NCBI GenBank assembly: GCA_022772475.1
Contig: JALEZQ010000004.1
Location: 1 to 33,870, forward strand
Direction: 5' to 3'
Origin: Bacteroidales bacterium
Lineage (GTDB): Bacteria > Bacteroidota > Bacteroidia > Bacteroidales > Bacteroidaceae
Length of the DNA: 33,870 nt
Position numbers and translations under genes: made by a program. The notes under the pieces are model-generated. The model was not told the DNA's origin and did no database searches. It saw only the letters and a program-made list of their open reading frames with translations. Positions 1 to 33,870 of this stretch are shown here, in pieces; the first letter of the stretch is position 1, and every line of letters starts with the position of its first letter.

Positions 1-378
1 AAGCACCACATGCGTGAAGATGTTGTTGATCTCGTTCTTTACCCGGATCCGGAAGTGGTTGATGGTGATGAAGTCGGGACACTCCTGAGCTGCCAGCCAC
101 TTGAAGCGGATGTCGTATCGCAACAATTCTTCGATCTTGCGGCATGATTAGGTGTTGTCCAGGTAGGCATAAAGGATGATCTTCAGCATCATCTTGGGGT
201 GGTATGCACAGCGGCCGCACTCGCGACAGAGTTTCTTGAACCTCTTCAAGTCAAGCGACTCCACAATGGCATCGACCAAGCGAACGGGGTCACCCTGCGG
301 AATTTCTTCGTCGAGGTTGACCCAAATAAACAGTTGGTCGCTGTTACTGTAGTTTTTTGTATGCAACTTTGTGGACAT
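1..378 (-). pseudogene. IS1182-family transposase, N-terminal part with internal stop, runs off the left edge
   Basis: The reading frame starts with MSTKLHTKNYSNSDQLF and continues through the DUF772-like N-terminal region (PVRLVDAIVESLDL, HPKMMLKIILYAYLDNT) typical of IS1182-type transposases of Bacteroidetes. A TAA at 148-150 interrupts it; beyond the stop the same frame continues with family sequence (SCRKIEELLRYDIRF, then KWLAAQECPDFITINHF) to the window edge. In relatives the residue after LDNT is Tyr, so a single TAC/TAT to TAA change explains the break. An upstream ATG at 421-423 is in frame, but the promoter (-7 at 399-406) lies downstream of it, so the ATG at 376-378 is preferred. 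The DDE catalytic part lies outside the window. Confidence is high for the family and good for the broken state, unless TAA is a sequencing error. Confidence 0.8.
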
Positions 379-398
379 TGTTATTTGTTTATATGTCT

Positions 399-428
399 CA
401 AAGTTACGAAAACTTTCTGACATGGCAA
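399..428 (-). promoter_or_regulatory. Bacteroidetes-type promoter of the left transposase
   Basis: On the minus strand TTG (426-428) is followed after 19 bp by TAACTTTG (399-406), matching the Bacteroidetes TTG/TAnnTTTG consensus. It lies about 20 bp upstream of the ATG at 376-378 and decides that start. Confidence 0.65.
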
Positions 429-429
429 A

Positions 430-453
430 GCCCCTGCTTGTGAAAGTCGGGGC
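430..453. terminator. Hairpin in the insertion-sequence leader
   Basis: GCCCCTGCTT (430-439) and AAGTCGGGGC (444-453) pair with two mismatches around a 4-nt loop. A near-identical hairpin precedes the partial gene at the right edge (33783-33806). It sits just upstream of the transposase promoter, where it could block transcription entering the element from outside. That role is inferred. Confidence 0.5.
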
Positions 454-493
454 TATTTTCCATTGATTATGCTGGCTTCTGCGATAAAATCAT

Positions 494-501
494 TATCTTT
501 G
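494..501 (+). promoter_or_regulatory. Possible -7 element before the AAA ATPase remnant
   Basis: TATCTTTG matches the -7 consensus TAnnTTTG and lies 43 bp before the remnant ATG at 544. No clear TTG is found at the expected distance, so the call is weak. A palindrome TGATAC-AA-GTATCA follows at about 513-526. Confidence 0.35.
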
Positions 502-543
502 GGGTGTAAAATATGATACAAGTATCAAAAATAGTACTCTAAT

Positions 544-609
544 ATGATATTTGAACGTAAGAGATACTTGGATGAACTTATCGCAGGACGTGGAAACTTT
601 TTGCAATAG
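544..609 (+). pseudogene. AAA ATPase (AAA_14/DUF4143 type) N-terminal remnant, 21 codons
   Basis: ATG at 544 opens MIFERKRYLDELIAGRGN and ends in TAG at 607-609. This matches the usual opening of Bacteroidales ATPases in which a similar stretch is followed by a Walker A motif such as GIRRCGKS. Here the match stops after GRGN and the next bases begin the 121-bp repeat at 610, so the gene seems to have been cut by arrival of that repeat or by a deletion ending there. No rest of the gene is seen downstream. A different gene of the same broad class is intact at 20223-21368. The match is from memory and short, so confidence is moderate. Confidence 0.5.
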
Positions 610-868
610 GTGAGGCCGCGTAGTAGTGCCATGTCCATTGACGTGGCACTCAGTACGCGTCGCGGCGTCGGCCGCGACACCTATTATTTGCCGCAAAAAC
701 GCGGCAGGGACGCGAGTGGCACGTCAATGGGTGAGACCGCGTAGTAGTGCCATGTCCATTGACGTGGCACTCAGCACGCGTCGCGGCGTTGGCCGCGACA
801 CCTATTCTTTTCCGCAAAAAAACGCGGCTGCGCCGCGAGTGGCACGTCAATGGACATGCCACTACTAC
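610..868. repeat. Two tandem 121-123 bp units with 32-bp inverted arms
   Basis: Unit 1 is 610-730 and unit 2 is 731-853, nearly identical (about ten differences). The outer arms 620-651 and 837-868 are inverted copies of each other over 32 bp with two mismatches. Each unit also folds locally, for example GTCGCGGC (659-666) with GCCGCGAC (671-678) and GCCGC/GCGGC flanking an A-rich loop. A long frame across it (626-1198) is only an open frame through repeats. The layout resembles a MITE or other non-autonomous element that duplicated in tandem. No transposase is encoded. Confidence 0.75.
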
Positions 869-1256
869 ATAAAAGCTGCGCCCCCGGTGACGGTGTGTCA
901 TAATGGTCAATCTGCTGCGTTGCTATCGTCTTCGGGCTTGGTCATGTACTTCAGTACACTCCCGGCGCCCTCATCCTCAGCGCCTTGCATCTTAACCATT
1001 CTGACGCACCTTCGCGTGTGCGTCAAAATTTGCATTTTGACACACCCTCTGCGCCTCAAACCGCGTTGTAGCCTCTTCGCAGCGAGTATGTATCTACGTT
1101 ACAAAAACGAAATCTGTAGTACCCACGCGAAAATCGCCAAAACGCAACGACATGACGTGCAAATTAATATCGGAAAACAGACGTTGAAATTGGGATAGGA
1201 GGCGCCGTCGCTCAAGCATCTTCATTATGAAACACCCTCATCCTGCATCGCCGCAT
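869..1256. other. Gene-free stretch with hairpins and an IS-end-like sequence
   Basis: No convincing gene is seen. It holds two overlapping hairpins: TGACGCAC (1002-1009) with GTGCGTCA (1018-1025), and GTCAAAAT (1022-1029) with ATTTTGAC (1034-1041). Both use GTCA at 1022-1025, so they exclude each other. The stretch 1034-1049 (ATTTTGACACACCCTC) is the reverse complement, with one mismatch, of the insertion-sequence end at 33731-33746. A dispersed repeat follows at 1111-1168. Confidence 0.5.
1111..1168 (+). repeat. Dispersed intergenic repeat, copy A
   Basis: Starts AATCTGTAGTACCCACGCGA and aligns by eye with 11027-11083 at about 80% identity. The shared core also includes AAAACGCAAC and CATGAC. 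Neither copy is in a gene. Confidence 0.6.
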
Positions 1257-2018
1257 TCATAGATCTTTATCGTTCCCACTCGAATACACGCTTCGGACGA
1301 CGAGACTGGCCAAGGTCAGGCCGAAGATGCCCGTGGCGTGCATCAGTGAGCCGTTAAAGGTGGCGTCGGCCTCGTCTGTGGGTATGTTGCGTAGCAGTTC
1401 GTCGCTATAGACGCACTTGAATTTCTTTGCAGGAAAGGTGCCGGCCTTCTTGAACCGCCGCCGCAACGACGCGGCCAGCGGGCAGCCCTTGACCTTCCAA
1501 AACTCAGTGACGGCAATCCGCGACGGGTCCATCTTGAGGGCTGCGCCCATAGAGGAGAGTAGGGTGGCCCGGGTGCGGCAGGCCAGCAGAATGAGGGCGG
1601 CCTTGTCGGCCATGCTGTCGATGGCATCAATCACATAGTCGTAACTGTCCAGGGCGAAGCGCTCGGCATCGTCGGCGGTGAAGCGCTCGGCCATCGCCAC
1701 GATGTTGGCCTGCGGGTTGATGTCGAGCAGACGCTCACGCATGACCTCCACTTTGTGGCGCCCCACGGTGGACGTGCTGGCGGGGCACTGCCGGTTGATG
1801 TTGCTGTAGGCCACGATGTCGGGATCGACCATGGTGAGGTGGCCGACGCCTGTGCGGACGAGGGCTTCGGCGCACCAACTGCCCACGCCGCCCACGCCGA
1901 AGAGGATGACGCGCGTCTGCCGCAGGCGCTCCATACCGTCGCTGCCAAAGAGGCGCTCCGTGCGGCTGAAGGTCTCGGCGGGCTCTGTGGTGGAAAGATG
2001 GCGTTGTAAATCAGACAT
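1257..2018 (-). CDS. tcdA: tRNA threonylcarbamoyladenosine dehydratase (TcdA/YgdL, ThiF-MoeB-like)
   Basis: A cytoplasmic E1-like enzyme that uses ATP to cyclise N6-threonylcarbamoyladenosine at position 37 of ANN-decoding tRNAs. At 253 residues it is close to the family length (E. coli TcdA is 268). The N-terminal part has a nucleotide-binding GVGGVG motif (residues 41-46), followed by VDPD and SNINRQ, the ThiF/MoeB ATP and Mg contacts, and DAIDSM near residue 135. The FSRTERLFG opening is typical of TcdA rather than MoeB or ThiF, and no ubiquitin-like partner gene is nearby. The ATG at 2016-2018 lies about 35 bp downstream of the tsf terminator, so transcription may start in that gap or come from read-through. 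Confidence 0.88.
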   Translation of the reverse strand: MSDLQRHLSTTEPAETFSRTERLFGSDGMERLRQTRVILFGVGGVGSWCAEALVRTGVGHLTMVDPDIVAYSNINRQCPASTSTVGRHKVEVMRERLLDINPQANIVAMAERFTADDAERFALDSYDYVIDAIDSMADKAALILLACRTRATLLSSMGAALKMDPSRIAVTEFWKVKGCPLAASLRRRFKKAGTFPAKKFKCVYSDELLRNIPTDEADATFNGSLMHATGIFGLTLASLVVRSVYSSGNDKDL

Positions 2019-2051
2019 AAGGACTGCTCTTGTAAAAGGGATTTATAGAAC

Positions 2052-2082
2052 AAGCCCAGAGAACGTTACGAACTCTGGGCTT
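2052..2082 (-). terminator. Terminator of the rplM-tsf block
   Basis: AAGCCCAGAG (2052-2061) and CTCTGGGCTT (2073-2082) form a perfect 10-bp stem with an 11-nt loop, starting 34 bp after the tsf stop. The T-run after it is weak (TTGTTCTAT), so some read-through to tcdA is possible. Confidence 0.75.
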
Positions 2083-2115
2083 GCGGAGATATAGTTGAAA
2101 GTTGGTGTCGGTGGA

Positions 2116-2940
2116 TTACTCGGCACGGAGCGTAAAGCGCTTGAAGGCGGTCACGGTGCACTCCTTGTCGGCCTGCTTCAGGTAGTCAGCCACGGAAACC
2201 TTGCTGTCCTGGATGAACTCCTGGTTCAGGAGGCAAGCCTCCTTGTAGAACTTCTGCATACGGCCGTTGGCGATGCGCTCGATCATGTTCTCGGGCTTGC
2301 CCTCCTGACGAGCCTTGTCGGCAGCGATTTCATACTCTTCCTTGCGGATCTTCTCGGGAACATCCTGCTCGCAGAGCGATACGGGGTTCATGGCAGCAAC
2401 CTGCATGGCTACGGCGTGGCCGTAAGCAGGGTCAACAGCCTTGTTGAGGGCTACCATGGTGCAGAGCATGTTCTTGTTCTGGTGGTTGTAGCAAGAGATG
2501 TTGTCGCCTTCGATGGTGAGGTAGCCATCGAGTTCCATCTTCTCGCCGGTGATACCGCTGCGGTCCGTAACGGCCTCGGCAACGGTGCCGTTGCCCATGG
2601 GCAGAGCCTTTACGTCGTCGAGGGTAGCGCACTTGTTGGCTACGGCGGCGTCGAGGATGTCCTGAGCGAGCTTGATGAAGTCGGCGTTCTTGGCTACGAA
2701 GTCGGTTTCGCACTTGAGGGCGATGATGGCACCGAAGCCATTCTCAGCCTTGCAGAGCACAGCGCCTTCAGAAGCTTCGCGGTCCGAGCGCTTGGCGGCT
2801 ACGGCCTGACCCTTCTTGCGGATGATTTCTACAGCGGCTTCGATGTTGCCGTCAGCTTCGGCGAGGGCCTTCTTGCAGTCGCCCAGACCGGCGCCCGTGA
2901 GGGTACGCAGTTTTTTGATATCGTCTAATCCTACTGCCAT
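2116..2940 (-). CDS. tsf: Elongation factor Ts
   Basis: The nucleotide exchange factor that recycles EF-Tu-GDP to EF-Tu-GTP in the cytoplasm. At 274 residues it is near the E. coli length (283). The UBA-like N-terminal domain (IKKLRTLTGAGLGDCKKAL, residues 8-26) is followed by the IRKKG segment and the EF-Tu contact motif KCETDFVAKN at about residue 75. The core ends with a short C-terminal module (VADYLKQADKECTVTAFKRF). It follows rpsB as in most bacteria, but a strong terminator-like hairpin (3051-3078) lies between them and no clear promoter is seen in 2941-3050. Confidence 0.97.
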   Translation of the reverse strand: MAVGLDDIKKLRTLTGAGLGDCKKALAEADGNIEAAVEIIRKKGQAVAAKRSDREASEGAVLCKAENGFGAIIALKCETDFVAKNADFIKLAQDILDAAVANKCATLDDVKALPMGNGTVAEAVTDRSGITGEKMELDGYLTIEGDNISCYNHQNKNMLCTMVALNKAVDPAYGHAVAMQVAAMNPVSLCEQDVPEKIRKEEYEIAADKARQEGKPENMIERIANGRMQKFYKEACLLNQEFIQDSKVSVADYLKQADKECTVTAFKRFTLRAE

Positions 2941-3050
2941 TGTTGTAAGTGGTTAGGTCCGATGGGGCAGGGTCGGTATGTGGCGGCATAAGTCCACCTG
3001 CCGTCTTCTGCCATTCGGTGATGATTGATGTGTTTAGGAAAAAAAGAGAA

Positions 3051-3078
3051 ATGCGGGCGGCGGAAGTGCCGCCCGCAT
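3051..3078 (-). terminator. Strong terminator/attenuator between rpsB and tsf
   Basis: ATGCGGGCGGC (3051-3061) and GCCGCCCGCAT (3068-3078) form a perfect 11-bp GC-rich stem with a 6-nt loop. On the minus strand it is followed by TTCTCTTTTTTTCC. It begins 28 bp after the rpsB stop and should reduce transcription into tsf. Confidence 0.8.
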
Positions 3079-3105
3079 ATTTGGATGAGGTTGTGGTGCA
3101 GATTA

Positions 3106-3921
3106 TTATTCAGCCTTTGCCTCTTCAGCGGCGGGAGCCTCTTCAGCGGCGGGAGCCTCCTCTACGCGGGCTTTGGCAGCACGGCGGGGAGCCTTTTCGC
3201 CTTCGCCGGCAGCTTCGGCGTCAACCTTTTCGGCCTTGCGCTCCTGAATGCCCTCGGCGATGGCACCGCAGCAGGCGTCGAGGATAACCTCGATGCTGCT
3301 CTTGGCATCGTCATTGGCGGGGATAACGTAGTCGATGCTCTTGGGGTCAGAGTTGGTATCTACGATGCCGAATACGGGAATACCCAAACGGCGAGCCTCC
3401 TTCACGGCGATGTGCTCCTTGCATACGTCGATGACGAAGAGAGCAGCCGGAAGCTTGTTCAGGTCGGCGATGGAGCCGAGGTTCTTCTCGAGCTTGGCAC
3501 GCTGACGAGAAATCTGGAGGATTTCGCGCTTGCTGAGGTTAGAGTAGGTACCATCGTTCATGAGCTTGTCAATATTGGCCATTTTCTTGACAGCCTTGCG
3601 GATGGTGGGGAAGTTGGTGAGCATACCGCCCGGCCAGCGTTCCGTAACGTAGGGCATGGCTACCGAGGTGGCCTTGTCGGCTACGATTTCTTTGGCTTGT
3701 TTCTTAGTAGCTACGAAGAGGATCTTGCGACCCGACTTGGCCACCTGCTTCAGGGCTTCGGCAGCCTCGTCGATTTTAGCGACCGTCTTGTGGAGGTCGA
3801 TGATGTGAATGCCATTGCGCTCCATGAAGATGTAGGGAGCCATGGCGGGATTCCACTTACGCTTGAGGTGACCGAAGTGGCAGCCGGCCTCGAGCAGGGT
3901 TTCAAAATTCGTTCTAGACAT
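3106..3921 (-). CDS. rpsB: 30S ribosomal protein S2
   Basis: A structural protein of the small ribosomal subunit, needed for S1 binding. The S2 core begins MSRTNFETLLEAGCHFGHLK and shows KWNPAMAPYIF, the KTVAKIDEA helix and FVIDVCKEHIAVKEARRLG, with NSDPKSIDYVIPANDDA near residue 205. The frame is open 45 codons further upstream, but the S2 N-terminus fixes the start at 3921. At 271 residues it exceeds the usual 240 because of an Ala/Glu-rich tail. That tail is encoded by 18-bp direct repeats around 3117-3152 (GCCTCTTCAGCGGCGGGA on the plus strand), which may vary in number between strains. Confidence 0.97.
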   Translation of the reverse strand: MSRTNFETLLEAGCHFGHLKRKWNPAMAPYIFMERNGIHIIDLHKTVAKIDEAAEALKQVAKSGRKILFVATKKQAKEIVADKATSVAMPYVTERWPGGMLTNFPTIRKAVKKMANIDKLMNDGTYSNLSKREILQISRQRAKLEKNLGSIADLNKLPAALFVIDVCKEHIAVKEARRLGIPVFGIVDTNSDPKSIDYVIPANDDAKSSIEVILDACCGAIAEGIQERKAEKVDAEAAGEGEKAPRRAAKARVEEAPAAEEAPAAEEAKAE

Positions 3922-4165
3922 TGTGTCGATGAATTGTTTTGTGCGTTTACGTTCTTTTTGTTTTGCGGGCAGCGGGATGATGGCATTCTTCCGTGGGGAT
4001 AGGGTGTGGGGTGTTGCCCCTCTCTGCCATCTTGTCCGCCCCACCTTACTGCCCATTGTGCAGGTGGGTCAGCTGCGGGGTAGTTCCTAAGCCACTCGGG
4101 CCGGAAGTCCCGGCAGTTTAGATGCTAAACGACTTTCAGCAGCAAACAGCCACGGGGGCGATAGA
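3922..4165 (-). promoter_or_regulatory. Structured rpsI-rpsB spacer, candidate r-protein leader
   Basis: The 244-nt spacer has adjacent hairpins on the minus strand: GTTTAG-CAT-CTAAAC, and just downstream GCCGG-GACTT-CCGGC, around 4085-4130. The spacer is long compared with the 9-nt gap between rplM and rpsI. S2 autoregulates its mRNA in other bacteria; such a role here is inferred. No clear TAnnTTTG promoter was found in it. Confidence 0.35.
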
Positions 4166-4552
4166 TTAACGTTTGCTGAACTGGAAGCGACGACGTGCTT
4201 TGGGACGACCGGGCTTTTTGCGTTCCACAGCGCGCGAGTCGCGGGTTACAAAGCCTTCAGCGCGGAGAGCCTTCTTGTCGTCGGCGTTAACCTTGACCAG
4301 GGCGCGGGCGATGGCGAGGCGGAGAGCCTGGCTCTGGCCCGTGAAGCCACCACCTTCGAGGTTGACCTTGATGTCGTACTTCTCGGCAACGTCCAGGAGG
4401 GCGAGGGGCTGCTTAACCACATACTGAAGGATGGGCGAGGGGAAATATTCCGTAAGGTCGCGCTTGTTGATGGTGATTTTGCCCGTACCTTCGGTCATAT
4501 AAATGCGGGCCACAGAACTTTTGCGGCGGCCCAGTGCGTTGATTACTTCCAT
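4166..4552 (-). CDS. rpsI: 30S ribosomal protein S9
   Basis: A small-subunit protein whose C-terminal tail reaches the P-site tRNA. It is 128 residues, the normal size. It opens MEVINALGRRKSSVARIY, carries GGGFTGQSQALRLAIARAL in the middle, and ends with the basic tail GRPKARRRFQFSKR, whose last Lys-Arg is the conserved tRNA-contacting end. Its start is 9 bp after the rplM stop, so the two are one transcription unit, as in most bacteria. Confidence 0.97.
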   Translation of the reverse strand: MEVINALGRRKSSVARIYMTEGTGKITINKRDLTEYFPSPILQYVVKQPLALLDVAEKYDIKVNLEGGGFTGQSQALRLAIARALVKVNADDKKALRAEGFVTRDSRAVERKKPGRPKARRRFQFSKR

Positions 4553-4561
4553 ATCTGCGTA

Positions 4562-5023
4562 TTATTTGTACAAGTTAATGTCAATCACCTTGGGGCTCTG
4601 GGCTTCGTGCTTGTGCTCGCTACCCTCGTAAACGTAGAGGTTGCTGAGCTGCTGTGCGCCAAGACGGTTCTTGGGGAGCATACCCTTGACTACACGATGG
4701 AGAAGGCGGTCTGCGCCGTTCTTCTTGGCCATGATGCTGGCGGGCGTGTGTTCGCGCTGGCCGCCGGGATAGCCGGTGTAGGTGAGGTAAACGCGGTCCG
4801 TCCACTTGTTGCCGGTGAGGCGCACCTTGTCGGCGTTGATGATGATGACGTTGTCGCCGCAGTCCACGTGGGGGGTGTAGTTGGGCTTGTACTTGCCACG
4901 GAGCAACTTGGCGACCTTGGTGCAGAGGCGACCGAGAACCTGATCGGTGGCGTCAACGACAACCCACTCTTTCTTGGCAGTCTCCTTGTTGGCAGAAATG
5001 GTCTTGTAACTTAAAGTGTCCAC
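4562..5023 (-). CDS. rplM: 50S ribosomal protein L13
   Basis: An early-assembly protein of the large ribosomal subunit. It is 153 residues and shows WVVVDATDQVLGRLCTKVAK, the GDNVIIINADKVRLTGNKW core, YTGYPGG and RVVKGMLPKNRLG, all standard L13 blocks. It is first in the block rplM-rpsI-rpsB-tsf. A consensus promoter at 5171-5201 gives a leader of about 140 nt, which can fold and may carry an autoregulatory site. Confidence 0.97.
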   Translation of the reverse strand: MDTLSYKTISANKETAKKEWVVVDATDQVLGRLCTKVAKLLRGKYKPNYTPHVDCGDNVIIINADKVRLTGNKWTDRVYLTYTGYPGGQREHTPASIMAKKNGADRLLHRVVKGMLPKNRLGAQQLSNLYVYEGSEHKHEAQSPKVIDINLYK

Positions 5024-5163
5024 TCTTGATTTGTTTTAATAAATGTGTAACTACTAATGATTTATTCTCTCGCACGGCGCTATCCCGACCACCTGCTCCG
5101 GCCAATGAAGACAGGCTATCGACGCCGCACGTCGCAGGCCTTTTGGGCCCGCTTGATAATAAT
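5024..5163 (-). promoter_or_regulatory. rplM mRNA leader with hairpins, candidate autoregulatory leader
   Basis: On the minus strand GCGGGCC-CAAAA-GGCCTGC (7 bp, one G-T pair) is followed by CGACG-TGCGG-CGTCG (5 bp). L13 leaders are known in other phyla; equivalence here is inferred from position and length only. Confidence 0.4.
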
Positions 5164-5170
5164 CGGCGTG

Positions 5171-5201
5171 CAAAAGTACGCATTTCCCTTGGAATGAGCA
5201 A
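5171..5201 (-). promoter_or_regulatory. Promoter of the rplM-rpsI-rpsB-tsf block
   Basis: On the minus strand TTG (5199-5201) is followed after 20 bp by TACTTTTG (5171-5178), a full match to the Bacteroidetes consensus. Confidence 0.75.
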
Positions 5202-5258
5202 AGTTTATTCAATTTTCTTTCTCAGTTCTCAGCGCGTAGCCCCTGTTTTCCAGCATTT

Positions 5259-5843
5259 CTATGGTGTCTGGTAGGTTACGCCCAGGGCTGGAGCATAGGC
5301 TTCGGCCTTCTTCTCTACGCTCATGGGATAGGCGCGCGAACTGCTGGGCATGCGGTAGAGGCGGAGGGTGCGGTCGTCAAGGGCGACCTCGGTATATTGT
5401 CCGACTTTGGGCTCGGCGGCCCCGAACTGCCGGCAGAGGGTGGTGGTGGCCAGTTGGCCGGCGGTGATGATGGTGTGGCAGTGGGGCAACCGGCGGAGCA
5501 GGGCGGCGACATCGGTGGGCTCTACGATGAGCAGGTCCTTGTCTGACGCGGTATTCTTCGTGCGGACAATGCGCGTGGCGGTGTCGTACATGGCGATGCC
5601 TTCTTTTCTGAGGAAGGCTTCGATGCGCGGCTGGTCAAACTGCTTGGCGGCGCCTGTCAGGATGAAGTGGTCCTTGTTGCCGAAGAAGAGCAGGCCCATG
5701 ATGCGCCACATGTCGTTCTGGAAGTTGGGGTAATAGAAAGGCATGCTCCAGCGGTGGGGCGCAGGCGGGAAGGTGCCGAGCATGAGGATGCGCGCGCCGT
5801 CGGGAAGGAACGGAGCGAAAGGATGGCTTTCTTCGGGATTCAT
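5259..5843 (-). CDS. Uracil-DNA glycosylase superfamily protein, family 6 (hypoxanthine-DNA glycosylase)-like
   Basis: A probable base-excision repair enzyme that removes deaminated bases from DNA. The 194-residue protein has the superfamily opening MLGTFPP (residues 21-27) and a first active-site region FYYPNFQNDMWRI (37-49), rich in Asn/Asp as in family 6 enzymes where an Asn serves catalysis. A second motif, MPSSSRAYP near residue 165, stands where family 6 has a P-S-T/S-S-P-A-like motif. The middle segment HTIITAGQLATTTLC resembles the strand and helix that follow the central sheet. It begins 39 bp after the nspC stop on the same strand, so it is probably co-transcribed with it. Substrate preference cannot be read from sequence; another UDG-fold subfamily is possible. 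Confidence 0.6.
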   Translation of the reverse strand: MNPEESHPFAPFLPDGARILMLGTFPPAPHRWSMPFYYPNFQNDMWRIMGLLFFGNKDHFILTGAAKQFDQPRIEAFLRKEGIAMYDTATRIVRTKNTASDKDLLIVEPTDVAALLRRLPHCHTIITAGQLATTTLCRQFGAAEPKVGQYTEVALDDRTLRLYRMPSSSRAYPMSVEKKAEAYAPALGVTYQTP

Positions 5844-5882
5844 GGTGTGGGGTAGGGTAGTGGTGTGATGCCATCTGGCGGG

Positions 5883-7028
5883 TCAGTCCATGCGGTCGCG
5901 GTAGTCTTCGTAGGTATAGGTGCGCAGGGTTTCGACGGTGCCGTCGCTGTGGAGCATGGCCAGGGCGGGGTGGGGGATGCCGTTGAACATGTTGGTCTTG
6001 ACCGTCGTATAGTGTATCATGTCCTCGAAGATGATGGTGTCGCCGGGGACCAGCGGGGCGTCAAACTGCCAGTAGCCCATGAAGTCGCCCGAGAGGCACG
6101 AGTTGCCGCCGAGGCGATAGACGCAGGCTTCGGTTTCGTGTCCCGCGGCATCGTCGTCGGCCAGGGTGCGTGCCCCGCGTACGGCGGGATGGTAGGGCAT
6201 TTCCAGGCAGTCTGGCATGTGGCAGGTGAAACTGACGTTGAGCAGGGCCGTCTTGATGCCGCTGTTTTCTACAATATCTACCACCGAAGCCACCAGCGGC
6301 CCTGTCTGCCAGGCGAAGGCGGAGCCGGGCTCCAGGAGGATGCGCAGGTGGGGATAGCGTCGGTGCAGGCCGCGCAGCGTGTCGATGAGCAGGGAGACGT
6401 TATAGTCCTTGCGGGTGACCAGGTGGCCGCCGCCCAGATTGAGCCATTCTATCTGACTGAACCAGCGGCCGAACTGCGCCTCGAGGTGCTCGAGCGAGCG
6501 CACCAGGGCTTCGGCGCTGCTCTCGCAGTGGTTGTGGCAGTGGAAGCCGCGGATGCCTTCGGGTAGGCTGTCGCCGAGTTGGTCGGGTGTGACGCCGAAG
6601 CGCGAACCGGGGGCGCAGGGGTTGTAGAGCAGGGTCTCGATCTCGCTGTAGCCGGGGTTGACGCGCAGGCCGCAGGAAATACCGCCGTGGACCTTCGTAT
6701 GGGGATAGAAGTGGGCGTACTGGCTCAGACTGTTGAAGGTGATGTGGCTGCTGCAGGCCAGGATAGTGTCAAAACTGCCCTCTTCGTAGGCCGGGCTGTA
6801 GGTGTGGGCTTTCGAGCCGAACTCCTCGTAAGCCAACCGGGCTTCGTAGGGCGACGAGGCAGTGGTTTGGGCGATGTATTCGCGGAAGATGGGGAAGGTC
6901 TTCCACAGGGCGAAGGCCTTGAAGGCGAGGATGAACTCTACGTCGGCCTCGCGGGCAATGTGCCGGATGAGTGCGAGGTTCTTCCGCAGTTTGTCTTCTT
7001 CTATGAGGTAGTAGGGGGTGGCTAACAT
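5883..7028 (-). CDS. nspC: Carboxynorspermidine decarboxylase
   Basis: A PLP-dependent decarboxylase of the alanine racemase fold III that turns carboxy(nor)spermidine into (nor)spermidine, the last step of the polyamine route in many Bacteroidetes. It has 381 residues, the family length. PLP Lys37 lies in ILAFKAFALW; the glycine-rich phosphate-binding stretch is LNLGGGH, and the C-terminal SCLSGDFMGYW supplies the active-site Cys and Asp of the family. The frame is open 23 codons upstream, but homologous sequence starts at MLATPYYLIEEDKL, so the start is 7028. No carboxyspermidine dehydrogenase gene is in the window. A 9-bp hairpin (7052-7094) lies just upstream. Confidence 0.9.
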   Translation of the reverse strand: MLATPYYLIEEDKLRKNLALIRHIAREADVEFILAFKAFALWKTFPIFREYIAQTTASSPYEARLAYEEFGSKAHTYSPAYEEGSFDTILACSSHITFNSLSQYAHFYPHTKVHGGISCGLRVNPGYSEIETLLYNPCAPGSRFGVTPDQLGDSLPEGIRGFHCHNHCESSAEALVRSLEHLEAQFGRWFSQIEWLNLGGGHLVTRKDYNVSLLIDTLRGLHRRYPHLRILLEPGSAFAWQTGPLVASVVDIVENSGIKTALLNVSFTCHMPDCLEMPYHPAVRGARTLADDDAAGHETEACVYRLGGNSCLSGDFMGYWQFDAPLVPGDTIIFEDMIHYTTVKTNMFNGIPHPALAMLHSDGTVETLRTYTYEDYRDRMD

Positions 7029-7051
7029 GCTGTGGGGAGAGAGGTTACAAT

Positions 7052-7094
7052 GACGGATGGAGCAGGTGAACACGAGCCATCTGTCCCATCCGTC
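7052..7094 (-). other. Hairpin upstream of nspC
   Basis: GACGGATGG (7052-7060) and CCATCCGTC (7086-7094) form a perfect 9-bp stem with a 25-nt loop, in the 151-nt gap between the DUF1015 gene and nspC. No T-run follows, so a leader structure is likelier than a terminator. Function unknown. Confidence 0.4.
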
Positions 7095-7179
7095 CAATAG
7101 TGTTGTCTTTATTGCTTTGTGGTGAGGGGGTGCTTTTTACGGAGGAGTTGTTTTCTACTACAATCCATGTGTGCAGCCC

Positions 7180-8418
7180 TTACGACAGTTTGTGAATCAC
7201 CAGTCCGCTGCGCAGTTTGGGTTCAAACCATGTGGCCTTGGGCGGCATGATGTTGCCGCTGTCAGCGATGTCCATGATTTGCTGCATGCTGACGGGATAG
7301 AGCGCCAGGGCCATCTTCATCTCGCCGCTATCTACGCGGCGCTTCAGTTCTTCAAGGCCGCGCAGGCCGCCGACGAAGTCGATGCGCTTGTCGCTGCGCA
7401 GGTCCTTGATGCCCAGGATGGCGTCGAGGATGAGGCGCGAGGAGATGTCCACGTCAAGCACGCCAATGGGGTCGCTCTCGTCATAGGTGCCGGGCTTGGC
7501 TTTGAGGCTGTACCATACGCCCTCGAGATAGAGGGAAAATTCGTGGAGTTCGGCGGGGTGGTAGGGGGCATTGCTGCCTTTGGCTTCGACGATGAAGTTT
7601 TCAGCCAACTTCTCCAGGAAGGCCTTGGGCGACAAGCCGTTCAGGTCTTTGACCACGCGGTTGTAGTCGAGGATGGTCAGTTGGTCGGCGGGGAAGCAGA
7701 CGGCCATGTAGTAGTCGTGCTCTCCATGCCCTTCGGCCGCAATCTTTTCGGCGCCGACGCGTGCGGCGGCAGCCGAGCGGTGGTGGCCGTCGGCGATGTA
7801 GAGGGCGTCCATCTTGGCAAATTCCTCGGTGATGGTGGCCTTGTCGGCAGCGTCAGAGATGACCCAGAACTTGTGGCCGAAGCCGTCGATGGGCGCGATG
7901 AAATCGTAAAGAGGCTTCGTGGCCGCATAGCGAGCGATGAGTGCCTGGAGCACGTCGTTGCCCTTGTAGGCCAGGAAGACCGGCTCAATGTTGGCGTTGG
8001 TCACGCTGACGTGGCGCATGCGGTCGTCCTCCTTGTCGCGGCGGGTCAGTTCGTGCTTCTTGATGACGCCGTTCATGTAGTCTTCGACGTGGGCACAGAC
8101 CACCAGACCGTACTGCGTGCGGCCATTCATCGTCTGGGCGTAGAGGTAGTAGTTCTCCTCCTCATCCTGCACCAGCCAGCCCTCCTTTTGGAATTTGGCA
8201 AACTGCTCGGCGGCGCAGTCGTACACGCGCGGGTCGTATTCGCTGGTGCCTTCGGGGAAGTTGATTTCCGGCTTGATGATGTGGTAGAGCGACTTCTCGT
8301 TGCTGCCGGCTTCGGCGCGAGCCTCTTCCGAGTCGAGCACGTCATAAGGGCGGCTTTCTACGGCCTCGACCAGGTCCACTGGCGGGCGTATGCCTTTGAA
8401 AGGTTTTATGCGGGGCAT
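7180..8418 (-). CDS. DUF1015 family protein, serine-operon associated
   Basis: A conserved protein of unknown biochemical role, 412 residues, the usual length. It opens MPRIKPFKGIRPP and has the family YIADGHHRSAAA motif near residue 210, suggesting a metal- or phosphate-binding active site; PFKG and RPYDV (residues 24-28) are also characteristic. It starts 82 bp downstream of serA on the same strand. Gene order serC-serA-DUF1015 is, as I recall, common in Bacteroidales, so a link to serine or phosphoserine metabolism is an inference from context. No signal peptide or membrane segment is seen. Confidence 0.85.
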   Translation of the reverse strand: MPRIKPFKGIRPPVDLVEAVESRPYDVLDSEEARAEAGSNEKSLYHIIKPEINFPEGTSEYDPRVYDCAAEQFAKFQKEGWLVQDEEENYYLYAQTMNGRTQYGLVVCAHVEDYMNGVIKKHELTRRDKEDDRMRHVSVTNANIEPVFLAYKGNDVLQALIARYAATKPLYDFIAPIDGFGHKFWVISDAADKATITEEFAKMDALYIADGHHRSAAAARVGAEKIAAEGHGEHDYYMAVCFPADQLTILDYNRVVKDLNGLSPKAFLEKLAENFIVEAKGSNAPYHPAELHEFSLYLEGVWYSLKAKPGTYDESDPIGVLDVDISSRLILDAILGIKDLRSDKRIDFVGGLRGLEELKRRVDSGEMKMALALYPVSMQQIMDIADSGNIMPPKATWFEPKLRSGLVIHKLS

Positions 8419-8500
8419 GGTGTGTTTTCCTTTTGAGGCGGGTAGGGCAGTGATGTCCTCCCCACCGTGGTGTAAGTATTAAGATTGGGCCGTTTCGTGA

Positions 8501-9421
8501 TTAGTGGTTAACCTGGCATTTCTTGACGCCGTCTTCGATGAAATCTACGATTTCCTGGGCAGCGGCCAGGCCGGCGTTGATGTTGGCTTCGGCTGTCTGT
8601 GCGCCCATCTTCTTGGGTGTGAAGACGTAGCGGTCGCCCAGTTTCTCTACGGCCTCGTCGTGGCGCTTCATCTTGATGTCGGTGATGTAGCGCAGGTCCT
8701 GGCGTTCCTCCATGGCCTTGAGCAGTCCTTCCTCGTCGATGACCTCGGCGCGGGCCGTGTTGACCAGGATGGAGTTGGGCTTCATGCACATCAGTTGGTC
8801 GTAGCCGATGCTGCCGATGGTCTGCGGCGTGGCGGGGCAGTGGAGGCTGACGATGTCGTTGTAGTGGAAGAGGGCCTCGAGCGATTCGTGCACGTGGAAG
8901 CCGGCGTCGATGATTTTCTGCGGGCGGTTGAGCGGCGAGTAACTCGATACGTCCATGCCCATGCCTTTGGCGATGCGGGCCACGTTCTGGGCCACGGCGC
9001 CGAAGGCCATCAGACCCATCTTCTTGCCCATCAGTTCGCTGCCCGACTTACCGTTGAAGCGCTGGCGCATGGTGTAGATGAGTAGACCGATGACCAGTTC
9101 GGCCACGGCGTTGGCGTTCTGCCCCGGCGTGTTCATCACCACGATTTTGCGGGCCGTGGCGGCAGCCAGATCGATGTTGTCGTAGCCTGCGCCGGCGCGG
9201 ACGATGATTTTCAGTTCGGGGGCAGCGTCCATCACCTCGGCGTCGATGATGTCGGAGCGTACGATGAGGCCCTGGCAGTCGGCCACAGCGGCCAAAAGCT
9301 GTGCCTTTTCGGTGTACTTCTCCAGTGTTTCGCAGGCATAGCCTGCCATATCGAATGTCTCCTTGATGCCCTTGACGGCTACGGGAGCAAAGGGCTTTTC
9401 GGTGGCTATGAGTACTTTCAT
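8501..9421 (-). CDS. serA: D-3-phosphoglycerate dehydrogenase, short form without ACT domain
   Basis: Oxidises 3-phosphoglycerate to 3-phosphohydroxypyruvate, the first step of serine synthesis. At 306 residues it lacks the C-terminal ACT domain that gives serine feedback in the 410-residue E. coli enzyme. Substrate-side motifs are present (RAGAGYDNID at 75-84, NTPGQNANAVAE at 97-108) and the active-site Arg is R224 in NTAR. Two key motifs are off consensus. The nucleotide-binding GxGxxG reads MAFGAVAQ (138-145), keeping only one Gly, and the catalytic His of TPHxG is Lys270 in TPKKMGAQ. I recall TPKKMGAQ in other Bacteroidales SerA, so this looks like a lineage variant, not decay. The start at 9421 is set by homology; the frame is open 39 codons upstream. 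Confidence 0.9.
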   Translation of the reverse strand: MKVLIATEKPFAPVAVKGIKETFDMAGYACETLEKYTEKAQLLAAVADCQGLIVRSDIIDAEVMDAAPELKIIVRAGAGYDNIDLAAATARKIVVMNTPGQNANAVAELVIGLLIYTMRQRFNGKSGSELMGKKMGLMAFGAVAQNVARIAKGMGMDVSSYSPLNRPQKIIDAGFHVHESLEALFHYNDIVSLHCPATPQTIGSIGYDQLMCMKPNSILVNTARAEVIDEEGLLKAMEERQDLRYITDIKMKRHDEAVEKLGDRYVFTPKKMGAQTAEANINAGLAAAQEIVDFIEDGVKKCQVNH

Positions 9422-9509
9422 GGGGTTGGTGTTGAAATGTAGGGCAGGGCGTTGTGACGGCTGCGTTGGTCGTTGCGCCCTCCCTTGGGAATATACATTA
9501 TATATAATA

Positions 9510-9554
9510 AGGAATAGGGAACAGGCTGCGCGGGGCATTCTGTTCTCTATTCCT
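9510..9554 (-). terminator. Hairpin between serC and serA, possible attenuator
   Basis: AGGAATAGGGAACAG (9510-9524) and CTGTTCTCTATTCCT (9540-9554) pair over 15 bp with one mismatch. On the minus strand it is followed by TATTATATATAATG. It starts 16 bp after the serC stop, so it may tune expression of serA relative to serC. Confidence 0.55.
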
Positions 9555-9570
9555 ATGGTTGTATCTTGGA

Positions 9571-10641
9571 TTAGTGGGCGGCTTCAAATTCCTTCATGCA
9601 ATCTACCAGCGCCTGCACGCCTTCGAGCGGCATGGCGTTGTAGCACGAGGCGCGGAATCCGCCGACGGAGCGGTGACCCTTGATGCCGCTCATGCCGCGC
9701 TCGGTGGCAAACTTCATGAAGTCGGCTTCGAGATCCTTGTATTCGTCGGCCATGACGAAGCAGATGTTCATGTACGAGCGGTCTTCTACGGCCGTCACCG
9801 TGGCGCGGAACAGTTTGTTGCGGTCAATCTCGCCGTAGAGCAGGTCGGCGCGCTCCTTGGCACGGCGCGCCATTTCGGCTACGCCGCCGCACTTCTTGAT
9901 CCACTTCAGCGTCTGCAGGGCGCAGTAGATAGGCACTACGGGCGGCGTGTTGAACATCGAGCCCTTATCGACATGCGTGCGGTAGTCGAGCATCGTGGGA
10001 ATGGCGCGGCTCACCTTGCCGAGCAGTTCTTCCTTGACAATGACGAAGGTTACGCCGGCCATGGAGAGGTTCTTCTGTGCACCGCCGTAAATCAGGCCGT
10101 ACTTGCTCACGTCGATGGGGCGCGAGAAGATGTCGGACGACATGTCGGCCACCAGAGGTACGGGGCTGTCCAGATCTTCGTGCAGTTCGGTGCCGTAGAT
10201 GGTGTTGTTCGTCGTGATATGGAAATAGTCTGCATCCGAAGGGATGACATAGTCTTTGGGGATGAAGGTGTAGTTGGCGTCGGCCGACGAAGCCACTTCT
10301 ACCACTTCGCCGAAGAGTTTGGCTTCCTTGAGCGCCTTCTTAGCCCATACGCCGGTGTTCAGATAGGCGGCCTTCTTTTCCAGAAGGTTAAAGGGCACCA
10401 TGCAGAACTGTGTGCTGGCGCCGCCGCCAACGAAGAGCACCGAGTAGCCTTCGGGGATGTTCAGCAGTTCTTTGAACAGGGCCTGAGCCTCATCCATAAC
10501 GGCCTGAAATTCTTTCGTGCGGTGGCTGATTTCCATCAGCGAGAGTCCCATACCTTGAAATTCTACCTGGGCTTCAGCCGTGGCTTTCATCACTTCCTGC
10601 GGGAGAATGGAAGGTCCCGCGCCAAAATTGTATTTCTTCAT
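9571..10641 (-). CDS. serC: Phosphoserine aminotransferase
   Basis: A PLP enzyme converting 3-phosphohydroxypyruvate plus glutamate to phosphoserine; it can also serve pyridoxal synthesis. The 356-residue protein opens [13 protein letters not shown], carries [10 protein letters not shown] (70-79), and has PLP Lys190 in [12 protein letters not shown]. The C-terminal [17 protein letters not shown] is the phosphate-binding end. The open frame runs nine codons upstream, but [10 protein letters not shown] is the conserved N-terminus, so the start is 10641. It is first in the serC-serA-DUF1015 block, with a likely promoter at 10829-10859 and a leader of about 180 nt. Confidence 0.95.
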
Positions 10642-10828
10642 GGCGATAGATTTTGGGGTGGATGGCAAACGCCTGACTCTTGGCAGTCCATGCCTCCTAT
10701 ACTGCGTTCTGCAATGAGGCGGGCATGGGCGGTGCGGCTTTTGTCTTTACCACCTTGTTTAAGATAAACATCGCGGCTGTGGCCTTTGTAGCCCGAACCG
10801 CGTATGCGTTGCATAGGGTTTTACTCCG

Positions 10829-10859
10829 CGAATGTATGGAAAACTTTTTAGTTGTACAA
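10829..10859 (-). promoter_or_regulatory. Likely promoter of serC-serA
   Basis: On the minus strand TTG (10857-10859), a 20-bp gap, then TACATTCG (10829-10836), one base off TAnnTTTG. The leader of about 180 nt to the serC start shows no structure that I recognise. Confidence 0.5.
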
Positions 10860-11026
10860 AAATTCTTGTCACATTTTTGTTTATGCCGCCCATGTTGTCC
10901 GCTCTTGTCCACTCTAAAGTGATGCTGACTCTACGGACAGCGTAGCCGAATTATACCGCGCCCTTGGTTACACCCCGATGCCCTTCAGGCGCTATCACAT
11001 CCAATCCTCCAATCCGTCCCCTGAAG

Positions 11027-11083
11027 AATCTGTAGTGCCCACGCGAAATTTTTAAAACGCAACTGCATGACATACAAATTTTT
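11027..11083 (+). repeat. Dispersed intergenic repeat, copy B
   Basis: Starts AATCTGTAGTGCCCACGCGA and aligns with 1111-1168 in the same orientation, with one gap. The rest of 10860-11110 shows no gene. Confidence 0.6.
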
Positions 11084-11121
11084 CAAGAGAACGAATAGTT
11101 AGATAGAATATCCTACGAAGA

Positions 11122-11165
11122 AAAAGAGTTGGCCAGCAATCACAATGTTGCTGTCCAACTCTTTT
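11122..11165 (-). terminator. Terminator after tRNA-Pro
   Basis: AAAAGAGTTGG (11122-11132) pairs with CCAACTCTTTT (11155-11165), and CAGCAA (11134-11139) with TTGCTG (11148-11153): 17 bp with one mismatch. On the minus strand TTTTTCTTC follows. The A-rich other arm makes it potentially bidirectional. Confidence 0.85.
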
Positions 11166-11173
11166 GCCGTATG

Positions 11174-11247
<74 letters not shown>

Positions 11248-11253
11248 AAAAGT

Positions 11254-11285
11254 TATGGTCCGCACTGCATGTTGTGCGGACCATA
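11254..11285 (-). terminator. Perfect 12-bp hairpin between the two tRNA genes
   Basis: TATGGTCCGCAC (11254-11265) and GTGCGGACCATA (11274-11285) with an 8-nt loop. On the minus strand ACTTTTC follows, so it could end tRNA-Thr transcription. Alternatively it may be a processing signal in a shared precursor, since no separate tRNA-Pro promoter is seen in the short gap. Confidence 0.65.
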
Positions 11286-11301
11286 GCCACTTGTTATTTT
11301 G

Positions 11302-11374
11302 AGCCTCTTGTCGGACTCGAACCAACGACCCCGAGATTACAAATCACGTGCTCTACCAACTGAGCTAAAGAGGC
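11302..11374 (-). tRNA. tRNA-Thr (anticodon TGT)
   Basis: A 73-nt cloverleaf on the minus strand: acceptor GCCTCTT/AAGAGGC, D-stem GCTC/GAGC, anticodon loop TTTGTAA (TGT), T-arm GTTGG-TTCGAGT-CCGAC, discriminator T, no encoded CCA. The anticodon stem CGTGA/TCTCG has a T-T mismatch at the middle pair (29-41). It decodes ACA and probably other Thr codons. Confidence 0.96.
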
Positions 11375-11487
11375 GGGTGGGTAAGCTCTCTGCATCGCGC
11401 CGCTACAACTTTCTACCTTTGCTGCGGTCAAGCCCTGGAGGATTTGAAAGGAGCTGGCCGTGCAGCACTTACCCATAAATTCGAGTG

Positions 11488-11517
11488 CAAAAGTAGTGCT
11501 TTATTTCTATTGGGCAA
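11488..11517 (-). promoter_or_regulatory. Promoter of the tRNA-Thr/tRNA-Pro unit
   Basis: On the minus strand TTG (11515-11517), 19 bp, then TACTTTTG (11488-11495). The leader to tRNA-Thr is about 105 nt and is bracketed by CTTACCCA (11468-11475) and TGGGTAAG (11378-11385), a perfect 8-bp inverted pair that could close it as one domain. Confidence 0.7.
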
Positions 11518-11581
11518 AATATTTCCCCCACTTTTTCACGGGTTGCAGTCCCGATGGTTCACCGAAAGTTCCCGAAAGTTC

Positions 11582-11604
11582 GCCGACGGTCACCGACCGT
11601 CGGC
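11582..11604 (-). terminator. Terminator after the BASS transporter gene
   Basis: GCCGACGGTC (11582-11591), loop ACC, GACCGTCGGC (11595-11604): a perfect 10-bp stem only a few bases after the stop. On the minus strand it is followed by two direct copies of GAACTTTCGG (11561-11580) in place of a plain T-run. Confidence 0.65.
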
Positions 11605-11608
11605 GCCG

Positions 11609-12583
11609 TTAAAGCCGGTCGGGTACCTGCCTTTCGGGGTGCTTGCGCTGCTGGTAGAGTTGCCAACTGTTGAAGATGTTGTGCCATACGCTGTAGAAAC
11701 CACCAGCGACGGTGCTCACGGGGGTGAGGAAGGTGTAGCCCATCCAGATGGCAAACATGGTGTTCTTTTGGCCCAGGCTTTGTCCGGCGGCAATGGGGCA
11801 GCCGTAACGACGGCCTATCCAACGGCCGAAGGCAAACTGGATGGCGCAACAGAAGAGGCTGGCCAGGGCGATGCCCGTCAGCAGCGGCCAGCCGATATGG
11901 CTGCCCACGAGGCTACGGGTGGTGACGGCGATGGCTAACGATAGGGAGACGCACCAGATATAAAAGGCCAGGTCACGCACTGAGGTGATGGCCCGACAGA
12001 GGCGCGGCAGATAGTGGCGGACGATGGTGGCGGCTACGAGGGGCAGGATGAGGATGGGGAAGACCTTGGCGCAGATGAGGAGGAACGAACTGACGAAGGT
12101 CATGCCGGGTTGTGGGTGGGTCAAGGGAATCAGCAGGGGGATGAGGATGGCCACGCAGAGGTTGATGACAAGGGTGTAGGCCGTGAGGCCGGCGGCATTG
12201 CCACCCAGTTTGCCCGTGATGACGGCGCCGGCGGCGGCTGTGGGACAGATGATGCTCAATATGGCGCCCTCGACCACCACGCCGTAGGATAGGTGAGGAC
12301 AGAGGATGAGCCACAGGCAGAGCAGGGTGAAGATGACCGACTGAAAGGCTACCAGCCACCAATGCCAGCGGCAGGGGCGCAGGGCTCTGAGGTCAACCTT
12401 GCAGAAGGCGATGAACAGCATGCAGAAGATGAGCAGCGGCTGAATGAACGATACGGCCTGCATGACGGGGGCGCTGTAGGACGCAAGCCCGGGCACGTTG
12501 TGGCAGAACAGATAGGTAGAGGCTCCAATGGTCATGGCGATGGCCAACGTCCAGTCTTTGAGAAAACGAAGTATGGCTGACAT
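11609..12583 (-). CDS. BASS-family (bile acid:Na+ symporter-like) transporter
   Basis: An inner-membrane secondary transporter of unknown substrate, 324 residues with about nine or ten hydrophobic helices. The pattern ICPTAAAGAVITGKLGGNAAG near residues 115-135 and GQSLGQKNTMFAIWMG near 265-280 matches the two crossover motifs of the BASS fold (the second resembling the E-x-x-x-Q-N region). Bile acid itself is not implied; relatives move organic acids and other anions. The frame is open 14 codons upstream, but MSAILRFLKDWTLAIA is the more natural membrane-protein start. It follows uvrB by 73 bp and ends at a terminator. Confidence 0.75.
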   Translation of the reverse strand: MSAILRFLKDWTLAIAMTIGASTYLFCHNVPGLASYSAPVMQAVSFIQPLLIFCMLFIAFCKVDLRALRPCRWHWWLVAFQSVIFTLLCLWLILCPHLSYGVVVEGAILSIICPTAAAGAVITGKLGGNAAGLTAYTLVINLCVAILIPLLIPLTHPQPGMTFVSSFLLICAKVFPILILPLVAATIVRHYLPRLCRAITSVRDLAFYIWCVSLSLAIAVTTRSLVGSHIGWPLLTGIALASLFCCAIQFAFGRWIGRRYGCPIAAGQSLGQKNTMFAIWMGYTFLTPVSTVAGGFYSVWHNIFNSWQLYQQRKHPERQVPDRL

Positions 12584-12656
12584 ACGTATGGAGAAAGATT
12601 GTAAGCCGGCAGTTGGGCCGGCCATGATAAATAGATATGAAAAAGTTCTGTGTGGT

Positions 12657-14696
<2,040 letters not shown>

Positions 14697-14727
14697 GGCG
14701 TGTGGTTGATGGCGTGATGAGCGGTGT

Positions 14728-15411
14728 TTATCTGTCTAAGCGGGGCGAGCGCCCGTCGATGACGTCGGGGTTGTCGTCGATAATGGGTAGGTCAGGCAGG
14801 GTGTCGGGGTCGTCGGGGTTGTCCGGCTTATCCGGCTTATCCGGGTTATCCGGATTGTCCGGGTTTTCCTCGTCGTTACCGAGCAGACTGTAGTATTCCA
14901 TCTTCTTTATGCCCTTTGTGCCGAAGTAGGTGGCCACTGCCCCTTCGATGACGATGGCGCAGCCCAGCAGTTCGGGATTATCGTAGAGGTTCAGTTCCTC
15001 GCGGCTGCCGTCCTTGGCGTCGAGGAGAATGGGGATGCAGCGCGCGACGTCCGTTTCGGCAGGCGTGTCGGCAATCAGCATGTTGGTGTTGGGTGCAGAT
15101 GGAGGACATTCAAAGCGGGCTTTGGAGAGCGTCGTCCCCGCTACGTAGCCTACGATATATCCCTTGACGCGCACCCAGTCGTCCACGCTGGCCCGGCTCA
15201 GCATTGCAGCCACACTCATCGTGTCGCCCTGCGTTTCTGTGCCCTGATTATTGTCGCCACCGCCGTTGTCGTCGCCGCTTTGGTCGCCGCCCTGCGGAGG
15301 TTTCGTGTTCTGGCCGCTGTCCGTTTCGGGCAGTTCTATCTTCCCGCAGGCCGAGAGGCCCGAAAGGAGGAGGCATAGCAAGCCGCAGAGCAGGAAAGCG
15401 TAGCGCGTCAT
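14728..15411 (-). CDS. Lipoprotein with DUF6359-like domain and Asn-Pro-Asp repeat tail
   Basis: Starts with a lipoprotein signal ending in the lipobox LSAC (Cys22), so it is probably anchored to the outer membrane. A low-complexity linker (GGDQSGDDNGGGDNNQG) follows. Then comes a folded domain from about residue 63 with VDDWVRVKGYIVGYVAGTTLS, the pattern of DUF6359, an OB-like domain of Bacteroidales surface proteins. The C-terminal third is a run of N-P-D, K-P-D and D-P-D triplets, encoded by 9-bp DNA repeats at about 14818-14866 that could change in number. It sits between metA and uvrB with short gaps. Function unknown. Confidence 0.7.
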   Translation of the reverse strand: MTRYAFLLCGLLCLLLSGLSACGKIELPETDSGQNTKPPQGGDQSGDDNGGGDNNQGTETQGDTMSVAAMLSRASVDDWVRVKGYIVGYVAGTTLSKARFECPPSAPNTNMLIADTPAETDVARCIPILLDAKDGSREELNLYDNPELLGCAIVIEGAVATYFGTKGIKKMEYYSLLGNDEENPDNPDNPDKPDKPDNPDDPDTLPDLPIIDDNPDVIDGRSPRLDR

Positions 15412-15468
15412 GGAAGTGGAGGGTTTGGGGTGAATGGGAGAGAGAAGAGGGAAGAAGTGGGAGACTGT

Positions 15469-16377
15469 CTATGATCCGCGCCGGCACAATCCGAGCCAGT
15501 AGCCGTAGAAGCGGCGTGCGCTGTCGTTCCAGGCGAAGTCGATGCCCTTGTTCGGGTCGTTATCTATATAGTAGTTCTCGGGCATGGTGATGGGCAGGTT
15601 TTTGGCGAGGTCGCGGTGGTATTCGCGGTCCAGCGTGTCGGCGGCATACTCCAGATGGCCTGTGATGAACACGCGACTGCCGTCGGCGTTGGCCATGATG
15701 GCCGTCCCTGTGGCCTCCGACTGCGCCAGCGTATGTAGCGGCGCCTGTCGGGCCAGCCCTTCGTCGATGGCCGTGTGGCGGCTGTGCGGCATGGGGAAGC
15801 CCTGTGGCAGGATGCCCTCGAGCGATATAGCCGTTGGTGCCGGCAGCAGGTCTTCGCTGAAGATACCAAACTTCTTGGCGTCAAGCCCATGCTTCTCTAC
15901 ACCATAGAAATGGTAGAGTCCGGCCTGCGCGCCCCAGCAGATGAACAGCGTCGAGGTGGCCAGCGACGCGCTGTCGTCCATGATGCGACACAGGCGGGGC
16001 CAGTAGCGCACCTCCTCAAAGGGCATGTGCTCGACGGGAGCGCCGGTAATGATGAGGCCGTCGTAATGACCGTGGGCGGCATAGTCGGCGTAGTCGATGT
16101 AGTTCTGCTCGACATATTCCTGTGCCGTCGTCTTGTAGGTTTGCCCCTCAATCTTCATGGGCAGCAGGGCCACGTCGTAGTGCTGTGCCGCCATCATGCG
16201 GGCAATGTCCAGTTCGGTGCGCTCCTTCTCGGGCATGATGTTTAGGAAGAGGATGCGCAGGGTGCCCTTGGGCAGGTCGGCCGTCTGTGGTATGGAGCCT
16301 GCGGCAAAGGTGCTGACGGCATAGCCTTCGCTTTGCAGGATGGTGAGGGGAGCCAGAGTGTCGGGAATGAAAAGCAT
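15469..16377 (-). CDS. metA: Homoserine O-acyltransferase (MetA type), probably acetyl-CoA specific
   Basis: Activates homoserine for methionine synthesis. The 302-residue protein matches the MetA family: LNIMPEKERTE (residues 45-55), ITGAPVEHMPFEEVRYW, catalytic Cys147 in ICWGAQAG, and the His/Glu of ITGHLEYAADTL. E. coli MetA has Gly111 in GAPLG; the aligned position here is Glu115 in GAPVE. From studies of this family, Glu at that site goes with acetyl-CoA and Gly with succinyl-CoA. The product is therefore probably O-acetylhomoserine, the substrate of MetY at 27013-28296. It lies 92 bp after the ABC-F gene and 57 bp before the lipoprotein. Confidence 0.9.
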   Translation of the reverse strand: MLFIPDTLAPLTILQSEGYAVSTFAAGSIPQTADLPKGTLRILFLNIMPEKERTELDIARMMAAQHYDVALLPMKIEGQTYKTTAQEYVEQNYIDYADYAAHGHYDGLIITGAPVEHMPFEEVRYWPRLCRIMDDSASLATSTLFICWGAQAGLYHFYGVEKHGLDAKKFGIFSEDLLPAPTAISLEGILPQGFPMPHSRHTAIDEGLARQAPLHTLAQSEATGTAIMANADGSRVFITGHLEYAADTLDREYHRDLAKNLPITMPENYYIDNDPNKGIDFAWNDSARRFYGYWLGLCRRGS

Positions 16378-16469
16378 GCTTAGGGGTGTGGGTGAGGGTG
16401 GGGCAATGAAGCCTGTGGGCTGTGGAAGTCTATGAGGTCTAAGGGTGAAGGGCGGAGAGTGGAGTGGCG

Positions 16470-18422
16470 TCAGGCATTGAGCGCTTCAAGGGCTTCAAGG
16501 GCCTGCTCCCATGCCTCTTCTGCCTGCCGTATGGCCTCCACTGTTTCGGCGTGGCGGGTAAAGAGCGAGGCGTCGGCGGCGCCTTCCGGCGTGGACAACT
16601 GTGCTTCGATGTCGGCCTTCTGCTGCTCCAGTGCTGTCACCTTCTCTTCGCACGCCTCAACCTCCTTTTCTATCTTGCGGCGCTGGCGTGCCAGTTCCTT
16701 CCGCTCTTCGTAGTTTTGCCGTCCGGCCGAAACTTTGGGAGCGGTGGCAGCCGTGGCTGTTGTGGCGGATGAACTTGTCGTGGCGGCGGCTGTTGTGGCG
16801 GAAACTGTGCCCTCGCCGTTGTTCAGCAGCGTCAGATAGTCGGCGATGCCGCCCAGATGTTCGCGCACCTGTCCGCCGCCGAAGGCATAGACGCGGTCCA
16901 CCAGTCCGTCCAGGAAATAGCGGTCGTGGCTGACGATGATGGCTGTGCCGTCGAAGGCCGCAATGGCCTCTTTGAGCACGTCCTTGGTACGCATGTCTAA
17001 GTGGTTAGTCGGTTCGTCGAGGATGAGGAAGTTGACCGGCTCGAGCAGCAGTTTGATCATGGCCAGTCGGCTGCGCTCGCCACCCGAGAGCACCTTGACC
17101 TTCTTATCCGAGGCTTCGCCGCCGAACATGAAGGCGCCGAGGATGTCGCGTATTTTCAGGCGGATGTCGCCGCGGGCCACGCGGTCGATGGTGTCGAAGA
17201 CGGTCAGTTCGCCGTCCAGCAGTTGTGCCTGGTTTTGGGCGTAGTAGCCAATCTGTACGCCGGCGCCGAGTTTGAGCGATCCGGTATAGTCTATCTCGTC
17301 CATGATGCACTTCACGAGCGTGGACTTACCCTCGCCGTTTTTGCCGACGAAGGCCACCTTCTCGCCGCGGCGCAGGGTGAGGTTCACCCCTTTGAATACG
17401 CAGTGGTCGCCGTAGTCTTTGCGCAGGTCCTCGCAGATGAGGGGGAAGTCGCCCGAGCGTGAGCAGGGCGGGAACTTCAGGTGCAACTGTGCCGTCTCCA
17501 CCTCGTCCACCTCGATGGGCACAATCTTCTCCAACTGCTTTATGCGGCTCTGTACCTGGGTGGCCTTGGTGGGCTTGTAGCGGAAGCGCTCGATGAAGTC
17601 TTTGATGTCGGCAATCTCTTTCTGCTGGTTCTCGTAGGCGCGCAACTGCTGTTCGCGGCGCTCGGCCCGCAGGGTGACGTAGTCGTCATACTTTACGCGG
17701 TAGTCTGTGATGCGCCCACAGGCAATCTCCAGCGTGCGGTTGCACACGTTGTTGATGAAGGTGCGGTCGTGGCTCACCAGCACCACGGCGCCGTTGCTGC
17801 GTGCCAGGAAGGTTTCGAGCCAGCGTATGCTCTCGATGTCCAAGTGGTTCGTCGGCTCGTCCAGCAGCAGCACGTCGGGGCGTTGCAGCAGCAGTTTGGC
17901 CAGTTCGATACGCATGCGCCATCCTCCCGAAAACTCCTTCGTCGGTCGTCCGAAGTCGGTCGGCGTGAAGCCCAGCCCCTGCAGTGTGCGCTCCATGTCG
18001 GCGTGATAGTCGGCGCCGCCCATCATGCGGAAGCGCTCGTCGGCACGTGTGTAGCGCTCCACGAGGTCCATGTAGTCGGTCGTCTCGTAGTCCGTGCGTT
18101 CGGACAGTTCGCGGCTTAGGGCTTCGGCGTGGTCGCGGATAGCCTTGAGGTTGGCAAAGGCCTTCTCCGTCTCTTCGATGACCGTACACTCGTCGGCAAT
18201 TTTCATGACCTGCGGCAGGTAGGCCAGGGCCACGTCGCGCTGAATGGCGATGGTGCCCTCGGTGGGCACCTGCTCGCCGGCGATGGCCTTGAGCAGGGTC
18301 GATTTGCCGGCGCCGTTCTTGCCGACGAGGGCTATGCGGTCTTTCTTGTTGATGACGAACGAGGCATCGGAGAAGAGCGGGCGTGCGCCAAACTCTATGG
18401 AGAGGTGTTCTACGGATATCAC
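16470..18422 (-). CDS. ABC-F family ATPase (Uup/EttA-like)
   Basis: A soluble protein with two ABC domains and no membrane part; relatives act on the ribosome E-site or in ribosome assembly. Of its 650 residues, domain 1 has GKNGAGKST (34-42), the signature FSGGWRMRIELAKLL and LLLDEPTNHLD. A charged linker (EQQLRAYENQQKEIADIKDF) follows. Domain 2 has GKNGEGKST, LSGGERSRLAMIKLL and LILDEPTNHLD. An Ala/Thr-rich hinge near 545-570 leads to a C-terminal coiled coil (RKIEKEVEACEEKVTALEQQ), as in Uup-type proteins. It follows proS by 151 bp that contain a long hairpin (18467-18549). Antibiotic-resistance ABC-Fs usually have a different linker, so a housekeeping role is likelier. Confidence 0.9.
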   Translation of the reverse strand: MISVEHLSIEFGARPLFSDASFVINKKDRIALVGKNGAGKSTLLKAIAGEQVPTEGTIAIQRDVALAYLPQVMKIADECTVIEETEKAFANLKAIRDHAEALSRELSERTDYETTDYMDLVERYTRADERFRMMGGADYHADMERTLQGLGFTPTDFGRPTKEFSGGWRMRIELAKLLLQRPDVLLLDEPTNHLDIESIRWLETFLARSNGAVVLVSHDRTFINNVCNRTLEIACGRITDYRVKYDDYVTLRAERREQQLRAYENQQKEIADIKDFIERFRYKPTKATQVQSRIKQLEKIVPIEVDEVETAQLHLKFPPCSRSGDFPLICEDLRKDYGDHCVFKGVNLTLRRGEKVAFVGKNGEGKSTLVKCIMDEIDYTGSLKLGAGVQIGYYAQNQAQLLDGELTVFDTIDRVARGDIRLKIRDILGAFMFGGEASDKKVKVLSGGERSRLAMIKLLLEPVNFLILDEPTNHLDMRTKDVLKEAIAAFDGTAIIVSHDRYFLDGLVDRVYAFGGGQVREHLGGIADYLTLLNNGEGTVSATTAAATTSSSATTATAATAPKVSAGRQNYEERKELARQRRKIEKEVEACEEKVTALEQQKADIEAQLSTPEGAADASLFTRHAETVEAIRQAEEAWEQALEALEALNA

Positions 18423-18466
18423 GGTATGAGGGCGGATGGAAGGGGTGGGGGATGAGGATGAAATCA

Positions 18467-18549
18467 GAGGGCTTGAGCGGCAGCCTTCACGTCGGGCGGC
18501 GGGGCGATGTCCCCTAAACGCCGGTGTGAAAACTGCTGCTCAAACCCTC
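18467..18549 (-). ncRNA. Multi-tier nested hairpin between proS and the ABC-F gene
   Basis: On the minus strand the outer stem is GAGGGTTTGAGC/GCTCAAGCCCTC (12 bp, one G-T). Nested inside, in order, are AGC/GCT, TTTTCAC/GTGAAGG (7 bp with two G-T), CGGC/GCCG and GGGG/CCCC, closed by a 6-nt loop. It begins 24 bp after the proS stop and ends 44 bp before the ABC-F start, with no real T-run after it. It may be an unusual terminator, an RNA-processing site or a small structured RNA. The G-T pairs are pairs only on the minus strand, which fits function as RNA there. Confidence 0.45.
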
Positions 18550-18573
18550 ATGCCATAGCTTTGTTGGCGGGTA

Positions 18574-20058
18574 TTAGTAACTGCGGGCCACGAGTACGCG
18601 GCAGGTGGCGGGCTTGCCGCTCACCATGTCGATGCCCGGGTTGCTCTGGTCGTAGCCGTAGGGCACGCAGCGGATGGTGGCCTGTGTGTCGGCCTTGATT
18701 TGTGCCTCTGTCTCTTCCGTGCCGTCCCAGGGGCAGAGGAAGAAGCCGCCGTCCTTGATGCGCTCCTTAAACTCGTCGTAGTTGTCGCACGGATAGATAT
18801 GGGCGTCGAGGTAGGTCTTGGCCTTGTTGTAGATGTTCTGCTGAATCTCCTCGAGCAGGTTGATTACATACTCCTCAATGCCCTCTACGCTGATGGTCTG
18901 CTTCTCCAGTGTGTCGCGGCGCATCACCTCGATGGTGCCGTTCTCCAGGTCGCGGCCGCCCATCACGAGACGGACGGGCACACCCTTGAGTTCGTAGTCG
19001 GCAAACTTGAAGCCCGGGCGCTTGTTGTCGGCGTTGTCGTACTTCACGCGGATGCCCTTGGCTCTGAGGTTGTCGGCAATGCCGCCCATCTTTTCGTTGA
19101 ACGCTGCCAGTTCGGCGTCGCCTTTATATATAGGTACGAGCACCACCTGAATGGGGGCGAGGTGCGGCGGCAGTACCAAACCGTTGTCGTCCGAGTGGGT
19201 CATGATGAGCGCGCCCATCAGACGTGTGCTCACGCCCCAGCTGGTGGCCCAGGCGTAGTCCAGTTTGTTTTCCTTATCGACGAACTGCACGTTGAAGGCG
19301 CGGCCGAAGTTCTGGCCCAGGAAGTGGCTCGTACCGCTCTGCAGCGCCTTGCCGTCCTGCATCATGGCCTCGATGGTGTAGGTATCGAGAGCGCCGGCGA
19401 AGCGCTCGGTGGCGCTCTTCACGCCGCGCACTACGGGGATGGCAAGAATGTCGCGGGCGAAGTCGGCATAGACGTCCAGCATCTGGCGGGCGCGTGCCTC
19501 AGCCTCTTCGCGTGTGGCGTGGGCAGTGTGGCCCTCCTGCCAGAGGAACTCGCTCGTGCGGAGGAACAGGCGGGTACGCATTTCCCAGCGCATGACGTTG
19601 CACCACTGGTTGCAGCACAGCGGCAGGTCGCGCCACGAGTGAATCCACTTGCGGTAGGTGTTCCATATCGTCGTCTCCGAGGTGGGGCGGATAATCAGTT
19701 CCTCCTCCAGGCGGGCGGCAGGGTCAACCACCACGCCGTCACCGTCGGGGTTGGCTTTCAGACGGTAGTGCGTCACCACGGCACACTCCTTGGCGAAGCC
19801 TTCCACATGTTCAGCCTCCTTCGAGAGGAAACTTTTGGGGATGAGCATGGGGAAATACACGTTCTGTACGCCCGTGGCCTTGAAGCGCTCGTCAAGCGAC
19901 TGCTGTATGCGTTCCCAGATGGCGTAGCCGTAGGGCTTGATGACCATGCAGCCGCGCACGTCGGCTTGCTCGGCCAGATCGGCCTTTACCACCAGTTCGT
20001 TATACCATTTTGAGTAGTCAACACTACGTTTTGTAAGGTCTTTCAGTTCTTTTGCCAT
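18574..20058 (-). CDS. proS: Prolyl-tRNA synthetase, archaeal/eukaryotic type
   Basis: Charges tRNA-Pro. The 494-residue size and motifs place it in the short ProS3 type, without the editing insertion of E. coli ProS. Class II motifs are present: [16 protein letters not shown] (motif 1 region), [20 protein letters not shown] (motif 2), and a C-terminal zinc-binding-like domain ending in Tyr (VLVARSY), typical of this type. The start is set at 20058 by the conserved [19 protein letters not shown]; the promoter at 20080-20109 overlaps the upstream open frame and excludes an earlier start. The 5' leader should be very short, about 15 nt. Confidence 0.96.
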
Positions 20059-20079
20059 ATTGTTTGCAGAATTTCCCTG

Positions 20080-20109
20080 CAAAGTTAGTGCAACCCGTGC
20101 GATAAGCAA
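20080..20109 (-). promoter_or_regulatory. Promoter of proS
   Basis: On the minus strand TTG (20107-20109), 19 bp, TAACTTTG (20080-20087). Full consensus match, 22 bp before the ATG. Confidence 0.75.
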
Positions 20110-20222
20110 AGTGTAGCGGCTTATTTTGTTTGCCATAAGCCATTCCTGCGCCTTCCTTCATGGCGTATTTCCCACAATCCGTTCGCCTGAAAGCCGGCAA
20201 CGATGCAGCCCACAATCGGGCT

Positions 20223-21368
20223 TTACCGAAGGGCAAAAGCTCCATCCCACAACTGCTTGAAGAAGTCAAGGACATGAATACACTCCACATTGCCCATACG
20301 ACGATTGAAGGGATCCAGACTGACGATTATCAGACGTGCCGAGGGATAGTCTTCGGCAAACGACTTCAGACCCTTCAAATGTCGGGGCAGCACTTCCTCT
20401 ACAGACTTAATCTCAATGGCCAGACGTGCGTCACCTACGATGGCATCCACTTCAAGTCCGGAATACGTGCGCCAGAAAGCCAGCTGCTCAACGCTGTCGG
20501 TATAGGATAGCCATGCCTTCAGTTCTTGTATGACAAGGTGTTCAAGGGCATGCCCGTATTCAGCCGTTCCTCGGACAAGGTTGTTGCGGTGAAGCAGATG
20601 GTTGACAATGCCAACGTCAAAGTAGTAGAAACGGGGCGCCTGAACCAACCGGCGTTTCATCACTTTTGAGAACGCCGGCAAGCGAAATCCTACGAGCGTG
20701 TCTTCCAAAATATCAAAGTAACAGGCAACGGTGTTGGCGCTCACTCCGCAGTCCTGAGCGATATTATTATAGTTGACCATCTCGCCATCTGTAAGCGCCG
20801 CTACTTCAAGAAAACGCTGAAAGGCCGAAAGATTTCTTACCAGCGACTCCTGCTTGATTTCCTCTTTCAGATAGACGTCGATATATGCAGACAGTCGTTT
20901 CGAGGGGGCTTTGGTCAGATAATGAGGGGGCAGCATACCATAGTGTATGGCATGGTCGAGGTCAAAGTCAGGTATCTCTGCGCTGACAAAGGGGTATAAA
21001 TACACAGGGTATGCCCTGCCGCCAAGGGTGTTGTAGCCCTTGCGCTTCAGTTTTCTTGCGCTTGAGCCGCAAAGGATAAATACGAGCCCTTTCTCAGACA
21101 TCAGCCGGTGAACCTCATTGAGCATTTCAGGCACTTCGGGTATCTCATCAATGATGATAAGGGTGCCTTGCGGCTTGTCGATGAGCGTGTCGTACAGCAG
21201 CGAAGGCTTGCGTTTGTATCGGGCTGCCAACGACGTATCAAGCAAGTCGATGTATATAGCATTAGGGAAATTGTTCCTAAGAAACGTACTTTTTCCAGTC
21301 TGTCGTGCGCCAAATAGGAAAATACTGTCATCTAATTCGCTGTTAATCTTTAATCTTCGCTCTATCAT
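20223..21368 (-). CDS. AAA ATPase with C-terminal DUF4143-like domain
   Basis: A stand-alone P-loop ATPase of a class common and mobile in Bacteroidales; its cellular role is not established. In 381 residues it has Walker A GARQTGKST (20-28), Walker B TLIIIDEIPEVPE near residue 90, and a sensor-like FILCGSSARKLKRKG. After an HTH-like segment (NNIAQDCGVSANTVACYFDIL) comes a C-terminal domain with a nuclease-like core (GLEVDAIVGDARLAIEIKS, matching an E/D-x-D...E-x-K pattern). The gene is visibly richer in A/T than its neighbours and stands alone with its own promoter and a hairpin in its leader, all fitting lateral gain. The second domain could be an inactive or active PD-(D/E)XK nuclease. Confidence 0.8.
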   Translation of the reverse strand: MIERRLKINSELDDSIFLFGARQTGKSTFLRNNFPNAIYIDLLDTSLAARYKRKPSLLYDTLIDKPQGTLIIIDEIPEVPEMLNEVHRLMSEKGLVFILCGSSARKLKRKGYNTLGGRAYPVYLYPFVSAEIPDFDLDHAIHYGMLPPHYLTKAPSKRLSAYIDVYLKEEIKQESLVRNLSAFQRFLEVAALTDGEMVNYNNIAQDCGVSANTVACYFDILEDTLVGFRLPAFSKVMKRRLVQAPRFYYFDVGIVNHLLHRNNLVRGTAEYGHALEHLVIQELKAWLSYTDSVEQLAFWRTYSGLEVDAIVGDARLAIEIKSVEEVLPRHLKGLKSFAEDYPSARLIIVSLDPFNRRMGNVECIHVLDFFKQLWDGAFALR

Positions 21369-21398
21369 ACCTGTAGCAATAAGTTGTTTCTACTGCAT

Positions 21399-21445
21399 AT
21401 TTTCGTTGAAAATCCGCAGCGCTACTGAGGATTTTCAATGAAAAT
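21399..21445 (-). other. 17-bp hairpin in the leader of the AAA ATPase gene
   Basis: ATTTTCGTTGAAAATCC (21399-21415) and GGATTTTCAATGAAAAT (21429-21445) pair over 17 bp with one non-Watson-Crick position. It lies between promoter and start codon, so it would form in the mRNA and could limit expression or act as an operator. Confidence 0.6.
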
Positions 21446-21451
21446 ACGCAG

Positions 21452-21482
21452 CAAAGGTACGTATTTTCAAACTTAGTCGCAA
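21452..21482 (-). promoter_or_regulatory. Promoter of the AAA ATPase gene
   Basis: On the minus strand TTG (21480-21482), 20 bp, TACCTTTG (21452-21459), a full consensus match. Confidence 0.7.
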
Positions 21483-21501
21483 GTGTCAGGGGCGTTTTTG
21501 G

Positions 21502-21801
21502 TTGGTGATAAGCCGGACTTCAATGCCCAAGACCGACAACCTTCTATGGCTCATGCCGCGGGCTATCGAATTGCCCTTGGCCGACGGCACCGCCGTGCTC
21601 TTCAAGGTAGCCCTGCGCGCCGTGGAGGAAATGCTTCCTCCTGGCGCCTTCGTTCGCATCCACCGCTCGTATCTGGCAGCGCGCGGCCGCATCACGGGCT
21701 TCTCGGGCACAGAGGTCACTTTGGACAAGCACGGCGTCACCCAGCCCATCGGCAAGAAGTAGCTCGACGACGGGATGGCACAGCTGGAGAGGAGGGTGTG
21801 A
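21502..21801 (+). pseudogene. LytTR DNA-binding domain remnant of a response regulator
   Basis: The frame reads ELPLADGTAVLFKVALRAVEEMLPPG, then FVRIHRSYLAARGRITGFSG, the LytTR core in which a strand is followed by the conserved R-x-H-R/K-S-Y/F. No receiver domain precedes it, and a TAG at 21760-21762 interrupts the end; reading through gives LDDGMAQLERRV and a natural TGA at 21799-21801. The expected residue at the TAG is aromatic or similar, so a point change is likely. It abuts the promoter of the divergent AAA ATPase gene, suggesting a deletion joined the two. It might still be expressed as a short protein from an internal ATG. No partner kinase is nearby. Confidence 0.55.
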
Positions 21802-21858
21802 TAAGAAAGGAGGAGTAAGGAAAAGAAAAGGGATCCGCCGTTACAGAGGGGCGATAGA

Positions 21859-21904
21859 AATAACGGTGTGGGCGGCAGATTTCTCTGTCGGCCACACCGT
21901 TATT
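21859..21904 (-). terminator. Terminator after the uridine phosphorylase gene
   Basis: AATAACGGTGTG (21859-21870) and CACACCGTTATT (21893-21904) form a perfect 12-bp stem extended inward by GGCAGA/TCTGTC pairing. It lies 13 bp after the stop; TTATTTCTATC follows on the minus strand. Confidence 0.75.
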
Positions 21905-21917
21905 GAAGAAACCGCCG

Positions 21918-22808
21918 TTACGCCAGGGCCGTCAGGCGCTCCAGTACAATGCGGATGAGGGTGTCGATGCGCTGCTTATAGTTGGCATCGGCGTTGAGGG
22001 CACGGCGGTTGGCGATGACCATGCAGCAGGTCAGGGCCTGATGGCCCATGAGGGCGCTGAGTCCCGCCACGGCGCTGCTCTCCATCTCGAAGTTGGTGAT
22101 GCGCAGGCCGTTGTAGGAGAAGGCTTCAATCTTTTCGTTCTGCATGGGGTCGGCCAGCGGCAGGCGCAGTTCGCGGCCTTGCGGTCCGAAGAATCCGCCG
22201 CAGGCCACGGTGATGCCGCGTACCATGTCGTCGGCCGCGATGGCGTCAAGCAGACGTCGGTCGGCCGAGGCCACATAGGGATGGGCGATGCACTGGTGGC
22301 CCTGCCACTGCATGTGGCGGAGGAAGGCCTGCTCGAGAGCGGTGTCGCATACGGCGTCGCGACCGGCATAGAAGTTGAGCAGGCCGTCGAAGCCGATGCT
22401 CTTCTCGCTGGCGATGAAGGTCCCTACCGGCGTATCGGGCTGCAGACCGCCGCAGGTGCCGATGCGCACAATCTGGAGCGAGCTTAGGGTGGGGCGGAGG
22501 CGGCGCGTGGCGAAGTCGATGTTGGCCAGAGCGTCAATCTCGTTGAGGACGATGTCGATGTTGTCGCAGCCGATACCCGTTGAGATGATGGTCAGGCGGG
22601 TGCCGTTCATCGTGCCCGTGACGGAGTGAAATTCGCGGCTGGCCACGTCACATTCAATGTGGTCAAGATGCGCCGCCACGGTCTGTACGCGGCCGGGGTC
22701 GCCCACGAGGATGACCTTCTGTGCCAGTTGTTCGGGGCGCAGGTGAAGGTGAAACACGCTGCCGTCATCGTTGATGATAAGTTCGGAGGGGGCGAAATAG
22801 TCTTTCAT
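21918..22808 (-). CDS. udp: Nucleoside phosphorylase, uridine phosphorylase type
   Basis: Cleaves uridine (or a related nucleoside) with phosphate to base and ribose-1-phosphate in nucleoside salvage. Its 296 residues show the family blocks ILVGDPGRVQTVAAHL (residues 33-48, phosphate site), STGIGCDNIDIVLNE, VRIGTCGGLQ and the purine/uridine site FEMESSAVAGL near residue 240. Its length exceeds E. coli Udp (253) with insertions in the middle and C-terminal parts. It follows the PD40 protein gene by 48 bp on the same strand. The exact nucleoside is not certain from sequence. Confidence 0.85.
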   Translation of the reverse strand: MKDYFAPSELIINDDGSVFHLHLRPEQLAQKVILVGDPGRVQTVAAHLDHIECDVASREFHSVTGTMNGTRLTIISTGIGCDNIDIVLNEIDALANIDFATRRLRPTLSSLQIVRIGTCGGLQPDTPVGTFIASEKSIGFDGLLNFYAGRDAVCDTALEQAFLRHMQWQGHQCIAHPYVASADRRLLDAIAADDMVRGITVACGGFFGPQGRELRLPLADPMQNEKIEAFSYNGLRITNFEMESSAVAGLSALMGHQALTCCMVIANRRALNADANYKQRIDTLIRIVLERLTALA

Positions 22809-22856
22809 GGTAAGGTGGATATAAGGTTGTTAGGCCATTGCCGAGGGTGAGGGCGC

Positions 22857-24134
22857 CTATTTTTTCTCCAACACTTGGCGTAGCGCTGCCCGTTGGCTTT
22901 TCTGCTCGCTATAGAGCGTGGCCACTTCGTTTTCGAGATTGAGGATGTTGTTGCGAATCATGCCGGTTTGGCGCACGCTGTATTCCTCCCTCAGCGCCTC
23001 AAGGCGTTGGCTTTTCTGTGCGAGTTGCGTCTGTATGGCAAAGAGGCGTTCGGCGATGGCGCGCGCCTTGCCGTCTTTCAGTTGAGAAGGCGAAGTGCAG
23101 AGCACGTCGCCCGGGAGCACCAGCGGCCGGCTGCCGCTGCGTCGGCCGCCCGTGGTCGTTCCCTCTTCACTGCTCCGGATGGACTGCAGACGGGCCAGCG
23201 CCTCGTTGCGCTCTGTGGCGTCGGCACAGCATGCCGCGATGCTGGTGATGCGTGCCTGTTGGCGGATGGCGTCGGCGCTGTCGGTGTCCGGCGAGAGCGT
23301 TTGGCGCACGTCGTTGGGCACGAAGCGGTAGATGCACACCTTGCCCGCGGGCTGGCGGCGGTCCGACACGAACCAGCCAATCCGGGCCTGCTCGTCGATG
23401 ACCATCATGTAGTCGTTTGCCGGCGAGTTGAACGGCATACCCACGTTTTCAGCCTTGACAAAGGGGCCGGTGGCCGACATGCGGCGCGTCACGAAGATGT
23501 CGTAGCCGCCCAGGCTCTCCTCGCCCTGTGCGGCGAAATAGAGGGTGACACCGTCTGAGAGCAGGTAGGGATAGGCTTGGTCGTCGTCGTCGCTGCCCAT
23601 GCCCGTGAGGCGGACGGGGCGTTCCATGCCGGTGGCCGAGGTAAAGCACTCGTAGAGTTTTGTCAGGCCGGCGCTGTCGGTGTCGGCAAAGACCATGCGG
23701 TCGCCGAAGTCGTTGAGGAAGGCCGGCATGGCGCCCTGCGTGCTGTTGCGGACCAGGGTGGGGGCAATGCTTGCCAGCGGGGCCAACGTGCCGCAGCCCA
23801 CGCTCAGGCGGTAGGCACTGAGGAAAGTGTCGGCATCGACCACCATGCTGTCGATGATGGTGATGCGCTCTGTGCCGCTCAGCATTTCGGCGCCCATGCG
23901 GGCCTGATGCAACTGGGCCTCGAGGGTCACGGTGCTGTTTTTCTTCTTCTTCTCTTCGTCAATCATCTTGGTCAGGGCGGTGATGGCCTCGTCGAAGCGG
24001 TATGCGTTCATCAGGTCTTCGGGCGTCACCGTGACCGTCGGTTTGACGGGACGTATGCGACGACGTTGGGCATTGCCGGGGATATTGATGCAGAAGGCCA
24101 GCGTAAGGGCCAGTGCGGGGAAAAGAAGTCTCAT
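22857..24134 (-). CDS. Exported PD40 (WD40-like propeller) protein with C-terminal coiled coil
   Basis: A secreted or periplasmic protein of 425 residues with a signal peptide ending INIPGNAQ (about residue 23). An N-terminal helical segment resembling one TPR (AYRFDEAITALTKMIDEEKK) is followed by PD40 blades: AYPYLLSDGVTLYFAAQG, SLGGYDIFVTRR, FNSPANDYMMVIDEQ and GWFVSDRR. These match the TolB/PorE-like propeller seen in Bacteroidetes envelope proteins. The C-terminal part (about 355-425) is charged and predicted to coil. It is transcribed divergently from the LysM and PorT-like genes, so a shared envelope role is plausible. No OmpA domain is present. Confidence 0.7.
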   Translation of the reverse strand: MRLLFPALALTLAFCINIPGNAQRRRIRPVKPTVTVTPEDLMNAYRFDEAITALTKMIDEEKKKKNSTVTLEAQLHQARMGAEMLSGTERITIIDSMVVDADTFLSAYRLSVGCGTLAPLASIAPTLVRNSTQGAMPAFLNDFGDRMVFADTDSAGLTKLYECFTSATGMERPVRLTGMGSDDDDQAYPYLLSDGVTLYFAAQGEESLGGYDIFVTRRMSATGPFVKAENVGMPFNSPANDYMMVIDEQARIGWFVSDRRQPAGKVCIYRFVPNDVRQTLSPDTDSADAIRQQARITSIAACCADATERNEALARLQSIRSSEEGTTTGGRRSGSRPLVLPGDVLCTSPSQLKDGKARAIAERLFAIQTQLAQKSQRLEALREEYSVRQTGMIRNNILNLENEVATLYSEQKSQRAALRQVLEKK

Positions 24135-24161
24135 ATCGTATGCGAACTATAGGTTTGAAGC

Positions 24162-24169
24162 CAAAAGTA
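24162..24169 (-). promoter_or_regulatory. -7 element for the PD40 protein gene
   Basis: TACTTTTG on the minus strand, 28 bp before the ATG at 24134. No clear TTG is seen at the right distance upstream. Confidence 0.45.
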
Positions 24170-24213
24170 CGCATTTTATTTGAGGTGCTGCGGGAAGTGC
24201 CGCAACTTTTATG

Positions 24214-24221
24214 TATTTTTG
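24214..24221 (+). promoter_or_regulatory. -7 element for the LysM and PorT-like genes
   Basis: TATTTTTG matches TAnnTTTG, 70 bp before the ATG at 24291. A good -33 TTG is lacking. The two divergent -7 elements are only 45 bp apart, so the pair may be co-regulated. Confidence 0.45.
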
Positions 24222-24290
24222 TCCGAAGAAATCAACAGCACCCCTGTTCAGGGCCTTGTCCTACAGCAAGGCGCCCTTTTCCGTTATATA

Positions 24291-25826
24291 ATGAATACCT
24301 GTTCCCGAAATTTTGTTCAAGCCCTCTTTTCCCTGTCCGTCGCCATTGCGGCCACGACATTGCCCGCCTATGCCCAGAGCAAGCATCAGGTTGCTCCGGG
24401 CGAAACCCTCTACGGCCTGTCGCGTCGGTATGGCGTCAGCATGGACCGCCTTCGCGAGGCCAATCCGGGCCTTACGGCCGAGAGTCTGAAGGCCGGTATG
24501 CAGATTGCTATCCCCACCGCCACGCCGGCCGCAGGTACGCCGGCCGCCACGCCCGCCGCCGCAGGTACGCCGGCCGCAGGGCGGCAGCAAATGGCGCCCG
24601 ACACGCGCCAAAAGGCCGAGCCGCGCAAGCATAAGGTAAAGCGCAAGGAAACGCTCTACGGCATCGCCCGCCAGTATGGGCTTACTGTGGATGAACTGCT
24701 GGCCGCCAACCCATCGGTAGATACCACGAGGACAAAGTTGAAGAAAGGCATCGAACTGACCATTCCCGAACCGCGCCGGCAGGCTGCTGCCGTGGCCAAG
24801 GTGCGCCGCCTGACCGTCGTGCTGCCCCTGCTCGAAGAGAGCGTAGCCGGGCGGCGCTGCATCGAGTTTTACCGCGGTATGCTCATGGCCATCGACCAAA
24901 TGCGCGACGAGATGCAGGGCGAAATGGTCATCACCACCCTCAACGAGCCCGCCTCGGGAGCCTCGATGAGCCATCTGAAGGAACAGGTGGAGAAGTCGGC
25001 GCCCGACGTGGTGATAGGCCCGCTCTATCCCGGCCACTTCGAGACTGTGCGCGGGTGGGTAGCCGCCCGCAGCAAGACCGACTGGCTCATCCCCTTCTCG
25101 TCCAAATATCCCAGTGTGGCCAGTCAGCCCCGGACCATCCTGCTCAATGCCCCCGACGAGTATAAGGGGCAGATGGCCGCCGACCTCTTCGTGCAGCACT
25201 TCCGGCAGGCACGCATCGTCTTCCTGCACGAACAGGGTGGCGATGAGGTGCTCTTCACCTCAGGTCTGCGCAACCGCCTGGTGGCAGCCGGCATGGAGGT
25301 GGCCGACCTGCCCGTGGGCTACACCCGCGACGACATGCAGAAGGCGGTGGCCGCCAAGGGCCTGACGCTGTTCGTCCCCGATGCCTCGACCAACGCCGTG
25401 GCCACCAAACTGCTGGACCAGATGGCCCATGTCAGTGCCCCCAATGCCCACAGCCGCGTGGCGCTGGCCGGCTATTCCCGCTGGAACGATGCCGACAGCG
25501 GCGTGCGCTCGCTTCTGACGCGCCCCGCCACCGATGTCTATCTGTGCATGCCCTATTTCCACGATGCCGGTTCGCCGCAGGGCGCACGCTTCACGAGCGA
25601 TTACTACGGCTGGTTCCGCCAGTCGGCCGCCGAGGGCGGACAGTATGCCGCCATGGGGCACGATGCCATGTTGGCCTATTTTGGGCAGACCCAGCGCCAT
25701 CAAGTGGGCACTCTGCCCGTCTTCAGCCGCATAGCAGAAGGCGGCGGCCGCGTCAACAGCACGTTTGTTCTGCTCCAGTTTACACCGCAGGGCACCATTC
25801 AGCAGATTGCCCTAACAAACCGTTAG
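24291..25826 (+). CDS. Double-LysM protein with periplasmic-binding-protein fold
   Basis: An exported, probably peptidoglycan-associated protein of 511 residues. The signal peptide ends LPAYAQ (residue 29). LysM 1 spans about 32-75 (HQVAPGETLYGLSRRYGVS) and LysM 2 about 114-158 (HKVKRKETLYGIARQYGL). They are joined by an Ala/Thr/Pro linker encoded by short DNA repeats near 24520-24583. From about 172 on it has a type-1 periplasmic-binding fold (LTVVLPLLEES, FYRGMLMAIDQM, PDVVIGPLYPGH), as in LivJ-like receptors and in the penicillin-binding-protein activator LpoA. The start at 24291 is set by the signal peptide. PorT-like follows after 3 bp. No ABC transporter is nearby, so an LpoA-like or scaffolding role is more likely than import; this is inference. 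Confidence 0.82.
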   Translation: MNTCSRNFVQALFSLSVAIAATTLPAYAQSKHQVAPGETLYGLSRRYGVSMDRLREANPGLTAESLKAGMQIAIPTATPAAGTPAATPAAAGTPAAGRQQMAPDTRQKAEPRKHKVKRKETLYGIARQYGLTVDELLAANPSVDTTRTKLKKGIELTIPEPRRQAAAVAKVRRLTVVLPLLEESVAGRRCIEFYRGMLMAIDQMRDEMQGEMVITTLNEPASGASMSHLKEQVEKSAPDVVIGPLYPGHFETVRGWVAARSKTDWLIPFSSKYPSVASQPRTILLNAPDEYKGQMAADLFVQHFRQARIVFLHEQGGDEVLFTSGLRNRLVAAGMEVADLPVGYTRDDMQKAVAAKGLTLFVPDASTNAVATKLLDQMAHVSAPNAHSRVALAGYSRWNDADSGVRSLLTRPATDVYLCMPYFHDAGSPQGARFTSDYYGWFRQSAAEGGQYAAMGHDAMLAYFGQTQRHQVGTLPVFSRIAEGGGRVNSTFVLLQFTPQGTIQQIALTNR

Positions 25827-25829
25827 TCC

Positions 25830-26609
25830 ATGAAAATGCAGACTTTTTTTCGCCGGCGTCCCCATCTTCTCCGTCACAGCCCCCGTACACGCCGGTGGGT
25901 GATGGCCGTCGTGGCCATCGTGGTGCTGGGCGCCGCCCTGCCCGCCGCGGCACAGGTCGGCGAAGCGCGCCGCACCATATCGCTCGGCTTCAGCGGCGGC
26001 ACGGTGATGAACAATGTCACCTTCGACCCCACCATCAAGCAGAAGATGCACACGGGGCCCACCATGGGCCTCACCGTCCGCTTTGTGTCGGAGAAGTATT
26101 TCAAAACCCTCTGCGCCCTGCAGATGGAGGTCAACTACGCCCGCTTGGGGTGGACCGAGGACATCCGCAGCAGCGCCGACCAGCCCCTGCCCGACACCTA
26201 CAGCCGCCATATGGACTACCTGCGCATACCGCTGCTGGCGCGCCTGTCGTGGGGCTACGAGCGTCGCGGCTTCTCCGCCGCCTTCATCGCCGGTCCCGAG
26301 TTTGGCTACCTGTTGAGCGAAAAGAGCGAGCGTAGCGCCGAGTGGACGCTCGATGCCGAAGGCCTGCCCGATCGTCCGAACGGCATGTCGGCACAGTATG
26401 ACATGCCCGTTGAGCATCGCTTCGACTATGCCATCACCGGCGGTCTCTCGCTCGAGATAGCAACCGGCATAGGCCGTTTCTCGCTGGACGGCCGCTATAC
26501 CTACGGTCTGGCCGACCTCTTCAGCAACGGCAAGAAAGACGTCTTCTCCCGCTCGAACCACAGCACCATCACGGTGAAACTGTCCTACCTCTTTGACGTG
26601 AGGAAGTAG
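25830..26609 (+). CDS. porT: PorT-like outer-membrane beta-barrel protein
   Basis: An outer-membrane barrel of the OMP_b-brl family, 259 residues. It has the PorT-like pattern GFSGGTVMNNVTFDP, LTVRFVSEKYFKTLCALQMEVNYARLGW, MDYLRIPLLARLSW and FIAGPEFGYLLSEK. In Porphyromonas gingivalis PorT is needed for type IX secretion. Whether this protein does that or belongs to a wider barrel group cannot be settled, since no other T9SS core gene (porK-N, sov) is in the window. The first ATG gives an Arg-rich stretch before the signal peptide; starting at Met25 (25902) gives a more normal signal, MAVVAIVVLGAALPAAAQ. The 3-bp gap after the LysM gene implies translational coupling. Confidence 0.7.
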   Translation: MKMQTFFRRRPHLLRHSPRTRRWVMAVVAIVVLGAALPAAAQVGEARRTISLGFSGGTVMNNVTFDPTIKQKMHTGPTMGLTVRFVSEKYFKTLCALQMEVNYARLGWTEDIRSSADQPLPDTYSRHMDYLRIPLLARLSWGYERRGFSAAFIAGPEFGYLLSEKSERSAEWTLDAEGLPDRPNGMSAQYDMPVEHRFDYAITGGLSLEIATGIGRFSLDGRYTYGLADLFSNGKKDVFSRSNHSTITVKLSYLFDVRK

Positions 26610-26639
26610 CGGAGCATACACATATTATATATAAGGAAC

Positions 26640-26688
26640 ATTCGGGCGAGGAAGATAGGCTTCCCTCGCCCGAATTTTTCTTTTTCCC
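26640..26688 (+). terminator. Terminator after the PorT-like gene
   Basis: ATTCGGGCGAGG (26640-26651) pairs with CCTCGCCCGAAT (26664-26675), extended by AAG/CTT with a bulge, then TTTTTCTTTTTCCC. Confidence 0.9.
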
Positions 26689-26714
26689 TTGCTTGAGAAT
26701 TTCCACAGCCCGCG

Positions 26715-26942
26715 GGCACTCGAAGTGCCAGCCGCGGGTACTCGAAGTGCCGGCCTGTGGCACTCGAAGTGCCAGCCGCGGGTACTCGAAGTGCCAGCCT
26801 GTGGCACTCGAAGTGCCGGCCCTTGGCAATCGTCTTGCCAGCCCTTGGCAATCGTCTTGCCAGCCTGTGGGAATAATATTCCCAGCCTGTGGGAATAAAG
26901 TTCCCAGCCTGTGGGAATAATGTTCCCAACGGCGTTGGGAAT
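26715..26942. repeat. Array of ten 22-bp units, each a 15-nt hairpin plus 7-nt spacer
   Basis: Hairpins start at 26715, 26737, 26759, 26781, 26803, 26825, 26847, 26869, 26891 and 26913, exactly 22 bp apart. Units 1-5 are GGCACT or GGTACT, loop CGA, AGTGCC. Units 6-7 are GGCAAT-CGT-CTTGCC (5-bp stem). Units 8-10 are GGGAAT, a 3-nt loop, ATTCCC or GTTCCC. Spacers are A/G-GCC followed by TGT, GCG or CTT. A half unit GGGAAT at 26937 pairs with the end of unit 10 (TTCCCAAC-GGC-GTTGGGAA). The array lies between the convergent terminators at 26640-26688 and 26951-26983. Open frames across it are an effect of the 22-nt period and are not taken as genes. There are no cas genes and no unique spacers, so it is not CRISPR. 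Confidence 0.9.
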
Positions 26943-26950
26943 ATCAAAAA

Positions 26951-26983
26951 GGCCGGTCACACCGTGAGATGGTGCAACCGGCC
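26951..26983 (-). terminator. Terminator after metY
   Basis: GGCCGGT (26951-26957) and ACCGGCC (26977-26983) form a 7-bp GC stem with further pairing inside (CACC/GGTG). On the minus strand TTTTTGATATT follows. It lies 30 bp after the metY stop. Confidence 0.75.
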
Positions 26984-27012
26984 GCTTGTCTAACCTAAAT
27001 CTATATCCAAAA

Positions 27013-28296
27013 TTATGCGAAAGCCTGCTCGAGGTCGTCGATGATGTCGTCGATGTGCTCCGTGCCGATGCTCAGACGGATGGTCGAAGGCGTGATGTGC
27101 TGCTCGGCCAGTTCCTGCGGCGACATCTGCGAGTGGGTGGTGGTGGCCGGGTGGATGACCAGGCTCTTGACGTCGGCTACGTTGGCCAGCAGCGAGAAGA
27201 TCTGCAGACGGTCGATGAAGCGCCAAGCGGCCTCCTGTCCGCCCTTTATCTCGAAGGTGAAGATGCTGCCGCCGTCGTTGGGGAAGTACTTCTTGTACAG
27301 CGCGTGCGAGGGATGCGAGGGCAGCGAGGGGTGGTTGACGCGCTCCACCTGCGGATGGCGGCTGAGATATTCCACGACCTTGAGCGTGTTCTCCACATGG
27401 CGCTCCACGCGGAGCGACAGCGTCTCCAGGCCTTGCAGCAGGATGAAGGCGTTGAAGGGCGAGAGCGTGGCGCCCGTGTCACGCAGCAGGACGGCACGGA
27501 TGCGGGTGACGAAGGCGGCAGCGCCGGCCACGTCGGCAAAGACGGCACCATGGTAGGAGGGGTCGGGACCGGCCAGGGTGGGGAACTTTTCGGCGTAGTT
27601 TTTCCAGGGGAAAGTGCCGCCGTCAACGATGACGCCGCCAAGGCTCGTGCCGTGGCCGCCGATGAACTTGGTGGCCGAGTGGACCACGATGTCGGCGCCG
27701 TGCTCGATGGGGCGGATGAGGTATGGCGTGCCGAAGGTGTTGTCCACGATGAGAGGTACGCCATGCCGGTGGGCCGCCTCGGCCACGGCGTCGAGGTCGG
27801 TCACGTCGCAGTTGGGGTTGCCGAAGGTCTCGACGAAGACGGCGCGCGTCTCGGGGCGGAAGGCGGCTTCGAGGGCCGCGGCGTCGTTGACGTTGACGAT
27901 GGTGTTCGTCACGCCGCGGTCGGCCAGCGTGTGCGTGATGAGGTTGAACGAGCCGCCGTAGAGATTGTCGGCCGCGATGAGGTGCGTGCCGGGCAGCAGG
28001 ATGTTCTCCAGGGCGTAGGTGATGGCGGCAGCACCGCTGGCTACGGCCAGGCCGGCCACGCCGCCCTCGAGGGCAGCCACGCGGTCCTCAAAGACGCCCT
28101 GCGTGCTGTTGGTCAGACGGCCGTAGATGTTGCCGGCGTCGCGCAGGCCGAAGCGGTCGGCAGCGTGCTGCGAATTGCGGAATACATACGACGTGGTTTG
28201 GTAGATGGGCACCGCGCGGGCGTCGGTGGCGGGGTCGGGCTGCTCTTGGCCTACATGAAGTTGGAGGGTCTCGAAGTGGAGTTTCTTTGTGCTCAT
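27013..28296 (-). CDS. metY: O-acetylhomoserine aminocarboxypropyltransferase (sulfhydrylase)
   Basis: A PLP enzyme of the Cys/Met metabolism family that joins O-acetylhomoserine with sulfide to give homocysteine. It has 427 residues, longer than cystathionine gamma-synthase (about 390) and right for MetY. PLP Lys210 is in HSATKFIGGHG; other family blocks are IYGRLTNSTQGVFEDRVAALEGG (phosphate-binding Tyr/Arg), VFVETFGNPN and VDNTFGTPYL. The N-terminus HFETLQLHVGQ is typical of MetY. It pairs with the acetyl-type MetA at 15469-16377. The gene is divergent from an Lrp/AsnC regulator, and Lrp-like boxes lie just upstream of its promoter. Confidence 0.95.
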   Translation of the reverse strand: MSTKKLHFETLQLHVGQEQPDPATDARAVPIYQTTSYVFRNSQHAADRFGLRDAGNIYGRLTNSTQGVFEDRVAALEGGVAGLAVASGAAAITYALENILLPGTHLIAADNLYGGSFNLITHTLADRGVTNTIVNVNDAAALEAAFRPETRAVFVETFGNPNCDVTDLDAVAEAAHRHGVPLIVDNTFGTPYLIRPIEHGADIVVHSATKFIGGHGTSLGGVIVDGGTFPWKNYAEKFPTLAGPDPSYHGAVFADVAGAAAFVTRIRAVLLRDTGATLSPFNAFILLQGLETLSLRVERHVENTLKVVEYLSRHPQVERVNHPSLPSHPSHALYKKYFPNDGGSIFTFEIKGGQEAAWRFIDRLQIFSLLANVADVKSLVIHPATTTHSQMSPQELAEQHITPSTIRLSIGTEHIDDIIDDLEQAFA

Positions 28297-28338
28297 GGTC
28301 TATGGATTGATGTGTGAGTTGTTGTAGTGGTTTCGTCT

Positions 28339-28370
28339 GCAAAGTTACGGGTTTGTAGATATTCCTTCCA
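28339..28370 (-). promoter_or_regulatory. Promoter of metY
   Basis: On the minus strand TTG (28368-28370), 21 bp, TAACTTTG (28339-28346). The first Lrp-like box starts 17 bp upstream of the -33 element. Confidence 0.65.
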
Positions 28371-28386
28371 AGCCTTTCTAAAAACT

Positions 28387-28401
28387 CAGAAGATTTCACT
28401 A
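28387..28401. promoter_or_regulatory. Lrp-like box 1
   Basis: CAGAAGATTTCACTA fits 13 of 15 positions of the E. coli Lrp consensus YAGHAWATTWTDCTR. It is closest to the metY promoter. Confidence 0.5.
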
Positions 28402-28417
28402 AATTTGCGGCGTTTTG

Positions 28418-28432
28418 CAGAATAATCTTCTG
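28418..28432. promoter_or_regulatory. Lrp-like box 2
   Basis: CAGAATAATCTTCTG, an imperfect palindrome, fits 13 of 15 consensus positions. Its centre is 31 bp from box 1, about three helical turns. Confidence 0.6.
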
Positions 28433-28458
28433 TTTTGCCCTTCTCAACGGCTCTCGCG

Positions 28459-28473
28459 CAGAATAATCTTCTG
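28459..28473. promoter_or_regulatory. Lrp-like box 3
   Basis: CAGAATAATCTTCTG again, identical to box 2 over 15 bp. Its centre is 41 bp from box 2, about four helical turns, and 70 bp before the regulator's start codon. Confidence 0.6.
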
Positions 28474-28543
28474 CGGCGCTCTTGGCCGACAGTATGGTTA
28501 GACAGCCCGCACGTTCTGCCACATTCCAAAATCTCTGTACCGT

Positions 28544-29011
28544 ATGAATACAGAAGGCCTTGATTCTACCGACATAGCCATCCTCCGCACCTTGCAGGAG
28601 AATGCGCGCTTGAGCAACAAAGAGATTGCCGGCATTGTCCATCTATCTTCTACCCCCGTCTATGAGCGCATCCGCCGCTTGGAGCAGAAAGGCTATATCA
28701 ACAAATATATGGCCGTGCTCGATGCCGAGCGGCTGGGTTGCGGCTTTGTGGTGTTCTGCAGTGTCAAACTGAATTGCCTGACCAAGAAGACCGCCGACGA
28801 GTTTGCCCAGTTGGTCCGTGAGATGCCCGAGGTGACCGAGTGTTACAACATCTCCGGCAGTTTCGACTTCCTGCTGAAAATACATGCCCGCGATATGGCC
28901 TCCTACCGCGAGTTTGTGCTGTGGCGGCTGACGCAGATACCCCATATCGGATCTTTGGAGAGCACCTTCGTCATGGAGGAAATCAAGCACGACCACGGCA
29001 TTATCCTTTAG
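28544..29011 (+). CDS. Lrp/AsnC family transcriptional regulator
   Basis: A DNA-binding regulator that senses an amino acid, 155 residues. The N-terminal winged helix-turn-helix is LDSTDIAILRTLQENARLSNKEIA, then STPVYERIRRLEQKGYI (residues 6-52). The C-terminal RAM domain (about 65-145) shows VTECYNISGSFDFLLKIHARDM, the ligand and oligomer region. It is divergent from metY, with three Lrp-like boxes between them. The likeliest reading is autoregulation plus control of metY, with methionine or another amino acid as effector. No clear TAnnTTTG promoter is seen before its ATG, so its own start site is uncertain. Confidence 0.93.
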   Translation: MNTEGLDSTDIAILRTLQENARLSNKEIAGIVHLSSTPVYERIRRLEQKGYINKYMAVLDAERLGCGFVVFCSVKLNCLTKKTADEFAQLVREMPEVTECYNISGSFDFLLKIHARDMASYREFVLWRLTQIPHIGSLESTFVMEEIKHDHGIIL

Positions 29012-29078
29012 ACAGGATGAATGCGGTGGCAACAGATAGCAACAGATAGCAACAGAACTTATAGAATCCCTCTCTTAT

Positions 29079-29759
29079 ATGATTACGTCTATGAATCTTT
29101 GTGAGAAACGCGCGTGCATCTTCGACCTCGACGGCACGCTGCTCGATACCCTTGACGATTTGGCCGACGCCGTCAACTATGCCCTCGCCGCCTGTCGTCT
29201 GCCGCTGCGTTCGCGACAGGACATCCGCCGCTTTCTGGGCAATGGCGTGCGCTCGCTGGTGACTCAGAGCGCCGCGCCCATGGCCGATGCCGATTTGACG
29301 GAGCACGCGCTGACGCTGTTTCGTGCCCATTACCTTGAGCACAGCATGGATAAGACGAAGCCCTACGACGGCATCCTGCCACTGCTCGATGCGCTCAAGG
29401 CCCATGGCGTGCGGACGGCCATCGTCTCCAACAAACTGCAGGAGGCGGTCACCGGCTTGGCGGACCATTTCTTTGTCGGCCGTATTGACGTGGCCATCGG
29501 TGAGCGCGAGGGCATACGCCGCAAGCCGGCGCCCGACATGCTGCTCGAGGGCCTGCGTCTGCTGGACGCCACACCAGAAGAGACGCTCTACGTGGGCGAT
29601 TCGGAAGTGGATTACGCCTGCGCACAGGCGGCGGGCATCGACTGCGCCTCCGTGCTGTGGGGCTTCCGCGACGAAGACTTCATGCGCCGTCACTGCCCCG
29701 GAGCCACCTTCTTCTTTCATCCACAAGACTTGCAGCAGGCGCTCACCGCTTGCCGCTGA
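29079..29759 (+). CDS. HAD-IA phosphatase, phosphoglycolate phosphatase-like
   Basis: A cytoplasmic HAD-superfamily hydrolase of 226 residues. Motif I is FDLDGTLLDTL with catalytic Asp16 and Asp18; motif II is TAIVSNK; the motif III Lys is in RRKPAPDMLLEGL; motif IV is YVGDSEVDYACA. The cap domain lies between motifs I and II, as in Gph/PgmB-type enzymes. GNGVRSLV and the overall pattern favour phosphoglycolate phosphatase, but this subfamily also contains other phosphatases. The ATG at 29091 is an alternative start. A 10-bp repeat (AACAGATAGC) occurs just upstream at about 29030-29055. It is 67 bp after the Lrp gene on the same strand. Confidence 0.8.
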   Translation: MITSMNLCEKRACIFDLDGTLLDTLDDLADAVNYALAACRLPLRSRQDIRRFLGNGVRSLVTQSAAPMADADLTEHALTLFRAHYLEHSMDKTKPYDGILPLLDALKAHGVRTAIVSNKLQEAVTGLADHFFVGRIDVAIGEREGIRRKPAPDMLLEGLRLLDATPEETLYVGDSEVDYACAQAAGIDCASVLWGFRDEDFMRRHCPGATFFFHPQDLQQALTACR

Positions 29760-29854
29760 AGGCTGAGAGCGACCAAAGGCCATAAAGACCATAAAGAATA
29801 GCCGGAAACGCAAATTTAGTCCTTCGCAGTAGGGGGCAATCCTTAAGATTGTTG

Positions 29855-29862
29855 TACTTTTG
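29855..29862 (+). promoter_or_regulatory. -7 element of the aspS promoter
   Basis: TACTTTTG matches TAnnTTTG, 37 bp before the ATG at 29900. No good TTG lies 19-21 bp upstream. Confidence 0.5.
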
Positions 29863-29899
29863 CCAAAGCAAACACAACATACAATATATATATAAGTAT

Positions 29900-31663
29900 A
29901 TGTACAGAACTACTACCTGCGGCGAACTTCGCCTGAGCGATGCGGGACGCACCGTGACGCTGGCCGGCTGGGTGCAGCGCAGCCGTAAGATGGGCGGCAT
30001 GACCTTCATCGACCTGCGCGACCGCTACGGCATCACCCAACTGGTGTTCAACGAAGAAACCGACGCCGACCTCTGCCATAAGGCCAACAAGCTGGGCCGC
30101 GAATACGTCATCCAAGTGACGGGCGAGGTGAACGAACGCTATGCCAAGAACAGCAACATGCCTACGGGCGACATCGAGATTGTGGTGCGCGAACTGAACG
30201 TGCTCAACGCCTCGGACGTTCCTCCCTTCACCATCGAGGACAATACCGACGGCGGCGACGACCTGCGCATGAAATACCGCTATCTCGACTTGCGCCGCAA
30301 CCCCGTGCGTGCCAACCTCGAACTGCGTCACAAATTCTGCTTGGCCGTGCGCCACTTCCTCGACAGCAAGGGCTTCCTGGAGATTGAAACCCCCGTCCTC
30401 GTCGGCTCCACGCCCGAAGGTGCCCGCGACTTCATCGTGCCTTCGCGCATGAATCAGGGCCAGTTTTACGCCCTGCCGCAGAGCCCACAGACGCTCAAGC
30501 AACTGCTCATGGTGGCCGGCATGGACCGCTACTTCCAGATTGTGAAGTGCTTCCGCGACGAAGACCTGCGCGCCGACCGCCAGCCGGAGTTTACGCAGAT
30601 CGACTGCGAGATGTCCTTCGTTGAGCAGGACGACATCATCCGCGTCTTTGAGGAGATGACCAAGTACCTCTTCCGCGAGGTGCGCGGCGTTGATTTGGGC
30701 GAGACGCCCTTCCTGCGCCTGCCCTGGAGCGAGGCCATGCGCCGCTTCGGTAGCGACAAGCCCGATATGCGCTTCGGCATGGAGTTTGTCGAACTCATGG
30801 ACGTGCTCAAGGGCACGGGCTCGTTTGCCGTCTTCAACGACGCGGCCTACATCGGCGGTATCTGCGCCACGGGCTGCGCCCACTATACGCGCAAGATGCT
30901 CGACGAACTGACCAACTTCGTCAAGTCGCCGCAGATTGGTGCCAAGGGCCTGGTCTATGCCCGCGTCGAAGCCGACGGCCACGTCAAGAGCAGCGTGGAC
31001 AAATTCTATACCCCCGAGGTGCTCAACGCCATGAAGGAGGCCATGGGTGCACAGCCCGGCGACCTCATCCTCATCATCAGCGGCGACGATGCGATGCGTG
31101 CCCGCAAGCAACTGTGCGAACTGCGTCTGGAGATGGGCTCGCGCCTCGGCCTGCGCGACAAGAACAAGTTTGCCCTGCTGTGGGTGGTGGACTTCCCCAT
31201 GTTCGAGTGGAGCGACGAGGAGCAGCGCCTCATGGCCATGCATCATCCGTTTACCTCGCCCAAGCCCTCGGACATTGCCAAGCTCGACACCGACCCCGCC
31301 TCCGTGCTGGCCGATGCCTACGACATGGTGTGCAACGGTGTAGAAGTGGGCGGTGGCAGCATCCGTATTCACGATGCCGTGCTTCAGGCCAAAATCTTCG
31401 AAGTGCTGGGCTTCACCCCCGAGCGCGCCAAGGAGCAGTTTGGCTTCCTGATGAACGCCTTCAAGTATGGCGCACCGCCTCACGGCGGTCTGGCCTACGG
31501 TCTGGACCGTTTCGTGTCGCTCTTCGCCGGACTGGACAGCATCCGCGACTGCATCGCCTTCCCGAAGAACAACTCCGGACGCGACGTGATGCTCGACGCC
31601 CCGTCGGTCGTTGACCAGAAGCAGCTCGACGAACTCGGCATCTGCCTTGCGCCGAAAGAATAA
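29900..31663 (+). CDS. aspS: Aspartyl-tRNA synthetase, bacterial type
   Basis: Charges tRNA-Asp. The 587-residue protein has an N-terminal OB anticodon-binding domain ([23 protein letters not shown]), the class II core with [18 protein letters not shown] (motif 2) and [10 protein letters not shown] (motif 3), and the bacterial GAD insertion between them (about residues 285-405). [10 protein letters not shown] is the aspartate-side flipping loop. The start at 29900 is set by the conserved [11 protein letters not shown] and by the -7 element at 29855, which excludes the earlier ATG at 29849. Confidence 0.97.
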
Positions 31664-31681
31664 TCTGAAATAACAAATAGC

Positions 31682-31720
31682 CAAGACCATGTCCTCCCCG
31701 TGCGAGAGGGCATGGTCTTG
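31682..31720 (+). terminator. Hairpin between aspS and nadE
   Basis: CAAGACCATG (31682-31691) and CATGGTCTTG (31711-31720) pair perfectly over 10 bp and extend inward by TCCTC/GAGGG (one G-T) to 15 bp. Only CCCATTTC follows, a poor T-run. It ends 19 bp before the nadE ATG, so it could act as an attenuator in a joint aspS-nadE transcript. Confidence 0.6.
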
Positions 31721-31739
31721 CCCATTTCAACCGGTACTT

Positions 31740-33692
31740 ATGAAAGATGGAATGATAAAGGTGGCTGCCGCCGTCTGCCAGACGGTCGTGGCCGACGTGC
31801 GCCACAACACCGAAGAGATAGAGTCGCTCATGGCCCGCGCCGAAGGCATGGGCATCGACATCGTGTGCTTCCCCGAACTGGCCGTCACGGGCTATACCTG
31901 TCAGGACCTGTTTGGCCAGCAGTTGCTCCTCGAGAGGGTGGAGGCCGCCCTGCTGCGCCTGATGGAGTTCAGTCGCAACGTCGAGGTGGTGAGCATCGTC
32001 GGCGTCCCCGTCGCCTATCGCGGTATGCTTTTCAACTGTGCCGCTGTCCTCCACCGCGGCGTCATCCACGGTTTTGTGCCCAAGACCTTCGTGCCCGAGT
32101 ATAACGAGTTTTACGAGCGCCGCTGGTTCACCTCGGCCAGCGCCCTCGAGCCCCACGCCAAGGTCAGCTTCTGCGGGCAGAATGTGCCCCTGTCCTCCCA
32201 CCTGCTGTTCAGCGTCGGCGGCATCCTCTTCGGCATAGAAATATGCGAGGACCTGTGGGCCCCCATCCCGCCCTCGAGCGCATTGGCGCTGGCCGGCGCC
32301 GAAGTCATCTTCAATCTCAGCGCGAGCAACGAACTGGTGGGCAAGGCGCAGTATCTCCGTCAGATTGTGACGACGCAGAGCGCCCGCAGTCTGGCCGGCT
32401 ACGTCTATACCAGCAGCGGCCCGGGCGAGAGCACGCAGGACGTGGTGTTCGGCGGCCGTGGCTTCATTGCCGAGTCGGGTCGTATGCTGGCCGAGCGCGA
32501 TGCCTTCCCCAAGGGCGGCGAACTGACCGTGGCGGAGATTGACGTGGACAGTCTGCGCAGCGACCGCCGCAAGAATACCACCTTTGCCGCTGCCACAGCC
32601 CTCGTGCCCCGCACGTCCGACTTCCCCATCGTCGAAGTGGGCGAGGGGCGTATGACAGACACGTTCACCCTGACGCGAGAGATAGATCCGCTGCCCTTCG
32701 TGCCCAAGGGCGACGAACTGCTCCGCCGCTCGGACCGCATCCTCACCATTCAGGCCGAGGGACTGATGAAGCGTCTGGTGCACACCCATGCCAAGACCGC
32801 CGTCATCGGCATCAGCGGCGGCCTCGACTCCACGCTGGCCCTGCTGGTCACCGTCTGCGCTTTCGACCGTCTGGGGCTCGACCGCAAGGGCATCATCGGC
32901 GTCACCATGCCCGGCTTCGGCACCACCAACCGCACCTATACCAACGCCGTCGGGCTGATAGAAGCGCTCGGCGTCACCTTCCGCGAAATCAGCATCCGCA
33001 AAGCCTGCGAACAGCACTTTGCCGACATCGGCCACGACAGCGACGTGCACGACGTGACGTATGAGAATAGCCAGGCCCGCGAGCGCACACAGATCCTGAT
33101 GGACGTGGCCAACCAGGTGGGAGGCATGGTGGTCGGTACGGGCGACCTGAGCGAACTGGCCCTGGGCTGGGCTACCTACAACGGCGACCACATGAGCATG
33201 TATGGCGTCAATGCCTCCGTGCCCAAAACGCTCGTCAAGCATCTGGTCAACTACGTGGCCTGCCATCTGGCCGACGAACACAGTGCGGCCTTCCTCAAGG
33301 ACATTGTCGATACGCCCATCAGTCCCGAACTCATTCCCGCCAAGAGCGACGGCACCATCAAGCAGATTACGGAAGACCTTGTCGGCCCCTACGAGCTGCA
33401 CGACTTCTTCCTGTATCACACCCTGCGCCATGGACGCCGTCCTGCCAAGGTGTTCCGCCTGGCGCAGCATGCCTTCGACGGGCACGACGACCGCGTGGCC
33501 CGGTATAGCGACGAGACCATCAAGCAGTGGCTGACCACCTTCTATCGCCGCTTCTTCGCCCAGCAGTTCAAGCGCAGCTGTCTGCCCGACGGCCCGAAGA
33601 TTGGCAGTTGCTCGCTCAGCCCCCGTGGCGACTGGCGCATGCCCACCGATGCCTCGTCCGCCGAATGGCTGGCCGAGTGCAGCAGCCTGTAA
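31740..33692 (+). CDS. nadE: Glutamine-dependent NAD(+) synthetase
   Basis: Makes NAD from deamido-NAD, ATP and ammonia released from glutamine in its own N-terminal domain. Of its 650 residues, the nitrilase-type glutaminase domain carries the triad Glu46 (FPELAVTGY), Lys115 (FVPKTFVPEYNEF) and Cys169 (GIEICEDLW). The C-terminal synthetase has the P-loop GISGGLDSTLALL and VGTGDLSELALGWATYNGDHMSMYG. The start at 31740 keeps MKDGMIKVAAAVCQT; Met at 31752 is an alternative, and the frame 17 codons upstream runs through the hairpin and is unlikely. Complete and intact. Confidence 0.97.
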   Translation: MKDGMIKVAAAVCQTVVADVRHNTEEIESLMARAEGMGIDIVCFPELAVTGYTCQDLFGQQLLLERVEAALLRLMEFSRNVEVVSIVGVPVAYRGMLFNCAAVLHRGVIHGFVPKTFVPEYNEFYERRWFTSASALEPHAKVSFCGQNVPLSSHLLFSVGGILFGIEICEDLWAPIPPSSALALAGAEVIFNLSASNELVGKAQYLRQIVTTQSARSLAGYVYTSSGPGESTQDVVFGGRGFIAESGRMLAERDAFPKGGELTVAEIDVDSLRSDRRKNTTFAAATALVPRTSDFPIVEVGEGRMTDTFTLTREIDPLPFVPKGDELLRRSDRILTIQAEGLMKRLVHTHAKTAVIGISGGLDSTLALLVTVCAFDRLGLDRKGIIGVTMPGFGTTNRTYTNAVGLIEALGVTFREISIRKACEQHFADIGHDSDVHDVTYENSQARERTQILMDVANQVGGMVVGTGDLSELALGWATYNGDHMSMYGVNASVPKTLVKHLVNYVACHLADEHSAAFLKDIVDTPISPELIPAKSDGTIKQITEDLVGPYELHDFFLYHTLRHGRRPAKVFRLAQHAFDGHDDRVARYSDETIKQWLTTFYRRFFAQQFKRSCLPDGPKIGSCSLSPRGDWRMPTDASSAEWLAECSSL

Positions 33693-33730
33693 GCGCCCGC
33701 GCCACTATCCCATAGCCGCGATAACAAAAA

Positions 33731-33846
33731 GAGGGTGTATCAAAATTGCCCCTCAAAATATGCTGTTAATACTTAAAGCAAGGCCCCGACTTTCTCAAGT
33801 CAGGGCTTTGCTATATCACAAAGATTTTGTATCTTTGTGATATACA
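33731..33846 (+). mobile_element. End and leader of a second IS1182-like element
   Basis: GAGGGTGTATCAAAAT (33731-33746) resembles Bacteroidetes IS1182-type ends. Then come a hairpin, GCCCCGACTT/AAGTCAGGGC (33783-33806, one mismatch), and a promoter with TTG (33808-33810), 19 bp and TATCTTTG (33830-33837). A perfect 14-bp inverted repeat, TATATCACAAAGAT (33812-33825) and ATCTTTGTGATATA (33831-33844), overlaps the -7 element. The order hairpin-promoter-gene matches the left-edge element. Confidence 0.6.
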
Positions 33847-33870
33847 ATGAATAAAGATATCAAAGGTGCA
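33847..33870 (+). CDS. Probable transposase start, cut by the window edge
   Basis: ATG at 33847 begins MNKDIKGA and runs off the window. It lies 9 bp after a full-consensus -7 element and behind an insertion-sequence end and leader like those of the left transposase. Eight codons are too few for family assignment; the call rests on context. Confidence 0.4.

Follow-up and report, generated by a model that had tools for sequence, protein, structure and literature searches.

Dispersed tandem arrays of 22-bp palindromic units with REP-like features in a Bacteroidales genome

RESULTS

Layout of the array locus

The window, by which we mean the whole 33,870-nucleotide stretch of contig JALEZQ010000004.1 analyzed here, carries an array of ten 22-bp palindromic units between two convergent genes (Table 1). 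The downstream ORF was labeled metY and presumably encodes a protein resembling O-acetylhomoserine sulfhydrylase. A first-pass annotation of this DNA had described ten 22-bp units, and these proved real: a unit starts every 22 bp, from 26715 to 26913, and runs of at least three units arose in none of 200 mononucleotide shuffles of the window. The three stem blocks that it had listed are present as GGYAC/GTGCC (units 1 to 5), GGCAA/TTGCC (units 6 and 7), and GGGAA/TTCCC (units 8 to 10), as are the T-G wobbles in units 2, 4, 9, and 10, and the convergent terminators are both predicted, one per side. The proposed 6-nt arms with a 3-nt loop do form a palindrome, but a 5-bp stem enclosing five loop nucleotides is the better reading, because units 6 and 7 are unpaired at position 6 and because, across genomes, arm positions 3 and 5 covary and position 7 does not. 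The claim that the stems change together with pairing kept stands insofar as palindromy is retained while letters change; the window alone, however, shows only about two paired changes, since its blocks look like whole-unit duplications of a few founders. Elsewhere in the window, two tRNA genes and a Bacteroidales small SRP RNA gene lie consecutively on the minus strand (11174-11481).

Table 1. Features of the array locus (positions in the window)
Feature	Position	Strand	Description
Upstream flanking gene	25830..26609	+	259 aa ORF, convergent
Predicted terminator of upstream gene	26640..26682	+	Ahead of array; T tail on +
Left terminal half-unit	26701..26714	.	TTCCACAGCCCGCG
Array of ten 22-bp palindromic units	26715..26927	.	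15-bp palindrome GGxAy-N5-y'Tx'CC + 7-bp spacer
Unit starts	26715, 26737, 26759, 26781, 26803, 26825, 26847, 26869, 26891, 26913		
Class B block, units 1-5	26715..26817	.	GGYAC-TCGAA-GTGCC
Class A block, units 6-7	26825..26861	.	GGCAA-TCGTC-TTGCC
Class C block, units 8-10	26869..26927	.	GGGAA-N5-TTCCC
Right terminal half-unit	26928..26945	.	AACGGCGTTGGGAATATC
Predicted terminator of downstream gene	26946..26983	-	Ahead of array on minus strand
Downstream flanking gene	27013..28296	-	427 aa ORF, convergent

Copies and placement in the genome

Further arrays, on which the first-pass interpretation hinged, were found at about 24 loci of the same genome, nearly all of them intergenic. Compared with its own 2.38-Mb draft genome, the array DNA gave 46 matches (best other match, E = 8.9e-60), which we grouped into 24 loci, window array included; a strict count at these loci yielded 29 uninterrupted runs and 267 units. 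Some loci may be halves of one interrupted array, because six sit at contig ends beside IS ends (C14, C46, C48, C60, C72, and C92; the IS of C60 lies at the opposite contig end). The array DNA matched no plasmid or phage sequence, and the scan pattern described below matched no viral contig. Just outside arrays L009, L016, L028, and L029, and in L089, a motif like CCCGACAGCAATAA / TTATTGCTGTCCGG was seen by eye, possibly another dispersed repeat.

Three recurring arm classes, A (GGYAA), B (GGYAC), and C (GGGAA), are carried by the 24 loci. They follow the order A-B-C or C-B-A at nine loci, unbroken in seven of these. The window and L017 read B-A-C and L023 reads C-A-B, and the remaining loci lack one or more classes or show a third class in just one arm at the edge. 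Outward half-units border 34 of the 58 run ends in the genome, versus 894 of 20,000 random places in the window.

The gaps that hold arrays are convergent in 19 cases, co-directional in 29, and divergent in 7, compared with 22, 70, and 35 among other gaps of at least 120 bp. The convergent excess (Fisher P = 0.019) and the divergent deficit (P = 0.035) are uncorrected and modest, and the loci are partly orthologous; the genes were called with a crude home-made caller, with ORFs overlapping the arrays at L011 and L026 and touching that at L028. This placement matches a similar gap-orientation preference reported for REPs in the available part of the source (PMC3733652). Of 22 approaches tested from a gene toward its array, 7 pass a predicted terminator, the two in the window included, and the other arrays may thus be read through.

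Insertion of an IS3-family element into the units

An IS3-family element (NF033516, 234.5 bits; cutoff, 160) abuts arrays. Both its ends were seen in L082, and both its ORFs in L192 (178-1475). The 16 IS-end copies comprise 10 no more than 76 bp from an array, 2 at array remnants, 3 elsewhere, and 1 without a visible end. Among 14 distinct end-flanks, seven lie in a full unit, and all seven (from six IS copies) have their junction at unit positions 13 to 15. The junction triplet is NCC, the last three bases of the 15-bp palindrome, as if it were duplicated; in L082, the sole copy with both ends in units, the two triplets differ (CCC and GCC). An eighth end, in L196, abuts an apparent terminal half-unit at another phase, and the ends in L190 and L202 appear to represent a single site shared by two genomes.

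In enterobacteria, the IS3-family elements IS1397 and ISKpn1 insert into REPs, according to the part of the source available to us (PMC1525189). The arrangement seen here resembles that of IS1397, ISKpn1, and IS621 in that an IS3-family target is fixed inside a palindromic intergenic unit, but phylum and palindrome are different, the target here being the NCC of the 15-bp palindrome (PMC1525189, same part).

The same layout in other genomes

A pattern scan of genome contigs with positions 3 and 5 left free recovered 57 stretches outside the own genome: 22 in the metagenome-assembled genome (MAG) of a near relative, 17 in Prevotella multiformis, and 18 others. Five of these 18 (L054, L056, L076, L077, and L084) are probably chance matches, with mostly unpaired stems. 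A three-unit model (R1) matched 12 of the 58 genomes searched in the genus, a figure that includes the own genome, the near relative, and one probable chance match (G013, locus L102), as well as 5 of 61 genomes of the family, own and one other genus member counted. Both counts are lower bounds, with up to 95 and 90 candidates per genome, respectively, scored under stricter filters. The order-wide search matched 1 of 295 genomes, a weak negative in which at most 18 candidates per genome were scored and the matches in the own genome dropped to 28, compared with 127 before. Apart from the near relative, the remaining array-bearing members of the genus held 1 to 14 model matches, against these 127. 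By DNA similarity alone, none of 40 relatives was matched.

Arrays expected in relatives were thus found in other Bacteroidales, with the same layout but other stem letters (GGTAA, GGGAG, GGAAC, GGAAA, GGTAC, and GGGAC). G1, G2, and A4 are constant across genomes together with their pairing partners, and so for the most part is the spacing; most of these letters were demanded by the search patterns. The period is not always 22: single 21-bp steps occur in G003 and G020, and a family member in G373 (L130, L134) has the period 23, with GGTAC-TCGCA-GTACC and an 8-bp spacer; a 22-bp period is therefore not obligatory. Within the open-access literature, to which our partly known-repeat-directed search was confined, subscription papers being outside its scope, we found no description of this 22-bp repeat family.

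Dyad symmetry and arm classes

Covariation was assessed on 39 units, at most four per genome, from the ten genomes found with the pattern; seven genomes found with the stem model are left out of these figures, and alignment A1, which was filtered for stem pairing, was not used. In 5,000 shuffles, Watson-Crick agreement reached on average 0.41 (maximum, 0.69) at position 3 and 0.54 (maximum, 0.74) at position 5, versus the observed 0.74 and 0.82. Position 7, left free in the pattern, was at chance (0.21 versus 0.26), and position 6 provides no covariation test because the scan pattern partly fixes it.

Since the spacer mostly begins with A and ends with T across genomes (0.82, in a both-strand profile that is symmetric by construction), it is a dyad center as much as the loop is. 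The unit then reads TGGxAy-N5-y'Tx'CCA-N5, with the mirror-image half-site TGGxAy recurring every 11 bp or so in alternating orientation, 5 bp apart. In the own genome, arm classes agree in 229 of 253 pairs across the loop and in 203 of 231 across the spacer, after dropping 14 and 7 pairs, respectively, with an unclassed arm, and class switches are about equally frequent in the two (24 of 253 and 28 of 231). Hybrid mispaired units, such as C/B, A/B, and A/C, form runs of two or three at five loci. Class agreement and hybrid units fit arrays of half-sites copied by unequal recombination better than strict selection for hairpins. The dyad is broken in some species, with pairing at position 3 in none of six units of Parabacteroides locus L032 and in 23% of 26 units of Marseille-P3684; in the own genome, 36 of 267 units are mismatched at this position beyond G-U.

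Strand bias and the case for an RNA

The first-pass annotation had seen in the preference for T-G over C-A a sign of selection on plus-strand RNA or of biased repair of paired DNA arms. The bias itself holds on the spacer strand, where G-U exceeds A-C by 53 to 20 at arm position 3 and by 61 to 5 at position 6, but the spacer strand is not tied to gene direction. When the nine loci flanked by co-directional genes are counted on the gene strand, the ratios are 9 to 13 (position 3) and 13 to 11 (position 6). The simplest cause of the asymmetry would be the copying of a few founders. Selection on plus-strand RNA thus finds little support, given the lack of a G-U excess on the gene strand, the equal switching in loop and spacer, and the recurrence of hybrids.

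More generally, the arrays might be transcribed and their hairpins might protect or process RNA, as a 3'-end stabilizer, small RNA, or sponge, with stems covarying through base pairing. This would accord with the covariation of positions 3 and 5 across genomes, the G-U excess on the spacer strand, and the 15 of 22 gene-to-array approaches that have no predicted terminator, where read-through is possible. Both strands also fold far better than shuffles (z = -10.7 for plus and -6.5 for minus); however, any tandem palindrome folds well. The gene-strand counts at co-directional loci speak against such an RNA, as does the matching of classes across the spacer as well as the loop, together with the hybrid units. 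Moreover, positions 26500-27100 matched no Rfam family at its gathering score (best, 24.6 bits versus 80), and the window array, with a predicted terminator ahead of it on each side, probably has no part in the mRNAs of its neighbors. We consider a structured RNA quite unlikely.

Unit number, constraint, and rearrangement between near relatives

The MAG of the near relative, CAMGHE (G070), has flank-matched arrays at at least 12 of the 24 loci (flank identity, 82 to 99%), and a Prevotella sp. MAG (SUG549) was matched at one locus (95.5%). When unit number was compared, as the first-pass annotation had proposed for strains, the near relative and the own genome proved to differ by whole units at several loci. 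Differences affected 21 of 497 sites of the GG/A/T/CC core, 62 of 417 loop sites, and 56 of 1,392 flank sites, with the misaligned pair L019/L085 included. A second unit pairing, which omitted that pair and has some units misphased, gave 60 of 335 for the loop and 25 of 402 for the core. The loop thus changes faster than the core, but the core changes no more slowly than the flanks, so that the evidence for selection is weak. Among the 67 pairs of the second pairing, positions 3 and 5 show 19 one-sided and 7 two-sided changes. Ongoing compensatory change between the near relatives was rejected as a reading of the latter, at least some of which stem from misphased or nonorthologous pairing (L014/L035, L023, and L024).

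These data bear on the possibility that the arrays are neutral minisatellites, in which palindromy is kept by the mutational process (slippage and template switching at quasi-palindromes) and not by selection. Whole-unit differences, block structure and hybrid units, and a core no more conserved than the flanks would all be expected of such repeats, as would the drop from 127 model matches here to 1 to 14 in the other array-bearing genomes of the genus, the near relative apart. Conversely, many genomes have GG, A, T, CC, and, for the most part, the spacing in common while loop letters drift, albeit with GG and CC demanded by the finder, and in both comparisons of near relatives, misaligned or misphased units included, the loop differs more than the core. 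Template switching would further be expected to mend position 7 as well, and this position does not agree. On balance, a neutral origin appears somewhat unlikely.

The window locus itself is rearranged in G070: the segment to the left of the array is inverted, with a breakpoint falling within the array gap, and no array is present in the 8.5 kb inspected at that place. Nor did four further genomes of the genus show an array run beside their best-matching gene. At L066, the array of G070 connects segments that are split between two contigs in the own genome. The early suggestion of a nuclease or recombination target is supported in that the array is an IS insertion target and the window locus lies at a rearrangement breakpoint.

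Absence of the array at this locus from G070 and four congeners might also be expected of a non-autonomous mobile element, MITE-like or BrickBuilt-like, in which the A-B-C composite would move as a whole with the terminal half-units as inverted repeats. The ordered composites seen at 9 of 24 loci, without interruption at 7, and the half-units at 34 of 58 run ends are in line with this. However, the five loci examined (window, L066, L021, L059, and L017), all of which differ by rearrangement, yielded neither a target-site duplication nor a clean empty site, and no common leader or tail was noticed beyond the half-units. Movement of this kind seems unlikely.

DISCUSSION

The arrays described here share much with the REP/BIME family, as far as the available parts of PMC3733652, PMC1525189, and PMC6006769 describe it: both are intergenic, palindromic, clustered, and present in many copies with subclasses within one genome, both lie mostly between convergent or co-directional genes, and both are targets of IS elements that include IS3-family members. 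A short palindrome of 20 to 40 bp, intergenic and in high copy number, is typical of REPs, and the 15-bp palindrome in its 22-bp unit lies at the short end. Site-specific IS insertion is likewise found, with seven of seven full-unit junctions at one position and the L196 half-unit differing. In contrast to REPs, the 22-bp unit has 5-bp stems and is repeated in tandem at one main period, and its letters are species-specific on a constant layout. Furthermore, the REP tetranucleotide (GTAG/GGAG or CGTC) is absent from the hairpin foot, where a variable spacer, frequently AGCCNNN, precedes GG. The 3-kb loci of the RAYT-like gene and of a second Y1 transposase gene of this genome hold no 22-bp run; as the genome is 87% complete, a further such gene may have been missed. 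As both the tag and a linked RAYT were looked for and not found, we do not file the arrays as canonical REPs. The first-pass description of the array as unlike REP/BIME is right on these two points, but the arrays resemble REPs in placement, palindromy, subclasses, and IS3 insertion. Its distinction from CRISPR is sound, given the repeated 7-bp spacers and the stems that vary by block.

The arrays as substrate of a REP-associated tyrosine transposase would explain intergenic palindromes in many copies, and a RAYT-like protein is encoded in the genome (NF047646, 66.1 bits versus a cutoff of 80; PF01797, above its cutoff). However, its gene is flanked by a different palindrome, the GTCCATTGAC repeat, neither Y1 locus has a 22-bp run, GTAG or GGAG is missing from the hairpin foot, and the RAYT-like gene of another genome of the genus, G017, has a REP of its own. 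We regard this explanation as highly improbable. The flanking palindromes belong to a second, different repeat: a 121-bp tandem with the core GTCCATTGAC occupies positions 604-853 of the window, and repeats of this type flank the RAYT-like gene (L090) and are also present in L029 and L161. In G017 (L181), the RAYT-like gene, accompanied by those REPs of its own (GGTGCGGCAGGAATGC), is embedded in frame within an ORF for a PglX-type methyltransferase (10-3702), the C-terminal part of PglX forms a separate ORF (4442-5182), and a small array of the 22-bp type follows in the next gap. That array was discarded as a RAYT link, the gene having its own REP and sitting in a split PglX gene.

Two repeats known from related bacteria were compared. 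BrickBuilt of Porphyromonas gingivalis consists of 23-nt tandem repeats, with 19 intergenic copies in ATCC 33277, as stated in the accessible text of PMC4596501. Like the arrays studied here, it is a tandem repeat of Bacteroidales that varies in unit number between strains, with predicted stem-loops and leader/tail flanks (PMC4596501, accessible text). It differs in its published consensus, AGAYCATARTATCCTCTCRTRTG, which by eye is unlike GGxAy-N5-y'Tx'CC, and in its long leader and tail, whose 12-nt TIRs resemble those of ISPg elements of the IS5 family; the word "palindrome" is absent from the text of that paper examined (PMC4596501). PINSR of Prevotella intermedia/nigrescens, present in 177 and 184 copies in two strains and judged noncoding by its authors, is likewise a dispersed intergenic repeat of a Prevotella lineage, but it is a 188-bp repeat and not a 22-bp tandem array (PMC4755523, accessible part). 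Identity with PINSR of P. intermedia or with the 22/23-bp repeats of P. gingivalis was ruled out on length and sequence.

Our preferred reading, to which we assign a probability of roughly 0.55, is that the array represents a single copy of an intergenic repeat, dispersed in Bacteroidales, that works like the REP/BIME family, as tandem DNA palindromes probably read as DNA by a dimeric protein. A palindromic unit would amplify in tandem by slippage or unequal recombination, as the differences in unit number suggest, and the same processes among tandem units would give rise to blocks A, B, and C and to hybrid units. The composites might then spread by recombination or by a putative mobile step. 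The double-stranded DNA dyad would be recognized by a candidate dimeric or oligomeric protein, of the host or a transposase, that may keep the half-sites symmetric, with the half-site letters of each species drifting along with the protein that reads them. IS elements may use the units as landing sites, as seen for one IS3 element. Possible benefits to the host would include a domain boundary, a supercoil sink between convergent genes, or a harmless landing site for IS elements. The excess of G-U over A-C on the spacer strand is not predicted by a pure dyad. Because the core is no more conserved than the flanks and terminators precede arrays in just 7 of 22 approaches, we place less confidence in the dyad reading and more in the neutral and RNA alternatives.

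It is tempting to go further and to speculate that the arrays are assembly platforms for a putative Bacteroidales DNA-binding oligomer that would bind one TGGxAy half-site per helical turn or so, in alternating orientation, and would mark or insulate regions between convergent genes. Letters 3 and 5 would coevolve with the protein, so that each species would write its own code on a fixed scaffold. This extension is tentative and, in our view, rather doubtful.

The constant insertion point of the IS3 element makes target recognition testable, and the arrays, whose unit number varies, are located at assembly breaks and at sites of rearrangement. If the REP-like reading of the arrays as DNA palindromes is correct, they would constitute a natural experiment on the upkeep of palindromic intergenic repeats without a linked RAYT, and Bacteroidales would gain a REP-like repeat class that combines a fixed geometry with species-specific letters.
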